This document shows positions 1 through 64,000 of a stretch of DNA of 64,000 bases, one piece after another. Under the pieces are notes generated by a model that was not told the origin of the DNA, did not search any database, and saw nothing but the letters and a program-made list of their open reading frames with translations. The number at the start of each line of letters is the position of its first letter. Positions within the stretch are counted from its first letter, which is position 1. The position numbers and the translations under genes are program-made. The stretch is from positions 1-64,000 of the forward strand of contig WGLV01000010.1 in the NCBI GenBank assembly GCA_016125385.1, read 5' to 3'. Origin of the DNA: a bacterium. Its GTDB lineage: Bacteria > Hinthialibacterota > Hinthialibacteria > Hinthialibacterales > Hinthialibacteraceae.

Positions 1-141
1 ATGCACCTTTGGGGACTCGCGATTCAACCCAAGAATTTCTCCCGCTTCGTGCACCTCGCGTCCCAAAAGCAAACCATGCAAAAAATCAAAAACTCATTGC
101 ATCACGCTGTTTTCTATGCCCACGGATAGCCAAACTAAAGA

Positions 142-168
142 GGCCCGCTCGAACGAGCGGGCCTTTTT
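142..168 (+). terminator. Rho-independent terminator
   Basis: A perfect 10-bp stem (GGCCCGCTCG pairing with CGAGCGGGCC, AA loop) is followed by five T. It ends a plus-strand transcript that enters from the left edge, and the A-rich flank may let it also serve the LamG gene converging from the right. Frame 1 is open from base 1 to a TAG at 127-129, which could be the tail of that upstream gene, but nothing in it is recognisable. Confidence 0.8.
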
Positions 169-193
169 GCCGCCTCATCAGGACCAGAATCGA

Positions 194-1618
194 TTAGAAG
201 AGCGCCCAGTCTTTAACCGGCGCGGGGACGTCAACCATATCGAATTCATCCGGCGTCAGAACCGCGTTATGAATACGGATGCGGTCAATGTAGCCCTTGA
301 ATGGATTGATCGGGTTGTTGTTATTGGGATTGCCTTCCACGCCCACGTATAACGCGTTCCGTTCCAGCGCGAAATTCAAGCCGCCCGTGTATGGCAGCGT
401 CGCGCTGACTTCACCATCGACATAGAAACGGAACTCACCCGCCGGTTCGTCATGAACGACCGCGATGTGATGCCAACGGCCATCGTCAGGGATGGAAGAA
501 TCGTTGTCCGCGTCGAGAATTCCATACGTGGTCACGAAAACTTTGCGCGGATCGTTGGTAACTGAGAAGGAATAACCGCCTTCACCCGGAACACCATAGG
601 AGAAGATGATGCAACGGCTGTAAGGCAGTTCGTTGTATTTCACATACGCCTGAAGCGTGAATACCAGATCCAGATCGAGCTGGAAGGAATCATCCGGATC
701 GGGGACGGTGATTCGCGACGCCACGCCATTGAAATAAAGCGCATTGTCGCCCGCCATACCCGAAGGGCCATCCGACGTCCACTCCGGCTTGCTCTGAGCC
801 ACGGTAATTTCTTCATACGACACCATGTCCAGTGGATGAGAAGCCTGATTGACCGCCGGCATTTCATTGAAGTCATAATCAAGCAAGGTCGTATCGAGCG
901 GCGGTTTAGGATTGGCCGGGTCGGAGTCAAGCTGATCGGGAGTCAGAACCGCGTGGTGAACGCGAAGACGGTCGATCGAGCCGTGGAAGAAGCTGCCACC
1001 AGTCGAACCGCCGATAATCAGGTCGTTATTCTGAATAGCGCGAGATGCATTGGTGGTTTCGACGACTCCCATTTCGACGCCATCCACGTAATAAGTGATG
1101 CTGCTGCCCGCGTCCCAGACCGCGGCTACGTGATGCCAGGCGCCGGGTTCAATCGCCGCTTCTGAGAAGTAGTCAGCGATGCCGAAGTGGGTAAAAAGCA
1201 GGTTCCCGTTGCTGAAGCCGAACTTGTACGACGAACCATAGCGGTAAATGTCGACATTGGCGACCGGATAATCAACCACGTTAACCCACGCTTCGCTGGT
1301 GATCGGACCGTCAACCACATCGAGAAACGGGTTATCCGTATCCTGACCAAACAAAACCGAACTGGTTCCATTGAAGAAGGCTGATTTGTCGCCAGCCGCT
1401 CCGGATGGAGATTCATCGGTCAGGGTTACCAGGGCGTCCGGATTCGCGGCAAACCCGAAGGTTCCCGTGTGCTGGCCGGACAGGTCCATGACGCTTTCAC
1501 CCGAGCCTTCATCGAAATCAAATCCGATCAGGGGATCGGGTGTCTGTGCGGCGACGCTGAGCGTCACCAGACAAGTGAACAGGAGAAGGGCGAAGGGTCT
1601 GAAATCAACACCTTTCAT
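194..1618 (-). CDS. Secreted protein with two LamG (concanavalin A-like) domains
   Basis: A 474-residue exported protein. The ATG at 1618 was chosen because GAGAGG lies about eight bases upstream and the resulting N-terminus is a clean signal peptide (MKGVDFRPFALLLFTCLVTL, cleavage near SVAA|Q). Two LamG/laminin-G-3-like jelly-roll modules follow, roughly residues 30-235 and 245-465. Each starts with a DFDE or DFNE strand and contains the W-HHVA or W-HHIA strand, the YVDG hairpin and a closing IDRLRVH or IDRIRIH strand with VLTP-D. Such domains bind glycans or structure large extracellular proteins; there is no catalytic module, membrane anchor or sorting tail. It lies 115 bp downstream of a pseudopilin gene on the same strand, possibly co-transcribed. 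The secreted, carbohydrate-related assignment is solid; the exact ligand is unknown. Confidence 0.85.
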   Translation of the reverse strand: MKGVDFRPFALLLFTCLVTLSVAAQTPDPLIGFDFDEGSGESVMDLSGQHTGTFGFAANPDALVTLTDESPSGAAGDKSAFFNGTSSVLFGQDTDNPFLDVVDGPITSEAWVNVVDYPVANVDIYRYGSSYKFGFSNGNLLFTHFGIADYFSEAAIEPGAWHHVAAVWDAGSSITYYVDGVEMGVVETTNASRAIQNNDLIIGGSTGGSFFHGSIDRLRVHHAVLTPDQLDSDPANPKPPLDTTLLDYDFNEMPAVNQASHPLDMVSYEEITVAQSKPEWTSDGPSGMAGDNALYFNGVASRITVPDPDDSFQLDLDLVFTLQAYVKYNELPYSRCIIFSYGVPGEGGYSFSVTNDPRKVFVTTYGILDADNDSSIPDDGRWHHIAVVHDEPAGEFRFYVDGEVSATLPYTGGLNFALERNALYVGVEGNPNNNNPINPFKGYIDRIRIHNAVLTPDEFDMVDVPAPVKDWALF

Positions 1619-1733
1619 ACAAACACCTCTCTGCAGATAAAGTTTGCCGCCAGAGCAACATATTTCTGGCAACGGTACATCAAAACCACCAATTCATGTT
1701 TTGATTTCACCTAGGATTTTTTCAGCAATCAAT

Positions 1734-2348
1734 TTACCTCTGGCAACAACCTCCATAGGCGCGGTCGAGATGGCCCGGGCCGAAATAGTTGATATCGCCG
1801 TTGCTCACCAGACCATTCGTGGCATCGAAGCGCATTCCATATTCATTGGCTCGGTTGGGGCCAATACTGCGAATCTGAAAGAGGACTTTTCCATACGCCC
1901 AACGATCGTTCTGACCGCCCGCCCAGAGGTTCGGATACCCGCTCCAGATGTTGAAATCGGCGACAAGGGAGTCATACCCATCATCGCGAGGGGTTCGAGA
2001 CCACATGAAGTAACTGGGATCGAGCGCGTGGATAAAGTTGAAGCGGCCCGGTTCAGCCGGCGCGAAGGGATCGGGATTGATCACGGCGATATACGAAACC
2101 GGCGTGGTCAATCTCCAGAGTTCGTTGTTCTCGATACGGGAAGAACCGCGATCGACGAAGTAAGATTCAAACGCCAGGGCATAGGCGTTCTGATCGGCCT
2201 GGACGCGGGATATCTTCGCCCGGATTTGTGCGTTCAAGAAGTTTGGGACGGCGATAGCGGCAAGGATTCCGATAATGGCGACGACGATTAACAATTCAAT
2301 TAAAGTAAACCCTCGTAAGCCATTAGAAAAAGGCTTATTACAACACAC
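1734..2348 (-). CDS. Type II secretion / type IV pilin-like pseudopilin
   Basis: A pseudopilin of about 204 residues. It opens with a short basic leader ending in Gly, then the class III signal FTLIELLIVVAIIGILAAIA, with the prepilin peptidase site before Phe and the conserved Glu at +5. The NFLNAQ-RAK helix follows and then a globular head ending near a TNGLVSNGDI motif. The GTG at 2348 is preferred over the one at 2354 because GGAGG lies seven bases upstream of it. The same leader, helix and tail motif recur in the pseudopilin at 23485, so the two are paralogues from an expanded family. No secretion ATPase or secretin is present in the window. It would sit in the inner membrane and assemble into a pseudopilus or pilus; which machine uses it cannot be told. 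Confidence 0.88.
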   Translation of the reverse strand: MCCNKPFSNGLRGFTLIELLIVVAIIGILAAIAVPNFLNAQIRAKISRVQADQNAYALAFESYFVDRGSSRIENNELWRLTTPVSYIAVINPDPFAPAEPGRFNFIHALDPSYFMWSRTPRDDGYDSLVADFNIWSGYPNLWAGGQNDRWAYGKVLFQIRSIGPNRANEYGMRFDATNGLVSNGDINYFGPGHLDRAYGGCCQR

Positions 2349-2650
2349 GGTCACACCTCCGTATGCGGTGGATATAGTTCACTGTTGTATTATCAAGCTG
2401 TCGCTTGCGAGAAGGCCCCGGAATTAAAAAGTCAAATCAGAAGAATGTCGTTTTACTCATTCAGAAGGTCGCTTGTAATCGCCTCAGACCGGTCAAGAAT
2501 CAGGCCGTAAGGCGATACAACTATCTTTCTGAACCCATTTCACAAATATCAAATCATTTCCAAGATCGAATAAAAAATAATCCAGTTGCCTATTTATATA
2601 GGATTTTCCAGCAAAATCAAGAGTTCTTTTTGGCTAATTACAAATTAGGG
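2349..2650. other. Intergenic region upstream of pseudopilin, no gene seen
   Basis: About 300 bp of visibly AT-richer sequence between the response-regulator stop and the pseudopilin start; both genes are on the minus strand. It should carry the pseudopilin promoter. TTGATA and TATATC boxes are present on the minus strand near 2361-2390, but their spacing is only about 14, so I do not call a promoter. No convincing hairpin terminator was seen. Confidence 0.4.
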
Positions 2651-3334
2651 TTAAGGAATAAAACGATATCCCTGACGGTGGGCGGTGATGATGTGGCGCG
2701 GATTGTCGGGTTCATCCTCGATTTTCTGGCGGAGTTTGGCTATGTGGTTATCAACGGTTCGGGTGGCCGGAACATTAGTGTAGCCCCAGACCTGTTTCAG
2801 GAACTGTTCTCGGGTGACAATCTTTCCTTCATTTTCAATCAGCAGTTTCAGGATTTCAAACTCGCGGGAGGAGAACTCCAGTTCCCGATCGTTTCTGCGT
2901 GCGGTGAGATTGTCGAAATCGACGGCGAATTCGCCGAAGCGGTATTCATGCACCTGAAACTGATCGTCATGGTGAACGCGGCGCAGAATGGCGCGGATGC
3001 GCGCCATAAGTTCACGCAAGCTGAACGGCTTGGTGATGTAGTCATCGGCGCCGATCTCAAGGCCTTCGACCCGATCGGCCTCGGAACCACGCGCGGTTAG
3101 CATGATGATGGGCGTGGTGGAGCCCGCTTCCTTGAGTTTGCGGCACACGTCGATGCCGTCCATGCCGGGCAGCATCAGATCGAGCAGGATCAGGTCGAAC
3201 TCCTCTTTTTGAGCGAGGCGCAACCCTTCGATTCCGTTTGACGTGGTGACGACGTCATAGTTATCGAATTCGAGATTGTCCTGAAGCCCGCGGCGCATAT
3301 CGGGCTCATCTTCCACGATTAAAATCCGGGGCAT
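2651..3334 (-). CDS. OmpR/PhoB-family response regulator
   Basis: A full-length 227-residue two-component regulator. The receiver domain (residues 1-120) has the acidic pocket EDE at 8-10, the phospho-acceptor Asp52 in LLDLMLPGMDG, Thr in MLTAR and Lys in TKPFS. The C-terminal winged helix (about 130-227) carries the OmpR hallmarks SSREFEILKLL and TRTVDNHIAKLRQKIE, ending in GYRF. It should bind DNA as a phosphorylated dimer. No histidine kinase adjoins it, so it is an orphan here; the two kinases in the window lie more than 30 kb away. The short open frame immediately upstream at 3338-3532 has no family features. Confidence 0.95.
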   Translation of the reverse strand: MPRILIVEDEPDMRRGLQDNLEFDNYDVVTTSNGIEGLRLAQKEEFDLILLDLMLPGMDGIDVCRKLKEAGSTTPIIMLTARGSEADRVEGLEIGADDYITKPFSLRELMARIRAILRRVHHDDQFQVHEYRFGEFAVDFDNLTARRNDRELEFSSREFEILKLLIENEGKIVTREQFLKQVWGYTNVPATRTVDNHIAKLRQKIEDEPDNPRHIITAHRQGYRFIP

Positions 3335-3513
3335 GGCTCAGACCCCACCATTCAAGTGTGTGAGCAACCATCTCAGAGTCATCGGATCGTATCCTGCCAT
3401 AGATTCAGCCAGAGCCTCAATATGAATGTAGCGCGGCGCCAGCAAAAAAGACAACTTTTTACATGATGGAATTATAACCGATTTCGCTAGCGCACGGCGT
3501 TTATTTCCATGGA

Positions 3514-4329
3514 TCAGCGATACAGCGCCCAATGAGGAGTCCTGGAAAGCGGCAAGCAGTATTCTTCGGTTGAATAGACCGCTTTAACATCGACCACGGC
3601 ATTCATCCGAATCACGAATTCGCTCAAACCTTCCTCGGTTTCGCCGCCCCAGTCGTACGTGTAACCCAACCGCGTCCACGGGTACCCGTCAGCGCCATAA
3701 GACGACGCCTTCAGCGAATCAAACCAGTCCCGATACGCGGGATCAACGCCGGGGGGAAATTCGAAGGACGAGCTGACGCCATCAATCGATGGGTCCGGCG
3801 CGGGGCGGAAGAGATCGGCTGGGTCGACCCAGAATTCAACGATCAGCGTCTTGCCATTATGCGGAGGCAGCCCCAGGAGTTGCTCAAGACGAAGATCGAG
3901 CGTTTGCGGCGCGAGCGCATGATTGACGCAAAATTCACGCAGTTGTGGCGCGGCGGTAACCCAGACGTCGCGGCTGGCGAGATACGCCCCGTGAGGCGAT
4001 GCGGAACGCTTGCGGATTGTGTTCATCAGAGTGGGAGTAAAGCGCAGACGGCGGCCAATGTAATCACCGTAGCCGGTCCATGAGGTCCATGTGATCATCA
4101 GGACGCGCGGCGGGGTGAAGGCGTCGTTCCAGGTCAGAGAAGGATTCGAGTACGTAATCGCGATCAGGTCATGAACGGCATCCGATGGTTCGGCGACGCT
4201 GGCGTCAGCGACGGCGGCGTGAAAAGCAGACCAGAGTTCATCATCGGACGCCTGCGGCCAGCCGGGCGACGGTTGAACGGCCAGCGATAATAATAGCCAG
4301 ACCGCGTACACAGCGAAGCGTTTTTTCAT
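3514..4329 (-). CDS. Secreted protein of unknown function
   Basis: A 271-residue exported protein that I do not recognise. The ATG at 4329 was chosen because GGGAGA lies nine bases upstream, and it gives a compact signal peptide (MKKRFAVYAVWLLLSLAV, cleavage near the WPQA region). In-frame ATGs at 4335 and 4350 are possible alternatives. The mature part is rich in Trp, Tyr, Pro and Asp, has two Cys, and shows no transmembrane segment or known catalytic motif. It may be co-transcribed with the response regulator downstream, 180 bp away on the same strand. Gene reality is well supported by length, leader and codon use; function is open. Confidence 0.7.
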   Translation of the reverse strand: MKKRFAVYAVWLLLSLAVQPSPGWPQASDDELWSAFHAAVADASVAEPSDAVHDLIAITYSNPSLTWNDAFTPPRVLMITWTSWTGYGDYIGRRLRFTPTLMNTIRKRSASPHGAYLASRDVWVTAAPQLREFCVNHALAPQTLDLRLEQLLGLPPHNGKTLIVEFWVDPADLFRPAPDPSIDGVSSSFEFPPGVDPAYRDWFDSLKASSYGADGYPWTRLGYTYDWGGETEEGLSEFVIRMNAVVDVKAVYSTEEYCLPLSRTPHWALYR

Positions 4330-4550
4330 CAGCATACTTCTCCCTGACATCGAAGTTCAAAACAAACAGGATCGATAGTCCGCGTTATACTAAGGGTTTC
4401 TGAACCACGCTGAAAAGTGGTATAAAATACGGACTGATTTCTGATTCATGCCGCGCGAACACCATCAAACGCCATGAAGACATCGCTCCCGGCGCGGAGG
4501 GCGCTTTGATTGAGAGCCGCATCAAAACCAATGAGAGGGAATGAACCATC

Positions 4551-6452
4551 ATGTTGAAACTGAGTGGATTCGGGGACGAGATCGCCGAGAATTTTGAAAC
4601 GCAATTGCGTGAAATGCGCAAGATGAACCTGAACTACATCGCCCTGCGCAACCTGTGGGGCGTGAATATTCTCAATCTGAACCCCCGTCAGAAAAAGAAG
4701 GCGAAAGACCTGTTGCGCAAATACGGGATGGGCGTGTCGGAAATCGGTTCCCCGCTGGGCAAGGTGCTCATCACCAGTTCATGGAAAAAGGAATGGGCGC
4801 GTTACATGAAGGCGGTTGAAATGGCGAAGTACTTCAGCTGCCCGCGCATCCGCATTTTTTCGTTCTATTTTCCGAAGGGACACGCACCGGAACAGCATCG
4901 CGCGACGGTGATCAAACGGCTGAAAGAAATGGCCGACTTCGCCGAACAGGAAGGCGTCATGCTTTTGCATGAAAACGAATCCAACATCTACGGCGACACC
5001 GGTCTGCGATGCAAGGACCTGGCGGAGGCGGTAAACTCGCCCAATTTCAAACTGATTTTCGATCCAGCGAATTACGTAACGGATGGTTCGAAGCCGTTTT
5101 CGCAATGGTTTGACATGCAGAAGGATCAGATCGTTCATCTGCATATCAAAGACCGGCGATTCGATGGAACGTTCACCCCCGCCGGGCAGGGCGACGGCGA
5201 GTTTCCCGAACTGATCCGGGAACTGGTGAAGCGAGGTTTTTCGGGCTTCGCCACCATGGAGCCGCACCTGGCGCGCGGCGGGCAGTTTTCAGGCTTTTCG
5301 GGTCCCGAGCCATTCGCTGAAGCGGTCAAAGCGATTCGTCAAGTCTGCGATCAGGAAGGCATGCCGACGCGGCAAATCAGGATCGGCGTGGTGGGGATGG
5401 GCTTTATCGGCAAATTTCACTGCGACGCGATGAAAGACGCGCCCGAAGCGCATCTGGTCGCCGTGGCGGACGTCAAGAAGGTTCCCAACCTGCGGAAGGC
5501 GCAGGATGAATTCAACGTGATGGCCTATAACAAGGTCGAGCCGCTGATCAAACGCAGCGATATCGACGCGATCACGCTGGGCGTCCCCAGCGGGCTGCAC
5601 GGGGAGATCGCCATCAAAGCGGCCGAAGCGGGCAAGCACGTTCTGACGGAAAAACCGATCGAAGTCACGCTGCAAAAAGCGGATGCGATGATCGAAGCCT
5701 GCCGCAAGAACAAAGTGAAGTTAGGGGTTATCTCGCAACGGCGCTGGGACGCCGGCATGAAGGAACTGAAACAGGCGGTGGATGACGGCTTTTTGGGCGA
5801 TCTGGTGTTAGGCGACGCCTATGTGAAGTGGTATCGGACCCAGCAGTATTATGACAGCGGTGCGTGGCGCGGAACCTGGGAACTGGATGGAGGCGGCGCA
5901 CTGATGAATCAGGGCGTGCATACCGTCGATTGCTTCCAGTGGGTGATGGGCCCCGTAAAAAGCGTGACGGCGCAAACCGCGCGGCTGGCGCACGAACGCA
6001 TCGAAGTGGAAGACGTGGCGCAAGCGTTGATTCAATTTAAAAACGGCGCGATGGGAACGATCATCGCTTCGACGGCGGTGTATCCAGGCATGGACGAGCG
6101 GCTGGAAATCTCGGGGACCAAAGGCACGATGGTGATGACGAAAAGTTCGATCACCACGCGCGAAATCATCGGCGAGAAGAAAAAAGAAGACGGCGCCATC
6201 ATCGAACGGGGCAGCGGCGCCGCCGATCCGCAGGCGATCACCAATGAAGGGCACGTCGCACAGATTCGCGACTTCTGCCAGGCGATCGTTGAAAACCGGG
6301 AGCCGATGATTAACGGTGAAGAAGGACGCCGCCCGCTGGAGATCATTCTTGCGGTGTATGAATCGGCGCGCACCGGCAAGACGGTGAAGCTGCCGCTGGG
6401 CGGTAAAACCCGTAAAAGCACTACAAAAAAAGCGCGCCGCAAAAAATCCTGA
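4551..6452 (+). CDS. Sugar phosphate isomerase/epimerase fused to a Gfo/Idh/MocA oxidoreductase
   Basis: A 633-residue two-domain enzyme. Residues 1-270 form an AP-endonuclease-2/xylose-isomerase-like TIM barrel with the expected metal ligands Glu141 (HENE), Asp171 (IFDPANY), His198 (HLHIKD) and Glu237 (TMEPH). Residues 275-615 form a Gfo/Idh/MocA dehydrogenase with the NAD(P) fingerprint GVVGMGFIG at 279-287, the EKP motif at 367-369 and the C-terminal beta-sheet domain. A lysine/arginine-rich tail ends the protein. The two activities are usually encoded by adjacent genes in sugar or inositol catabolism, so fusion suggests substrate channelling: oxidation at a ring carbon and isomerisation of the keto sugar. 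There is no signal peptide, so it is cytoplasmic. The gene is monocistronic, with a terminator 30 bp downstream. The substrate cannot be read from sequence. Confidence 0.92.
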   Translation: MLKLSGFGDEIAENFETQLREMRKMNLNYIALRNLWGVNILNLNPRQKKKAKDLLRKYGMGVSEIGSPLGKVLITSSWKKEWARYMKAVEMAKYFSCPRIRIFSFYFPKGHAPEQHRATVIKRLKEMADFAEQEGVMLLHENESNIYGDTGLRCKDLAEAVNSPNFKLIFDPANYVTDGSKPFSQWFDMQKDQIVHLHIKDRRFDGTFTPAGQGDGEFPELIRELVKRGFSGFATMEPHLARGGQFSGFSGPEPFAEAVKAIRQVCDQEGMPTRQIRIGVVGMGFIGKFHCDAMKDAPEAHLVAVADVKKVPNLRKAQDEFNVMAYNKVEPLIKRSDIDAITLGVPSGLHGEIAIKAAEAGKHVLTEKPIEVTLQKADAMIEACRKNKVKLGVISQRRWDAGMKELKQAVDDGFLGDLVLGDAYVKWYRTQQYYDSGAWRGTWELDGGGALMNQGVHTVDCFQWVMGPVKSVTAQTARLAHERIEVEDVAQALIQFKNGAMGTIIASTAVYPGMDERLEISGTKGTMVMTKSSITTREIIGEKKKEDGAIIERGSGAADPQAITNEGHVAQIRDFCQAIVENREPMINGEEGRRPLEIILAVYESARTGKTVKLPLGGKTRKSTTKKARRKKS

Positions 6453-6480
6453 GTTTGCTGATTGTTTCGATCTGATAAAA

Positions 6481-6511
6481 CCCATCCAGGTTATGCCCGG
6501 ATGGGTTTTTT
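6481..6511 (+). terminator. Rho-independent terminator
   Basis: CCCATCC pairs with GGATGGG across an 11-nt loop and is followed by six T, 30 bp after the isomerase-oxidoreductase stop. Confidence 0.8.
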
Positions 6512-6633
6512 ATCCGCATTCACCCCAATTTGAATGCCAAAACACAAAAAGTTGTTCTATACTGAATCAGAACAATTTTCTTTTATGATTCATGGCCGTT
6601 TATCGCGAATTTCCGTCGAGGCATCGGGCATCC

Positions 6634-7776
6634 ATGAAACATCAACATCCCATCCAGCGGATACTTCACGTCACGCACGAAACGGGATGGCGCGGCGGCG
6701 AGCGCCAGTTGCTATCGCTGATCATGCGGCAGAAAGAACGGGGCCGCAGCGTGGGGCTGGCGGCGCCGCCGGGCGCGGAAATCTGCCGCCGGGCGATAGA
6801 AATCGGCGTCAAAGTATTCACCGTGGCCATGCGATCGGATCTCGACCTGGTTTCCGCCTGGACGCTGGCGCGAATCATCCGCCTGCATCATCCCGAGGTG
6901 ATTCACGCGCACAGCGGCCGTTCGCACGCCGTGTCGGCGCTGGCGCGAGCCATCGCGGTGTGGCGGGCGCCGCTGGTAACCTCGCGGCGTGTTTCTTTCC
7001 CGCTGAAGACGAACTGGCTTAACCGGATGAAATACCGCTCGGCGGACCGGTATCTTGCGGTGTCGCACGCGGCGGCGGAAGCGTTGTACGCGGCGGGCGT
7101 CGACTCTAACAGAATCGATCTTGCGCCGGACGGCGTCGATCCAGCCCTTTTCAGAGAGAGCGTGAGCATCAATCTACGGGAGGAATTCCAGATTCCCGAC
7201 GGCGCGTTCATCATCGGCAACGCGGCGCATTTCGACGACGTAAAAAACCAGACGATGATCGTGGAAGCGGCTCCAGCGATTTTGCAACGGGCGCCGCACA
7301 CGGTGTTCGTTCTGCTTGGCGAGGGAGAAAGTCGCGATGCGGTCGTGGAGAAAGCAAAGACGTTGAATGTGGACGCGAGCTTCCGCTTTCCGGGATTTCT
7401 GGACGCGATCGGGCGTTTTTACGCCACGATCGACCTCTATGTGATGGTCTCACGCGAGGAGGGATTGTGCAGTTCGATTCTGGAAGCGCAGGCCTTCGGC
7501 AAAGCGATCGTCGCGACGGAAGCCGGCGGGATTCCCGATATCGTGCGGGATGGCGTGAACGGAAGACTGGTCGGCGTAAACGACGCTGAAGCCTTTGCGA
7601 ACGCGGTGGCCGAACTGATCGAAAATGAAGCATTGCGGCGGCAGTTCGGAGCCGCGGGACGCGCACAGGTCGTAGATGGATATACGGCGGACGCCGTCGC
7701 CGAAATCACTCAGGCGTGTTACCAGAAAGCGTATCGGGAAAAAACGAATTTAATCGAGCCGGATAAGCAAGAATGA
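6634..7776 (+). CDS. GT4-family glycosyltransferase
   Basis: A GT-B fold glycosyltransferase of about 380 residues. The N-terminal half carries the glycine-rich acceptor-side motif GWRGGERQL and a SGRSHAVSA segment. The C-terminal half has the donor-binding Rossmann domain with PDGVDP, VLLGEGE and the E-x7-E signature EEGLCSSILEA, then AGGIPDIV. These are the marks of retaining group 1 transferases that add nucleotide-activated sugars during lipopolysaccharide or exopolysaccharide synthesis at the cytoplasmic face. The ATG at 6634 was chosen because it matches the usual family start; an upstream in-frame ATG at 6592 would add 14 residues. No other glycan-assembly genes adjoin it, and the next gene is convergent. 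Confidence 0.9.
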   Translation: MKHQHPIQRILHVTHETGWRGGERQLLSLIMRQKERGRSVGLAAPPGAEICRRAIEIGVKVFTVAMRSDLDLVSAWTLARIIRLHHPEVIHAHSGRSHAVSALARAIAVWRAPLVTSRRVSFPLKTNWLNRMKYRSADRYLAVSHAAAEALYAAGVDSNRIDLAPDGVDPALFRESVSINLREEFQIPDGAFIIGNAAHFDDVKNQTMIVEAAPAILQRAPHTVFVLLGEGESRDAVVEKAKTLNVDASFRFPGFLDAIGRFYATIDLYVMVSREEGLCSSILEAQAFGKAIVATEAGGIPDIVRDGVNGRLVGVNDAEAFANAVAELIENEALRRQFGAAGRAQVVDGYTADAVAEITQACYQKAYREKTNLIEPDKQE

Positions 7777-7851
7777 GCCTGATGGCGCTTCACCCCCGCC
7801 TAGCCTCTCTCGTCTTTTCCATCGAACCGCGATTCGTCCGCAAGTCGAATC

Positions 7852-10506
7852 TCAGGGCGTTTCGTACAGGTTTCCGTTGGAGACTCCAGCCGTATCGCGG
7901 ATGACCAGTTCATACCATAGAGCGGGATTTGAATCCATCAGATTGACGCTGAAGCCATCGCCGTTCGCGTCCGGCTGAATGGCGGAAGACAGTTCCTGCG
8001 ATCGGCCGCCCCGGTTATCCAGCGCAAAGAGATTCGCTTCAAGACCTTCGCCCTTCCAGTTGAGAAGAAGCGGAGGCGCTTCAACCAGAGGCGGTCCCGA
8101 TCCCCAGTTGGCCCCCACGCTGGTTTTATTTGCGTTCCACTTCATGCCATCATTTTCGGAATATCCGGTCGCCACCAGCAACCAGTGATCGCCATCGTCA
8201 TCGGTCTTCATCCGGCTCATGAGAACGTTCGCCCAGTTCTGCATTAGATCGCCGAGTTCAAGCGAGACTCCACCGCCCAGATTGGCGGCGCCGCGAAACG
8301 GCTTGAAACCGATGAAGCCCCTGGTATCAGTCGCGGCGATCACCACGTAGGCTTCTGAGCCCTGATGATGCCATGTCAGTTCTCCGGTATCGGAGCGAAG
8401 CAGGATTTGCGAGGTGGGGATCTCCGGGTTGTCATTCGGCTCGGGTTCTTCGCCGATACGCGTCGCTACGCGGCGGAAATACGGCGCATTGGCGGGGATA
8501 TCGGTATACTGAATGGGTCGCTGCCAGAGCGAGCCATTGCGCTGCATCAAGCCATTCAAGTATTGATCGGACGAAAGCGAACCGTAGACGGGGTCTTCAC
8601 CAATGGCGACATCGCCCCGCAGCAGTATATTGGCGGCGATGGGCATGGCGAGCATCTTGGGCGTGTGTCCGGCGATATCGAAAAAGTTGTTGATGGATTT
8701 GTTTCGATACTGGTTGCTGTGACTGTAGGCGAAATAGAAGATTCCGTCCCAATCCTGAAACGCGGCGTATGCGGCCAGCAAGGGAATCGCCTCGGACGCG
8801 TAGGTGTTTGGCGCGGGGTGGTTGTATTCGGATACGGTATACGGGCGCCCGGCGATACGGGACCGCATCATGGTCAGAAGCGAGTTATCCAGGTTGGAAA
8901 CGATGGATTCGTTATCCACGTACCAGTCAACAGCGTCCCAGGCGCGATTAGGAAAAACCGGATGTTTCCAATACGCGTGGTCGTCGATGTAATCAAGCGG
9001 GAGCTGGGAAAGAACCGTGCTGAAGCCCAACTGGCTGCCGGTGACAAGCGATTGGACGCCAAGTTCGTTCTTGAGAAAGGCGTACATTTCGCGATTATAC
9101 GCGGTTTCACGGCCGACGATGAATTCATACCAATCATGTTTGGCTGTTTCGGTTTTGCGAGCGAAGACCGATTGCGGGAACCATGATACCGACTCATTTT
9201 CAAGCGATTCGGCGTCAGGAAGACCTTCAAACTGGCTTTCTGTGAGCGAGGCTCCTGCCAGCCAGAGGCTTCCAACACGACCGCCGAAGCCGCTCACATC
9301 AAAGCGGGCTACTGGTTCGTTCTGTGAAGGGCTGAAAAGGAACTCGAAACGCTTCCATTCATTCGTGACGGGTACGGTCTGAGCCGTATCCAAAAAACTC
9401 CACGGGTCGTGATTCATGCGGATACCCGTGCTGATGGTGACGCTGGGATCGGCCTTCATCCACAACACGGCTTTGTATACCTTATCCGCTTGCAGACTCA
9501 GATTCTGATAGACCAGTTGAATATACCAGCTTTCAGAACCAACCTTGTTCACATCAAGCTGTAGCGCATCTATTCCGTCGGGTCCGGCTCCAGGCAGTTT
9601 TCCTTTCGCCCCCTGCGCATCGTTCATGACTTGCAGATTCCATCCGTTCAAGCCCGATTTCAACAATTCTTCGCCGGAACCGGACGCGGGCGGCGCCCAC
9701 GCCTGCCGCACCTTTTCAGTGGAGCCGTAGCGTTCGCTCAGAAATTCGTTCCAGCTTTGCTGAAGGGGTTGCTGATACTCTTCTGGAAGAGAGTCGATAT
9801 CGCCATTGCGCCAGGCGTTGAGCAGGCCCGATTCATTGTTGATTTCGACCAGAGCGACGACCGGGTCATCGACATAGGCGAGACCGGTATAGGGATTTTT
9901 ATGAGTCAGGTAGTCGCGCGCGAATTGTTTCTGCAATTCGATCATGCGAGGGACGTAATGATCGGGGCCTTTGTCGTAGGTGGGCAACTGATCGACGTGG
10001 GTCAAGCCATCGGCGGCGACCATCTCGCGGCCCACCTTGAGATTGAGATCGACGTAGATTCCATTCTTTTTCAACTGAGCGACAAAATAATCAAGCCGAT
10101 CCATAACGTCCGGATCGAGCTCCTGCTTGGGCGCGACTCCTTCCTTCCAGACGCCGCTGGGGGCGCGCAGGGTATCATGATGATGAATGCGGACGCAATT
10201 GATTCCAAAGCGAGCCATGCGCGCGGCGACGCCTTCCGCGACGTCGTGATCGGGGAAGTCGCCGGTGAAGGCGGTGTTCACGCCAAGAAAGCGGATTCGT
10301 TTTCCGGCGCCATCGACGAAACGTCCATTTTCATCGATTTGGACAAAGCCATGTTTTCCCGCCGGTTTTTCCAGCAGTTCGCTGACGTTGGTGATATTGG
10401 ACGTCGCGTCGTCCCAAGGGAGAGGGAAGGGAATCAATTCTCCAGAGCAGGCCGAGGCGATCGATAAGAAGGCGACGCTGAAAACCAGAATCAAGCGTGA
10501 AGTCAT
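7852..10506 (-). CDS. Secreted clan GH-A glycoside hydrolase with an inserted CBM4/9-like domain
   Basis: An 884-residue exported glycosidase. The ATG at 10506 is preceded by AGAGGA and opens a signal peptide (MTSRLILVFSVAFLSIASA, then Cys). A GH5-like TIM barrel begins at VDGAGKRIRFLGVN. The probable acid/base is Glu225 in VEINNES and the probable nucleophile is Glu560 in TVSEYNHP, both classic clan GH-A contexts (NE and the strand-7 Glu). Between them, about residues 282-422, lies a separate beta-sandwich with the look of carbohydrate-binding family 4/9 (SWYIQLVYQNLSL, YKAVLWMKA, WKRFEFLF). The C-terminal 200 residues are beta-rich. The protein should hydrolyse a plant or algal polysaccharide outside the cell; the exact linkage is not determinable. 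It is transcribed alone. Confidence 0.85.
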   Translation of the reverse strand: MTSRLILVFSVAFLSIASACSGELIPFPLPWDDATSNITNVSELLEKPAGKHGFVQIDENGRFVDGAGKRIRFLGVNTAFTGDFPDHDVAEGVAARMARFGINCVRIHHHDTLRAPSGVWKEGVAPKQELDPDVMDRLDYFVAQLKKNGIYVDLNLKVGREMVAADGLTHVDQLPTYDKGPDHYVPRMIELQKQFARDYLTHKNPYTGLAYVDDPVVALVEINNESGLLNAWRNGDIDSLPEEYQQPLQQSWNEFLSERYGSTEKVRQAWAPPASGSGEELLKSGLNGWNLQVMNDAQGAKGKLPGAGPDGIDALQLDVNKVGSESWYIQLVYQNLSLQADKVYKAVLWMKADPSVTISTGIRMNHDPWSFLDTAQTVPVTNEWKRFEFLFSPSQNEPVARFDVSGFGGRVGSLWLAGASLTESQFEGLPDAESLENESVSWFPQSVFARKTETAKHDWYEFIVGRETAYNREMYAFLKNELGVQSLVTGSQLGFSTVLSQLPLDYIDDHAYWKHPVFPNRAWDAVDWYVDNESIVSNLDNSLLTMMRSRIAGRPYTVSEYNHPAPNTYASEAIPLLAAYAAFQDWDGIFYFAYSHSNQYRNKSINNFFDIAGHTPKMLAMPIAANILLRGDVAIGEDPVYGSLSSDQYLNGLMQRNGSLWQRPIQYTDIPANAPYFRRVATRIGEEPEPNDNPEIPTSQILLRSDTGELTWHHQGSEAYVVIAATDTRGFIGFKPFRGAANLGGGVSLELGDLMQNWANVLMSRMKTDDDGDHWLLVATGYSENDGMKWNANKTSVGANWGSGPPLVEAPPLLLNWKGEGLEANLFALDNRGGRSQELSSAIQPDANGDGFSVNLMDSNPALWYELVIRDTAGVSNGNLYETP

Positions 10507-10689
10507 GGATGAGGTTCCTCTCATGTTGGCGCGACCGGCCGCTTCGCTGAGCCCGATTCGCGAGTGAATCGATACGATGCAAATACGCCTTTTTATTGTA
10601 AGCATTGCGCGAATTTTTCATAACCGCTAGATTCCGGTTGTATCATTCATCACAGGATGACCCGCCGCTTTTGGAGAGGAGCCGAGGAG

Positions 10690-11106
10690 ATGGTTCGGAT
10701 GAGCCGGAAAACCAAACAAACGCTGATCGTCACGGAGGACGGGATCAACCAGACGAAACACGTCATCGAATTTCAATATCAGGACACGGCCGACAGCACC
10801 ACGTGGTCGCCCGCGATGGATATCTATGAAACCGAGGCGGAACTGGTGATTCTGGTTGAAGCGGCGGGGCTGAAAGAAGACTCTCTCCATCTTCACGCCG
10901 TGGACAACCGGCTGGTCATCAACGGCGAGCGGCATCTAAGCGAATCGAAAGACATCACGAGATACCATCAACTGGAAATTCAGTTCACCCCATTTCAAAA
11001 AACGATCGTATTGCCCGGCCTCATTGAAGAAAGCCGCGTGAAGGCGGAGTATAAGAACGGCATGCTGGCGATTCGAGTCGATAAACGGCATATCAAACAA
11101 TCATGA
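10690..11106 (+). CDS. Small heat-shock protein, Hsp20/alpha-crystallin family
   Basis: A protein of about 138 residues built around one alpha-crystallin domain (roughly residues 40-130): MDIYETEAELVILVEAAGL, then VDNRLVINGER, and the conserved A-x-x-x-NGML motif as AEYKNGMLAIRV. Such proteins hold unfolding clients as ATP-independent oligomeric chaperones. The start is ambiguous: the ATG at 10690 has GGAGAGGAG upstream, while the ATG at 10699 has GAGGAG nine bases before it. The stop overlaps the lon start by four bases (ATGA), so the two are translationally coupled. This places a holdase and the protease that removes its clients in one operon. No CIRCE inverted repeat was seen upstream. Confidence 0.93.
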   Translation: MVRMSRKTKQTLIVTEDGINQTKHVIEFQYQDTADSTTWSPAMDIYETEAELVILVEAAGLKEDSLHLHAVDNRLVINGERHLSESKDITRYHQLEIQFTPFQKTIVLPGLIEESRVKAEYKNGMLAIRVDKRHIKQS

Positions 11107-13538
11107 ATGAAATTCTCGAAGAAAAACCCTTAAAGTCCGAAGCGATCACCATTCCCGAGTGGCTGCCGGCGGTACCGCTGCATAACGCGGTATTGTTTCC
11201 CGGCGCCACGGCGCCCATCGCGGTATCGAGCGAGAACGCCGCGCAGGCGGTTGAACTGGCCGCGAAGGGGAACCGCTTGTTCGCGGCGGTGACGACGAAG
11301 TCGGACGACCCCGACGAGCCGCTCTCGCTGAAAAACGTGTACCGCACGGGTACGGCGGCGTTCATCATCCGCATGATGCGCGGCCCGGAGGAAGTGACTC
11401 AGCTCGTAACGCGCGGCGTGAACAAGGTGCGCATCACCAGCGTCCGGCACCGCAACGGCATTCCCTGGGCGCGCGTGCAGGTGATTCCTGAGGAATTCAA
11501 CCGCACCAGCACGGTCGAGGCGCTGATGCGCCAGCTGGCCGACATGGAAGAGCAGTTGATCAAGAAATCACCCGGCATCCCCAACGAACTGGAAGGGCTG
11601 CCATCATCGTTGCAGAACCCCCACCGGCTGGCGTACATGGGCTTGAGCCTGACGCGCGCCGACAAACACCGGCTGCAACAGGTGTATCAAACCGGCGAGC
11701 TGGAAAAGAAGCTAAGGATGGCGCTGAAAGAAGTCAGCCGGGAGCTGGAAATCGTCGAACTGGGCGGCAAGATTCAGAACGAAATCGAAACCAAACTCAG
11801 CCAGACTGAAAAAGAATACTATCTGCGCGAACAGCTGCGCGCGATCAGGAAAGAGCTTGGCGAAAGCGAAGACGAAAATGAAGAAGTAGACCTGATCCGT
11901 GAGCAGCTGGAAGAAACGCTGCTGCCCGAGCACGTCCGGGAAAAAACCGAGCAGGAACTGAAACGCTTCGAACGCATGCCGAACCATTCGCCGGAATACC
12001 CCATGCAGCGGACTTACCTCGAATGGCTGCTGGAGTATCCCTGGCTGGATCAAACGGAAGACAAGCTGGATATCCGCCGGGCGGAGCGCATTCTGAACGA
12101 GGATCATTACGACATCAAACAGGTGAAAGAGCGCATTCTGGAATACCTCGCGGTGCGCAAACTGAACCCTGACATCAAGGGGCCGATTCTGTGCTTCGTG
12201 GGTCCCCCGGGTGTGGGCAAGACCTCGCTGGGGCAATCGATCGCACGGTCGATGGGGCGTAAATTCGTTCGTCTCTCGCTGGGCGGGATGCACGATGAAG
12301 CGGAAATACGCGGACATCGCCGGACGTACATCGGCGCATTGCCCGGAGCGATCGTGCAGCAGATCAAACGCTCGGGCACGAACAACCCGGTTTTCATGCT
12401 GGACGAGATCGACAAAGTGGGGCGCGATTTTCGAGGCGATCCATCCTCAGCGCTTCTGGAAGTGCTCGACCCTGCGCAGAACAGCGCGTTCCGCGATCAT
12501 TACATGGAAGTAGACATCGACCTGAGCAAGGTGTTGTTCATCGCCACGGCCAACGTGCCCGATCGGATTCAGCCGCCGTTGCGCGACCGCATGGAAGAGA
12601 TTCGGCTGGCGGGATACACGACGCAGGAGAAAGAGCAGATCGCGTTGCGGTATCTGCTTCCACGAGCAATCACGGAAAACGGACTCAATCAAAGCGACGT
12701 GGAATTCGGCAAAGGCGCGCTTGAATTTCTTATTCAGGGTTATACCCGCGAAGCCGGCGTACGCAATCTGGAGCGCGTCCTTTTTTCAATCTGCCGGAAG
12801 ATCGCGGTGAAAAAGACGCGCAAGCAGTGGCGTAAAGTCAAAATCACTTCGGCGCGCATCGAAGATTTTCTGGGACCGGAGCGCTTTCTGGGTGAAACCA
12901 AGCAGCGCACGGCGCGCCCTGGCGTCGCGACCGGACTCGCTTGGACGCCGGTGGGCGGCGAGATTCTGTTCGTGGAGGCGCTGCCGATTCGCGGCGGTAA
13001 AGGCGGCGTTCTGCTGACCGGAAAACTGGGCGACGTGATGAAAGAATCAGCGCGGGCGGCGATCTCTCTGGTCCGGTCACGCTGTAAAAAACTGGGGATC
13101 GCGGAATCATTCTTCAAAGACCATGAGCTGCACCTGCACGTACCCGCGGGCGCGGTTCCAAAAGACGGCCCCTCAGCTGGCGTGACGCTGGCGACGGCGG
13201 TCGCCTCGGCGGCGTTGAAAAAGCCAGTACGCAACGACTTGGCGATGACTGGTGAAATCACGCTCACCGGTCAAGTATTGCCGGTCGGCGGAATCAAGGA
13301 AAAAGTATTGGCCGCGCATCGCGCGGGCCTGACGCATATTCTGCTTCCAGAGCGGAACCGGAAAGACCTTGATGAGATCGACAAGCCGATTCGGAAAGAA
13401 CTGACGTTTTATTTCGCGGAATCGATCGACGATGTTCTTCGTCAAGCGCTCTCACCCAGCGAAACCAGGAAAAGCAAAAGGAAGAGCACCCGGAAAAAAA
13501 GCGGCTCCACGTCATCAAGCCGCAAAAAGACGGCTTGA
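11103..13538 (+). CDS. lon: ATP-dependent Lon protease (LonA)
   Basis: An 811-residue full-length LonA. The N-terminal substrate-binding domain begins LPAVPLHNAVLFPG, followed by a long coiled-coil rich in Lys and Glu. The AAA+ module has Walker A GPPGVGKT at residues 367-374, Walker B FMLDEIDK and a sensor ATANVPD. The protease domain carries the Ser-Lys dyad, Ser691 in KDGPSAGV and Lys734 in GGIKEK, spaced 43 residues apart as in E. coli Lon. A Lys/Arg/Ser-rich tail ends the protein. It degrades misfolded and regulatory proteins in the cytoplasm. It is coupled to the small heat-shock gene by a four-base overlap and followed by a strong terminator. Confidence 0.98.
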   Translation: MNEILEEKPLKSEAITIPEWLPAVPLHNAVLFPGATAPIAVSSENAAQAVELAAKGNRLFAAVTTKSDDPDEPLSLKNVYRTGTAAFIIRMMRGPEEVTQLVTRGVNKVRITSVRHRNGIPWARVQVIPEEFNRTSTVEALMRQLADMEEQLIKKSPGIPNELEGLPSSLQNPHRLAYMGLSLTRADKHRLQQVYQTGELEKKLRMALKEVSRELEIVELGGKIQNEIETKLSQTEKEYYLREQLRAIRKELGESEDENEEVDLIREQLEETLLPEHVREKTEQELKRFERMPNHSPEYPMQRTYLEWLLEYPWLDQTEDKLDIRRAERILNEDHYDIKQVKERILEYLAVRKLNPDIKGPILCFVGPPGVGKTSLGQSIARSMGRKFVRLSLGGMHDEAEIRGHRRTYIGALPGAIVQQIKRSGTNNPVFMLDEIDKVGRDFRGDPSSALLEVLDPAQNSAFRDHYMEVDIDLSKVLFIATANVPDRIQPPLRDRMEEIRLAGYTTQEKEQIALRYLLPRAITENGLNQSDVEFGKGALEFLIQGYTREAGVRNLERVLFSICRKIAVKKTRKQWRKVKITSARIEDFLGPERFLGETKQRTARPGVATGLAWTPVGGEILFVEALPIRGGKGGVLLTGKLGDVMKESARAAISLVRSRCKKLGIAESFFKDHELHLHVPAGAVPKDGPSAGVTLATAVASAALKKPVRNDLAMTGEITLTGQVLPVGGIKEKVLAAHRAGLTHILLPERNRKDLDEIDKPIRKELTFYFAESIDDVLRQALSPSETRKSKRKSTRKKSGSTSSSRKKTA

Positions 13539-13569
13539 ACCACTCGGCCTGTTAACCAAAGAATCAAAA

Positions 13570-13624
13570 ATCGGTTTCGTTTTTTCAGCTATCGCTGGTA
13601 CAATTAAAACGAAGCCGATTTTTT
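13570..13624 (+). terminator. Rho-independent terminator after lon
   Basis: A 14-bp stem (ATCGGTTTCGTTTT with AAAACGAAGCCGAT, one G-T pair) is followed by six T. The loop contains a small CAGC/GCTG hairpin. It ends the hsp20-lon operon. The remaining 210 bp to the next start hold no gene I can support and should include the htrA promoter. Confidence 0.82.
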
Positions 13625-13838
13625 ATAGCATGATTCATCCGAGCCATATTCACATCTCCAGAAATCAGTTTTTTTTCATGCCGCGATGATTTCGATTGAT
13701 TCGGAATCTTCACTGCATGAACCGTTGCGTCCCGGCATCAATGTCGACAAAGCCGATGCGAGAATTTTTCGTTACCTTTGTCTCAGGCGCCCGTAAACTG
13801 AACGGCTACGGATCAAAACCAAACAGGGAGGCAGACAC

Positions 13839-15374
13839 ATGGTCCTCAGTTTTACCAGCCAGCGCCGTTACGCGACATACGGCATTGCGATTCTTATTGC
13901 GATTTTCAGCGTAAGCCCCGCCAGCTTCGCTCAAGATCATAATCTCGCCAAAGAACTCTCCAAAGCATTTCGCAGCGCGGTCGAAAGCGTTAATCCCGCT
14001 GTGGTCAGCATTCAGGCGGAAAGCAAAACCGAACCCGTTCAGTCAGCCGAGATTCCGGAATGGTTCAAACAATTTCTTCCGCCCGGTTATAACAACGGCG
14101 ATCAATCGCCCCAGGAACGCCGGATCGACTGGCAGGGTTCGGGCGTCATCATCAGCCCTGAAGGCGAGATTCTGACCAATAACCACGTGGTCTCTTACAC
14201 GAACCGGATGGGGCAGTCGACCGACGCCACCAAGATCAACGTGACCACCGCCGACGGCGGGTATTATGAAGCGGAAGTGGTCGCGGTCGATCCGCAAACC
14301 GACGTGGCGCTGATCAAGTTGAAAGACACCAAGGACAAGAAGTTTCCATTCGCGAAGTTCGGCGATTCGGACGCCATGCAGATCGGCGACTGGGTGCTGG
14401 CGATCGGGAATCCGTTCGGGCTGAATCAATCCGTATCGGAAGGCATTATCAGCGCCAAAGGACGTACTGGAGCCGACGTACCGGTCGGCGCGAACTCGGA
14501 ATTTCAGATCAAGGATTACATTCAGACGACAGCGGCGATTAATCCGGGTAACAGCGGCGGTCCGTTAATTAATCTCGATGGAGAGATCATCGGCGTCAAC
14601 AACGCCATTCAGACGGCGGGCGCCATCGCGGGCAACATCGGCATCGGGTTCGCAATACCTTCGAACCTGGCTAAAAAAGTCATCGACGACCTGAAGCAAT
14701 ACGGCAAGGTGAATCGCGGTTACCTGGGCGTGAAAGTTCAGGAAATTTCTCCCGAACAGCGTGAGTATTACATCAATGAATATGGAATTAATTACGGCGC
14801 GTTCGTGAAAGAAGTCCTGTCGGATTCTCCCTCGAAGAACGCGGGGGTTGAAGAAGGCGATCTGATTCTGCGGGTCGATGGCGTGAAAGTTCACGATTCA
14901 GGACACCTGATCAACCTGGTTACCGATCGCCGCGCCGGCGATAAAGTCGAGCTGCTGCTTTTGCGCAAAGGCGAACAACTCACCAAAACGGTTACACTCG
15001 CCGAACGGCCCGATACGATCGAAGTGGCCTCGGCCTCGACGCTGTCGGAAAAATACCTCGGCCTCGATCTGGATACTCTGACCGCTGAAAAGGCGAAAGA
15101 GCTAGGCTATCCGGAAGACCTGAAGGGCGTCCTGGTGACCGACGTGGTTCCCGGAAGTTCCGCCTCCCAGAAGAACATCGCTCAGAACGACGTTATCACG
15201 GAGATGAACGACAAACCCGTCGCCAATGTGGATGACGTGGAAGCGATTCTGACCAAGGTCACCGATGAGATGAAATCGGATAATGACGACGAAAGGCCGA
15301 TTCTGATGAAGGTGCATCGAGCTGGAAGCCGGTTGCACCCGATATTCGTCGCGCCTTACATCGAACTTAACTGA
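13839..15374 (+). CDS. htrA: Periplasmic HtrA/DegP-like serine protease with two PDZ domains
   Basis: A 511-residue Do-type protease. GGGAGG precedes the ATG, and the signal peptide ends near ASFA|Q. The trypsin-like domain holds the catalytic triad His116 (TNNHVVS), Asp155 (TDVALIKL) and Ser239 (NPGNSGGPL). PDZ1 spans about residues 270-365 (GYLGVKVQ through the VKVHDSGHL helix) and PDZ2 about 390-500 (YLGLDLDTL, VLVTDVVPGSSA). It degrades or refolds damaged envelope proteins. It follows the cytoplasmic hsp20-lon operon but is separated from it by a terminator, so it is probably transcribed from its own, likely stress-responsive, promoter. Confidence 0.97.
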   Translation: MVLSFTSQRRYATYGIAILIAIFSVSPASFAQDHNLAKELSKAFRSAVESVNPAVVSIQAESKTEPVQSAEIPEWFKQFLPPGYNNGDQSPQERRIDWQGSGVIISPEGEILTNNHVVSYTNRMGQSTDATKINVTTADGGYYEAEVVAVDPQTDVALIKLKDTKDKKFPFAKFGDSDAMQIGDWVLAIGNPFGLNQSVSEGIISAKGRTGADVPVGANSEFQIKDYIQTTAAINPGNSGGPLINLDGEIIGVNNAIQTAGAIAGNIGIGFAIPSNLAKKVIDDLKQYGKVNRGYLGVKVQEISPEQREYYINEYGINYGAFVKEVLSDSPSKNAGVEEGDLILRVDGVKVHDSGHLINLVTDRRAGDKVELLLLRKGEQLTKTVTLAERPDTIEVASASTLSEKYLGLDLDTLTAEKAKELGYPEDLKGVLVTDVVPGSSASQKNIAQNDVITEMNDKPVANVDDVEAILTKVTDEMKSDNDDERPILMKVHRAGSRLHPIFVAPYIELN

Positions 15375-15399
15375 TATTCACTGATTGCGTTACAGCGAG

Positions 15400-15429
15400 C
15401 GGGCCGTCTCAATCGAGACGGCCCGTTTT
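15400..15429 (+). terminator. Rho-independent terminator after htrA
   Basis: A perfect 11-bp stem (CGGGCCGTCTC with GAGACGGCCCG), loop AATC, followed by TTTT, lies 25 bp after the htrA stop. Confidence 0.88.
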
Positions 15430-15551
15430 GTATTGAGCGCCTGCTGATTTGTTTGAAAAAGCACGTATTTCCCCCGAGTGGATTGCTTGACGAAACGGGC
15501 GGTTGCAAGTATTTTTTCTACTGTGTCAATCGCCCCACCCGTAAACCGAAT

Positions 15552-15623
15552 GGTCCTATCGTCTAGGGGTTAGGACGCCAGGCTCTCATCTTGGAAACCG
15601 GGGTTCGAATCCCCGTAGGACCA
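15552..15623 (+). tRNA. tRNA-Glu (anticodon CTC)
   Basis: A complete cloverleaf. The acceptor stem is GGTCCTA pairing with TAGGACC, discriminator A. The anticodon arm CCAGG/CTTGG encloses loop CTCTCAT with anticodon CTC at 15585-15587, reading GAG. The T arm is CGGGG-TTCGAAT-CCCCG. The D arm ATCGTCTAGGGGTTAGGA is typical of tRNA-Glu. The CCA end is not encoded. It stands alone between htrA and the M15 peptidase gene. Confidence 0.96.
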
Positions 15624-15631
15624 ACTATTCT

Positions 15632-16375
15632 TTACCCCGCCGGCAGTAATTTCGCGTTGATTCCAAATCCCCATTTCTTTTTGTAATCCTCAAAAAACGA
15701 GGCGGACAGATTTTCATACCCTTTCAGGCGCGGCGTCGCGATGTAATCGTGCAGGTCGATCTCGCTCCATTGCCGCAGGTAAGGGATGGAGAGTTCCGCA
15801 AAACTCCAGTGCCAAGGTTCATAATGGTAGCCGGTGCGCTGGGGATCGTTGGTATAAGGGAGTAGAAAACCGTAGCGATGCGCGTTTTCGGTCAACCATA
15901 AGTGGAGCGGATGATAGACGCCGTCTTCGTCATCGAAGTGGTGAGGAGACAGTGGCTCAGCAGGGCGGGGCGGAGCCGCGTCGATGATATCCAGATCGGT
16001 TCCCCAATGATGACGCGAGGTTCCCGGGATGCTCGACCAGGTAACGATGGCATCGACGATCTCACGCCAGTTTTTCATGCGCTTCCTGTAGATATCGTAT
16101 TTTCGATTCCAGATTGAAAGCTGGTGGTCAAAACCTCGATAGCTGGAGTAGGAATACAGTTTTATTCCATCCTTGAGCGCATCAGCGGCCATCGCGGCGA
16201 ATGCGCCGGCGACGGGTTCGCGCAGGTTATAGTTCTTGCCATCAAACAAAGGCGGCTGGCTCAAACCGAGCAGTTCATCGATAGGAACGGTTGAATCAGC
16301 GGACCTGGCGGTATGAATCGCCGGGGCTCCGCAGAGGATTGAAGCCGACATTACTAATACATCGCGTCTTTTCAT
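15632..16375 (-). CDS. Exported M15B-type D-alanyl-D-alanine carboxypeptidase (VanY/LAS family)
   Basis: A 247-residue exported zinc peptidase. The N-terminus [19 protein letters not shown] resembles a Tat leader (twin Arg), with cleavage near ARSA. The LAS-family motifs are all present: SSYR at 77-80, the zinc pair His122 and Asp129 in S-x-H-x-x-G-x-x-x-D ([10 protein letters not shown]), and EPWHW at 186-190 with catalytic Glu186 and third zinc ligand His189. It should trim the terminal D-Ala of peptidoglycan stem peptides in the periplasm. The gene ends nine bases past the tRNA-Glu and is divergent from the oxidoreductase gene. Confidence in family is high; whether it is a di- or carboxypeptidase is less certain. 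Confidence 0.9.
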
Positions 16376-16611
16376 TCGAACTCTCTTTCATGTTTTTCTG
16401 TTCATTTCCGTCACCCAGCTGGACGGGAATCAATCACTCCAATTTGTATTCAGGATTGGATTTGATTTCAACCCGAGCCTCAATCGAAACCCAGCATGCC
16501 GGGGACGAGATCGTTTATTCGGGGGGCCGATCGCCCTTACCTTTTCGAACGTGTTTCCTGTATGATAATTCGGTTTTGAATGAAACCGATTCCGTACTTG
16601 AGGAAGATAAC

Positions 16612-17922
16612 ATGACGAATGAAACTCACGACGCAACCCGACGGACATTTTTGAAAACCTCGAGCCTTAGCGCGGCGGGCCTGACCGTGCTGAGTCACAA
16701 AACCTTCGCGCAAAGCGAAAAGAACGACGCGATTCAGTTGGGCATCATCGGCATCGGCGGCCGCGGCTCAAGCCTGCTCGACACGTTTTTGAAAAAGCAG
16801 GGCGCGAAATTCGTCGCGGTCTGCGACGTGTACGTGAAACGCCGCAAACGCGCGGCGGAAAAGGCCGGCTTGAACCCTGACGACCCGAAAGTCTGTTTCG
16901 CCGATTACCGCGAACTGCTGAAGCGCGACGATATCGACGCCGTTATCATCGCGACGCCGGACCACTGGCACTCGACTATCGCCATCGACGCGCTGAACGC
17001 CGGCAAGGACGTTTACCTCGAAAAACCGATGACCAAGACGGTCGAACAGGCGAAACAGGTTCATGAAACCGTGCAGAAGACCGGCCGGGTACTTCAGGTC
17101 GGCAGCCAGACGACCTCCAGCGACCAGTGGTGGAAGGTCAAGGACGTCATGCAGAAGGGTATGATCGGCAAATTGATCATGAGCCAGGGTTCTTATCACC
17201 GCAACTCGAAAGAGGGCGAGTGGAACTGGGATATCGACCCCAACGCGGGCCCCAAAGGAACCGGCGACGACTACATCGACTGGGATATGTGGCTCGGACC
17301 CGCCCCGAAACGCGAATGGAGCGCGGACCGCTTCTTCCGTTTCCGTAAATTCTGGGACTATTCAGGCGGTATCGCAACCGACCTGTTCTATCACGTGATG
17401 GCGCCGTTTAACATCTGCTGGCCGGAACCGCAGTTCCCGTACAAAGTCGCCTCCAGCGGCGGCATCTACGTGTTCAAGGATTCGCGCGAAGTGCCTGACA
17501 CGTTTGCCTTCATGGCGGAGTATCCCGGCGAACACCAGGTTGTGCTCTCTTCTTCCATGGCGAACGACACTCACATCCCCGGTCTGATCCGCGGGCATGA
17601 AGCGACCATCATGATCGTCGAACACGGCCAGTTCGAAGGGCGCACCGACCATATCACCGTCACCGCGCAGCGTCCCTTCGAGAAGGAATTCAAGGCGAAG
17701 TGGGGCGATACGGTTATCAAGATTCCGACCGAACCGCGCGAAGATCACTATGACAACTTCCTGCGTTGCGTACGGACCCGTGAAAAGCCGAACCTCGATT
17801 CGGGCACGGCGTACCGCGCGATGGTCACCATCGCGATGTCGGTCGAATCGTTCCGCTCGGGCAAGATTCTGTACTTCGACGAAAAGAACGAGAAAGTATT
17901 GGATACGCCTCCCAAGGCGTAA
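16612..17922 (+). CDS. Tat-exported Gfo/Idh/MocA family oxidoreductase
   Basis: A 436-residue NAD(P)-type oxidoreductase with a Tat signal (TRRTFLK at 9-15, hydrophobic stretch, FAQ cleavage). The ATG at 16612 has GAGGAAG upstream and puts the twin-arginine motif in the right place. The Rossmann fingerprint is GIIGIGGRG at 44-52. The EKPMTK motif and the [19 protein letters not shown] and YHVM segments are typical of the large secreted Gfo/Idh/MocA subfamily of planctomycete-like bacteria. These enzymes carry tightly bound cofactor through the Tat pathway and are thought to oxidise or rearrange sugars in the periplasm. The gene is monocistronic with its own terminator. Confidence 0.93.
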
Positions 17923-17952
17923 ACCTCTACCGCGCAAGATATGGCGTAATCA

Positions 17953-17980
17953 AAAGGGCGGCTTTCGAGCCGCCCTTTCT
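17953..17980 (+). terminator. Rho-independent terminator
   Basis: AAAGGGCGGCT pairs with AGCCGCCCTTT around a TTCG tetraloop, followed by a T-rich run, 30 bp after the oxidoreductase stop. Confidence 0.9.
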
Positions 17981-18230
17981 TTATGCCCGGTAACCGAAGC
18001 GGGGCTTTGGTTTATGCAAATCAATCAAGCGCTTCCGTTGGAGGCAGGGGAAGAGGCCACAGTTGGGTAAAGCGCGTTTTGTCTAACTGAAAATATTATA
18101 TTTGCCGCCAAAGTTACGTTCAGATTAACCGTGCCGAGAATCACGTTTCCTTGTGACTTTCGGCGATTGTACCAAGGTTCACCAAGGTCCAATACGAACA
18201 TAATTCTGACAACCGCTTTAGATAAAGACG
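17981..18230. other. Intergenic region between convergent genes, no gene seen
   Basis: About 250 bp between the oxidoreductase terminator and the stop of the pseudopilin-like lipoprotein gene. The only structure I noticed is a small ACCAAGGT direct duplication (CCAAGGTTCACCAAGGTCC, near 18171). A GC-rich stretch near 18030 shares CAAGCGCT and CCGTTGG with the gap at 22161, too short to mean much. No RNA gene or promoter is evident. Confidence 0.35.
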
Positions 18231-18716
18231 CTATTCGGCAAGGGGAGTTTTGTTGGAAGTTTTCGCCAGCGATTGCATCTCCTTGTACCAGTCGGGGAAC
18301 ATACGGGAGGCGATCAGGTCGTCGGAACTTTCCACCCCGTCGGGGCCGAGGCTTTTCAACTCGATCGCGCCGTCATCATCGAGTTTATAACTCAATGGAC
18401 GTCCCCATGGATCGGACATAAACGCTTCATTATCGAGATACGGTCCGTTCCATGGTCCGCTGGTGGCTTCAAGAATTTCAGGGCGTGCGATCAGGGCGTG
18501 GATTCCATTTTCAGTGGATGGATAGGCGCCAACGTGATTGCGGTATATCTCCGCGGCGGCGATGATGAGCATCATCTGCATCTTGAAATCGATTTCCTGA
18601 CCTGACGCCGAGATGCGATACTCTTCAAGGGCCTTTTCCGTCGGCGATTCACCACAAGACGCGAACAGCAGCAACGAAAGACACGCGGCGGCCAGAAAAC
18701 GATATGGATGTGACAT
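18231..18716 (-). CDS. Lipoprotein carrying a GspG-like pseudopilin head domain
   Basis: A 161-residue lipoprotein. The ATG at 18716 has AGGGGA upstream and gives a signal with lipobox LFASC. The mature part has the features of the T2SS major pseudopilin C-terminal domain: an amphipathic helix (MLIIAAAEIYRNHVGAYPST), then ENGIHALI, GPWNGPYL, DPWGRPLSYKL and SLGPDGVESSDD, the calcium-loop region in GspG. It lacks the N-terminal FTLIE methylation helix that normally anchors pseudopilins, which here is replaced by a lipid anchor. It starts 10 bp after the siroheme synthase stop and so belongs to the hisS operon. A role in pilus assembly is doubtful without the polymerisation helix. Confidence 0.78.
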   Translation of the reverse strand: MSHPYRFLAAACLSLLLFASCGESPTEKALEEYRISASGQEIDFKMQMMLIIAAAEIYRNHVGAYPSTENGIHALIARPEILEATSGPWNGPYLDNEAFMSDPWGRPLSYKLDDDGAIELKSLGPDGVESSDDLIASRMFPDWYKEMQSLAKTSNKTPLAE

Positions 18717-18726
18717 GCTGCATCCC

Positions 18727-19428
18727 CTAAACAATGGGCAGAGAAGGGCCCGGCCCGGAATCGCGCTCGCGGCGGGCTTCATCGAGAATGCGGTCGAGCT
18801 CTTTGCGCGCTTCGTCGGACAGACCGGTGCGCAGCAGGGAGATCGCGCGGGATGAAACCATTCGCTCGAAGATTTTATGACGATGCTGGGGAATGGGGAA
18901 CTCTTTTAACACCTGGGGCCGGATTCGCGCCATCATTTCGAGAAATGAACCGTATTCATCGCCATAGACCATTTCCAGTTCCTGACGGATGCTGGCGGCG
19001 AGGGATGGGCTCAGTCCGCAGGTCGAGATCGCGATCGTCAGCGGACCACGTTCAACGGTGGTCGGGTTGATGAAATCGCTTTCGTCGGGCGCATCAACGA
19101 TGTTGACGATGATTCCACGCTTGTTGCACAACTCGCCGATGCGGCGGTTTACATCGCGATTATCCGTCGCCGCGACGGCGAGAAAGACTTTTTCAAGATC
19201 GTTTTCTTCAAATTCACGCTGAATCCAGTTGATCTCTTTTTGAAACGCCATGTATTCCAGCACCGGGTCGAGCGCGGGGCTGACCACGGTCAACACGGCG
19301 CCGCAATCAACCAATGACGCCGCCTTGCGGCGCGCGACGTCGCCGCCGCCCACCACCACGCAACGGCGATTTTTTACGTTGAGGCAGATGGAATAATAGG
19401 AGGTATAGCCCTTGTTCTCGTCTTTCAT
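18727..19428 (-). CDS. Precorrin-2 dehydrogenase / sirohydrochlorin ferrochelatase (CysG N-terminal type)
   Basis: A 233-residue bifunctional siroheme-synthase core. The NAD-binding start is CVVVGGGDVARRKAASL. The family motifs AATDNRDVN, NIVDAPDESDFINPTTVERG and STCGLSPSLAASIRQELE follow, then the helical C-terminal module. It oxidises precorrin-2 to sirohydrochlorin and inserts iron to make siroheme for sulfite or nitrite reductases. The SUMT methyltransferase domain found in E. coli CysG is absent, so that step must be encoded elsewhere. AAAGGAGC precedes the ATG. It lies 85 bp downstream of hisS on the same strand. Confidence 0.93.
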   Translation of the reverse strand: MKDENKGYTSYYSICLNVKNRRCVVVGGGDVARRKAASLVDCGAVLTVVSPALDPVLEYMAFQKEINWIQREFEENDLEKVFLAVAATDNRDVNRRIGELCNKRGIIVNIVDAPDESDFINPTTVERGPLTIAISTCGLSPSLAASIRQELEMVYGDEYGSFLEMMARIRPQVLKEFPIPQHRHKIFERMVSSRAISLLRTGLSDEARKELDRILDEARRERDSGPGPSLPIV

Positions 19429-19513
19429 TCATTGCTCCTTTTGCGTCCACAACAGCAGAGAGCATCCAGTAAAAGGCTAGCATCGACTCAGGCGAAAACA
19501 AATTCGATCGCAG

Positions 19514-20791
19514 CTAAACCCCGTTATCACGAATCGCGGATTTGAGTTGAGACAGATCGGGGGTCCAATCAAATTCGGCCTGGGTTCCATCTTTCAGGTT
19601 TTTCAAGACGAGTTTTTTTCGATCGATTTCGTCATCGCCCAGCATCAACACGAACCGGGCGCCGAGTTTGTCGGCGGCCTGAAACTGTTTGCGCATGCTC
19701 TTGCCGGTGAAATCGCGTTCGCAACAGATTTTATCCGCGCGCAGATTCAGCAGGATTTCATTCGATTTGCGATTGGCTCGATCTCCCATGCAAACGAGGA
19801 ACAGATCGAGAGCGTCGCCGGTCTGAATGGTTTTGCCCGTTTCATTGAGGATGAGAATCAGACGTTCCATTCCAGCGCCAAAGCCGATGCCGGGCGTTTC
19901 CGGACCGCCAAGCTGACTGACGAGGCCATCGTAGCGTCCGCCGCCCATAAGGACGCCTTGCGACCCCAATGGCGCGTAGCTCATTTCGAAGGCGGTTTTG
20001 GTGTAGTAATCGAGTCCTCGAACGAGGTGAGGGTCGATCTGGTAGGGTACGCCATATTCGTCCAATCCCTCGCGGAGACGTTCGAAATGCCCGCGCGAAT
20101 CATCGTCAAGGTGGTCGATCAGTTTAGGCGCTTCATGGAGAATCCGCTGGCAGGTTTCGTTTTTGCAATCGAACATGCGCATGGGATTGACTTCCAGACG
20201 CCGGCGGCAATCTTCGCACAATTCGTCCACGAAGGGCGTCACATACGCGACCAGTTTTTCGCGATAAGCGGGGCGGCATTCCGGCGTACCGACGGAGTTT
20301 AATTTCAAATTCAATTCGGTCAGGCCCAGACTCGTATAAAACTGGTGGAGCATCAGCAGGATTTCGAGATCGATATCTGGGCCATCAGAGCCAAAGACTT
20401 CACAGCCGTACTGGACATGTTGGCGGTAGCGGCCTTTCTGTTTGCGTTCGTAGCGAAACATGGGAGCGAAATACCACAGTTTGACGGCGCCGGGGGTTTT
20501 TTGAGCGAGACCATTTTCGATGTAGGCGCGAACCACGCCAGCGGTCCCCTCGGGACGCAGGGTCAGGCTGCGCTCGCCGCGATCGAGAAAGGTGTACATC
20601 TCCTTGGAAACGATATCGCTCGATTCTCCAACGCCCCGCGCGAAAAGCTCAGTATATTCAAAGATGGGCGTACGGATTTCGCCGTAATGATAAGCATGAA
20701 ACATGGCGCGGACGCGTGATTCCAACGCGGCCCAGAGCGCGGTTTCTTCCGGGATGAGATCATAGGTTCCAATGGGACGTTGCAGTTTCAT
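19514..20791 (-). CDS. hisS: Histidyl-tRNA synthetase
   Basis: A 425-residue class II aminoacyl-tRNA synthetase of normal length. It begins RPIGTYDLIPEE and shows the motif 2 region (LWYFAPMFRYERKQKGRYRQ). The histidine-specific HisA signature is LVRGLDYYTKTAFE, and motif 3 is GFGAGMERLI. A C-terminal anticodon-binding domain ends the protein. It charges tRNA-His in the cytoplasm. It is the first gene of an apparent operon with the siroheme synthase and the GspG-like lipoprotein. The upstream 230 bp are shared with the divergent ABC ATPase gene and should hold both promoters. Confidence 0.98.
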   Translation of the reverse strand: MKLQRPIGTYDLIPEETALWAALESRVRAMFHAYHYGEIRTPIFEYTELFARGVGESSDIVSKEMYTFLDRGERSLTLRPEGTAGVVRAYIENGLAQKTPGAVKLWYFAPMFRYERKQKGRYRQHVQYGCEVFGSDGPDIDLEILLMLHQFYTSLGLTELNLKLNSVGTPECRPAYREKLVAYVTPFVDELCEDCRRRLEVNPMRMFDCKNETCQRILHEAPKLIDHLDDDSRGHFERLREGLDEYGVPYQIDPHLVRGLDYYTKTAFEMSYAPLGSQGVLMGGGRYDGLVSQLGGPETPGIGFGAGMERLILILNETGKTIQTGDALDLFLVCMGDRANRKSNEILLNLRADKICCERDFTGKSMRKQFQAADKLGARFVLMLGDDEIDRKKLVLKNLKDGTQAEFDWTPDLSQLKSAIRDNGV

Positions 20792-21019
20792 GAGACTCTA
20801 TCTTTTTAATAATGGTTAAGTTACGAACAGGGAAATCATTCGCTGGGTTTAATCTGGACACATACAGGCAGCGAAAAAAAATAATACGCACTGAATGCGA
20901 ACGGTTGAAATCATACTTGTGGGCGTTCGATCTCACAACACCGCCGGACCAGCGGGATTGACCCGGCGCTCCGAGATGGGCAGTATTTCTTACACTCGTT
21001 CATAAAAAGGCGAAGATCA

Positions 21020-22060
21020 TTGGATAATCAGGTTTTACTGTCAGTCAACCAATTGAAGAAACATTTCCCGATCCGCAAGGGCGTGTTCGGCCGGGTGGTC
21101 AATCACGTGAAGGCGGTGGACGGGGTGACTTTCGATATTCACAAGGGCGAAACGCTGGGTCTGGCGGGTGAAAGCGGCTGCGGCAAGACCACAGTGGGCC
21201 GTGTGATTTTACGGCTGATCGATGGCGCGGAAGGCGAAGTGCGTTTCGCCGATTCACGCAACCTGCTGGATCTTTCGCAAAAAGAAATGCGCGCCTACCG
21301 CAAGCGCATGCAGATCATTTTTCAGGACCCTTATTCGTCGTTGAATCCACGCATGACAGTGGGCAGCGCGATCTCGGAACCTCTCAAGATTTTCAAGCTG
21401 TATCCGGAGAAAAGCGCGCGGCGGAAACGATGCATCGAACTGCTGGAATCGGTCGGGCTGGGCGAGGAGCACCTCAACCGGTATCCGCACGAGTTCTCCG
21501 GCGGGCAGCGGCAACGCATCGGTATCGCGAGGGCGTTGTCGGTCGAGCCGGAAATCATTATCGCCGATGAGCCGGTCTCGGCGCTGGACGTTTCGATTCA
21601 GGCGCAGATCGTCAACCTGATGATGGATTTGAAAAACGAATTCGGGTTGAGTTATCTATTCATCGCGCACGACCTGTCAGTGGTACGCCATATCAGCGAC
21701 CGCATCGCCATCATGTATCTGGGCCGGATCGTGGAATTCGCGCCGACGAAAACGCTGTTCTCCATCCCGAAACATCCCTACACTCGCGCACTGCTTGAGG
21801 CGATTCCGGTTCCCGACCCGAACGCGCGAAAAGAGCGGCGCCTGCTGGAGGGCGACGTGCCCAATCCGATCAATCCACCGGCGGGATGCTCGTTCCACAC
21901 GCGATGCCCGTACCGGTTCGATCCATGCGATAAAGTGGAACCCCGTTTAACGCCCATCGGCGACAATCAGGTTTCCTGTCATCTCTACGACTCCAAGTAC
22001 AACGATACGATTCCTGAAACCATTTTGAATCTGGCGCCTCCTGAGGGCGCCCAATCGTAA
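21020..22060 (+). CDS. Oligopeptide/dipeptide ABC transporter ATP-binding protein (OppF/DppF type)
   Basis: A 346-residue nucleotide-binding subunit. The start is a TTG; no in-frame ATG gives the expected N-terminus. Walker A is GESGCGKTT at 50-58, the Q-loop is IIFQDPYSSLNP, the signature is FSGGQRQRIGIARAL and Walker B is IIADEPVSALD. The C-terminal extension (NPPAGCSFHTRCPYRF) is specific to peptide/nickel importers of the Opp/Dpp class. It would power peptide uptake at the inner membrane with OppBCD-type partners, none of which are in the window. It therefore looks like a solitary or displaced subunit. Transcribed alone. Confidence 0.92.
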   Translation: MDNQVLLSVNQLKKHFPIRKGVFGRVVNHVKAVDGVTFDIHKGETLGLAGESGCGKTTVGRVILRLIDGAEGEVRFADSRNLLDLSQKEMRAYRKRMQIIFQDPYSSLNPRMTVGSAISEPLKIFKLYPEKSARRKRCIELLESVGLGEEHLNRYPHEFSGGQRQRIGIARALSVEPEIIIADEPVSALDVSIQAQIVNLMMDLKNEFGLSYLFIAHDLSVVRHISDRIAIMYLGRIVEFAPTKTLFSIPKHPYTRALLEAIPVPDPNARKERRLLEGDVPNPINPPAGCSFHTRCPYRFDPCDKVEPRLTPIGDNQVSCHLYDSKYNDTIPETILNLAPPEGAQS

Positions 22061-22381
22061 TCCAGCCTTAAAAGGATGGGCTCGAATCACCCGTCCCTTC
22101 GAGACGAACCGCCACAGCCAGCGGCCGGAGCGAGTTATTGAGATGTGCGAAACAAGCGCTCCCGTTGGTTGCTGAGGCGGATGCAATCGAGATCGGTGAT
22201 CTGAATTTTGTCTGAACCGGCATGGAGAAGATTCAAAGGATGGACTTGATAACATCTTCACCCGGCGGGCGTCATCCCCACCTCCATTTCCAAGTCCGCC
22301 GATATGCAAACCGCTGCTCTCTTTCCACGGCAGTGAATGCATGGCGGCGCTTTAATGCGCCTGCTCTTGCGAATGCCGCGG
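22061..22381. other. Intergenic region between convergent genes, no gene seen
   Basis: About 320 bp between the ABC ATPase stop and the PhyH gene stop. Open frames here are short and have no family features, and no clean hairpin with a T-run was found on either strand. The sequence is of normal composition and could be decayed coding sequence, but I cannot assign it. Confidence 0.35.
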
Positions 22382-23266
22382 TTAATCCAGTACGCCCTCC
22401 GGACTGAAGAGCAGAGGATAAAATCGGCCCCCCATTGGCTCGCCTTGAGGGATCGCATCGGTTCCTTCCAGCATCGGCTCATTCTTATCAGACACGACCC
22501 CATCCTTAAACACGTTAATAACCGTCGCGCGGCGGGGGCGCTCGCTGTCGTTTTCATACGAACCATGCACGGTGAGGCCATGATGGAACGAGCACTCTCC
22601 TTTTTTCAGTTCGACTGGAACGGGCTTGAATAGCGCCTTCTGTTCGTCTGTGAGAACGGACTGGATGGAGTGCATGTTGTTGGCGAGGCCGGTGATGGGC
22701 AGCAGCGGCCAACGATGGCTTCCGGGGATGTAATGCAGGCAACCGTTTTCAGCCGTGCTGTCGTCGAGACCGATCCAGCAGGTGAGATGGGCGAGGGGTT
22801 TGGTGCGCGTCCAGTAAGAGTAATCCTGATGCCAGGCGACCACGCCGCCATGTTTGGCCGGTTTGCAGAACAACTGATCATGCCAGAAACGGACGGCGCC
22901 GCCCAGCAATTGCGAAGCCGGTACGAGAAAAGCGGGATGCCATAAAATATCATGAAACGCCGGGGTAATGCGCCAGGCGCCCAGGGCGTGAAAAAGGACG
23001 CGGGCCGGATCTTCGGCTTCATTGGAGTTGTACTCGTAAAACAGCGAGCGCCCCGGGCATTCGGGGTTCGCCAATTCCGCGAGATCGGCGCGCAGTGATT
23101 CAATCTGATCGTCGTTCAAAATACGGACGCCGGGCAGATAGCCGTTTTCACGATAAAATTCGACCTGGTCGGCGGACAGCCGGTATTTTCGCCAATCCTC
23201 CAGGGTTTCCGGCGATTGAAACAAAGCCCCGAGAGGTTTATGCCGAGTGGATAGATCATCAATCAT
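22382..23266 (-). CDS. Phytanoyl-CoA dioxygenase (PhyH) family protein
   Basis: A 294-residue Fe(II)/2-oxoglutarate oxygenase. The ATG at 23266 has GGGAG about nine bases upstream. The iron ligands are the H-x-D of WHQDYSYW and the distal His of HHGLTVHGS, and the 2-oxoglutarate Arg lies in [18 protein letters not shown] is also typical. Members hydroxylate lipids or small secondary metabolites, and many environmental paralogues have unknown substrates. There is no signal peptide, so it is cytoplasmic. It is monocistronic and convergent with the ABC ATPase. Confidence 0.92.
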
Positions 23267-23484
23267 CACAAGCCGCTCCCTTATCAAACAGTCAATTCGA
23301 TGCCGTAGCCATTAAGCAATTCAATCTCAATACGATACATCATTTATTAACTCAAACAACAAATACCGGATCAAAATAATGAGAATTTAGCTAGCGAAAA
23401 TCAGGATTTCTCCTATACAATAGACGGGGCTTCATGTGTTACTTCAGTGGTTTTATTTCATAGAATGCAAAGGATGAATGGGAT

Positions 23485-24147
23485 ATGCGAAGGATGAACG
23501 GGTTTACGCTGATTGAACTTTTGATCGTCGTCGCCATTATCGGGATTCTGGCCGCCATCGCCGTACCGAATTTTCTGAACGCGCAGTTGCGCGCCAAAAT
23601 CGCGCGAAACGTCGCGGATATGAAAAACACGGGAACCGCGCTTGAAACCTTGCGGTTGGATCATGGATTTCTCGTGGTGGACAACTGGGACGATGACACG
23701 GCGCTCGGGTGTGAACGCCTGACGAAAAGTTTTCACGACGTCGGGAAGAATTCAGATTGCGAATCGCGCAACTCGTTTTGCGTTCTGGCGCCGCTGACAA
23801 GCCCGGTCGCATATATGTCTTCGTTGCCTCTCGATCCATTTTTCGAGGGTGCGGGCGATGCAACCACGACCTACATTTACGCCGATTTCGAGATGGCCTA
23901 CCGGAGTTCAAGCGGTACCAACCAATGGAACCACAATTTTAACGCGCTTAAACCCGGCATCGCGGAACGCCTCGGACTTCGCCCCATGGCGCAGGAAGAG
24001 TTCGTCATGGTAAGCAGCGGCCCCGATAAGGTGTTCGGCATCGGAGCGGGCGCTGGCGATGAATTACGCGCCATGCCATATAACACATCAAACGGGCTGG
24101 TCAGCGTAGGCGATATTCTTTACCGCAGCGCGGGCGGCGGCAGTTGA
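23485..24147 (+). CDS. Type II secretion / type IV pilin-like pseudopilin
   Basis: A 220-residue pseudopilin with leader MRRMNG, then FTLIELLIVVAIIGILAAIA (cleavage before Phe, Glu at +5) and NFLNAQLRAK. The head contains a SSGPDKVFG segment and ends with TSNGLVSVGDI, matching the tail of the pseudopilin at 1734. It should be processed by prepilin peptidase and inserted in the inner membrane. GGATGAATGGG precedes the ATG. It stands alone with its own terminator, far from any secretion machinery genes, which fits a family with dispersed copies. Confidence 0.9.
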   Translation: MRRMNGFTLIELLIVVAIIGILAAIAVPNFLNAQLRAKIARNVADMKNTGTALETLRLDHGFLVVDNWDDDTALGCERLTKSFHDVGKNSDCESRNSFCVLAPLTSPVAYMSSLPLDPFFEGAGDATTTYIYADFEMAYRSSSGTNQWNHNFNALKPGIAERLGLRPMAQEEFVMVSSGPDKVFGIGAGAGDELRAMPYNTSNGLVSVGDILYRSAGGGS

Positions 24148-24204
24148 TTCCGGGATTCACCCGAGTTAAGCAAGCCTCTATCGTTATTGCGCGAACTTCT
24201 CATG

Positions 24205-24238
24205 AAGGGGCTGCCGGAGTTGATCCAGCAGCCCCTTT
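24205..24238 (+). terminator. Rho-independent terminator
   Basis: AAGGGGCTGC pairs with GCAGCCCCTT, with an extra GGA/TCC pairing inside, followed by a short T-run. It lies 60 bp after the pseudopilin stop. Confidence 0.75.
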
Positions 24239-24301
24239 CCACGCCATCAGACTGATTCATGCGTATTCCACCCACAAGGCGATCCTGTACAATTCACCAT
24301 C

Positions 24302-25810
24302 ATGGGAACCCGAGATTCGATCGTGTTAAAACGCGTAGTATGGGCGGTTTTACTGATCGCGCTGGCGGCGCGAGCATGGACGATCGTTTACGGGACCAAC
24401 GTGGATGAAGGCGTCTACTGGGTGGAAGGGCGTCAGATCTACCAGGGATTCGTCATTTACCGCGACACCCAGTTTAACAAGACGCCTCTGGTGGCGCTTG
24501 TCGCAGCGCTGTTTTTCCCCTTTGGACAGGCCCCGATTTACCCGATGCGGGCGGCGATGCTGGGCGTAAGCGTGCTCAGCCTGTTCGTATTTTACAGGTT
24601 GGCAAAAAGTTTATTTAACGAAAAAGCCGCACTGGCAGGACTGATACTACTGGCGCTGGAGCCTTTCTCATGTATCTGGGCGAAGTATCTGCATACATCC
24701 ACCTGGGCGCCCTGGTTTGAAATCGCAATCTTCTATTTTCTGATCGAGGGATTGAACGGCGACCGAAGACGCATTTATACCTCCGGTCTGATTCTGGGAT
24801 TGTACGCACTGTCAAAACAAACAGCGATCTTCGTGATCCCCCCCGCCGTCATCGGCTGGCTCTTGTTATCGCCAGAGCGATCGATCAAACGATTCGTTCG
24901 AGACGGTGCGATCTGGGCGGCGGGCGCGCTCACCGTGATGACTCCATTTTTTCTTTTTCTGATCGGAACGGGTTCAGTCAGCGCCTGGTGGTTCGATATC
25001 TATACCGCCCACCTGATCATGGCGAAAGCGAAATACCACGACTTCGCTTTCCGCTGGCATGAATGGAAATCGATTATCGAATTGTCTCCGTTGTTATGGA
25101 TTCTTCCGCTGGGTTCACTGGCGTTGTTGAAAGGACGCAACTGGAAAGCGGCGGCGTTCGCCTGGGTATGGGGACTGACGGTTTTTACCGGCAATCTGGT
25201 AACCACCAGCCACGTATGGCGGCATTACTTTCTGGTGGTCATGCCGCCTATGGCGCTACTGGCGGGCGCGTTCTGCGGCAAGGCGTATGAGTGGCTGGAA
25301 AGCAGACAATTCGCAACCAGCAAAACGCTTGCGTGGGGAACAGGCGGCTTGCTGTTCATTCTGGCGATGGCGGGTTGGCCGAAAAACGACTGGAGTTACC
25401 CGGGCCTGACGCTGGCGGAGGAGCGGATTTTGGCGAAGCACGTGGAGCATTACTGCCCGGAACCTTATCTGCTCAATCTGACCAACCCCGCGTTGTACGT
25501 CTGGACGGGGAAACAGATTCCCCCAGCGATTCAGCATGGCCGAGAGGTGAGGATTCCATTCTTCATGACCATCGCGGGGCGGGGTTACATGAACCGCGAG
25601 GAAATGGAGCAGACCGTCGCCCAGTGGCGTGAAACGCCGATCGGTTGCGTTGCGGTTTATGACAAATTTTTGCGGCAGATCATCGACGACCCGGTCATGA
25701 CTCCGCTGAAGCAGTGGCTGGATGAGGATTTCGAAGCGCCACTGCGCGTGGGAGTGGGCGATTCGTATTATGGATGGTTTTTTGTATTCGAGAAAAAACG
25801 GAATGGATGA
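24302..25810 (+). CDS. GT-C fold membrane glycosyltransferase (PMT/ArnT-like, family 39 type)
   Basis: A 502-residue polytopic membrane protein with about ten hydrophobic helices. After helix 1 comes the acidic motif NVDEGVYW in the first periplasmic loop, the position of the catalytic Asp/Glu in ArnT and protein mannosyltransferases. A YRDTQFNKTPL segment typical of this superfamily follows. The C-terminal 120 residues are soluble. Such enzymes transfer sugars from polyprenyl phosphate carriers to lipids or proteins on the outer face of the inner membrane. The acceptor cannot be inferred. The nearby promoter-like AT content and an ATG 60 bp after a terminator suggest its own transcript. Confidence 0.85.
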   Translation: MGTRDSIVLKRVVWAVLLIALAARAWTIVYGTNVDEGVYWVEGRQIYQGFVIYRDTQFNKTPLVALVAALFFPFGQAPIYPMRAAMLGVSVLSLFVFYRLAKSLFNEKAALAGLILLALEPFSCIWAKYLHTSTWAPWFEIAIFYFLIEGLNGDRRRIYTSGLILGLYALSKQTAIFVIPPAVIGWLLLSPERSIKRFVRDGAIWAAGALTVMTPFFLFLIGTGSVSAWWFDIYTAHLIMAKAKYHDFAFRWHEWKSIIELSPLLWILPLGSLALLKGRNWKAAAFAWVWGLTVFTGNLVTTSHVWRHYFLVVMPPMALLAGAFCGKAYEWLESRQFATSKTLAWGTGGLLFILAMAGWPKNDWSYPGLTLAEERILAKHVEHYCPEPYLLNLTNPALYVWTGKQIPPAIQHGREVRIPFFMTIAGRGYMNREEMEQTVAQWRETPIGCVAVYDKFLRQIIDDPVMTPLKQWLDEDFEAPLRVGVGDSYYGWFFVFEKKRNG

Positions 25811-25960
25811 GATATCGGCTCAGCGGCGTCAACACGATCATTTACAAAGGAATTCGCTGTATAATCGGGATCGCGTATTGACGGATGGCGCCAGTTCGTG
25901 TGCAATAACGGCTGTTACTCAGGAATCCGGATGAATCTCAGGATAAGGAGAATTCGTGGT

Positions 25961-26581
25961 ATGAAACGAAACACGCATGGCTGGTTGTGGGCGGCGGTTT
26001 GCATCGCATTAACCGCAACGTTCAGCATTGGTTGCGGCGGAGGCGACGCGGTGGTGAAGAACCAACCGGCCCCCAGCGGATATCAGATCGCGCTGTATCC
26101 CTTTAACGAAGACCTGGCGGCGGCGATCAAGGAATACGCGGCGCCGCTGGAAGTAACCGTCGTGGCCGACGCGGATTACAGCGCCTCGAATTTTCTCGGT
26201 TACGTAAAATGGGAAACCCAGCAGGAACGCGTTTTCGGACGCCCCTACGTATATAAAAAGCAGGAAGAACAGTCATCATCGGATCATTCATGGAAACTGT
26301 CGAACCTGTTCGGCGCGCTTCCATTCACGGGCGATTCGGGATCGAGCACAACGTATGAGATTCAGTCGTCGATCATGTTTTCAGATTACCGCACGTATGA
26401 ACTGCCGACGATTTTGACCTACAGCGGCGAGGAAACCGCTGAAACCTTCAGCCGCATGATCGCCAAAAGCGCCATCTGGACGCAGGAAGGCGAGCGGCGC
26501 GCGATCCTTCAACTGAACAACGCCAAGCGGATTCGCGCGCTGGAAGACCTTCAGGACCGGATCGCGAGAGTGGAAGGCTGA
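25961..26581 (+). CDS. Lipoprotein of unknown function
   Basis: A 206-residue predicted lipoprotein. AAGGAG lies 12 bases before the ATG at 25961. The signal peptide MKRNTHGWLWAAVCIALTAT leads to a lipobox FSIGC with lipidation at Cys25, followed by GGG. The mature protein has a Tyr-rich region, a serine-rich stretch near KQEEQSSSDHS and a C-terminal charged helix (IRALEDLQDRIARVEG) that may form a coiled coil. I do not recognise the family. It is followed by a strong terminator, so it may be co-transcribed with the GT-C gene 150 bp upstream. Confidence 0.72.
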   Translation: MKRNTHGWLWAAVCIALTATFSIGCGGGDAVVKNQPAPSGYQIALYPFNEDLAAAIKEYAAPLEVTVVADADYSASNFLGYVKWETQQERVFGRPYVYKKQEEQSSSDHSWKLSNLFGALPFTGDSGSSTTYEIQSSIMFSDYRTYELPTILTYSGEETAETFSRMIAKSAIWTQEGERRAILQLNNAKRIRALEDLQDRIARVEG

Positions 26582-26612
26582 AAATAATTCTCCGCATGAT
26601 TCGAACGCATCC

Positions 26613-26641
26613 AAGGCGTCTTGTTCGCAAGACGCCTTTTT
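26613..26641 (+). terminator. Rho-independent terminator
   Basis: AAGGCGTCTTG pairs perfectly with CAAGACGCCTT around a TTCG tetraloop, followed by a T-rich run. Confidence 0.92.
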
Positions 26642-26800
26642 CTTTGGTGCGCCCGTCCGAACGATCGCGTTTTCCGTTTCATACCGCAACCCTTCATCAA
26701 GGAGCGGGAAAACGATAGATTCCAAGGAAATTCAGCACTATGAAAAAAACTGTCCTCTGGTGTAGAAAAAGGGCAGAATCCACTTTTGAGGGAAACGGGC

Positions 26801-27082
26801 ATGGCTGAGAAATTTTTTTTGCTGATCACGAACAACAACACCACCTGGGTCGTTCAATACAACCCGGATGACGATTCGCGGGCGGTGTATTCGCTGTTGG
26901 CGTGGATTGATGGAAAAGGTCCGGAAACGACGGGTCCGGAAGTCGGGAGCTGGCTGGAATCGAAGGGAAGCGCCATCGAACTGGCGTTCGCGATCGACGC
27001 GGAGAAGCATTCGGTGGAATTCGACCCGGATGAAGCGCTGGAATATACGGAACTGCTCGACGAAATCAGGATGTTCGGCTGA
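26801..27082 (+). CDS. Small acidic cytoplasmic protein of unknown function
   Basis: A 93-residue protein starting at the ATG at 26801, with GAGGGAAACGGG just upstream. It begins MAEKFFLLITNNNTTWVVQY and is strongly acidic (DPDEALEYTELLDE), with no Cys, membrane helix or signal. I do not recognise it. The good Shine-Dalgarno context and the acidic, well-mixed composition support a real gene. Its stop abuts the stop of a small convergent lipoprotein gene. Confidence 0.6.
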   Translation: MAEKFFLLITNNNTTWVVQYNPDDDSRAVYSLLAWIDGKGPETTGPEVGSWLESKGSAIELAFAIDAEKHSVEFDPDEALEYTELLDEIRMFG

Positions 27083-27307
27083 TCAGAGCGGGGGAGTCAT
27101 TACTACGCCGGTGCGTGAAGCGCGAGCGAACTCACGAGTTTCAGCTTTCGTGTATTGACCGGCGGTGAATCGCCTGACGGGAGAGCCAGGTTGGGTATTT
27201 TCCATGAACATCAGCGGCGTCAGGTTGACCGGAATCACCATGCGCGTACAGGATGAAAGGCCCGCCATTAATAATCCCATCAAAACGAGCAAGACGATTT
27301 TGTTCAT
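27083..27307 (-). CDS. Small predicted lipoprotein
   Basis: A 74-residue product starting at the ATG at 27307. The N-terminus MNKIVLLVLMGLLMAGLSSC is a textbook lipoprotein signal with lipobox LSSC, leaving about 55 mature residues with no known motif. The ribosome site is weak (A/G-rich GAAACGAAAC). The reading frame continues open far upstream, so the lipobox decides the start. No function can be assigned; the gene is inferred mainly from the signal sequence. Confidence 0.5.
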   Translation of the reverse strand: MNKIVLLVLMGLLMAGLSSCTRMVIPVNLTPLMFMENTQPGSPVRRFTAGQYTKAETREFARASRTGVVMTPPL

Positions 27308-27508
27308 GTTTCGTTTCAAATACAATCGCACAATCCAAACCGTGCATGGAGATGTCGCGGGACGCGTCAAGCGTGTTTCTTGAAATAACGTGACGATCCC
27401 GTCGTATAGTAACACAAAAACATTCTGGCGGCAAAGCAACCACGGTCCATCCAACGCCGTCAGCGCTCGTTTATTGGGTTCATCATCCGAAAGAACAGGA
27501 GATAACAC

Positions 27509-28207
27509 ATGTTCGATCCAGAGCGGTTGTTGGGGGGAATGATCCGGCAAGGATTGGGGAAAAGAGGGAAGAAGCACAGAAACAGCGGTTTTGGCGGTCT
27601 GGCCACCAGCGCGGTGGGCCTGGGGATCATGGGCGTTGCAATGGCCGCTTTCGATCATTACATGGAACAACGGAATCAACCCGGCGCCGCGCCTGGCGGA
27701 TACGCGCCAGCCGGCGGAACCACTCCGGTTCCACCACCGATGGGCGCTCCCTCGACGCCGCCCCCGCCTCCTCCACCGCCTCCGCCCGGAGGAACCACGC
27801 CCGCGGCGGATGCTCAGCGCAAAGCGGCGCAGGAACAGGCGATCCTGCTGATCCGCGCCATGATCGCGGCGGCGAACGCGGATGGCGTCATCGACGCGCA
27901 TGAGCGCGCTCAGATCATTAATGGATTGAAGGAAGGCGGATTGCCCGAAGAAGACCGGGGTTTCATTCTGAATGAGTTTTTGAATCCGCCTGGCATGGAT
28001 TCCATCGTCAGTCAGGCCGACTCTCCCGAACTGGCGAAATCAGTCTACGCCGCGTCGCTGTTCGCGATCGAACTCGACACCGAAGCGGAGAGACAATACA
28101 TGGATGAACTGGCGCGGCGGCTCTCGCTCAGCGCTGAAGACCGCGCCGCTATTGAAGGGGAAACCGGAACGCCGGAAAAGGATCAGACCAGCCCGGAAGG
28201 AGAATAA
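27509..28207 (+). CDS. DUF533 (YebE-like, TerB-related) protein with polyproline linker
   Basis: A 232-residue protein. Residues 1-55 are basic then glycine/alanine rich with a weakly hydrophobic segment (GLATSAVGLGIMGVAMAAF), as in DUF533 inner-membrane proteins. A Pro/Gly linker with a run of ten prolines separates this from the helical TerB-like domain (about 105-220), recognisable by AILLIRAMIAAANADGVID and HERAQI. TerB-like domains bind metals or act at membranes in stress responses. It ends two bases before the GYF-AIM24 gene, so the two form an operon and probably act together. Confidence 0.85.
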   Translation: MFDPERLLGGMIRQGLGKRGKKHRNSGFGGLATSAVGLGIMGVAMAAFDHYMEQRNQPGAAPGGYAPAGGTTPVPPPMGAPSTPPPPPPPPPPGGTTPAADAQRKAAQEQAILLIRAMIAAANADGVIDAHERAQIINGLKEGGLPEEDRGFILNEFLNPPGMDSIVSQADSPELAKSVYAASLFAIELDTEAERQYMDELARRLSLSAEDRAAIEGETGTPEKDQTSPEGE

Positions 28208-28209
28208 CA

Positions 28210-29205
28210 ATGTCGCAATGGTATCTCAGTTATGATGGCAAGCAGGAAGGACCGCTGGACCCGCAAACCGCGGTGCAGAAGGCGAAAGAGAATCCCAACG
28301 GGTACGCATGGCGCGCCGGATTTACGGAATGGCTGCCGATTCATCAGATCGCGGAGCTCTCCGGCGCCACGACGGCGGAGACTCCACCGCCTCCCACCAC
28401 AGTGAAGACGCAGATCGCCGACGAAATCGATTTCAAGATTTTCGGTTCGGAGATGCAGTTCGTGGAAGTCGAACTTGACCCCGGCGAGAGCGCGGTGGCG
28501 GAAGCCGGCGCCATGATGTACAAGGATTCAACCATCGAAATGCAAACCATCTTTGGCGACGGAACCGGGCAGCAGGGCTCGTTCATGAGCAAGCTGCTGG
28601 GGGCGGGGAAGCGCCTGCTCACCGGCGAGAGCCTGTTCATGACCGTGTTTACGCATACCGGTTCTGGGAAAGCGCACGCCGCGTTCGCGGCGCCGTATCC
28701 AGGCAACATCATTCCGGTCACGCTGGCGAATTACGGCGGGCGTCTGATCTGTCAGAAAGACAGTTTCGTCTGCGCGGCGAAAGGCGTGGCGATCGGGATC
28801 GCGTTTCAACGCAAGATTCTCACCGGCCTGTTCGGCGGCGAAGGCTTCATCATGCAGAAACTGGAAGGCGACGGGCTGGCCTTTCTGCACGCGGGCGGCA
28901 CGGTAATCGAACGCCAGTTGGGCCCCGGTGAAGTGCTGCACGTCGACACGGGCTGCGTGGTGGCCTACGAAGCGCAGGTGGACTTTGAAATTCAGCAGGC
29001 GGGCGGGATCAAGACGATGTTCTTCGGCGGCGAGGGATTCTTCTTTGCGAAGTTAATGGGGCCGGGCAAGGTGTGGCTGCAATCACTGCCGTTCTCACGG
29101 TTGGCGGGACGTATGCTGGCCGCCGCGCCGCAAAAGGGCGGAAGCGTCGGAGAAGGTTCGATTCTCGGCGGCCTGGGCGGGTTCATCGACGGCGACAACG
29201 GATAA
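28210..29205 (+). CDS. GYF_2 domain fused to an AIM24/TIGR00266 family protein
   Basis: A 331-residue protein. Residues 1-52 form a GYF_2 domain (WYLSYDGKQEGPLDPQ, WRAGFTEWLPI), a small module that binds proline-rich ligands. Residues 75-300 are an AIM24/DUF124 beta-helix protein (VEVELDPGESAVAEAGAMMY, GEGFIMQKLEGDGLAFLHAGG, VLHVDTGCVVAYE). A Gly-rich tail follows. AIM24-type proteins are membrane-associated in bacteria and mitochondria, with unclear biochemistry. The preceding gene encodes a protein with a polyproline run, a plausible direct ligand for this GYF domain. A terminator follows. Confidence 0.9.
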   Translation: MSQWYLSYDGKQEGPLDPQTAVQKAKENPNGYAWRAGFTEWLPIHQIAELSGATTAETPPPPTTVKTQIADEIDFKIFGSEMQFVEVELDPGESAVAEAGAMMYKDSTIEMQTIFGDGTGQQGSFMSKLLGAGKRLLTGESLFMTVFTHTGSGKAHAAFAAPYPGNIIPVTLANYGGRLICQKDSFVCAAKGVAIGIAFQRKILTGLFGGEGFIMQKLEGDGLAFLHAGGTVIERQLGPGEVLHVDTGCVVAYEAQVDFEIQQAGGIKTMFFGGEGFFFAKLMGPGKVWLQSLPFSRLAGRMLAAAPQKGGSVGEGSILGGLGGFIDGDNG

Positions 29206-29234
29206 CGCCGCCTCGTCACTCATTCGAAACGAAG

Positions 29235-29268
29235 AAAAACCGGGAGCCGAAAATCGCTCCCGGTTTTT
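29235..29268 (+). terminator. Rho-independent terminator
   Basis: AAAAACCGGGAGC pairs with GCTCCCGGTTTTT; the stem's A and T ends provide the U-tract on both strands. It ends the DUF533-AIM24 operon and may also act on transcripts from the flagellin side. Confidence 0.88.
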
Positions 29269-29361
29269 CTTTGTGCTATGGCCGGTTTTCATCCACCGTT
29301 TTTTGAATCACGAAAACACGAAACTAAACCAAAAGACAAAAAAACAGTACATTTTCGCACT

Positions 29362-29406
29362 CAGCCTTGAAAGGCTGGTCTATCTGCATCCGCCCCTGAC
29401 GGGGCG
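29362..29406. repeat. Pair of adjacent short hairpins
   Basis: CAGCCTT pairs with AAGGCTG (29362-29377), and 13 bases later CGCCCC pairs with GGGGCG around TGAC (29391-29406). Neither is followed by a T-run on the plus strand; the minus strand meets a T-run only after 15 more bases. The layout resembles interspersed palindromic elements found between genes in some GC-rich bacteria. A weak terminator for the flagellin transcript is an alternative. Confidence 0.45.
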
Positions 29407-29482
29407 AACGGCCAATCAAACAAGTACTCGCGAAATGGCCGCTTCGTTAACGCTCAACAGCCACTTCAATTTCGATCTATCG

Positions 29483-31882
29483 TCATTTCAACAAGTCGCT
29501 GAAGATTTTATTGTACAGATTGTTCGCCTGAGATTGGACGCCGAGGTTGAATTGCAGCAACAGTTGATCCGACGCGTTTCGAGTGGCCAGTGACGCGACA
29601 TTGGCATCGGTGATTCGAGACCGGGATGCAAGGACGTTTTCCGACGCGACGGAGAGGCTGTCCGCCGTGGAGGAGAGGCGGTTGGACGCCGCGCCCAACT
29701 GTCCACGCAAATCATCGACCTGTCCGAGCGCCCGATCGATGATGTTCAGCGCCTCGTTCACTCCACCTTCGCGAGTGACGTCTATGCTGGCGACGGTTCG
29801 ATCGCCGCCGAAGCCCAACGCCCGCGGGCGCACGTCACCGAAACTGACTCCCAGCTGTTGACCGGATTGAGCGCCGATCTGGAAATTGGCCTGCCGGCCG
29901 GTCGCGGAGATCACCACGGTTCCCGCGTTCGCGCTCCCCGTACCTGGAACCCCAATGGTCTGGTCGAAATCGAGCGTGAGCGTTTCACCGGGACGCGAGC
30001 CCGAAACGAAACGGACGTCCTGCTGTCCAGCGGAGAACTGAACCTGGGGGCCGCCATTCAGCGCGCCGGTGAATTGAGCCTGCTGATTCTGGATCACATC
30101 GGTCCCGGCGGAGAGGTTATCGCCAATGGTGAGGGTGCCCCGCCCCTGTCCGGCGTTGGCGTCAGGCCCGGTCAGGGTCGCGGTTTGACCAGCGGTCACC
30201 TGCTGCGCGGGGCCGCCATTCACGCTGACGGAAGCGGTTTGAGCGAAGCCTTCGGTGACGAGATTGGCCTGTTCGGCGATGGTGGAGAAGGTTCCGCCGC
30301 CGGAAGAACGATCGTTCACAGTTAAAGTGAAATTGGTCTGAGACGTGCCCGCGGTATCATCGGTCACCCGAATGGCTCCGCCCGTGGTAAGCGCGGCCGT
30401 GGCATCGGTGAAGCCGCTCTGATTTCCGGTTCCACCCGCCGCCGTACTCCGATCGCGATTATTCAATTCATCGAGCAGATCCTGAAACGTCACCGCAGCG
30501 CCGTTGCCCGCGGCGCCGTCGACGGTCGATATGGTAATGGTGCTGCTGAAATTAGTTCCGTCAGCGTTGGTTCCATTGATGGTTACCGTGTCTCCCTGGG
30601 CGAGCGTCGCGCCGTTGAATACAGACCCAATCAGGTTGGTGGAAGCGTTAACCGCCCCACCTCCCGCACCGGAAAAGGCGGATGACTGGAGAGAACGGGC
30701 CTGCGCGGCGACAACGTTGGATACTTCAATGCTTATATCGCCGGTGGAGAAGGTGGACCCGGTGATGGCGGTGACGGAATTGCCCAATTGGGCGCCGCTG
30801 GCGGCGCCGCCGATCTGAGCGTCGCGGGTGGTTCCCGACGTATTCTGCAACTGGCCGCCCGCCGTAACGGATGAGAGCGTCAGGGCGAAATTGGAAACGC
30901 CCTGCGACGCGCCGTTGGCGAACTCGAGACGGCCGGTGGAGGCGTTAAACGAAACATTGGTTTCTCCCGCGTTGGTTCCGCCCACGGAATCAACGCCCGC
31001 GCCCTGTTCAGCGGCGTCAATGGCGCTCTGGATGGTATCGACCAGGCTGACGCCCGAACCTCCGCCCGCGTCGATGTTCGTCCCCGCGCCTACGGTGAAG
31101 GAACCGCTGAACTCGGTGACGCCGTCGGCGAGTACGCCGCGAAAGTTGATTGTTCCGCCGTTCTGCAACTGGGCGCCGTTGAATGACAGATTGGTCAACG
31201 CATCGCCCGCGGCCGCAGATGAAGACGTGGCGGTATTGAAGAAGGTTCCTCGTGAAACCGCGATATCCTGTGAATTCTGGACGCCGAGATTGACGACCTG
31301 CGGCTGTCCCGCCGCTTCGCCGCCGACGACGGCGGCGCTGGCGGCTTGATCCTGGGTGATCTGAAGGAAGTTTTCCGATGTTGTCAGGTTGCTGGAATCG
31401 ACGTTCACGCCGCGATCGGGCGTACCGGGCCGGACTCCCGCACTGGGGGCGTAGTCGCCATTGAAGAGCCGATTACCACCGAATTGGGTATTGTTGGCGA
31501 TGCGGGAGATTTCGTCGATGCGCTGGCTGATTTCATCCTGAATCGCACGCCGGGCGGATGGATCGTTCACACCGGTGTTTCCCGCGCTGATGGCGAGTTC
31601 ACGGATGCGCTGGAGGTTGTCAGTGATTGAACCGAGAGCCTGGTCGCCGGTGTTGATCAGATTGACGCCGTTCTGCGCGTTGGCGGCGGCCTCGTTGAGA
31701 CCGAGCAGATTGGATTGCAGCTGATTCGCGATTCGAAGCCCGGCGGCATCATCACCCGCCTGATTGATCCGGTTACCGGTTGAAAGGCGCTGGAAATTTT
31801 TCAGGATCGAATCGCTGAGCGAGTTCAGCGTTTTTTGAGTCTGCGTATTCAGGTTATTGTTGATGCGTGAAATACCCATCAT
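29483..31882 (-). CDS. fliC: Flagellin with a very large central domain
   Basis: About 798 residues. The D0/D1 N-terminal helices are canonical (GISRINNNLNTQTQKTLNSL, RLSTGNRINQAGDDAAGL), as is the C-terminal half (NIIDRALGQVDDLRGQLGA through NNLYNKIFSDLLK). Between them, roughly residues 180-640, lies a Thr/Ser/Gly/Asn-rich, Cys-free beta region that forms the surface-exposed D2/D3-like part, more than twice the size of typical flagellins. The ATG pair at 31882/31879 follows GGGAG. It lies 100 bp downstream of a second flagellin on the same strand and shares blocks of its central region with it. It is exported by the flagellar apparatus and polymerises as filament; no other flagellar gene is in the window. 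Confidence 0.93.
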   Translation of the reverse strand: MMGISRINNNLNTQTQKTLNSLSDSILKNFQRLSTGNRINQAGDDAAGLRIANQLQSNLLGLNEAAANAQNGVNLINTGDQALGSITDNLQRIRELAISAGNTGVNDPSARRAIQDEISQRIDEISRIANNTQFGGNRLFNGDYAPSAGVRPGTPDRGVNVDSSNLTTSENFLQITQDQAASAAVVGGEAAGQPQVVNLGVQNSQDIAVSRGTFFNTATSSSAAAGDALTNLSFNGAQLQNGGTINFRGVLADGVTEFSGSFTVGAGTNIDAGGGSGVSLVDTIQSAIDAAEQGAGVDSVGGTNAGETNVSFNASTGRLEFANGASQGVSNFALTLSSVTAGGQLQNTSGTTRDAQIGGAASGAQLGNSVTAITGSTFSTGDISIEVSNVVAAQARSLQSSAFSGAGGGAVNASTNLIGSVFNGATLAQGDTVTINGTNADGTNFSSTITISTVDGAAGNGAAVTFQDLLDELNNRDRSTAAGGTGNQSGFTDATAALTTGGAIRVTDDTAGTSQTNFTLTVNDRSSGGGTFSTIAEQANLVTEGFAQTASVSVNGGPAQQVTAGQTATLTGPDANAGQGRGTLTIGDNLSAGTDVIQNQQAQFTGALNGGPQVQFSAGQQDVRFVSGSRPGETLTLDFDQTIGVPGTGSANAGTVVISATGRQANFQIGAQSGQQLGVSFGDVRPRALGFGGDRTVASIDVTREGGVNEALNIIDRALGQVDDLRGQLGAASNRLSSTADSLSVASENVLASRSRITDANVASLATRNASDQLLLQFNLGVQSQANNLYNKIFSDLLK

Positions 31883-31984
31883 CGACTCCCTTCGCTTCGC
31901 CCTCGTCCATCCATGCGTGGACACGTCGAAGTTATTTTATCGTTTTTTCTTTACAATTTCATCCAATTTCAAACACCCAACGGC

Positions 31985-34342
31985 TTACTTCAATCCATAC
32001 AGGATTTCATAGAAATTGGTCGGCAAATTGTTCGACTGGATCAACACGGCCGCCTGCGCCTGGAGTAAGACTGAATTCAATGTCAGTTCCGTGGTTTCTT
32101 TGGCGATGTCGGCGGAGACTATTTTGGAATAGGCGCTCTCAATATTAGTTACACCTGCAGATAAAACATTGATGTGATCGTCAAGCACCGATTCAAATGC
32201 GCCAAGACGGGCGCTGAAATTGGTCACCTGATCGATGGCGTCATCAATAATCGAAATGGCGTTTGTGGCACCCGTCGCGGTGGTAACATTAATGCTGTCG
32301 AGATTGCTGGAAGAACTTGAACCGAGATTGTTGGAGCGTACATCCGCGAACAAGAACGTTTTGAGCTGTCCCCGATCGCTTCCGACCTGAAATTTGAGTT
32401 CGCTGCTCGATGTCGACAGAATAAAGGTTTCACCGCCAGACGAATATGGCGTGGTTACATCAAGGATTGAGTCGAAATCGAGCGTTACCTGTTGATATTT
32501 ATCAACCGGATAGATTGAGAACGAGCCCGCCTCAAAACGCACGGCCTGATCGCCGTTCTGGAACGTGACGGCCGTTCCGCCGTTGAGCTGACCGACGAAT
32601 TCTTTCGCGGTGGTTTGCAGCTGGTCGGTACCCGCGGACAGCCCGCTGCCAACCCTGAAGGTCACTTCGGGTTTGGGGCCTCCCGAACCGTTGACTCCCT
32701 GCAGAGTGATGACATCGCCCGCGTTCGCCTGCTGCGCGGTCCCTCCATCAATGGAAAATGTGGCGGTTTCACGCGAACCGGTCTGGTTGATGGTTGAACT
32801 CACTACCTGGGAACTCGCCGCGCTGACATCCGTCACGACGATCTGCAGATTGGTAGACGTTTCATCGGCGACGTCGTCAATCAACTGAATCGCCCCAGAA
32901 CCCGTCAGCGAGGAGAGCGCGCCGTTGAAACCATAGGAGGTCTGAGACCGATCGCGATTATTGAGTTCGGCGATCAGGCTGGCGTAATCCTGAATGATGC
33001 CGTCGCCGATGCCAGTATCCGTTCCAACGGTGTATTCAACGGTGAAGGTGCTTCCATCAGGATCGGTTCCATTGATCTGAAAGGTATCGTTCACCGCAAT
33101 GGAGACTCCGTTGAGAAACGAGCCATGCAGCGCCGTTCCGCTGACGACGGCGGTTGAGCCGCCGATGTCCTGGGTGAATGTATCGGCGGTGGTTAACTGG
33201 CGCTGTTGGGCGGCGATGATGTTGCTTACGGTGATGTTGAAATTGCCGGTGTCGAAGGTGGAACCAGTCACGGATGTAAAATTGTTACCGATTTTGGCGC
33301 CCGAGGTGGTCGCGCCAACAAGGGGATTGTATATGTTCGACGAGCGATCGACCGTAAAACCGGTCTGGACCGATCCTGAACCATTTTTAATGGAAAAGGT
33401 CGCATCGAACTGAGATATTTCCTTATCGGAGCCACTGGTGAATTGAAGACGGCCATTGGAGGTCAACCCAACAGTGGTCTCCAATACACCGGTTCCATCG
33501 ACTCCAATCGTCGCCTCAGCCTGATCGATGGATGATTGGAGTGAATTAATGAGATCCTGAACGGTGGAGGCTCCGGTAATGCTTAAGGCTCCGCTGAAGA
33601 ATGTCGTTCCATCGGCGATCACGCCGGAAAATGTGATGGTTCCATTGGATTGAAGCGAAACGCGGTTCGCGGTCAGGGCGGTCAGAGTGTCCGTAGTGAG
33701 CGCGGCTGTTCCACCGCGAACAAACTGACCGACGGAAACCGCAATGTCGGTGGCGGCGGTGATTCCCGTATTGAACGTGGCGTCGCCGCCATTGGTGATT
33801 TGCGCAGAACCGGAGTTGGTCTGACCAATTTTGAGGAAAGAACGGCCCGCGTACAATGTGGAAGAATTCGGGCCAAAGGATATCGAGGCGCCGAAGTCAC
33901 GCGTGCCCTGCTTGAAGTCGACGGAGTTGGTCAAAGAACCGTTCAGGAGATATTTTCCACCGTACTTGGTGGTATTGGCGATGGTGTTGAGCTCCTGAAG
34001 TTTCTCCTGAATCACCGTCTGCTGGGCCGCACTGCCTCCGGAAGCGGCGACGGCGGCGTCACGAATATCATTCAGCAGGTTGAGAACTTCATTGAGTGCA
34101 CCCACACCCGTCGTTGTAAGGTTGAGTATGTTCTGGGTATTTTCAGAAGCCTTGCTGAGGCCCCGGTATTCAGAGCGTAATCTGTTGCTGATTACAAACC
34201 CGCCGACGTCATCTTTGGGGGAATTGATGCGCAATCCCGAACTGATGCGCTGAAGGTTGATATTGACTCGATCCTGGGTATTGTAAAGTTGGCTAATGAT
34301 TCCCAAGGCGCTGACATTATTGCGGATGCTTTCGACAACCAT
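31985..34342 (-). CDS. fliC: Second large flagellin, paralogue of the adjacent one
   Basis: About 785 residues. The ATG at 34342 is set by GAGAGGAG seven bases upstream and by the flagellin start ESIRNNVSALGIISQLYNTQ; the longer open frame upstream is not coding. The D0/D1 helices (RISSGLRINSPKDDVGGF) and C-terminus (LDDHINVLSAGVTNIESAYS) are intact. The central 450 residues share modules with the neighbouring flagellin, such as FSGVIADGTTFFSGA against FRGVLADGVTEFSGS, and LNNRDRS followed by GAI and DD segments. The C-terminus retains LQAQAAVLIQSNNLP. Outer ends differ more than the central modules. Two co-directional copies suggest layered or alternative filament subunits. Confidence 0.93.
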   Translation of the reverse strand: MVVESIRNNVSALGIISQLYNTQDRVNINLQRISSGLRINSPKDDVGGFVISNRLRSEYRGLSKASENTQNILNLTTTGVGALNEVLNLLNDIRDAAVAASGGSAAQQTVIQEKLQELNTIANTTKYGGKYLLNGSLTNSVDFKQGTRDFGASISFGPNSSTLYAGRSFLKIGQTNSGSAQITNGGDATFNTGITAATDIAVSVGQFVRGGTAALTTDTLTALTANRVSLQSNGTITFSGVIADGTTFFSGALSITGASTVQDLINSLQSSIDQAEATIGVDGTGVLETTVGLTSNGRLQFTSGSDKEISQFDATFSIKNGSGSVQTGFTVDRSSNIYNPLVGATTSGAKIGNNFTSVTGSTFDTGNFNITVSNIIAAQQRQLTTADTFTQDIGGSTAVVSGTALHGSFLNGVSIAVNDTFQINGTDPDGSTFTVEYTVGTDTGIGDGIIQDYASLIAELNNRDRSQTSYGFNGALSSLTGSGAIQLIDDVADETSTNLQIVVTDVSAASSQVVSSTINQTGSRETATFSIDGGTAQQANAGDVITLQGVNGSGGPKPEVTFRVGSGLSAGTDQLQTTAKEFVGQLNGGTAVTFQNGDQAVRFEAGSFSIYPVDKYQQVTLDFDSILDVTTPYSSGGETFILSTSSSELKFQVGSDRGQLKTFLFADVRSNNLGSSSSSNLDSINVTTATGATNAISIIDDAIDQVTNFSARLGAFESVLDDHINVLSAGVTNIESAYSKIVSADIAKETTELTLNSVLLQAQAAVLIQSNNLPTNFYEILYGLK

Positions 34343-34398
34343 GGTCCGGCTCCTCTCCGCGAGCGTGTGAAAAAATCGCGCCGTGAGGTAAAATCCGC

Positions 34399-34425
34399 TA
34401 AAGTTTTTACGGATTTTGCCTATAA
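34399..34425 (+). promoter_or_regulatory. Sigma-28 (FliA)-like promoter pointing away from the flagellin genes
   Basis: TAAAGTTT (34399-34406), 11 bases, then GCCTATAA (34418-34425) matches the enterobacterial FliA consensus TAAAGTTT-N11-GCCGATAA with one mismatch and exact spacing. It is on the plus strand, so it reads away from the flagellin starting at 34342 towards the hairpin repeat. The -35 box sits inside an inverted repeat AAAATCCG/CGGATTTT (34390-34397 and 34410-34417). The match is by eye and the sigma factor of this organism is not known. Confidence 0.45.
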
Positions 34426-34488
34426 TGAGATAGAGCCAAACGAATGTCCCGCGGAGATGGATTTCCGCGTGATCCATTTGCACATACG

Positions 34489-34588
34489 GCGTAGCGCCGA
34501 CGGCCGCAAGGCAACGGCGCCGCGTTGGTCGAATTAAGCCATAACTCACTTCTCTTGGCCGGGATGCGAAGTTATGGCTTAATTTTTT
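34489..34588 (+). repeat. Hairpin repeat, copy 1 (terminator-like)
   Basis: A 96-base unit starting GCGTAGCGCCGAC. It ends in a stem: AATTAAGCCATAACT (34532-34546) pairs perfectly with AGTTATGGCTTAATT (34570-34584), followed by T to 34588. The 29-base loop (between the eight-base variable arms) is identical to copy 2 for its first 25 bases, ACTCACTTCTCTTGGCCGGG onward. With the T-run it looks like an intrinsic terminator on the plus strand. Confidence 0.75.
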
Positions 34589-34817
34589 GCCCTCAAATTC
34601 CGCCGTCCCCGCGTGGCGGGGCTATCCCACACGACATCAACGTTTGAAACTGCTTTAAATCAATTCGGCTAAATTTATTCAAACACGCACAATACGTGAT
34701 TATGTTCTCGCATCCCTCCGGGGAACGGCGAGCGGCCTCGGATGGGCTCACCGTTCACCGGCGGGAGGGCGTCTTCAGAATCCACCGGCGGCAAGTCCAT
34801 CGCCGTAGCGGTCAGGT

Positions 34818-34864
34818 GAATTCTGATATTGGCCGGGATGCGCAGGCAGCGCCTGTGGCAATTC
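34818..34864 (+). repeat. Degenerate hairpin repeat, copy 3
   Basis: GAATT and AATTC bracket a segment containing GGCCGGGATGCG (34831-34842), the core shared by copies 1 and 2. It is followed by an internal CAGGC/GCCTG hairpin (34843-34855). The ACTCACTTCTCTT block is missing. It may be an eroded or rearranged relative; chance similarity is possible. Confidence 0.4.
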
Positions 34865-34984
34865 TTTACCACTTTTTCATCTTTGGGTGCGTGAAAGTAT
34901 GATCCACCCGTTGCCGGATTAATCCGGGCGGGTCGCCGTTGCGGCGTTCGCGAGCTTTTGTGGAGAGAATTCAACACAAAAACA

Positions 34985-35080
34985 GCGTAGCGCCGACAGC
35001 CGCATGGTTCACACGCGCCGCGTTGGTCGAATTCAGTCGAAACTCACTTCTCTTGGCCGGGATGCGCCGCTTCGACTGAA
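34985..35080 (+). repeat. Hairpin repeat, copy 2
   Basis: Shares GCGTAGCGCCGAC, GCGCCGCGTTGGTCGAATT and ACTCACTTCTCTTGGCCGGG onward with copy 1. The stem arms differ in sequence: TTCAGTCGAA (35032-35041) pairs perfectly with TTCGACTGAA (35071-35080) across a 29-base loop, the same loop length as copy 1 measured between the variable arms. No T-run follows this copy. Confidence 0.75.
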
Positions 35081-35205
35081 CAGCCAAACCCATCTCCCAA
35101 AATATGGAATTCGGGCTTGTCGTCACCTTTATCGACCGTTTTCAGGAAAACTTGAGCACTTTTTTTGATTTTTTTCGAAAAATATTCCGGGGCAGGTTAA
35201 ATGAT

Positions 35206-35964
35206 TTAAAATGAGGGGATTACACCGAGCAATTTCATCGACATGGCGATCACGGTCACGATCAGCGCCCACCGAATCCAGACTTCACCGCGATCAAGCG
35301 CCAGACTTCCACCGATCCACCCCCCCAATCCATTGCCAAGCGACAGGATCAAGGCGGGGAACCAGTCGACTTCACCCTTCCAGATAAAGACCCCCAGAGC
35401 AAACGTGGTGTAAATCGCCACGATCAGCGACTTGGCGGCGGCGGTTTCGATCAGATTCAGCCCCGCCAGAAAAACAAACGCCGCGATCAAAAAGTATCCA
35501 GCCCCAGCCTGGAAGATTCCACCATACAATCCGATCAGAAAAAACGCGGCGCCGAGGGATATCTTGCGGGCGAGCGTCATGGAAACCGATGAGGAGCCCT
35601 TTGGCTTTGGATTCCAGACGATGAACGCGACAACGACCAGCATGATGATGGCGAACAAAGTTTTGAAGAGCCGATCGGGCAGATCGACCGCCGCAAGCGC
35701 ACCAATCACCGACCCCAGGCAGGCGGGCAGAGACAGCCACAGGCATAACGTCCAGTGACTGACCCCGCCCTTGCGAAAACGAACCACAGCCGCGACGCAT
35801 TGAATCCAGATCGCGACACGGTTGGTTCCATTCGCCAGAGATGAGGGCAGGCCCAGAAACATCAGGACGGGGAGCGTCAGCAACGAACCGCCTCCGGCGA
35901 GCGTGTTGATTACGCCAGCGATGAAGCCAACGACGAAGACAAGCGGGATATACTGATATTCCAT
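35206..35964 (-). CDS. TSUP-family permease (TauE/SafE-like)
   Basis: A 252-residue membrane protein with about eight helices and the duplicated TSUP motifs: GFIAGVINTLAGGGSLLTLP near the start and GLYGGIFQAGAGYFLI in the second half. The ATG at 35964 was chosen because it starts directly at helix 1 (MEYQYIPLVFVVGFIAG) with AAGGAAACC upstream. The family exports or imports sulfite, sulfoacetate, taurine-derived or other organosulfur anions. There is no partner gene to fix the substrate; it is divergent from the M24-like gene. A shorter TSUP protein occurs at 55794. Confidence 0.92.
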   Translation of the reverse strand: MEYQYIPLVFVVGFIAGVINTLAGGGSLLTLPVLMFLGLPSSLANGTNRVAIWIQCVAAVVRFRKGGVSHWTLCLWLSLPACLGSVIGALAAVDLPDRLFKTLFAIIMLVVVAFIVWNPKPKGSSSVSMTLARKISLGAAFFLIGLYGGIFQAGAGYFLIAAFVFLAGLNLIETAAAKSLIVAIYTTFALGVFIWKGEVDWFPALILSLGNGLGGWIGGSLALDRGEVWIRWALIVTVIAMSMKLLGVIPSF

Positions 35965-36071
35965 GCCGTTCAGGTTTCCTTCAGACAAACGTTGGCGCAC
36001 CGGTTGAGTTGGACTATGATTTTTCCGGCTGATCCGATCACCGCAGCGTTCAACTATTCACAGGAGCAAGC

Positions 36072-37169
36072 ATGAATCTTTTCGCTCATCGCGAAGAAGA
36101 ATTCCAGATCAAGCTGGACCGGCTGAGAGGCGTCATGCAGGCGCATAGCGCGGATAACCTGCTCATCACCGAAGCGCATCATTTTTCATGGCTGACCGGC
36201 GGGGGAGAGAATTTCGTCTTTACCGCACAATCGGGCGGCGCGGCGCCCCTGCTGGTTACGCACGATCGAGTGTACCTCGCCGCGAACACGATTGAAGCGA
36301 CGCGGCTGTTTCCTGAAGAACTTGAAGATCTGCCGATCGAAGACGCGCGCCACGCCTGGCCACTGCCCCCGGATGAAGTAAACAAGCACTATCAGCGTCT
36401 CAGCCCGGGCGTTCTGGTAAAAGACACCGATCTGGAAACAGAGATAAGGAACCTCCATACGCCTTTCACTCCAGATGAAATCGAGCGTTACCGCTGGCTG
36501 GGCCGCATGGCGGAGGAGTCGATCAGGACGGCATGCAAAGCGGCACGAAAAGGAATGACGGAATATCAGGTCGCGGCATTACTCGCGAAAGAATGCTTCG
36601 ACCGGGAGATATGGCCGGTGTTGATTCTGGCGGCCTCGGATGACCGGTTAATGAATTACCGGCATCCGCTACCGACGGAAAAGCCTATCGAGAATGAGTT
36701 CATGCTGGTGTTATGCGCACGGCGTTACGGGCTTATCGCCAACGTGTCGCGGATCGTCTGCTTCAACGGAGTCAGCGATACGCTGCGAGCCAAACATCAG
36801 GCGGTCTGCGCAATCGACGCGGCGCTGATTCTGGGCTCGACGCCCGGTGCGGCGTACGGCGGCGTTTTGCGGGAAGCGATCAGGCTATATCAGGAATGTG
36901 GTTTTGAACATGAATGGGAACTGCACCATCAGGGCGGGCCTACAGGGTATATCGGGCGGTATTTCAAAGCGACGCCCACAACACGAGAGATTGTGAAGGA
37001 TCGTTCAGCCGTCGCATGGAATCCATCAATTTCCGGCACGAAAAGCGAAGACACGGTCCTGATCACGGAAAACGGCCCCGAAGTGCTTACCGCGGCGCGA
37101 GAGTGGCCCATGATCGAAGCGGATTACCGGGGGCGCACTATTCAGCGGTGCGATTTGTATACGCCATGA
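36072..37169 (+). CDS. M24-family (Xaa-Pro peptidase-like) protein with non-canonical metal site
   Basis: A 365-residue protein with a creatinase-type N-domain and a pita-bread C-domain. The usual dinuclear metal ligands are Asp, Asp, His, Glu, Glu. Here the two-Asp strand reads FMLVLCARRYGLIANVSR, where canonical sequences have an acidic residue in each half and this one has Asn or neutral residues. The first Glu (normally in a P-G-x-Y-like context) is replaced in AWNPSISGTKSED. The His region HHQGGPTGY and the final Glu of SEDTVLIT are retained. It is therefore probably not a standard metallopeptidase; a repurposed amidohydrolase or binding role is possible. Its stop overlaps the DUF4911-like gene by four bases. 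GGAGCAAGC precedes the ATG. Confidence 0.85.
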   Translation: MNLFAHREEEFQIKLDRLRGVMQAHSADNLLITEAHHFSWLTGGGENFVFTAQSGGAAPLLVTHDRVYLAANTIEATRLFPEELEDLPIEDARHAWPLPPDEVNKHYQRLSPGVLVKDTDLETEIRNLHTPFTPDEIERYRWLGRMAEESIRTACKAARKGMTEYQVAALLAKECFDREIWPVLILAASDDRLMNYRHPLPTEKPIENEFMLVLCARRYGLIANVSRIVCFNGVSDTLRAKHQAVCAIDAALILGSTPGAAYGGVLREAIRLYQECGFEHEWELHHQGGPTGYIGRYFKATPTTREIVKDRSAVAWNPSISGTKSEDTVLITENGPEVLTAAREWPMIEADYRGRTIQRCDLYTP

Positions 37170-37465
37170 GCGAATCATTCGAACGGCCCAAGCCGCAAGA
37201 TAATCTGATCATCCCCGGACGGATTCCTCCGTTCGAGATCGGCTTCATTAACGCCGTGCTGGACGATCATGAGGGAATTTGCGTGGTCAGGACGGAAGAC
37301 GCGGTCGAGGGGCGTATGGAGTTCTGGGTCGCCCCCGACCTGCTTGATGAGTTCATGCGCTTCGTCGAATTTATCAGGGAAGAATACGATATTCCATTCG
37401 AGCTGTACGATCCGATTCCTCAAACGACTGAAATTACGGACTCACCGGACCGGCGTCAGAGGTAG
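37166..37465 (+). CDS. DUF4911-like small protein
   Basis: A 99-residue cytoplasmic protein that starts within the ATGA overlap with the M24-like gene, so it is translationally coupled to it. The core, IPPFEIGFINAVLDDHEGIC through WVAPDLLDEFMRFVEFI, resembles the DUF4911 pattern of a small alpha/beta domain with a V-R-T-x-D strand. No catalytic residues are evident. Its last 32 bp overlap the end of the histidine kinase gene on the opposite strand. The family call is from memory of the pattern and is moderate; the gene itself is well supported by coupling. Confidence 0.68.
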   Translation: MSESFERPKPQDNLIIPGRIPPFEIGFINAVLDDHEGICVVRTEDAVEGRMEFWVAPDLLDEFMRFVEFIREEYDIPFELYDPIPQTTEITDSPDRRQR

Positions 37466-38663
37466 CATAAGGGAGCGTGAAATAAAATGTCGCCCCATGA
37501 CCATAATCGCTGATGATTCCCAACCTTCCGTTGTGGCCTTCCACGATATTCCGGCAGATCGCCAGCCCCAACCCCGTGCTTTTCTCGCCTTCGGTCGCTC
37601 GAACCAAGGATTTTCGGAAGGGCTTAAACACTTCTTTTGATTCATTTTGTGGTATGCCTTGCCCATGATCAACGACGGATATTTTCACCTGGTTTTCTTC
37701 TTTTGCCAGATACACCTCGATCGATGAGCCACGCTGCGAAAATTTTATCGCGTTGGAAATCAGATTGTTTATGACCTGTTCAATCTTGAGGGCATCAAAC
37801 TCCAATTCGATCGGCTCATCAGGCATGCTAACTTTGATTTCAATCTCTTTAGCCTGTGCAAGAACGGCGTTCATGTCGACAATATTTTTTAGAAAATCGA
37901 CAATGTCGCAGTATTCATTCTTCAGATTGAGGTTTCCTGATTCTATTTTGGATATATCGAGAATATCTTCTACGAGTTCATGCATAAACCGGCTGGTTTT
38001 TTTGATGTTGGTTAAAAAGCGCAAATGGCGTTCAGATAATTGAGGAGTGAGCTCATTCAACAAAAATTCGCTGAACGCCATGATCACGCCGAGCGGATTT
38101 CGAAGATCATGGGCGACCATGCCTATAAACTGGTTTTTCTGGTCGTGAAGCAGTTGCAACTCATTGTTTTTTTTTGTGAGTTCACGTTGAAGCGAAACCA
38201 GATCATTATTCATGCTGTACATGTGTTCCATATGTGAAGCATCATCGCCTTGCGATTTTTCGATCCGGCTCTGCATTTTTCTCAGTTCTCTGATTACATT
38301 TACATGGTCGTTATTAATTTTCATCAACTCTTCGAGCAAGATGAGTGACTGAGAAAGCGATAGAGCTCCAACCACAAGATAATGATCCTGTACATGAGCA
38401 CCGGAAAAATGAAGAGTCACAATCTGGTTATGGAACAGAAGATTCATATCCCAACCAAACGTGGCCCCCTCCGATTTGATTTCCTGCATGAATAATAAAG
38501 ATTTTTTGATGCTTTCCCGGTCGAGTTGAGTGGAGAAGGGAAGCCCCTGGATGGTGCTTTTGAATAATTGAAAATCATCGCGGAGAACAGTGGAAATCCG
38601 GCCGACTTCATCACATAAAAACGCGACGCCTTGTTCCATTTGACTCATGGTTGAATCAATCAT
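37434..38663 (-). CDS. Soluble histidine kinase coupled to the cobalamin-binding sensor
   Basis: A 409-residue kinase without transmembrane helices. The start at 38663 overlaps the upstream stop (TAATG), indicating translational coupling. Residues 1-110 form an unassigned alpha/beta input region. A long coiled coil (110-175) leads to the HisKA domain with His185 in MVAHDLRNP. The HATPase module has the N box (QVINNLISNAIKFS), G1 (VVDHGQGIP), F box region (FKPFRKS) and G2 (STGLGLAICRNIVEGHNG). It should autophosphorylate in the cytoplasm in response to the upstream protein. No response regulator is adjacent; the orphan regulator at 2651 is a remote candidate. Codon use is visibly AT-richer than neighbouring genes. 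Confidence 0.92.
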   Translation of the reverse strand: MIDSTMSQMEQGVAFLCDEVGRISTVLRDDFQLFKSTIQGLPFSTQLDRESIKKSLLFMQEIKSEGATFGWDMNLLFHNQIVTLHFSGAHVQDHYLVVGALSLSQSLILLEELMKINNDHVNVIRELRKMQSRIEKSQGDDASHMEHMYSMNNDLVSLQRELTKKNNELQLLHDQKNQFIGMVAHDLRNPLGVIMAFSEFLLNELTPQLSERHLRFLTNIKKTSRFMHELVEDILDISKIESGNLNLKNEYCDIVDFLKNIVDMNAVLAQAKEIEIKVSMPDEPIELEFDALKIEQVINNLISNAIKFSQRGSSIEVYLAKEENQVKISVVDHGQGIPQNESKEVFKPFRKSLVRATEGEKSTGLGLAICRNIVEGHNGRLGIISDYGHGATFYFTLPYATSDAGPVSP

Positions 38664-39712
38664 TAGAAATGAAAACGGGATCGCGCCGCTTCGATTGCAT
38701 CCTGAGCGTTTGAAGCGTACAAATCCGCGCCGATCTCCTTCCATAAATTGGGGATCTGATTAAAAGGCTGTCCTCCGACCATGACACAAACATCTTTCGA
38801 TTCAGGATTGCTTCGCAGCATGCGAATGATGGATATCACCCGTCGAATATGAAGGGAAATCGTACAGGAAATCGCCAGCAGATCAGTTTTATTTTCGATC
38901 ACCGAATCGATAATCGATTCTGCTGGCGTGTTCGAACCTAAGTACCAGGTATTCCAACCCTCCATTTCAAAAAAATCGGCGACCATGCGAACGCCGATCT
39001 CATGCACCTCTCCTCCAACGCAGACCGCCACAAGGTTTAATCCGTTTTTGTTGGTCGTAAAAATATACGGGTAAAGTTGCGAAATCGCCAATTGAGTCAC
39101 CGCGGTACAGTAATGCTCTTTCGCAACCGTAATTTTGTTTTCCTGCCAAAGCCGTCCGATTTTGTACAAGGCTTCCTGCAAGACATGGAGATAGATGTCT
39201 TTTACGGACATACCTCCCTTAACTTGCTTCAGAATACCGTCAATCGCTTTTTGCTTTTCCCCAGCCAGTAAATGATCCACATACTGTCTTCTGATTTCGT
39301 CGAATTTATTTACCGTTCTAATTTTTTGTGGAGAACAGGATTGGATTCCCATTTCGGACAAGCCTTCTTCGATGCAGGACAGCGCAAAAAGATTGACATC
39401 TTCCGCATCGGTACCATCCTGATTGAACTCGTCCTGCATCGCAATCAGGATTGGTTTGATGAAATCCTTCAACTCCGGTTGGATCGTCAGGTTTAACCAG
39501 ATCACAAAATTAGCGAACACCCGCCGGTTGTCAGATGCAACCGCATCTGCGAGATGATCGACCAATTCAAACGCGAGTTTCTGGATTTGCGGCTGGAAAT
39601 CGTCGATGGCGGCGATAGTATTGCTTTGATCACCGATTTTTTCCACAAGTCGGTGCGCCAGCTGGAAACGGTTTTCGTTCAGAAATGTGATAAAATTGGG
39701 GGATTCAATCAT
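38663..39712 (-). CDS. Cobalamin-binding sensor protein with CarH-type W-x9-EH motif
   Basis: A 349-residue soluble protein. Residues 1-125 are helical and resemble the RsbR N-terminal (globin-like/RsbRD) type. Residues 135-220 form the methionine-synthase-like four-helix cap, containing Trp189 and Glu199-His200, an exact W-x9-EH spacing. That motif marks the AdoCbl-capping domain of CarH-type photoreceptors. Residues 225-345 form the Rossmann B12-binding domain with E235-x-His237-x-x-Gly240, the base-off His ligand, plus the SCTISLH and VMVGGQPFN segments. There is no MerR DNA-binding domain. The kinase starts within its stop codon, so the pair is a split sensor-kinase. Likely input is adenosylcobalamin, with or without light; photosensitivity is inference. 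Confidence 0.92.
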   Translation of the reverse strand: MIESPNFITFLNENRFQLAHRLVEKIGDQSNTIAAIDDFQPQIQKLAFELVDHLADAVASDNRRVFANFVIWLNLTIQPELKDFIKPILIAMQDEFNQDGTDAEDVNLFALSCIEEGLSEMGIQSCSPQKIRTVNKFDEIRRQYVDHLLAGEKQKAIDGILKQVKGGMSVKDIYLHVLQEALYKIGRLWQENKITVAKEHYCTAVTQLAISQLYPYIFTTNKNGLNLVAVCVGGEVHEIGVRMVADFFEMEGWNTWYLGSNTPAESIIDSVIENKTDLLAISCTISLHIRRVISIIRMLRSNPESKDVCVMVGGQPFNQIPNLWKEIGADLYASNAQDAIEAARSRFHF

Positions 39713-39754
39713 GTTTCTTATAAATAAAGTTGGCTTTTCTGGATTAAAGAAGTT

Positions 39755-39783
39755 AGTATAATACGTTACCCTTTCCTCGGCAA
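39755..39783 (-). promoter_or_regulatory. Sigma-70-like promoter of the cobalamin sensor-kinase operon
   Basis: On the minus strand TTGCCG (39778-39783) and TATACT (39755-39760) are separated by exactly 17 bases, in an AT-rich background. The predicted start site is about 35 bases before the ATG at 39712. Two mismatches in total from the consensus hexamers (one or two per box) make this the clearest sigma-70 promoter in the window. Confidence 0.6.
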
Positions 39784-39930
39784 TAGTGTTTCATATTATC
39801 GCAATTATATCGATTATTGAAAACGAACTTTGTTTATTATACAAAGATACATGCTTGTAATAGTGCATAAAAAATGGCTTGATCATCATTATGCCGCCTT
39901 GCTTTACTAAAGCAGAATGGAGAAATTCCT

Positions 39931-40299
39931 ATGCTGTGGGAACTGTACCAGATGCATCAGATCGGTCAGGCGCAATCGGCCGCGAACAATTCGAGCAGCC
40001 AAGCGCTGAAGTCGATTTCCATCGTGGAAGGGATGGAAAACCGCATCAATAAGCTGATTCTGATCAATATGGCGATGTGGGCGCTGATTCAAGAGATATC
40101 AGACCTGAAAGAAGAAGACCTGATTGAAAAAATCAAGGAAATCGACCTGAGCGACGGCAAGCTGGACGGGCGGGTTCGGGTGGATATGAAGCAATGCCCC
40201 AAATGCAACCGCGTCATGTCGAAAAAGCACGCGCGCTGCCTCTATTGCGGTTATGAAGGGGCGGGAGAATGGGGAGCGTTTCAGGATGTCCTTGCGTAA
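39931..40299 (+). CDS. Coiled-coil protein with C-terminal zinc ribbon
   Basis: A 122-residue protein of unknown function. An N-terminal Met/Gln/Ser/Asn-rich segment (MLWELYQMHQIGQAQSAANN) precedes a long helix (residues 30-75) and an acidic/basic heptad-like stretch. The C-terminus holds a C-x2-C-x10-C-x2-C zinc ribbon. GGAGAAATTCC precedes the ATG. The layout suggests a scaffold or regulatory protein that oligomerises through the helix and uses the ribbon for structure or nucleic acid contact. It is divergent from the cobalamin sensor operon across about 220 bp. No family recognised. Confidence 0.72.
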   Translation: MLWELYQMHQIGQAQSAANNSSSQALKSISIVEGMENRINKLILINMAMWALIQEISDLKEEDLIEKIKEIDLSDGKLDGRVRVDMKQCPKCNRVMSKKHARCLYCGYEGAGEWGAFQDVLA

Positions 40300-40334
40300 T
40301 ACGCTTTCCCGGATAAAAATACCATTTTGAGGGC

Positions 40335-40363
40335 TTGACCCGGCGTAGTACGGCGGAAATGCT
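40335..40363 (+). promoter_or_regulatory. Possible peroxiredoxin promoter with Rrf2/IscR-like half sites
   Basis: TTGACC (40335-40340) is followed at 17 bases by a weak -10 (AATGCT). Between them lies CGGCGTAGTACGGCGG, which loosely resembles the TTGAC...TAGTCCGG sites seen for Rrf2-family iron-sulfur or redox regulators. A second TTGCAC-N17-AATTAT pair lies further downstream, near 40374-40402. Tentative. Confidence 0.3.
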
Positions 40364-40484
40364 TTTGCACAAACATACTAAATAGGAAATTATCTTAAAA
40401 AGTAATCCTGGATTTGGAACCCCAGCCCGGAAACGGGATTTGAGCATCTACACAGGAACCATTTGATTTTAAAGGAGAAAGAAT

Positions 40485-41012
40485 ATGAGCGTTCAGATTG
40501 GTATGCCCGCTCCCGACTTTACGGTGAAGGCGCTTGTCAACAAAGATTTTAAAGACCTGTCGCTGAGCAGCTACAAAGGGAAATGGGTCTGCCTGTTTTT
40601 CTATCCGCTGGACTTCACCTTCGTCTGCCCGACGGAAATCGTTGAATTCAGCCAGCGCAGCGGCGAGTTTAAAGACCGCAACTGTGAAGTGATCGGCGGC
40701 AGCACGGACAGCGAATTTTCGCACCTGGGCTGGTGCAACTCTCATCCCGACCTGAAGGACCTCAAGATTCCCCTGATCGCGGACTACAAGAAGGAAATCT
40801 CGCGTGAATACGGGATTCTGAAGCACGATATGGGCGTTGCGTTTCGCGGGACTTTTCTGATCGATCCCGACGGCAATGTCCGCTGGATCTGCATCAACGA
40901 TCTGCCGGTCGGACGAAACGTGGACGAAGTGTTGCGCGTGCTGGATGCGCTTCAAACGGGCGAACTGACGCCGTGCCAATGGAAAAAGGGCGAAAAAGTT
41001 CTGAAGCCGTAA
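40485..41012 (+). CDS. 2-Cys peroxiredoxin (AhpC/TSA family)
   Basis: A 175-residue cytoplasmic peroxidase. The peroxidatic Cys48 lies in DFTFVCPTE, the Pro-Thr-x-Cys-type active site of AhpC/Prx1. The resolving Cys164 lies in ELTPCQWKKG near the C-terminus, the expected VCPA-like position. It reduces hydrogen peroxide and organic hydroperoxides, regenerated by thioredoxin or an AhpF-type reductase not present here. AAGGAG precedes the ATG and a long hairpin follows the stop, so it is a single-gene unit. The Cys164 context is slightly unusual for the family but position and length are normal. Confidence 0.95.
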   Translation: MSVQIGMPAPDFTVKALVNKDFKDLSLSSYKGKWVCLFFYPLDFTFVCPTEIVEFSQRSGEFKDRNCEVIGGSTDSEFSHLGWCNSHPDLKDLKIPLIADYKKEISREYGILKHDMGVAFRGTFLIDPDGNVRWICINDLPVGRNVDEVLRVLDALQTGELTPCQWKKGEKVLKP

Positions 41013-41031
41013 CGAATGTGACAGGTACTGT

Positions 41032-41060
41032 AACGGGAAGGGGGCCAACCCCTTCCCGTT
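41032..41060 (+). terminator. Stem-loop terminator after the peroxiredoxin gene
   Basis: AACGGGAAGGGG pairs perfectly with CCCCTTCCCGTT around GCCAA. The following ATGCTATTTA is only moderately T-rich, so termination strength is uncertain. Confidence 0.65.
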
Positions 41061-41180
41061 ATGCTATTTAAGAAAAATTTCAAATATTCGCTTGCGCTTT
41101 TGAAATATTGCGGGAAGCCGTGCTATACTTAGTTTCGATGGACTTGAATCTAAACGGGCGAACCACCTTTTTATAAATCC

Positions 41181-42101
41181 ATGACTGACGATTATTCTTT
41201 TGCCGCGGAGCAAATGAAGGAGATCATCATTAATGATTATCTCCGTAAAAATCCGGATATTAAGCGCCATGAAATCGTAACCAAGACGGTTAACGGCCGA
41301 GTTATCGTCGAAACGATCACTAATACTTTCAACAAATTATCGGAACGAAACCGCCCCAAAAACGCTCTCTCCAACAAAGAAAAGAAGCTGCTCAAACATC
41401 TCGCCGACGGGGGCGACAGCCGTTACGCCGCCTCGCTGGAATCGATCAGCACGTCGCGGAAATACATCGACTGGCTGGCTGGCTCAACCTTTACGGGATT
41501 TTCAGAAAGCGACAAAGAAGAAAATACGCAATTCGTTGAAAAGCGCGAGGTTGACGCAGGCCGCCGCGCTCAGGAGTTGCTATACGTCCGCAAGAAGTTC
41601 ACGGATCAGATGTCGAGCACAACGAAGCCCTCCCGCTCATTGATCCAGACGCTGATGATGGAATATATCAGCGCGGTGATGAGGCAGTTAAAAGTGCAGG
41701 CGCAGGTGTTCGGTAAAGAGATCGAGTTGGGCAACCTGTTTTCAGATAACGTTAAAAGGTTTTTGCGAGATAATTTTGATAAGTTGGAAAAAGCCAGCGA
41801 AAAGATCATCGCCACAGTCGGTAAAGCGATCAAAATCCTCCAGAAAGGGGCTCCGAAGCCCCTCGACGTAAAAGGCAAAGAGGATCACAAGAAGGTTCAG
41901 GCTCTGCTTGATGACCAGAACAAAGACCTGACCGTGCGGCGTGAAGAATACGATATGATCATTCAGTTAATCGCCTATCTGGAAAAACTGATCGGCGACA
42001 TGGGTAAAGTAGCCACAGAGCCCGACGCACCCGCCCCCAAAGTAGACAACTCATCCCGGCGAATGGCGTTTCACTCGAAAAAAGGCCGCGACCGCAGGTA
42101 A
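41181..42101 (+). CDS. Highly charged helical protein of unknown function
   Basis: A 306-residue cytoplasmic protein without Cys, signal or membrane segment. It is predicted almost entirely helical from its Lys/Glu/Asp/Leu pattern, with a region from 185 to 300 that could form a coiled coil (LEKASEKIIATVGKAIKILQ). Two polar N-terminal segments (IKRHEIVTKTVNGR, LSNKEKKLLKHLADGG) look globular. The C-terminus is basic. I do not recognise the family. The length, even codon use and position in an otherwise empty plus-strand stretch support it as real. It is convergent with the pectate lyase gene. Confidence 0.68.
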   Translation: MTDDYSFAAEQMKEIIINDYLRKNPDIKRHEIVTKTVNGRVIVETITNTFNKLSERNRPKNALSNKEKKLLKHLADGGDSRYAASLESISTSRKYIDWLAGSTFTGFSESDKEENTQFVEKREVDAGRRAQELLYVRKKFTDQMSSTTKPSRSLIQTLMMEYISAVMRQLKVQAQVFGKEIELGNLFSDNVKRFLRDNFDKLEKASEKIIATVGKAIKILQKGAPKPLDVKGKEDHKKVQALLDDQNKDLTVRREEYDMIIQLIAYLEKLIGDMGKVATEPDAPAPKVDNSSRRMAFHSKKGRDRR

Positions 42102-42171
42102 CCCCGACAAACCCTTTCCCCCTCCTCGAGAACCTTACCAATTCAGTAATAAGACAAATTAGATAAGGAAG

Positions 42172-43233
42172 TTATTTCAAAGAAGCGGCCCACTCTGGGT
42201 AACGTTCAAGCAGGCTTTGAGGTCGTCCGGTATACCAGGAATATCCATTTCGCCGTTCATGCTCGATTTCACTCAAGTTGTATTTGATCAGGCCGTCGCG
42301 CCCACAAAAGATCGGGCGATTTGAACCGATCTCGTAAAACCGAGCCCAGAGCGGTGGCGCGGAGGAATCTTCCACAACAACACGGTCATGCCCCTCTGGC
42401 AGATCTGAGCCTTTGATATCCACCACGCGAATCCCTTCGATTTTTGACTTTTCAAACCATTTCACCGCCTGGCGAATTGATTTAACAACTTCGGGCGATG
42501 GGGATTCGATTCCCATCAGGAATTCGACGATCTTCTCACTTTCAGAACCGGATAAGGAGATTTTCTCATACGATCGCGCGGGGGCGGGCTGTAGCGTCTT
42601 TTCATCATGCTGGGCGCACCAGACGGTGAGCTCGCCATCGACTGTCACCTGGCATTTCAAAATACATGCGACGCCTTTTTCAATCGCGCGGCGGGATTGG
42701 TTGCGCAATTCAGGCGCGATGAACTCAAAGGGTGGTTTGGCCTCTTCCACGTCGCGAAGGAGATCGAGAACACCGATCATGGCGTCGTCATTAAAAGTGA
42801 TGTGAGTGTAATAGCCTTTTTTATAGGGAAACTGGGGCCATCCGCCGTTGTCATATTGAATATCCAGCAGAAAACGCAAGCCTTTTTCCACCGCATCATG
42901 GAATCGGGATTCACCGGTCGCCTGATAGACGCTGGCGAGGAATCGGATCGGGCGGTACGTCGCGCCATTGTCGATCGTGCAATCGGTACGATCGGACTTT
43001 TGTCCGATCAGGCGATCACGCTCCTCATTTGTGAGTGGTTTGGCGAAATCGGTGTTCTTGGGCCAGCCGCCCGCGTCACGTTGATAAAGAAGCAGGTTAT
43101 CCGCAACGCCGATGGCTTCGGAAGATGAGTACCAGGAGTTGTTTTGCTTCAGGGATTCTTTCCATGTAATGGCCTGTGACGTCAAAGGGAGATTCAGGAA
43201 CAATACGATCAATCCAAGAGCGGCGGGTCTCAT
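42172..43233 (-). CDS. Secreted pectate lyase, PL10 family
   Basis: A 353-residue exported lyase. GGAGG precedes the ATG at 43233 and the signal peptide ends near TSQA. The (alpha/alpha)3 toroid motifs of PL10/PelA enzymes are present: LLYQRDAGGWPKN, CTIDNGATYRPIRFL, NGGWPQFPY, HITFNDDAMIGV, WCAQHDEKTLQPAPARSYE and PLWARFYEIGSNRPIFCGRDG. The Asp pair, Arg and Lys-type catalytic and calcium-binding residues of the family fall in these segments. It cleaves polygalacturonate by beta-elimination outside the cell. There is no pectin uptake or KdgF-type gene beside it, so it is an isolated locus rather than a utilisation cluster. Confidence 0.94.
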   Translation of the reverse strand: MRPAALGLIVLFLNLPLTSQAITWKESLKQNNSWYSSSEAIGVADNLLLYQRDAGGWPKNTDFAKPLTNEERDRLIGQKSDRTDCTIDNGATYRPIRFLASVYQATGESRFHDAVEKGLRFLLDIQYDNGGWPQFPYKKGYYTHITFNDDAMIGVLDLLRDVEEAKPPFEFIAPELRNQSRRAIEKGVACILKCQVTVDGELTVWCAQHDEKTLQPAPARSYEKISLSGSESEKIVEFLMGIESPSPEVVKSIRQAVKWFEKSKIEGIRVVDIKGSDLPEGHDRVVVEDSSAPPLWARFYEIGSNRPIFCGRDGLIKYNLSEIEHERRNGYSWYTGRPQSLLERYPEWAASLK

Positions 43234-43362
43234 CGCGGAATCCTCCAAATACGGCGAAGTTCAGAGCAATGAAAGGCTCATTTATCAAAGCACAGTGTAA
43301 AGGGTTTGGATAGATTGAAGGGGAAGGGGAACAATCAAGAGGGACATCGGGAAATAACTGTG

Positions 43363-43447
43363 TGCCGGAGGGGGGACTCGAACCCCCACGTCCCGGAGGA
43401 CACTAGGTCCTGAACCTAGCGCGTCTACCAAATTCCACCACTCCGGC
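43363..43447 (-). tRNA. tRNA-Leu (anticodon CAG)
   Basis: A class II tRNA of 85 nt. The acceptor stem is GCCGGAG with CTCCGGC and discriminator A. The anticodon stem CTAGG/CCTAG encloses TTCAGGA with anticodon CAG, reading CUG. A long variable arm (TGTCCTCCGGGACG region) and the T arm GGGGG-TTCGAGT-CCCCC confirm the leucine class. CCA is not encoded. Confidence 0.96.
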
Positions 43448-43645
43448 AACAGGGAACATCCGTCTGAATTAACGGTAATAATGTACACGATAAGGCGGAC
43501 TGGTAAAGTCTTGCCGACGAGGAAAATCCATCTTCGGGGAGAGTTTTTTCGTTGTCGGGGAAAGTGTGCATCGCAGGGGATAAATTCTTCGCGCCAGACG
43601 ACGGGTATACTATGAAATGTAGCTTTACGAAGAGGAAATAAACCG

Positions 43646-44710
43646 ATGGCGAACACCGAAAACATGGAACTCATCCGAAGTTCGCTTTCACGCTTTACGC
43701 GTGAAGGCGCGTTGTACGAAACACTGGAAGGCGAAAAGATCCGCTGTTTCGCCTGCGGACACCGTTGCGTGATTCCTGAAGGCCGGCCGGGCGTGTGCCG
43801 GGTACGGTATAACGAAGACGGGCGGCTGATGGTTCCATTCGGCTATACCGCGGGCGTGCAATGCGATCCGATCGAAAAGAAGCCGTTCTTTCACGCCATG
43901 CCGGGCACGAACGCGTTGAGTTTCGGCATGCTGGGATGCGACCTGCATTGCGCCTATTGTCAAAACTGGGTGACGTCGCAAACGCTGCGCGACGCGGACG
44001 CTTCGGGCCGGATGGTTCCCATGACGGCGGAAGAAATCGTCGATCTCGCCGTACGCACCGGCGCCAGCACAGTGACCAGCACCTATAACGAACCGCTGAT
44101 CACGGCGGAATGGTCGATGGAAGTTTTCAGGCTGGCGCGCGAGCGCGGGTTGAAAACCTCTTATGTATCGAACGGCAACGGGACGCCGGAAGTCATCGAC
44201 TACATTGAGCCGTGGACGGATTTGTACAAGGTCGATCTGAAGAGTTTTCAGGATAAAAACTACCGGAAACTGGGCGGGACGCTGCAAGCCGTGCTGGATA
44301 CGATTCAGCGATTGCACGAGCGAGGTTTCTGGGTGGAGATCGTTACGCTGGTGATACCATCATTTAACGACGGCGACGAGGAACTAGGCAAGATCGCCCG
44401 ATTCATCGCATCGGTCGATCCGGCGATTCCATGGCACGTCACCGCATTTCATGAAGATTACAAAATGAGCGGTATGGGCGCCACGCAGGCGCGGACCCTG
44501 ATACGCGCGGCTGAGCGGGGCAGGGAAGCCGGGCTGAAATTCGTCTACCTTGGCAACCTGCCGGGACGCGTGGAGGGATGGGAAAACACGAACTGTCACG
44601 CATGTGATGCGATGCTGATTGAGCGCACCGGTTTTCACGTGCACCAGAATCGCCTGACAAAAGGGCGATGCCCCGATTGCGGCGAGGCGATTCCCGGCGT
44701 ATGGACCTGA
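43646..44710 (+). CDS. amrS: AmmeMemoRadiSam-system radical SAM enzyme
   Basis: A 354-residue radical SAM protein. The iron-sulfur cluster cysteines are Cys98, Cys102 and Cys105 in GMLGCDLHCAYCQNW. Upstream lies the CFACGHRCVIPEGRPGVC cysteine-rich segment and downstream the family motifs STYNEPLI and VSNGNGTPE. A C-terminal zinc-like site (NCHACDAMLIER, RCPDCGEAIPG) completes the AmrS architecture. Family members occur with AMMECR1- and MEMO-like proteins and are thought to modify a peptide or protein; neither partner adjoins here. GAGGAAATAA precedes the ATG. The next gene begins 95 bp later, after a CGGGGTT/AACCCCG palindrome. Confidence 0.93.
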   Translation: MANTENMELIRSSLSRFTREGALYETLEGEKIRCFACGHRCVIPEGRPGVCRVRYNEDGRLMVPFGYTAGVQCDPIEKKPFFHAMPGTNALSFGMLGCDLHCAYCQNWVTSQTLRDADASGRMVPMTAEEIVDLAVRTGASTVTSTYNEPLITAEWSMEVFRLARERGLKTSYVSNGNGTPEVIDYIEPWTDLYKVDLKSFQDKNYRKLGGTLQAVLDTIQRLHERGFWVEIVTLVIPSFNDGDEELGKIARFIASVDPAIPWHVTAFHEDYKMSGMGATQARTLIRAAERGREAGLKFVYLGNLPGRVEGWENTNCHACDAMLIERTGFHVHQNRLTKGRCPDCGEAIPGVWT

Positions 44711-44804
44711 GCGCGTTCGGGGTTTAACCCCGGACGAAAACAGCCGACAATAACCGCAACGGGATATCATCCCGCCATTTTCCGACAAAGGCGTCTCGGA
44801 CTCG

Positions 44805-47009
44805 ATGGAATCACTACGCTCCCGCCTGATCGCCGCGTTTCTGGGCGTCGCGCTGCTGGCCATGATCCCGGTAGCGGTGATTCCGTATTACAGTTTCAAC
44901 CAGGTCAAGCGAGAGGAACGTCACGATATTCTGCTGAACGAGACCAAAGAACTTCAGCAGATGAAGTTTCGCTATCAGAACTCGCTCGACCAGATGATTC
45001 TTCAACCCGCCGCCGATTACTTTCACCAGGTCACCTTTCCCAATCAACCCGATATCGTCGAATTAATGAAGACCGCTCCTAACGCGCGGGATAATGAAAC
45101 GCTGGCGTTTTACGGTGGTGAAAACGGCCTGATTTACGACAAAATCAAAAATTCGGTGCCGAAGAGCGATTACCGATTGCTGACGTTGCCGGAATACCGG
45201 GACATGTTGAAGTGGATGAAGCATCGGGACCGGATGTATGAAGAAAACGGAAAAGTCTACCAATGGCAGGCGCGTTCGCTGATGAGCGGATCGCACCGCA
45301 ACGACATGCAAGTAGTCGGGGCGCTCTTTCTGCGCACCGTGCTCTTTGAGAAGAACCCGGACGACAGCGGCAATAGCCCCAAGGCGACGAAAATCGCGCC
45401 CTTCATGCAGGAACTTCCGTTTGAAATCGTAAACGCGCGCCCTTCGCTGTTTGAAGGCCATATTCCTCAAGACGCGATGGAGAAGCTGTTCGACTTTGAC
45501 GGCGATGGGGAGTTCAGCCAGGTGGAACTGACGAAAGTGGAACTGCCGTTCATCGAAAACGGCTCGCCGGTTCACGTGATTTTGCAGAGCGTGCTCAATC
45601 AGGACGGGAAACCAACGGCGGTATTCGTTCACTTCAGACCGGTGGTTGAAATCTGGGTCATGACTTACCGGGCTACGCAGATCAGTTTTCTGGTGACGCT
45701 CTGCGTCATCATTCTGATCGCCGTGCTGATAGCGCGTTCGATCGCGGCGCCATTACACCGGCTGGCTTCGGCGTCGCACTCAATGGCGCAAGGCGACTTC
45801 AACGTGCGGATCGAGGAAACGGACACCGAAGAACAGCGCATCATGAGTTCCGCGTTCAACCGCATGGCGGAACGCATTCAACGGCAGATTCAGAAACTCA
45901 ACGAAAAAACCAGCGAACTGGAATCGAGCAACCGCGAACTGGCTCAGACTCACCGCTTTCTGCAGAACGTGCTTGGAAACATCTCCAGCGGCGTGATCAG
46001 CGTGGACCGTGAAGGCGTCATTCGCCTGATGAACCCGGCCGCGGTGCGCGTATTCGGGATGAACGAGTATGACGGGAAGCGCTTCGCCGAGGTTTCTCCC
46101 TCGCCGCGCTTCAGCGAACTGGTGCAAAAGGCGCTTGGCGGCGGAGCATCCATCTATGAACGAGAGATCGCCTGCCGGATCGGCGGCGACCAGGAGAAGC
46201 CGTTGCAGATCAGCGCGTTGCCGCTGATGCAGGACGGGGAACCCACCGGGTTGGTTGTTACGTTTCACGACCTGTCGGATATCCGCAAGCTGGAGGAACA
46301 GGTAAGGCGTCAGGACCGTCTGGCTTCGCTGGGGCGGATGTCGGCGGGCGTCGCGCACGAGATTCGCAATCCACTGGGCATTATCCGGGGATCAGCGCAA
46401 TTGTTGAACAAACGATTCGGCGGGCAGCCTGGCGAAGAAGGTCTGTCAGAATTCATTATTGAAGAAGTGAATCGCCTTTCGCGCGTGGTGAACGATTTTC
46501 TCATGTTCGCCCGGCCGCCCGAACCCATCATCGATGAAGTGGAGCCAAGCGAGCTGGTCGAACAGATATACGCTTACGCACAACCGCAAGACGGTGAAAC
46601 CGAATTTCATATTGAAACCGAAATCGAACCCGATCTGCCGCCGCTCGCGGTCGACGCGGCGCTGTGCAAGGAAGCGTTTTTGAACCTGATCATCAACGCG
46701 CAACAGGCAATGCCGAAAGGCGGCGCCATCACCATCCGGGCGGCGCGGCGCAACGCGGAAAGCGTGGCGCTGGAAGTACGCGATCAGGGATCGGGGATCT
46801 CGCCGGAGCAGATCGACCGGATTTTCGATCCGTTCTATACCTCAAAGGATAATGGAACCGGGCTGGGGCTTTCGCTGGTTCACCAGATTATTTCAAGCCA
46901 GGGCGGGCAAATCGAAGTGGAAAGCGTCGTGGATCAGGGCAGCATATTCCGGGTGATTCTGCCGACATACGCCTCCTATAGCACGCTGGTCAACGCCGAC
47001 GTCATTTAG
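44805..47009 (+). CDS. Membrane histidine kinase with an EF-hand-like loop in the sensor region
   Basis: A 734-residue kinase. TM1 spans residues 8-27 and TM2 about 290-310, enclosing a periplasmic sensor of about 260 residues. Within it, residues 230-241 read DFDGDGEFSQVE, a nearly canonical EF-hand calcium loop (Asp at 1, 3, 5, Gly at 6, Glu at 12). HAMP follows (IAAPLHRLASASHSMAQGDF), then a PAS domain (about 385-490), the HisKA domain with His518 in GVAHEIRNPLG, and the HATPase (FLNLIINAQQAMP, DQGSGISPEQIDRIFDPFYT, GTGLGLSLV). The kinase core is of the NtrB/AtoS type, which usually pairs with sigma-54 activators. No regulator gene is adjacent. GNAT follows after 20 bp. Confidence 0.93.
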   Translation: MESLRSRLIAAFLGVALLAMIPVAVIPYYSFNQVKREERHDILLNETKELQQMKFRYQNSLDQMILQPAADYFHQVTFPNQPDIVELMKTAPNARDNETLAFYGGENGLIYDKIKNSVPKSDYRLLTLPEYRDMLKWMKHRDRMYEENGKVYQWQARSLMSGSHRNDMQVVGALFLRTVLFEKNPDDSGNSPKATKIAPFMQELPFEIVNARPSLFEGHIPQDAMEKLFDFDGDGEFSQVELTKVELPFIENGSPVHVILQSVLNQDGKPTAVFVHFRPVVEIWVMTYRATQISFLVTLCVIILIAVLIARSIAAPLHRLASASHSMAQGDFNVRIEETDTEEQRIMSSAFNRMAERIQRQIQKLNEKTSELESSNRELAQTHRFLQNVLGNISSGVISVDREGVIRLMNPAAVRVFGMNEYDGKRFAEVSPSPRFSELVQKALGGGASIYEREIACRIGGDQEKPLQISALPLMQDGEPTGLVVTFHDLSDIRKLEEQVRRQDRLASLGRMSAGVAHEIRNPLGIIRGSAQLLNKRFGGQPGEEGLSEFIIEEVNRLSRVVNDFLMFARPPEPIIDEVEPSELVEQIYAYAQPQDGETEFHIETEIEPDLPPLAVDAALCKEAFLNLIINAQQAMPKGGAITIRAARRNAESVALEVRDQGSGISPEQIDRIFDPFYTSKDNGTGLGLSLVHQIISSQGGQIEVESVVDQGSIFRVILPTYASYSTLVNADVI

Positions 47010-47029
47010 ACCCAACGGAACCTCGATTC

Positions 47030-47488
47030 ATGAAACCAACCACTATTGATGGAATCGAACTGACTCTCAGGATCGCCGCGCTGGAGGAGATCATTCAATT
47101 GAGGCATGACGTATTAATTGTGGGGACGAATCGAACATCTCCCGAATTTGACGGCGATCGCAACGAATTAACGCGGCATTATGGAGCGTTCCGCGATGAG
47201 AAATGCGTGTGTTGTCTCAGCCTGATGGCGTCACGATGGGAAAATCACGACGCCTGGCAGCTGCGCGGGATGGCGACGCGGTCTGAATGGCGGGGACGCG
47301 GCGCGGGCGGCGCGCTGTTGAGATACGCGCTGAACGACGCGGCGCAATCGAACGGGGTCAGGCGGTTCTGGTGTAACGCGCGGACGAACGCGGTCCGATT
47401 CTATCAACGCCAGGGCTGGCGCCTGGCATCGGATGAGTTCGACATCGAGGGCGTGGGGCCGCATTATCGAATGACCACGCAATCGTAA
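47030..47488 (+). CDS. GNAT-family N-acetyltransferase
   Basis: A 152-residue acetyltransferase. The acetyl-CoA pyrophosphate loop is present as RSEWRGRGAGGALL (R/Q-x-x-G-x-G/A). It is followed by the C-terminal motif NARTNAVRFYQRQGWR, typical of the ElaA-like and general GNAT fold. The acceptor is unknown. It begins 20 bp after the histidine kinase stop, so it is probably co-transcribed with it, and ends 33 bp from the convergent fucosidase gene. Confidence 0.9.
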   Translation: MKPTTIDGIELTLRIAALEEIIQLRHDVLIVGTNRTSPEFDGDRNELTRHYGAFRDEKCVCCLSLMASRWENHDAWQLRGMATRSEWRGRGAGGALLRYALNDAAQSNGVRRFWCNARTNAVRFYQRQGWRLASDEFDIEGVGPHYRMTTQS

Positions 47489-47521
47489 GCCGGAAAGCCA
47501 ACGTTCACCCCAATCGCTTCA

Positions 47522-48841
47522 TCAGGGAATTACTTCGGCGCTGGTGATTTTGAAGACGATCGGGTTGGGCCATTTTCGGTCGTTATAGATACGTTGCGCA
47601 CGCGTGGCGGTGATTCGCAAGGCTCCGTCTTCCATACTCCATGCCGTTTCAGGTTTTGCGCCGGGTTGATACTCCAGCACTTCCCCCGATTGGCCCAGTA
47701 AATCAACTTTCGTGTCATCATTCACGCTAACGTGCGACAGCGTAATGCTTTTGCGTTCACCGTAATCCCAAGCAGGCCCCATCACGATCGCGTAGACAAC
47801 GTTTTCATCTTTTTTCCGCGTGAACCAGACGTCGCCTTCATGGGTAATCGCACATGGACGGACTCCATAAATACACTCGCCATTGATGAACATCCATAGA
47901 GCGAGTTCGCGGAGACGTTCTTCCTGTTCGATGGGGAGTTCGCCGTCAGGTTTGGGGCCGACATTGAGCAGAAGATTGCCTCCCTTGGCGCGGGTTTCAA
48001 CCAGCATCTCAATAATCTTGCGTCCGGATTTATATTGCTCATTGGTGGGCTTGTACTGCCATTGTGTACCCATGGTAAAGCATGATTCCCACGGCTGATC
48101 GAGCGGTTTGCCGGGGATTTCCTGTTCGGGCGTTTCGATAGCGCCGCGAGTAATGACCATGTCTGGTTGCAGGTTCCAGCAGAATGGCGCAAGCCCCGCG
48201 CTCTGGTTGCCCTTCATGAAACCGTCGATGAAAAGCAGATCGACCGGTCCGTAATTCGTCAACAGTTCACGCATCTGGCTTCGGTCGTATTCCATCAGAG
48301 GTTGATACCGATGAGGCATCTGGTTTTCATCGCGATTCACTCTGAACCCCTGGTTGTACATGAACTGGAAATCATCCGGCGAATAATAAAAACCCACAGC
48401 AATGTTTTGCGCGCGAAAGGCGCGAACAATTTCCGCCGTGATATCGCGGCCAAAGGGCGTATTCATGCAGTCGAATTCCGTCGTCTCTGAATCGAACATG
48501 CAGAAGCCGCTGTGATGTTTGGTGGTGAAGACGACGTACCGAAAACCCGCCAACCGGGCCAGCGCGGCCCAGTCATCGGCGTTGAACTTGCGCGGGTTGA
48601 AGGTTTTCGGAAGGTCATGAATAAAACGATCCATATAGTCATCGGACGCGCCCACCATGCTATGGCTGATGACGGAGCCTAACTGGCTATCGACGCTCCA
48701 ATGAATGAACAGTCCCAGACCAAGATCACGAAACCATTCAAGCCGCTCCGGCTTATTCGCGGGTTCCGCCGCAGACACGCCAGAGGCCAGGGCAAGCATC
48801 ATTACAAAAGCGACCAATCGAGGTGAAAAAGATGGTCTCAC
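47522..48841 (-). CDS. Secreted alpha-L-fucosidase, GH29
   Basis: A 439-residue exported glycosidase with signal peptide (MRPSFSPRLVAFVMMLALAS, cleavage near VSAA). The GH29 landmarks are present: FIHWSVDSQLGS, VVFTTKHHSGFCMFDS, GFYYSPDDF and the nucleophile Asp206 in DLLFIDGF, followed by RGAIETPEQEIPG and GGNLLLNVGPKPDGELP. It releases L-fucose from glycans by a retaining mechanism. The sulfatase gene immediately upstream on the same strand ends 10 bp before it, so the pair forms an operon suited to sulfated fucans or fucosylated glycans. Activity on a sulfated substrate is inference from this pairing. Confidence 0.95.
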   Translation of the reverse strand: MRPSFSPRLVAFVMMLALASGVSAAEPANKPERLEWFRDLGLGLFIHWSVDSQLGSVISHSMVGASDDYMDRFIHDLPKTFNPRKFNADDWAALARLAGFRYVVFTTKHHSGFCMFDSETTEFDCMNTPFGRDITAEIVRAFRAQNIAVGFYYSPDDFQFMYNQGFRVNRDENQMPHRYQPLMEYDRSQMRELLTNYGPVDLLFIDGFMKGNQSAGLAPFCWNLQPDMVITRGAIETPEQEIPGKPLDQPWESCFTMGTQWQYKPTNEQYKSGRKIIEMLVETRAKGGNLLLNVGPKPDGELPIEQEERLRELALWMFINGECIYGVRPCAITHEGDVWFTRKKDENVVYAIVMGPAWDYGERKSITLSHVSVNDDTKVDLLGQSGEVLEYQPGAKPETAWSMEDGALRITATRAQRIYNDRKWPNPIVFKITSAEVIP

Positions 48842-48851
48842 GCCAAGCCTC

Positions 48852-50288
48852 CTACTTATGCGCGCCGGCGGAATCGCCAGCCCATTCCGGTTTGTAATCG
48901 GGATTCAGCGTGGGCATCTGGGCGTCGACTTTTTTGCGCCAGTCGATCAGCATGCGGTGAAGTTCATCACGGATAGCCGGTTGTTGTGAAGCGAGGTCGT
49001 ATGATTCGCCAATATCGTCATGCAGGTTGTAGAGTTCGAGATGGCCGTCTTCGAAAAATTCGATCAGCCGCCAGTCACCCCTGCGTATCGCGCTGTAAGG
49101 CGTGGCGCCGCCGGGGTGATAGTGGGGATAATGCCAAAAGAGCGCTTCGCGCTCGATGGTTCCCGATTCCCGGAGGAGAGGCAGAAGGCTGACCCCATCG
49201 ATGGATGGTTTGGCTTCTTCTGGGATCGGAATGTTTAACGCATCGAGAATGGTCGGGAAGAAATCGGCGCTGATCGCCGGCGTATCGCAAACCGAACCAG
49301 GCCGGACCTTACCCGGCCACCGGACGATCATCGGTTCACGTACCCCGCCTTCATACGCGGAACCCTTTCCATCGCGCAGCGGCAAATTACTTGTGACGGG
49401 AATCAGACCGCCGTTATCACCCGTAAACAGGATCAACGTGTTATCCGCCAAGCCGTGGCGGTCCAACTCATCCAATACACGGCCGACGGCGTCATCGACG
49501 CTGTTGACCATCGCGGCGTATTCCGGATTTTTTTGATCCATGCCCGGCTGAATGAGTTTGCGGTATTTTTCGGTATAGTCTTTTTTGCCCTGTATTGGCG
49601 TATGGACGGCGAAGAAGGGAAGGTACAGGAAAAACGGATTGTTCGCGTTCGATTCAATAAACTTGCAGGCTTCCGCAGCCATGCGGTCGGTCAGGTTTTC
49701 ACCATCCGGCCCGTTTTCAAGGGTGGGGATGTTATAGGGCGAGAAGTAGCGAGGCGGTTGGCCTTTTTCGGTTCCAGCCACATTGAGATCAAACCCCTGA
49801 GTTTCAGGAAGGTAGCCATCACCGCCAAGGTGCCATTTCCCGATACTGGCGCTGGTATAGCCATGCGGCTTGAGCGCCTCGGCGATCGTGACCGCTTCGT
49901 GCGGCAGGTGGAGATTAAAATCGGGGACGCGCAGTTTGGCCCAGGGACGCTTGTGGCCCGCGATCCAGTCCGTCAGATGAAGCCGGGCGGGATATTGACC
50001 GGTCAGCAGGCTGGCGCGAGTAGGAGAGCAGACCGTGCAGGAGGCATAGGCCTGAGTGAATTTCATGCCTTGCGAGGCAAGGCGGTCGATGTTGGGCGTA
50101 AGGTACAACTGGGCGTTAAAACATCCGACATCCGTCCAACCGAGATCGTCGACAAGAAAAACGACCACGTTCAGAGGCTTTTCCGCCGAACGGGCGGCGG
50201 GCGACGCGAAGCTGGATACCGCCGCGCCCGCACATAACGCGGCCGTGCTTCTCAAAAACGATCTGCGAGACGTGGTCGATTGATTCAT
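48852..50288 (-). CDS. Tat-exported sulfatase, formylglycine Cys type
   Basis: A 478-residue type I sulfatase. The ATG at 50288 gives a Tat signal (SRRSFLR at 7-13, then a hydrophobic stretch ending near ARSA). The metal-binding DD lies in FLVDDLGW, and the modification site is Cys87 in C-S-P-T-R (CTVCSPTRASLLTG), to be converted to formylglycine. KWHLGG and FTGDNGGL complete the family motifs. Folding and Cys modification in the cytoplasm before Tat export is consistent with the leader. It hydrolyses sulfate esters, and the downstream GH29 gene in the same operon suggests a sulfated, fucose-containing polysaccharide. The modifying enzyme gene is not in this window. Confidence 0.95.
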   Translation of the reverse strand: MNQSTTSRRSFLRSTAALCAGAAVSSFASPAARSAEKPLNVVVFLVDDLGWTDVGCFNAQLYLTPNIDRLASQGMKFTQAYASCTVCSPTRASLLTGQYPARLHLTDWIAGHKRPWAKLRVPDFNLHLPHEAVTIAEALKPHGYTSASIGKWHLGGDGYLPETQGFDLNVAGTEKGQPPRYFSPYNIPTLENGPDGENLTDRMAAEACKFIESNANNPFFLYLPFFAVHTPIQGKKDYTEKYRKLIQPGMDQKNPEYAAMVNSVDDAVGRVLDELDRHGLADNTLILFTGDNGGLIPVTSNLPLRDGKGSAYEGGVREPMIVRWPGKVRPGSVCDTPAISADFFPTILDALNIPIPEEAKPSIDGVSLLPLLRESGTIEREALFWHYPHYHPGGATPYSAIRRGDWRLIEFFEDGHLELYNLHDDIGESYDLASQQPAIRDELHRMLIDWRKKVDAQMPTLNPDYKPEWAGDSAGAHK

Positions 50289-50484
50289 TTGTCTTATCCC
50301 CATCCAGTTTGGTATTTTTGTTCTCCATCATCAAATACGACGCGGCTCGAATCAAGGCGAAAGAGCCGGGAAGCCGTCTTGACAAAGCAGCCGGACTATA
50401 TTTTTCGATACGTGAACGTAACTATATACTAATGACATAACTGAAATGACGCCATTGTGGATCGATATCAATTCGGCTGGTTTC

Positions 50485-50718
50485 ATGAATTCATACGTTA
50501 ACGCTCTGGAACAGTTTCTCGCCCGGTATATCGGGGCACAGGCCGCTCATCACTGTCTGTTGCGATTTTGCGCGAAGCGGAATCTTCAAATCAACGACCT
50601 GAATCCGTTGTACAATCATGATCTAGGCATATTTTTGCGCGACAATCTTTCGGTTTTCACCGGAAACCGGCGAGCGCACGCCATCATGGGTCAACTCGCG
50701 CGAGCCGCGCAAACCTGA
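50485..50718 (+). CDS. Small helical protein of unknown function
   Basis: A 77-residue predicted all-helical protein starting at the ATG at 50485. The pattern LEQFLARYIGAQAAHHCLLR, a Cys-rich turn, IND-L, DLGIFLRDNLSVFTGNRRAH resembles small helical domains that precede or accompany signalling proteins, but I cannot name a family. An in-frame ATG at 50446 would add 13 residues. It is 10 bp upstream of the eight-helix membrane protein gene and likely in one operon with it. No Shine-Dalgarno of note. Confidence 0.55.
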   Translation: MNSYVNALEQFLARYIGAQAAHHCLLRFCAKRNLQINDLNPLYNHDLGIFLRDNLSVFTGNRRAHAIMGQLARAAQT

Positions 50719-50728
50719 GGGATTCACC

Positions 50729-51529
50729 ATGCCGCTGATCGGCGTTCTGATTTATATCGCCATCGACGTATTTATCTATTCCACACGGCCCATGCCAGAA
50801 AACGTCATGGCCGTCTATGCGGATACGATGATCGCGGGAGCCTGCCTGATCGCGGCGGTTTCGATCTATCTCGCGGCGGGCAAATTTGATCGGAGCGACA
50901 TCAACCGGCGTCCCTGGCAATGGATGTCATACGGATTGGCGCTGTCATTTTTCGGAAAGGTGATCTACATCATACTGAGGCAGGTTTCCCGGTTTGACCC
51001 TTTCCCCTGCTTGGGAGATCTGTTTCTGTTATCGGGCGACCTGACATTTTTATGGGGGTTGTGGATTTTCGCGCGCGCGTGTTTGAGGAAGGATTTTGTT
51101 CCACCATATTCAGGTCAAATTCCCTCGGTGGCGATCTCGATGATCGCGCTATTCTTCACCAGCGCCTGCGTGATCGTTCCGGTGTTCAGTATGCGCAGCG
51201 ATCCCCTGACCGAACGCTGGATCGCAATTCTGTATCCGATCCTCGATATCGCGGCGTTAAGCCTGAGCGCCCGTCTGGCCTGTCTGTTCTGGTCGCTCAG
51301 ACAACCCCCCATCGCCCGTTCCTGGTTTATTCTCGCACTGGCTTATGTATTATTGAACACAGCGGACAGTTTTCACGGTTTTCTGGAAGTCATGCATCTC
51401 TATCACCCTTACCACTGGATCAATCTGACGTGGGTGATAGCCTATCTGCTGATCGCGAACGCGGGCCTGACGCAGATTCGACTGTTAACTCACCTCGATG
51501 AAACCGCATCCTCCGAAATTCCATCTTAA
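50729..51529 (+). CDS. Multi-pass membrane protein of unknown function
   Basis: A 266-residue integral membrane protein with about eight hydrophobic helices (roughly at 2-18, 30-52, 62-84, 92-116, 128-150, 165-190, 198-215 and 228-252). Helix 4 region CLGDLFLLSGDLTFLWGLWI and the last loops (DSFHGFLEVMHLYHPYHWIN) hold charged and His residues within or near the membrane. The pattern is reminiscent of N-terminal sensor modules of membrane-bound signalling proteins, but no kinase or cyclase output follows. It ends 80 bp before the molybdate/tungstate operon and may be read as a separate unit. Function unknown. Confidence 0.7.
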   Translation: MPLIGVLIYIAIDVFIYSTRPMPENVMAVYADTMIAGACLIAAVSIYLAAGKFDRSDINRRPWQWMSYGLALSFFGKVIYIILRQVSRFDPFPCLGDLFLLSGDLTFLWGLWIFARACLRKDFVPPYSGQIPSVAISMIALFFTSACVIVPVFSMRSDPLTERWIAILYPILDIAALSLSARLACLFWSLRQPPIARSWFILALAYVLLNTADSFHGFLEVMHLYHPYHWINLTWVIAYLLIANAGLTQIRLLTHLDETASSEIPS

Positions 51530-51608
51530 TAGAAACTGAACACGCTGGGAGTTTGATTAGACGCCGCGCTCGTCATTTAATTAGAAACCACAAGTTTGAG
51601 GACTATTC

Positions 51609-53162
51609 ATGAACAAGAGCCAAAACCTCATCGTGCTTTCGCTTCTGGTGTTGTTCGCTCTGGGCAGCGTACTGTACTGGGATTATCAGATTAAACAGGA
51701 AGACGCCAAACAATCCGCTCTGGTGTTTTATTGCGCGGCTGGAATGAAGCCCCCCGTGGAAGCGATTCGCGAATCCTACGAGAAGGAATACGGCGTTCCG
51801 GTCCTGATTCAATACGGCGGATCGGGCACCCTGCTCAGTAACCTGAGCGTCGCCAAACAGGGAGACCTGTACCTGGCCGCGGATGAAACTTACATCACGC
51901 AAGGCAAGGAAAAAGGTCTGATCGACGAAACGATTTCCGTGGCATACCTCACCCCGGTCATCGCCGTGGCGAAAGGAAATCCGAAAGAAATTCATGGCGT
52001 CGACGACCTCTCACGAGATAACGTTGCACTCGCGCTGGCGAATCCCGACGCGGCGTCAGTAGGGCGCACCGTCAAGTCGCTGCTCACGCAAAGCGGCGAT
52101 TGGGAAACGATTCAAGCTCACTGTAAAGTATTTAAACCGACGGTAAACGACATCGCCAATGACATCAAAATCGGATCGGTTGACGCAGGCGTCGTGTGGG
52201 ACGCCGTGGCGGCGCAGTACCCCGAACTGGAGACGGTTCACGCGCCGGAACTCGACGCGGGGCGCATGCGGATCAACATTGGCGTACTGAGTTTTACGGA
52301 GCAGCCGACCGCCGCGTTACGATTCGCCCGGTATCTGACCGCACGGGACAAAGGTCTCAAGATATTTCAGTCCATGGGCTATGAGGTTGTGGAGGGCGAC
52401 GTATGGGAAGAAACCCCGCACATCGTTTTTTACAGCGGCAGCGTCAACAAACCGGCGCTCGACGACACGGTGAAAGAATTCAGCGAGCGCGAAGGCGCGC
52501 AGATCGACGTCACCTATAATGGTTGCGGCATTCTGGTCGCGCAGATGAAAGCGGGCGAACGGCCCGACGCCTATTTCGCCTGCGACGTCAGTTTCATGCA
52601 CCAGGTGACCGACCTTTTTCTGGACGCCAGCAACATGGCGAAAACCGATATCGTCATCGCGGTGCAAAAGGGAAATCCCAAACACATTCAAACGCTCAAC
52701 GATCTGACGAAAGAAGGCATGCTGGTGGGCGTCTGCAACGAAGAGCAGAGTGCGCTCGGCTATCTGACCGCGAGGTTGCTGAAGGACGCCGGCGTGTACG
52801 AAGGCGTAAGGAAGAATGTGCAATCCGAAGTGCCCATCGGTCCATTTCTGGTCAATCAAACGGTGACGGGTTCGCTGGACGCCGTGATCGTGTATGACGT
52901 CAACGCCAAGGCCGCCGCCGATCAGCTGGAGATTATCCATATCGACCATCCGCTGGCGAACGCCACACAACCGTTCGCCATCGCGCAAACGTCAAACCAC
53001 AAGGAACTGATCGGACGTTTGCTGGAGCGGATCCGTTCGGCTCAATCCGAAGAACGATTCAAGAATGCGGGGTTTGAATGGCTGGGCGGCGTACCGGACG
53101 ATACAGTAAAAAACGACTGGACGGAAAGCAAGGACGAAACGCTTTCTCATGAACCACGCTGA
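51609..53162 (+). CDS. Molybdate/tungstate-type binding protein with two tandem ModA domains
   Basis: A 517-residue exported binding protein. One N-terminal hydrophobic helix (LIVLSLLVLFALGSVLYW) without lipobox acts as signal anchor. Two ModA-like type II binding domains follow, roughly residues 38-265 (ALVFYCAAGMKPPVEAIRES, YGGSGTLLSNL, DLYLAADE, AVAKGNPKEI) and 288-490 (HIVFYSGSVNKPALDDTVKE, YNGCGILVAQM, AYFACDVSFM, AVQKGNPKHI). The anion-contact Ser of domain 1 (GGSGTL) is Cys in domain 2 (NGCGIL). It delivers oxyanions to the ModB permease encoded next; the genes overlap by 14 bases. One or both domains may bind ligand. Single-domain proteins of about 250 residues are the norm. Confidence 0.9.
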   Translation: MNKSQNLIVLSLLVLFALGSVLYWDYQIKQEDAKQSALVFYCAAGMKPPVEAIRESYEKEYGVPVLIQYGGSGTLLSNLSVAKQGDLYLAADETYITQGKEKGLIDETISVAYLTPVIAVAKGNPKEIHGVDDLSRDNVALALANPDAASVGRTVKSLLTQSGDWETIQAHCKVFKPTVNDIANDIKIGSVDAGVVWDAVAAQYPELETVHAPELDAGRMRINIGVLSFTEQPTAALRFARYLTARDKGLKIFQSMGYEVVEGDVWEETPHIVFYSGSVNKPALDDTVKEFSEREGAQIDVTYNGCGILVAQMKAGERPDAYFACDVSFMHQVTDLFLDASNMAKTDIVIAVQKGNPKHIQTLNDLTKEGMLVGVCNEEQSALGYLTARLLKDAGVYEGVRKNVQSEVPIGPFLVNQTVTGSLDAVIVYDVNAKAAADQLEIIHIDHPLANATQPFAIAQTSNHKELIGRLLERIRSAQSEERFKNAGFEWLGGVPDDTVKNDWTESKDETLSHEPR

Positions 53163-54021
53163 AGCGAGCGGCGCCGAAACGGCGCGAACAAGCGACGCGC
53201 ACCATTCACGGCTGGCGCTGGCCCACTACGCCGACGGTCCCTTCTGGGCGTGTCTGGCGATCATCGCCTGCGCGTATCTCGCACTAATCGGGTGCATGCT
53301 GATCTCCGACCTGTTTTATACGACGCCGGGCGATCTACTGGACGCGCTGAAAAGCGAAGACATTCAATACTCGATCAAGCTGAGCCTGATCACGGTGACG
53401 ATTTCGGCGATTCTGTCAGTGTGGACGGCCGTGCCGATCGGTTACCTGATGTCGCGGATTTCTTTCCGGGGGAAAAATTTCATCGACGCCGCGCTCGATA
53501 TTCCGATCGTATTGCCGCCGCTGGTGATTGGACTCAGCCTGCTGATTCTGTTTCAGGCGGCGCCACTGAAGTGGTTTCAAACACACTTTTTTCAGGTGAC
53601 CTACGCCGTGCCCAGCGTGGTGCTGGCGCAATACACGGTGGCCTGCGCTTTCGCGGTGAGGACCATGCGCAACACGTTCGATTCGATTCATCCCCGGCGC
53701 GAACAAGTCGCGCTGACATTGGGATGCAGCCGCAGCCAGGCTTTTTTCAAGGTCGTGCTGCCTGAAGCGCGCCGCGGGATCTTCACAGCCTTTACGCTGG
53801 CGTGGGCGCGCGCGATGGGCGAGTTCGGGCCTATCCTGATTTTCGCGGGGTCGACAAGGCAAAAAACCGAGGTGCTGCCCACCACGGTTTTTCTGGAACT
53901 GAGCATCGGCGACATCGAAGCCGCTCTGGCGGTATCGCTGATCATGGTATTCGCGGCGGTATTACTGTTGTTGGCGATTCGGAATTACGGCGTATCTCAA
54001 GCGCAACAGAACGTGATCTAA
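53149..54021 (+). CDS. modB: Molybdate/tungstate ABC transporter permease
   Basis: A 290-residue inner-membrane permease with six helices. The cytoplasmic coupling (EAA) loop is HPRREQVALTLGCSRSQAFF through VVLPEARRGIFTAFTLAWAR, ending in the ModB/CysT/WtpB-type AMGEFGPILIFAG motif. The first helix is preceded by about 35 polar residues, longer than usual. It overlaps the binding-protein gene by 14 bases and is two bases upstream of modC. With these it forms an importer for molybdate or tungstate. Which anion it prefers cannot be decided from the permease. Confidence 0.93.
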   Translation: MNHAEASGAETARTSDAHHSRLALAHYADGPFWACLAIIACAYLALIGCMLISDLFYTTPGDLLDALKSEDIQYSIKLSLITVTISAILSVWTAVPIGYLMSRISFRGKNFIDAALDIPIVLPPLVIGLSLLILFQAAPLKWFQTHFFQVTYAVPSVVLAQYTVACAFAVRTMRNTFDSIHPRREQVALTLGCSRSQAFFKVVLPEARRGIFTAFTLAWARAMGEFGPILIFAGSTRQKTEVLPTTVFLELSIGDIEAALAVSLIMVFAAVLLLLAIRNYGVSQAQQNVI

Positions 54022-54023
54022 TC

Positions 54024-54725
54024 ATGATCCAGGTCGAATCGCTGCATATTCAGCTTGGGAAGTTTGAACTTCAACACGTTTCGTTCGAAGTGAACCCGGG
54101 CGAGTACGCGGTGTTGATGGGACGGACCGGATGCGGCAAGACGACCATTCTGGAAGCGATTTGCGGATTGCGCCCCATCGTATCCGGGCGCATTCTGCTG
54201 AACGGCGCCGACGCCACACGGATGAAACCCGCGATGCGCGGCATCGGGCTGGTTCCACAAGACGGCGCATTGTTCAGTACGCTGACGGTGAGAGAACAAC
54301 TGGCGTTCGCGCTGACGATCAGAGGCTGGAAGCATGACGCGATAAAAAAACGCGTCGATGAACTCGCCGAACTGCTGGGCGTAACTCACCTGCTCGACCG
54401 GGGGGTGCATGGGCTGTCCGGCGGGGAACGGCAGCGGACCGCGCTGGGGCGCGCGCTGGCGTTTCATCCACGAATTCTTTGTCTGGATGAACCGATGAGC
54501 GCATTGGATGATGAGACGCGCGATGGATTGTGTTCCTTGCTCAAGGACGTTCAATCGGCGACCGGCGCCTGTTTTCTTCATATCACACACCACCGTGATG
54601 AAGCGCACGCGCTCGGCGACCGGATTCTCAGGATGGAAGACGGCGCGATCAGGGAAATTGACCAGAATGAACTTCAACGGCCCAACGCGCCGCTTTATTC
54701 TCAATCGGAGATTATGACTGGATGA
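54024..54725 (+). CDS. modC: Molybdate/tungstate ABC transporter ATP-binding protein
   Basis: A 233-residue nucleotide-binding subunit. Walker A is GRTGCGKTT with Lys39, the Q-loop is IGLVPQDGALFSTLT, the signature is LSGGERQR and Walker B is ILCLDEPMSALD, with HITHH as the switch His. It is short: the C-terminal TOBE/MOP regulatory domain found in E. coli ModC is absent, as in WtpC/TupC-like versions. That removes oxyanion-dependent trans-inhibition of transport by this subunit. The start at 54024 was chosen because the ATG follows the modB stop by two bases; an open frame extends further upstream. The stop overlaps the MoaD-like start (ATGA). Confidence 0.93.
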   Translation: MIQVESLHIQLGKFELQHVSFEVNPGEYAVLMGRTGCGKTTILEAICGLRPIVSGRILLNGADATRMKPAMRGIGLVPQDGALFSTLTVREQLAFALTIRGWKHDAIKKRVDELAELLGVTHLLDRGVHGLSGGERQRTALGRALAFHPRILCLDEPMSALDDETRDGLCSLLKDVQSATGACFLHITHHRDEAHALGDRILRMEDGAIREIDQNELQRPNAPLYSQSEIMTG

Positions 54726-55024
54726 AAATTCGCGTTGAACTGACCGGACAACTTAAACAGGCGATTGGACAAGCTCAACTGGAATACGATCTGCCCGAAG
54801 GAAGTTCGATACAGCGTCTATTTGAACGGCTTGCGGCTGAGTTTCCTGAACCGGCGTCGAAATACGCGATCGGGGAAGACGGCGGCTTGAAACCGAACAT
54901 TCTGCTGTTTATCAACGACGAACAGGCGACGGCGGATGACTCGATCGTCCTGCACGACGGCGACGTCGCCGGTTTTCTTTCTCCCATTTCCGGCGGAAGC
55001 CGTCACGAGGAAGGGAAATGGTGA
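54722..55024 (+). CDS. MoaD/ThiS-like ubiquitin-fold sulfur carrier with extended C-terminus
   Basis: A 100-residue beta-grasp protein. MKIRVELTGQLKQAIG and the FINDEQA-D, L-DGDVAGFLSPISGG segments match the MoaD/ThiS fold. In active carriers the sequence ends in Gly-Gly, which is adenylated and thiocarboxylated. Here the diglycine is at residues 91-92 and eight further residues (SRHEEGKW) follow before the stop. The carrier would need proteolytic trimming, as reported for JAMM-processed relatives, or it may be inactive. It is coupled by overlaps to modC (four bases) and to the E1-like enzyme gene (seven bases), which places sulfur transfer with oxyanion uptake, suggesting pterin cofactor (Moco or Wco) assembly. 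Confidence 0.85.
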   Translation: MKIRVELTGQLKQAIGQAQLEYDLPEGSSIQRLFERLAAEFPEPASKYAIGEDGGLKPNILLFINDEQATADDSIVLHDGDVAGFLSPISGGSRHEEGKW

Positions 55025-55767
55025 CGAAACGCGCGATGCTGACTGATGAAGAGCGTTCCGTCTACGAATGGCAGACGTGGGTTCACGACTTCGGCGAGGC
55101 AGGGCAGGAAGCACTGAAAGGCGCGAGCGTGCTGGTGTCGCGCGTGGGCGGGCTTGGCAGCGTGGCCGCCTACGAACTGGCGGCGGCGGGCGTGGGCCGG
55201 CTGGTATTGGCTCATAAAGGCAATGTGAAGCCCAGTGATCTGAACCGGCAGTTGCTGATGACCCACGACTGGATCGGGAAGCCGCGCGTGGAATCAGCCG
55301 CGCGGCGGTTAAGCGAACTGAATCCACGCATGGAAATCGTCGCAATTGAAGAAAATATCAACGAAGACAACGCGGAGCGAATCATTTCGCAATGCGATGC
55401 GATCGTCGATTGCGCACCGCTATTTGAAGAACGATTCGCCATGAACCGCGAGGCGGTCAGGCAAAAAAAGCCGCTGGTGGAATGCGCCATGTACGACCTG
55501 GAGGCGCGGATCACCTCGGTGATGCCCGGCGTGACGCCCTGCGTGGCGTGTCTGCACCCTGAAAAACCCGCCGAATGGAAGCGGGAGTTTCCCGTCTTCG
55601 GAGCGGTGTCGGGCATGGTGGGATGCCTGGGCGCGATGGAAGCGATCAAGATCATCGCGGGATTCGGCGAGCCGCTCTATAACCGGATGATTACAATGGA
55701 CCTGAGAGCGATGACGTTTCGCAGCATTCAATTGAAACGGAATCCCTCGTGTCCAGTCTGCTCGTAA
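55018..55767 (+). CDS. MoeB/ThiF-family E1-like adenylyltransferase
   Basis: A 249-residue activating enzyme. The ATP-binding glycine motif is RVGGLGSVAAYELAAAGVG, followed by DLNRQ (the gamma-phosphate Arg), the KPRVESAARRLSELNP helix and the DAIVDC-AP strand. Zinc is probably bound by the C-x2-C pairs of PCVACLHP and CPVC. It should adenylate the C-terminal glycine of the MoaD-like protein encoded just upstream, with seven bases of gene overlap. The start at 55018 overlaps; an in-frame ATG at 55036 is an alternative. The rhodanese domain of eukaryotic homologues is absent. Confidence 0.92.
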   Translation: MVTKRAMLTDEERSVYEWQTWVHDFGEAGQEALKGASVLVSRVGGLGSVAAYELAAAGVGRLVLAHKGNVKPSDLNRQLLMTHDWIGKPRVESAARRLSELNPRMEIVAIEENINEDNAERIISQCDAIVDCAPLFEERFAMNREAVRQKKPLVECAMYDLEARITSVMPGVTPCVACLHPEKPAEWKREFPVFGAVSGMVGCLGAMEAIKIIAGFGEPLYNRMITMDLRAMTFRSIQLKRNPSCPVCS

Positions 55768-55793
55768 TCACAATTTAACACGGGAGTAACAGC

Positions 55794-56186
55794 ATGCAGG
55801 TAGAATTCACCAGCGCATCGATCGTCTTGTACATGCTGGTCGGTCTGGCATCGGGATTATTAAGTTCCATGCTGGGAGTCGGGGCGGGCATCATCATGGT
55901 CCCCACATTAACTTTGATCGCGCTGATGCCCCAAAAAGAAGCGCAGGGAATCAGTCTCGCGGTGATGGTTCCCATGGCGCTGATGGGCGCGTTGCGGTAT
56001 CAATTGAATCCGGATATTCATCTGGACTGGCGTCTGATCGCGGTGATCGCCGTCACCGCGCTGATCGGAGTCAACATCGGCGCGACGCTGGTCGCGAAGT
56101 TATCGAACAAAACCCTGCAATTCGGGTTTTCCATTTTACTTTTAGTCGCCGGCGTGCGCATGCTGCTCTCGTCGCTGAAAGGATGA
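55794..56186 (+). CDS. Half-size TSUP (TauE/SafE-like) permease
   Basis: A 130-residue membrane protein with four helices, matching one half of the TSUP repeat (GLASGLLSSMLGVGAGIIMVP as the first motif). Full-length TSUP proteins have about eight helices in two repeats, as in the gene at 35206. This one should dimerise or represents the ancestral half-unit; such half-length members are known. GGAGTAACAGC precedes the ATG. Its position after the MoaD/ThiF pair suggests transport of a sulfur or oxyanion species in the same pathway. It ends one base before the next start. Confidence 0.85.
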   Translation: MQVEFTSASIVLYMLVGLASGLLSSMLGVGAGIIMVPTLTLIALMPQKEAQGISLAVMVPMALMGALRYQLNPDIHLDWRLIAVIAVTALIGVNIGATLVAKLSNKTLQFGFSILLLVAGVRMLLSSLKG

Positions 56187-56187
56187 C

Positions 56188-57501
56188 ATGATCCGCCCGC
56201 GAATCTTCACCTCACTTTTCGGATTCGCCGCACTGATCCTCACCCTCGCCCCCGCTTCCGATGCGTGCCGATTCAACGTCCGCGACGTCGGATTCGTTGA
56301 ATTCAACCGGAAAGCCTATCAACTTTATTTCGTTTACGACGACTCGACGCCGGAAACGTTGACGAAGTCGGTGGATACAATCGGTTTCGCCGCTCTACTT
56401 GATGGCAACATCGATCTCGTTTCCATCCAAACCAGCGACGCCGGGCATGATGCGGTGATGGATTTTCTGTCTTCGACGCCTGATCGGCCCGCGTTTGTGC
56501 TGGAATCGCCCGAAGGCGATTTCAAGCGGATTCCCTGCGATCTGACCGGGAACACCTCGCAGGATGCACTTTGGACGGCGCTGGAGACCATCGCCTCAAG
56601 CCCGAAGCGAACTGAACTGATGGATGACTGTCTGGAACATTACGGCGTAGCGCTGTTCATTGAAGGCAATAATCCGGCGGCTAATGAAGCAGCGCTTGGC
56701 GCGGTGAAAGCCGCAGTCGACAAAATCGCAGGATCGATGGATGAACTTCCGAAAGAAGTAAGAAAACCGCCCGTTATCGCGACGCTGACCGCCGAAGACG
56801 CCAAGGCGGAAAACATTCTGCTGTGGAGTCTTGGAATCGGTGATGACGACCTGTCCATGCCTCACGCCGCGATCCTGTACGGGCGCGGACGCCGGATCGG
56901 CAAGGTATTGAGCGGCGACGAGATTAGCTCGTCGAGCGTGTTCGAGATTTTATCCGTCATCGGGCAGTCATGCGAATGCGGGCTGGACCGGGACTGGATG
57001 ATGGGCGTCCAGGTTCCGCTGATCTGGGATCAGGACCGGCGTAAAACCGCAGCCGAACAACTAGGATTCGACGCGGACAGTCCGCTGATTCAAGCGGAAA
57101 TCAGCCAGATCATGGAGATCGGGCGGCGCGGCCCCAATGCCAGGGTGGAAGATTCGGAACCACTGACAGCCTTTATGGGTTATACGGAGATGACATTAGC
57201 CAACGCACCGATGGAGGTGGTGGAAGAACCACCGACCCAAATAGAAAAAGTCGATCCGGTTGAGCCCCGCGGCGAAAGCAGCAAGCCCGAAAATCAGCCA
57301 TCCGATCAAACCATGAACGATCAAGCCATCGCGTATGCGCCTGCCGCAGTGGGCGCGGCCCGACCCAGCAACCCACTCCAACAGGAAAACGAAGCCGAGT
57401 CTCCGTACACGATTCCAGTAATCGTTTTATGCGCGACGGTCTGCATGGCGCTGTGCGCGGGCGGCTGGATCGCCCTGAGATCGAGGAGTCATTCCGCATG
57501 A
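56188..57501 (+). CDS. Tail-anchored exported protein with CRFNVRDVGF and CEC-GLDRDW motifs, function unknown
   Basis: A 437-residue exported protein with signal peptide (ending near ASDA) and one C-terminal helix (VIVLCATVCMALCAGGWIAL) followed by basic residues, so it is anchored in the membrane facing outward. The ectodomain starts CRFNVRDVGFVEF and appears to comprise two alpha/beta halves (about 30-145 and 155-290), each with a thioredoxin-like order of strands. The second contains AAILYGRGRRIGKVLSG and ends in SCECGLDRDWMMG. A Pro/Glu/Ser-rich linker leads to the anchor. Cys pairs may be redox-active or structural. It overlaps the following ABC permease gene by four bases, so it likely works with that transporter. 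No named family recognised. Confidence 0.78.
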   Translation: MIRPRIFTSLFGFAALILTLAPASDACRFNVRDVGFVEFNRKAYQLYFVYDDSTPETLTKSVDTIGFAALLDGNIDLVSIQTSDAGHDAVMDFLSSTPDRPAFVLESPEGDFKRIPCDLTGNTSQDALWTALETIASSPKRTELMDDCLEHYGVALFIEGNNPAANEAALGAVKAAVDKIAGSMDELPKEVRKPPVIATLTAEDAKAENILLWSLGIGDDDLSMPHAAILYGRGRRIGKVLSGDEISSSSVFEILSVIGQSCECGLDRDWMMGVQVPLIWDQDRRKTAAEQLGFDADSPLIQAEISQIMEIGRRGPNARVEDSEPLTAFMGYTEMTLANAPMEVVEEPPTQIEKVDPVEPRGESSKPENQPSDQTMNDQAIAYAPAAVGAARPSNPLQQENEAESPYTIPVIVLCATVCMALCAGGWIALRSRSHSA

Positions 57502-58643
57502 ACATTATCCGATTAATTCTGAAAGAGATCGCCCATCGGAAAATGAATTTTCTGCTGGGCGCACTGGCGGCGGCGGCGGCGGTAACGCTTTTCACCGCGT
57601 TTTTCACCAGCAGCCAGGCCTCACAACGCGAAACCATCCGGTTAATGCGCGACATGGGTTATAACCTGCGCATCATTCATAAAAACGCGGATATGAGCGA
57701 GTATTGGTCAAAGGGATATACCGATCTGACGCTGCCGCAGGAAACAGCGGAATTATTCACCAAAGAAAAAGACCTTATGTTCACCCACATTCTGGCCACG
57801 CTGAAAAAGCCGGTTGAATGGAACGGCAAACGGATCATTCTGGTTGGCATTTCGACGGAGGTATCGCCAGAGGGCAAGAAGAAGCCGTCAATGATCTTCT
57901 CGATCAAACCCGGTACGGCGTACGCGGGCTATACACTGGCGCAGGAGATGGGCGTATCGCGCGGCGATACGATTGAACTGGGCGGCAAGCCGCTGAAAAT
58001 CGAAAACACGCTTCAGGAAGAAGGATCGGAATCGGACATTTTTCTCTATGTCGACCTGAGCGACGCCCAGGCGATTTTGAACCTGCCCGGCCAGGTGAAC
58101 GAAATCAAGGCGCTGGACTGTTATTGCCAGATTCCCGGAGTCGATCCGCTCGACATGATGCGTCAGCAGGTAGCGGCCGCGTATCCCGACGTCAAGTTAT
58201 TCCAAATATCATCCATCGCGAAGGCGCGTATGGATCAGCGTCACATGCTTGAGATGTATTTTGCGTGGATCATGCCGATTATCGCGGTCGCCTGCGGAGT
58301 CTGGATCGCCGCGATGGTGATGATTAACGCACGTGAACGCCGAGAGGAAATCGGCGTATTACGCGCGCTGGGATATGGATCGGGCAAAATCGCCGGTCTG
58401 TTCCTCGGCAAAGCGATTCTGATCGGGCTGATCGGCGCGTGCGCCGGTTTCGCCCTGGGCACGATCATGGCGCTGCGTATCGGACCCGCCATGTTCCCGG
58501 AAACGGCGAAATCGATACAAACCGACTGGGCGACCTTGCGCTGGGCTCTGATTCTCACACCCGCGTTCGCGGCGGTTTCGAGTTTCATCCCCACCATGCT
58601 GGCGGTTTCACAGGATCCCGCGGAAACCCTGCGGCCGGAATAA
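57498..58643 (+). CDS. FtsX/MacB/LolC-type ABC transporter permease
   Basis: A 381-residue permease of the FtsX-like superfamily. TM1 (residues 18-38) follows a short basic N-terminus. A periplasmic domain of about 220 residues comes next (IHKNADMSEYWSKG, DGTIELGGKPLKIENTL-like region, WIMPIIAVACGVW start of TM2). Three more helices complete the topology, with the cytoplasmic INARERREEIGVLRALGYGSG loop typical of MacB and LolC/E. Such transporters extract lipoproteins or drive mechanotransmission rather than pump through the bilayer. The start overlaps the upstream anchored protein gene by four bases, and the ATPase gene follows after six bases. Substrate unknown. Confidence 0.92.
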   Translation: MNIIRLILKEIAHRKMNFLLGALAAAAAVTLFTAFFTSSQASQRETIRLMRDMGYNLRIIHKNADMSEYWSKGYTDLTLPQETAELFTKEKDLMFTHILATLKKPVEWNGKRIILVGISTEVSPEGKKKPSMIFSIKPGTAYAGYTLAQEMGVSRGDTIELGGKPLKIENTLQEEGSESDIFLYVDLSDAQAILNLPGQVNEIKALDCYCQIPGVDPLDMMRQQVAAAYPDVKLFQISSIAKARMDQRHMLEMYFAWIMPIIAVACGVWIAAMVMINARERREEIGVLRALGYGSGKIAGLFLGKAILIGLIGACAGFALGTIMALRIGPAMFPETAKSIQTDWATLRWALILTPAFAAVSSFIPTMLAVSQDPAETLRPE

Positions 58644-58649
58644 TCAATC

Positions 58650-59315
58650 ATGATACGAGCCGAACAAATCACGAAAACCTATCGAACCAAGCGAGGCGAC
58701 ATTCAGGCGTTGTCTCAAGTGGATTTTCAGGTATCGCCCGGAGAATTCGTTATTGTGAAAGGCCCCAGCGGCAGCGGCAAGACGACGCTGCTGTTCGCGC
58801 TGGGCGGCATGCTCAGGCCCAGCAACGGCGCGGTAAAGCTGGATGAACACGACCTGTACTCGCTCACCCGCGCGCAACGCGCCCGGGTAAGAGCGGATCG
58901 GATTGGATTCGTATTTCAGATGTTTCATCTGACGCCGTACCTGACCGTGCTTGAAAACGTCATGCTGCCGCTTGGCGCCTCGAAATGCGGCGCAACGCGC
59001 GAAGACGCGATCGACCTGCTGAATCGCGTCGGCCTGGATCACCGGCTCGATCACCGTCCCGCCGAACTCAGCGCGGGCGAGTGCCAGCGCGCCGCCATCG
59101 CACGGGCTTTTTTGCGCAAACCCAGCGTGATTCTGGCGGACGAACCGACCGGCAATCTCGATCCGGATAACGCGAAACTCATCATGAGCCATCTGAACGA
59201 GTACGCTCAGCAGGGCGGCGCGGTGGTGCTGGTCACACACGGCGAAACAGGCGAGGAATATGCGCACCGTATCGCGATCATCCGCGACGGGCGTCTTGAA
59301 ATCGCCAGGTCTTAA
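58650..59315 (+). CDS. LolD/MacB-type ABC transporter ATP-binding protein
   Basis: A 221-residue ATPase. Walker A is GPSGSGKTT, the Q-loop is IGFVFQMFHLTPYLTVLENV, the signature is LSAGECQRAAIARAF (a variant of LSGGQ) and Walker B is VILADEPTGNLD, with the switch His in VTHGE. These match the MacB/LolD/FtsE class that pairs with FtsX-like permeases, here encoded immediately upstream. Together they would act on an envelope protein or lipoprotein. It is followed after about 55 bases by the propeller protein gene, so the operon continues. Confidence 0.94.
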   Translation: MIRAEQITKTYRTKRGDIQALSQVDFQVSPGEFVIVKGPSGSGKTTLLFALGGMLRPSNGAVKLDEHDLYSLTRAQRARVRADRIGFVFQMFHLTPYLTVLENVMLPLGASKCGATREDAIDLLNRVGLDHRLDHRPAELSAGECQRAAIARAFLRKPSVILADEPTGNLDPDNAKLIMSHLNEYAQQGGAVVLVTHGETGEEYAHRIAIIRDGRLEIARS

Positions 59316-59372
59316 ACCCGATCGAGTTAATTCATGAAGATATTTTTACACCGCCCCAAGGAGGCGACCTGC

Positions 59373-60761
59373 ATGAAACCGTGGTCCTGTATTCTGATTG
59401 GGACTTTCGCCGCCGTGTTGATGACGACCGCCGTTCAGGCTGAAGACTGGCCGACCTATCGCAAAGACAACGCACGCAGCGGTGTCAGTCACGAAGAGTT
59501 GAAGCCTCCCTTCAAGCAGGCGTGGGAATACCAGTCGAATCACGCTCCCCGGCCGGCGTGGCCCGGCCCGGCCCGGCGCGACGGCTGGCATAAAGTCGAT
59601 AACCTGAAAGCCCGCGTGATATTTGACTGGGCGTATCACGTGATCTCCGCCGATGGCAAGGTATTTTACGGCTCGTCGGCTGACGACAAAGTGTATTGTC
59701 TCGACGCAGCCAGTGGAAACGAGTTGTGGACCTTTTTCACCGACGGTCCCATTCGCCTGGCGCCGACTTATGACGACGGGAAACTATATCTCGGATCGGA
59801 CGACGGCTGCGCGTATTGTCTCAACGCGAACACGGGCGAACTGATCTGGAAAGATAAGCCGTCTGAAACCGATTACCGCGTGTCAGGCAACGACCGGATG
59901 ATCTCGCTATGGCCGGTTCGAACCAGCGTGCTGGTCGACGACGGCAAAGCGTATTTCTGCGCGGGGCTGTTTCCATTAGAGGGCGTGTATATCACCGCAC
60001 GCGACGCCCAGACCGGCGATGAAGTCTGGAATAAAAAAGTCGAAAACATTCCTCCGCAGGGGTATCTGCTGGCGTCGCAAAGCAAACTGTACGTTCCGAC
60101 GGGGCGAGGGACGCCCGCCGTGTTCGACCGCTCGAATGGAGATTATCTGTACTCGCTGGGCGGCTCAGGCGGCAGTTTCGCGCTGCTCACCGGCGACATG
60201 CTGGTGTATGGTCCCGGTAAAACCGGCGAACTGGACGCCTTCGCGGCGGAACAGCGCGACCAACTCGCGACCTTCAGCGGGAACCAGATGGTGGTCACGC
60301 CGGATCTTACGATTCTTCATACCGACACCGAGATGAGCGCGATCGACCGCAAACGGCATTCTCAAATTCTTATGAAGCAAAAAGAACTTGACGACAAAAA
60401 GAAGGATTTGAGCCGTAAATTGAAAGACCTTGGCAAGGACCTTAATGGGCAGGAAGCAACGACGATCAAATCGGAACTGGAAACCGTACTCGCTCAGTTG
60501 AATGATATTCCCCAGCAGCTGGAATCCTGCATTTTATGGAAGAAGGAATGCAACTATCCATACTCGCTCATCATGGCGGGCAATACATTGTTCGCGGGCG
60601 GCTCAGGCCGGGTGGCTGCCTTCAGCGCCAAAGACGGCGAGGAAGTATGGTCGCAAGACGTGAACGGCCGCGCGCTGGAACTGGCGGCGGCGAACGGGAA
60701 ACTGCTGGTCAGCACGGATGAAGGCATGATCTACGCGTTCGAAAACGCGGACGCGAAGTAA
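59373..60761 (+). CDS. Secreted PQQ-like (quinoprotein-fold) beta-propeller protein with coiled-coil insert
   Basis: A 462-residue exported protein. AAGGAGG precedes the ATG at 59373 and the signal peptide ends near VQA|ED. It begins DWPTYRKDNARSG, the usual entry of this secreted quinoprotein-like family, and carries propeller repeats with Trp-rich A-x-D-x-x-x-G-x-x-x-W blades (DAASGNELWTFF, NANTGELIWKD, DAQTGDEVWNK, SAKDGEEVWSQ). Around residues 324-389 a charged helical insert (KQKELDDKKKDLSRKLKDLG and on) interrupts the propeller and could form a coiled coil. No PQQ-binding or dehydrogenase residues are evident, so a scaffold or BamB-like binding role is as likely as an enzymatic one. It lies 21 bp upstream of the multidomain propeller gene. 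Confidence 0.85.
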   Translation: MKPWSCILIGTFAAVLMTTAVQAEDWPTYRKDNARSGVSHEELKPPFKQAWEYQSNHAPRPAWPGPARRDGWHKVDNLKARVIFDWAYHVISADGKVFYGSSADDKVYCLDAASGNELWTFFTDGPIRLAPTYDDGKLYLGSDDGCAYCLNANTGELIWKDKPSETDYRVSGNDRMISLWPVRTSVLVDDGKAYFCAGLFPLEGVYITARDAQTGDEVWNKKVENIPPQGYLLASQSKLYVPTGRGTPAVFDRSNGDYLYSLGGSGGSFALLTGDMLVYGPGKTGELDAFAAEQRDQLATFSGNQMVVTPDLTILHTDTEMSAIDRKRHSQILMKQKELDDKKKDLSRKLKDLGKDLNGQEATTIKSELETVLAQLNDIPQQLESCILWKKECNYPYSLIMAGNTLFAGGSGRVAAFSAKDGEEVWSQDVNGRALELAAANGKLLVSTDEGMIYAFENADAK

Positions 60762-60782
60762 TCGCGAAACGAGGATGAATGG

Positions 60783-63611
60783 ATGAAAAAGTTACTGGTT
60801 TGTTGTGCGGCCTTACTCACCATCGCGTTTCAAATCCGCGCTCAGGACATCGGCCCAGTCTCACGCTGGGTCTTTGATTCCGCGCATATCCTTGGGAAGA
60901 CGCTGGAAGATGAGGCGGGTGGATTGAACGCAACAATCACGGGCGACGTTCGGTTGAACGAAACCGGCGAAGCGCCGTCGATGCTGATCGACCGCGACTC
61001 AACCCGCGTGGAGGTTCCCTATAACGCCGATGCGCTTCCTCATCAAGCGATGACGCTGGAAGCGTGGGCGTCGATCGAAGACACGGTAGAATGGGGCGGG
61101 CTGATCAGCTGCTGGAACCAGGAGGAGAAAAAAGGCTTCCTTCTGGGATACAAGCAATCGAATTTCCATTTCGCGCTGGCGACGAAAGAAGCCAAGGGAT
61201 TCGCTGAAGCGCGCGACCTTTCCAGCCTGGCGTGGGGCCAATGGTATCACGTGGCCGGCGTGTACGACGGCGACAGCATGCGGCTGTACGTCAACGGCCA
61301 ACTTGAAGCGGAAAGCGACGCGCCACAGGGCGATATCGACCTGCCCACCAAGGCGCCGTTCGTGCTGGCGGAATGGGGAGGCGGCGAAGAGTTCCACTGG
61401 CAAGGGTGGATGAACGAAGCCGCGATCTACAACCGGGCTCTGAGCGCCGACGAGATCAAACAACATTACGAGGCGAAGAAAAACTCGTTTCCGCGCGTGA
61501 TCGCGATGAAGACCGGCCCTTACATCAATCGAATCGACGCCGGTCATATCGAAATTCACTGGCAAACCGAAGAAGCGGTTCCATCAACGTTATTGTTCGG
61601 CGAACAGCCCCCGCTGACAAAGGAATTCCGTGACGATCGACCCAAGACGGATCACAAAATCGTCATTGGCGATCTGGAGCGGGAAAAACTGTATTATTAT
61701 CGAATTCTCCTGCCTTCGGATCAACGTCCGACCTGCTCGCGGCTGTTCGAATTCGATTCGACGTTCGATTACACCGAACCGGTGGTTCCCATTCTGGAAA
61801 ATCCATTTCCGGATGATGACCTGACGCCTGTTTACGATCGGTATGTGAATAGCGTTCTGGATCACGTCAATCAAAAACTCGGTTACTGCCTGGTACTGGG
61901 AGCGAGAGACGGGCGGCTGGCGTATGAGATCGCCAAACGGACGCAATTCCGCATCGTCTGCGTGGATGACGACGACAAGCGCGTCGCCGCCGCAAGGCGT
62001 AATCTCGATAAAGCGGGTTTGTACGGCGTTCGCGTCTCGGTACACAAGTGCGATTTTAACAACCTCCCGTTCACCAGTTATTTCGCCAATCTGATCGTAT
62101 CGGACCGGGCGTTTCAGACGGGCGAGATTCCATTTTCAGCGAAAGAGATGTTCCGCATCCTGCGCCCCAGCGGAGGCGTAGCGGCGATCGGACAGGCGAA
62201 TACCGGAAACGGAACGCCCTTGTTAACAAAAGAGAAGCTGCAAGCCTGGCTGGATGAGGGCGGCATACAAGATGAAGCGCGGAGCGCCGATTCAGGCGTC
62301 TTCGTGACGTACACTCGCCCCAAACTGCCCGGTGCGGGCGACTGGTCGCATATGTACGCCGATGGAGGCAACTCAGCGTGCAGTATGGATCAGCACCCGA
62401 CGAACCCGATGCGTGTGATCTGGTTCGGCGAACCGGGGCCCCGGCCTATGGTAGACCGAGGAACGCGCCCTCCCGGGCCGCTGTCCGTAAACGGACGGCT
62501 GTTCGTGGAAGGAGACCGGAGGCTGTTCGGCATCGACGCCTACAACGGAACGATTCTGTGGACGCTGGAGATTCCCGATCTGCGGCGCGCCAACGTACCG
62601 CGCGATTCCGGCAACATGACGGCGACGGATGATTATCTGTTCGCCGTTGTGAAGGACGCCTGCTGGAAGCTGGACGCGCAAACCGGAAAGATCATCAATA
62701 TTCTGCGCCTGCCGGAGGAATACGCCGGCGGCGGCTTTGAATGGGGTTATCTGGGCCAGGCGGACGGCATTGTCTATGGCAGCGTGGTGAAAGCCGGCGG
62801 GACGTACATCGGAGCGGATGGCGAGTGGTATGACGATAACAATCAGGAATCGGACAAGGTCATCAGCGAGGCGATGTTCGCCATGAACGCGGACAATGGC
62901 GCGGTGAAGTGGATCGTCAAAGACAAAGCCATCATCAACTCGACGATCTGTTTCGGCGACGGGCGCATGTACTGGGTCGAGAGCCGCGCGCCCAAGGCCC
63001 TGCAAGCCGAAGCGGGGCGCATGAAAAGCAGCGACCTGACGGACCGGTTCGTCTTCACCACCGACCTGTCCACTGGCAAGCCGCTGTGGGAACGCAGTCA
63101 TGATTTCACAGAAGGCAGCTGGGTTTTTTACATGGCCTACTCAAAAGACACTCTGGTTATTATCAGCACCACCCAGCGTTATCAGATTTACGCTTTTGAC
63201 GCAAAGACAGGCGATTTTCTCTGGGATAATGAGTATCCGTGGTATCGCGATCACCACGGCGGAGCCATGCAGCGCCCGGTGATCGTGGGCGATCTGGTAT
63301 ACGCCGAACCGCGCATCTTTCATCTGCGCAGCGGCGAGATGCTCGACATGATGATGCCGGAACGGAACAAATGCGGAACCATCACCGCCTCGGCTCACGC
63401 GCTGTTCTACCGAGATTCGTATCACGGCATGTGGGACCTGGACAAGAACATCCGTACTCATTTCATCGGAGTACGGCCGGGTTGCTGGCTGGGCGTGATT
63501 CCCGCCGGCGGGCTGATGCTGGCGCCGGAGAGCAGCGCGGGCTGTTACTGCGCACATCCGATCCAGACATCAATGGCATACGTCCCCGTGAAGGATTTAA
63601 GCGTCAATTGA
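60783..63611 (+). CDS. Secreted LamG / fibronectin-like / SAM-methyltransferase-like / PQQ-propeller fusion
   Basis: A 942-residue exported protein with signal peptide ending near IRA|Q. Domains in order: a LamG jelly roll (about 22-232: MTLEAWASIED, WYHVAGVYDGDSMRLYVNG, AIYNRALSADEI); a fibronectin/purple-phosphatase-N-like beta sandwich (238-325: HIEIHWQTEEAVPSTLLFG, LEREKLYYYRILLPSD); and a class I methyltransferase fold (345-510: motif I YCLVLGARDGRLAYEIA, motif II CVDDDDKRVAAAR, then VSVHKCDFNNLPF, RILRPSGGVAAIG). A quinoprotein-like beta-propeller follows (515-942: LFGIDAYNGTILWTLEIP, KLDAQTGKI, YAFDAKTGDFLWD). Motif I lacks the standard D-x-G-x-G, and a secreted methyltransferase would have no obvious SAM supply, so catalytic activity is doubtful. 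It completes the operon with the first propeller protein; a terminator follows. Confidence 0.88.
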   Translation: MKKLLVCCAALLTIAFQIRAQDIGPVSRWVFDSAHILGKTLEDEAGGLNATITGDVRLNETGEAPSMLIDRDSTRVEVPYNADALPHQAMTLEAWASIEDTVEWGGLISCWNQEEKKGFLLGYKQSNFHFALATKEAKGFAEARDLSSLAWGQWYHVAGVYDGDSMRLYVNGQLEAESDAPQGDIDLPTKAPFVLAEWGGGEEFHWQGWMNEAAIYNRALSADEIKQHYEAKKNSFPRVIAMKTGPYINRIDAGHIEIHWQTEEAVPSTLLFGEQPPLTKEFRDDRPKTDHKIVIGDLEREKLYYYRILLPSDQRPTCSRLFEFDSTFDYTEPVVPILENPFPDDDLTPVYDRYVNSVLDHVNQKLGYCLVLGARDGRLAYEIAKRTQFRIVCVDDDDKRVAAARRNLDKAGLYGVRVSVHKCDFNNLPFTSYFANLIVSDRAFQTGEIPFSAKEMFRILRPSGGVAAIGQANTGNGTPLLTKEKLQAWLDEGGIQDEARSADSGVFVTYTRPKLPGAGDWSHMYADGGNSACSMDQHPTNPMRVIWFGEPGPRPMVDRGTRPPGPLSVNGRLFVEGDRRLFGIDAYNGTILWTLEIPDLRRANVPRDSGNMTATDDYLFAVVKDACWKLDAQTGKIINILRLPEEYAGGGFEWGYLGQADGIVYGSVVKAGGTYIGADGEWYDDNNQESDKVISEAMFAMNADNGAVKWIVKDKAIINSTICFGDGRMYWVESRAPKALQAEAGRMKSSDLTDRFVFTTDLSTGKPLWERSHDFTEGSWVFYMAYSKDTLVIISTTQRYQIYAFDAKTGDFLWDNEYPWYRDHHGGAMQRPVIVGDLVYAEPRIFHLRSGEMLDMMMPERNKCGTITASAHALFYRDSYHGMWDLDKNIRTHFIGVRPGCWLGVIPAGGLMLAPESSAGCYCAHPIQTSMAYVPVKDLSVN

Positions 63612-63674
63612 CCGGGCATCGCCCGGGGTGCGGCAAGCGGCCGAGGCAAATATTCAGGTTTTACGAATCAAGAG

Positions 63675-63709
63675 CCGGGGCGATCCAGAAATGGACCGCC
63701 CCGGTTTTT
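63675..63709 (+). terminator. Rho-independent terminator
   Basis: CCGGGGCG pairs with CGCCCCGG, with TCCA/TGGA inside the loop, followed by five T. It ends the long co-directional run that starts near 51.6 kb. Confidence 0.85.
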
Positions 63710-63774
63710 ACACTGAATTAAAAAGCGCCATTCATCAAACAACAACAAAACCAATCCCGCCCGCTATTTCCCAT

Positions 63775-64000
63775 TTATAACGAAGCGGCGATGGTTTTGG
63801 ACCATTCGTTCCATACTGCGACGGATTCCGCCAGCTTGGGCATGACGTCGCCGCCAATGCCATACCCCTGAAACCCGATCGGGCCTTTGTAACCCAGATG
63901 CGCGAGCGCGTAGACGAATGAATAGGTATCGTAGTTGCCCTGACCAAGCGGGAGGATTCCAGCGCGTACGTCGATGTCTTTCGCGTTGGGTTGAGAGCCG
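63775..64000 (-). CDS. Sugar phosphate isomerase/epimerase, C-terminal part (runs off the window)
   Basis: The last 74 codons of a minus-strand gene that continues past base 64000. The translation (DIDVRAGILPLGQGNYDTYS, LGYKGPIGFQGYGIGGDVMP and WNEWSKTIAASL) matches the end of AP-endonuclease-2-type TIM barrels, which act on keto sugars or inositol-type substrates. In these proteins the G-Q-G-x-Y-D segment is the last barrel strand before the closing helices. The N-terminal half with most metal ligands is not visible, so no specificity can be inferred. The stop TAA is at 63775-63777. Confidence 0.8.
   Translation of the reverse strand, partial: GSQPNAKDIDVRAGILPLGQGNYDTYSFVYALAHLGYKGPIGFQGYGIGGDVMPKLAESVAVWNEWSKTIAASL

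Follow-up and report, generated by a model that had tools for sequence, protein, structure and literature searches.

What signal is read by a locus in which a predicted B12-binding sensor is followed by a soluble histidine kinase, and through what output would that signal be passed on? The locus lies on the minus strand of the window, that is, the whole 64-kb stretch of DNA that was analysed. The upstream gene (38663..39712, minus strand) encodes a sensor of 349 residues composed of an N-terminal globin, an AdoCbl cap helix bundle and a Rossmann B12 domain, and the downstream gene (37434..38663, minus strand) encodes a soluble PAS histidine kinase of 409 residues. Both ORFs lie where a preliminary description of this DNA had placed them and, as it had observed, the kinase begins inside the sensor stop codon at TAATG (38661..38665, minus strand), the stop and the ATG having one base in common. 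Its further view, that the kinase is soluble and closely coupled to the sensor within one operon, was also supported. Equally, no response regulator adjoins the pair, as the flanking genes from 35206 to 44710 contain no receiver domain by Pfam. These neighbours include TauE, an M24 peptidase, DUF4911, a zinc-ribbon protein and AhpC (Pfam), and no methyltransferase was found among the window neighbours near the pair (Pfam). A search of the 64-kb window returned no cobalamin riboswitch, and a promoter scan gave sites that did not exceed the number in shuffled sequence. A protein of 306 residues encoded at 41181-42101 has no significant Pfam match.

The B12 module of the sensor consists of a B12-binding_2 cap bundle (residues 140-213; 39074..39295, minus strand; Pfam E 1.6e-14) and a Rossmann B12-binding domain (residues 226-341; 38690..39037, minus strand; Pfam E 1.6e-20), and a profile search of this region, which the preliminary description had proposed as a check on its cobalamin reading, matched Pfam B12-binding_2 at residues 140-212 and B12-binding at residues 226-340. 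The cap carries GRLW (residues 186-189; 39146-39157, minus strand) as its GxxW motif and EH (residues 199-200; 39113-39118, minus strand), while the Rossmann domain carries GEVH237 (residues 234-237; 39002-39013, minus strand) as a GxxH motif and GSNTP (residues 259-263; 38924-38938, minus strand) as a GxxxP motif. The light-responsive cobalamin-binding motif set of SignatureFinder (GxxW, EH, GxxH and GxxxP) is thus complete, and the exact W189-x9-E199-H200 spacing and the base-off site His237 in E-V-H-E-I-G, both claimed earlier, are present in the sequence. SignatureFinder, the source of this signature, was tried on new photoreceptors, and the tested proteins with the full signature were photoactive (PMC11796333). 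W-xn-EH occurs in all 80 related loci, compared with 4 of 29 B12 proteins in a comparison set from other genomes, mostly of the methyl-carrier and MetH types; since the search peptides used to collect relatives covered W189 and residues 246-253, conservation at these positions is partly selected. E199, H200 and H237 lie outside the search peptides and are invariant across the sensor family.

Sequence searches against the PDB placed the photocobilins first (8J2W/8J2X at 87.5 bits, and 8J2Y), followed by CtMerR (8JBS, 68 bits), with methionine synthase at ~31 bits and CarH at ~25 bits. For both photocobilins and CtMerR a response to light has been established by experiment. The CarH-type AdoCbl site that had been proposed for the sensor is supported, but CarH is not the closest kin. 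The AlphaFold2 model of the sensor (pLDDT 90) superposes on 8J2W (B12 module) at 1.7 A and on 8JBS at 2.5 A, and CtMerR is among the structures closest to it in a Foldseek search, which aligns structures in sequence order. CarH/LitR (5C8D) and CtMerR have the same cap-plus-Rossmann AdoCbl site, whereas the window sensor has no MerR DNA-binding domain (no MerR match in Pfam, in agreement with the preliminary description) and its proposed target is a kinase instead of an operator. We rejected the identity of a CarH/LitR repressor on this absence and on the NCBIfam CarH model, which gave 43 bits against a cut-off of 400. The best NCBIfam score came from an MtbC-type corrinoid model (71.8 bits, cut-off 350), models of this type scoring above CarH and all NCBIfam scores falling far under cut-off.

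The kinase has strong Pfam matches to HisKA (37935..38141, minus strand), with His185 as phospho-acceptor, and to HATPase_c (37464..37796, minus strand), in which the N, G1, F and G2 boxes are intact; the residues expected of a HisKA-type kinase (H185, N300, N304, D332, G334, G336, F346, G364 and G366) are invariant. The H-box reads HDLRN, a sequence that fits kinase as well as phosphatase activity. Ahead of these domains lie a PAS-fold domain (residues 12-100; 38364..38630, minus strand), delimited by AlphaFold2 secondary structure and by stand-alone homologues, and a signalling coiled coil (residues 121-174; 38142..38303, minus strand) with the conserved pattern NN-L---QREL-KKN-EL. AlphaFold2 models the N-domain as a PAS fold and shows no membrane segment, and none of the Pfam PAS models recognises this domain. 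Soluble PAS-type kinases such as the YF1-type LOV kinase (4GCZ) and HK853 share the PAS fold, coiled coil, HisKA, HATPase_c and all boxes, but the window kinase differs from them in having a separately encoded B12 sensor as its input and no adjacent response regulator.

To ask whether sensor and kinase belong together is to ask how often they are found together. Among 80 related loci, which come from a wide range of bacterial phyla as well as from Lokiarchaeota, Bathyarchaeota and methanogens, 72 have a histidine kinase ORF downstream on the same strand that starts at most 500 bases from the sensor end, so that a pairing previously taken as unusual is a common, conserved cassette. The kinase usually overlaps or abuts the sensor; 49 of the 72 match the window kinase with more than 200 bits, 30 of these 49 having a start codon at the 4-base overlap position. 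Given this wide conservation, a shared sensor-kinase pathway is likely. The divergence of the B12 module correlates with that of the kinase core or the PAS domain (Spearman 0.53-0.54). No sensor-kinase fusion was seen among the 80 loci, where apparent negative gaps reflect over-extended starts. The PAS kinase of L082 is present and was missed by the search, L088 stops at a contig edge, and no kinase was found at loci L065 and L094.

At four loci (L047, L051, L055 and L089), the downstream gene encodes a short protein that lacks a kinase domain. Comparison showed those of L055 (6681-7175) and L089 (6920-7441) to be stand-alone homologues of the kinase PAS-coil, the former stopping at the point where HisKA would begin; by eye, the short proteins of L047 and L051 resemble them. 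Because the PAS-coil is thereby the common denominator of the partner across loci, PAS and coil are the probable sensor-docking region of the kinase, and physical contact between the two proteins is proposed from operon conservation. At several loci a second kinase with receiver domains follows closely after the pair (L037 8120-10180, L032 8622-10658, L031 9214-10944) and is possibly a phosphorelay partner. At L042 (6120-7941; family assigned by Pfam for this locus only), L073 (3011-4836) and L089 (7940-9771), the cassette is closely followed by KaiC-like and KaiB-like genes, and single KaiC or KaiB members also occur near L090, L095, L096 and L108.

The sensor was present in 1 of 14 genomes of the window's phylum, namely the source genome. 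Its relatives are scattered over phyla and intermixed in the sensor tree, which suggests spread by horizontal transfer; as most deep forks are weak and the window copy is unplaced on a long branch (1.6), we name no donor lineage.

The preliminary description had called the N-terminus RsbR-like, and here the family profiles led elsewhere. No RsbR-type globin or STAS domain was matched in the window protein at E 1 or in 56 family members at E 0.1, whereas Pfam Phycobilisome was matched in 36 of 56 full-length members (best E 4e-10) and whole-family or globin-only profiles match allophycocyanins, phycocyanins, smURFP and the photocobilin globin. The globin of RsbR, a stressosome protein, is remotely akin to the sensor globin and served as an outgroup in PMC10151467. 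By its domains, the sensor family is photocobilin-like, with the globin preceding rather than following the B12 module. A conserved Asp of the phycobiliproteins has its counterpart in the family, where it is kept in 54 of 55 aligned relatives, L060 being the sole departure. About a dozen sensors without a fused globin still have the kinase, and at three loci a small separate gene for a stand-alone globin-like protein lies near such a pair (L046 5420-5860, L077 7889-8344, L086 2432-2902); the three fall into one cluster, and that of L046 matches the family globin profile. Judged from these gene arrangements, the B12 module is the constant input of the family and the globin an option. At L081 (5525-6603) the sensor is frameshifted between globin and B12 module, as a pseudogene or through a sequence error.

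A third gene may bear on the pigment of this globin. Beside the sensor start of 25 of the 80 loci, mostly just upstream and on the same strand, we found a small ABM-fold gene (L031 5676-5975, L037 5473-5820, L047 5554-5853, L072 5535-5834 and some 20 further loci); it is divergent at L033, some 500 bases off at L081, and overlaps an over-extended sensor start at L066 and L071. Most of the 80 loci are without it. It accompanies globin-containing sensors (25 of 68) and none of the 12 sensors without a fused globin (Fisher p 0.014, a rough value as the loci are related). For three ABM proteins the top NCBIfam matches were HmuQ and IsdG-type heme-degrading enzymes, all under cut-off. IsdG has a catalytic Asn near its N-terminus, and an Asn of this type is not obvious in the ABM proteins. 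Of the 15 relatives' genomes searched for a canonical heme oxygenase, 1 had it, and 14 of the 17 relatives' genomes searched have no ABM copy elsewhere. The HmuQ-like protein is a plausible source of bilin.

On balance, we lean towards the reading that the window sensor is an AdoCbl photosensor, probably with no second chromophore, that acts in trans on the PAS histidine kinase. Without light, AdoCbl would be bound base-off via His237, its adenosyl group lying next to Trp189 and Glu199-His200, and the sensor would form a head-to-tail dimer like that of photocobilins and CarH; by analogy, this dimer would hold the PAS-coil in one signalling state. Light would then break the Co-C bond, upon which the adenosyl group leaves, the cap helix shifts, the dimer loosens and, by analogy, the PAS-coil is released; altered docking on the PAS and coiled coil would switch autophosphorylation at His185 (or phosphatase activity), with phosphate passed to a response regulator encoded elsewhere. 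The precedent comes from photocobilins, in which the Glu-His helix shifts and the dimer comes apart on photolysis of AdoCbl, a fused cyclase is activated more than 10-fold by light and a stand-alone protein is able to act on a partner (PMC10979010). Most relatives would respond to a broader range of colours through a bilin-binding globin at the N-terminus, while the window copy, its antenna apparently lost, would be a blue/green AdoCbl sensor. SasPcob without biliverdin remained monomeric (PMC11796333), and for this reason the dimer switch may not operate in a copy that lacks bilin. We infer that AdoCbl is bound, that light is the signal and that the two proteins dock, as well as the direction of kinase control; the sign of the light response is not readable from sequence.

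The main rival of the light reading is that cobalamin itself is what the pair monitors. The adenosyl pocket would then report to the kinase how much of the cofactor is present or which form it takes (AdoCbl as opposed to hydroxocobalamin or methylcobalamin), or the effect of oxygen and redox conditions on it. Many relatives come, by their record titles, from dark or anoxic habitats (sediment, sludge, cave) and some are anaerobes, so the physiological signal may be something other than light; in addition, the signature reports the adenosyl pocket only, and the source genome makes AdoCbl, as it has a PduO-type cobalamin adenosyltransferase. On the other hand, the photoactivity of the tested full-signature proteins (PMC11796333) speaks for light, and a bilin-type globin in most relatives with a heme-degrading gene beside 25 of them suggests a pigment and hence light. 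We consider cobalamin-state sensing rather unlikely, yet the explanation to be weighed most seriously against light.

If the sensor is an AdoCbl photosensor, does the window copy still have a second chromophore? Its degenerate phycobiliprotein/photoglobin-type domain (residues 1-125; 39338..39712, minus strand; identified through family profiles) has Lys45 (39578-39580, minus strand) at the family position of the bilin-contacting Asp and lacks the YGxxGRxK stretch of the family. In SasPcob, biliverdin is held by Asp270, and a His at this position in AbDPcob is blamed for weak biliverdin binding (PMC10979010). On average, the globin of the window copy shares 16% identity with the family, whose members share 31% with one another; in the B12 module (50% versus 54%) and the kinase core (45% versus 46%) the identity of the window copy is normal. 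Against the family globin profile, it scores 16.6 bits, compared to 73-79 for two other divergent members and 31 for L060. The fusion of an AdoCbl domain to a phycobiliprotein-like globin that characterizes photocobilins is thus clear in the family and weak in the window copy, where the biliverdin-holding Asp is missing. Neither a PF01126 heme oxygenase nor an HmuQ-like relative was found in the source genome (95.8% complete; for HmuQ, a single-sequence search with no positive control). Tandem SQS_PSY genes are present in the source genome; as such pairs are usual in squalene synthesis, we do not take them as evidence of carotenoids.

From Lys45, the diverged globin, the lack of heme oxygenase and HmuQ-like genes and the presence of the adenosyltransferase, we infer that the window copy is derived, seeming to have lost its bilin antenna and kept AdoCbl, and the optional nature of the globin in the family supports a copy that functions without bilin. 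Biliverdin binding by this copy is predicted to be negative. That the N-terminal domain still binds bilin or another ligand, as a two-chromophore photocobilin that responds to red light too, is improbable on the same substitutions, identity values and missing pigment genes, even though AlphaFold2 predicts the globin fold with good confidence and AbDPcob binds some biliverdin despite His for Asp (PMC10979010). Finally, that the sensor carries methyl groups as a corrinoid protein of C1 metabolism (MtbC/MtaC/MetH type) with an unrelated kinase as neighbour, as the same two Pfam domains and the 72 bits of the MtbC model might indicate, is largely refuted and hardly credible given that all NCBIfam scores fall far short, most sampled proteins of that type lack W-xn-EH, no methyltransferase is nearby and kinase adjacency is conserved.

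Photocobilins and photoglobin-B12 fusions are already known. The photoglobin-B12 proteins of Schneider et al. 2022 (cited in PMC10979010 and PMC10151467) are said to couple a globin to a B12 domain and to be linked to signal transduction. The AdoCbl photosensor that we propose shares with the photocobilins SasPcob and AbDPcob (8J2W, 8J2X, 8J2Y; PMC10979010) an AdoCbl module with W-xn-EH, a lower-ligand His and a phycobiliprotein-type globin, but the globin of photocobilins is C-terminal and that of the window sensor N-terminal, its output is a separate kinase gene and the bilin Asp is lost. Kinases are not mentioned in the main text of PMC10979010 or PMC11796333, and the 2022 photoglobin survey may list such neighbours. 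As a tentative proposal, which is possible though short of probable, the family may form a widespread two-, sometimes three-gene photoreceptor class in which a photocobilin with permuted domains controls a PAS histidine kinase in trans and receives bilin from an adjacent HmuQ-like enzyme. The window copy would then be a natural variant with a single chromophore, in which the AdoCbl switch outlived the loss of bilin. B12 photoreceptors have so far mainly been repressors (CarH) or fused and stand-alone photocobilins; the conserved sensor-plus-kinase pair, if true, would connect two-component signalling in many phyla, archaea included, to the photochemistry of AdoCbl and would offer modular green-light kinases for optogenetics, while the role of the bilin globin could be tested by setting side by side members of one family that keep bilin, have lost it or lack the globin.
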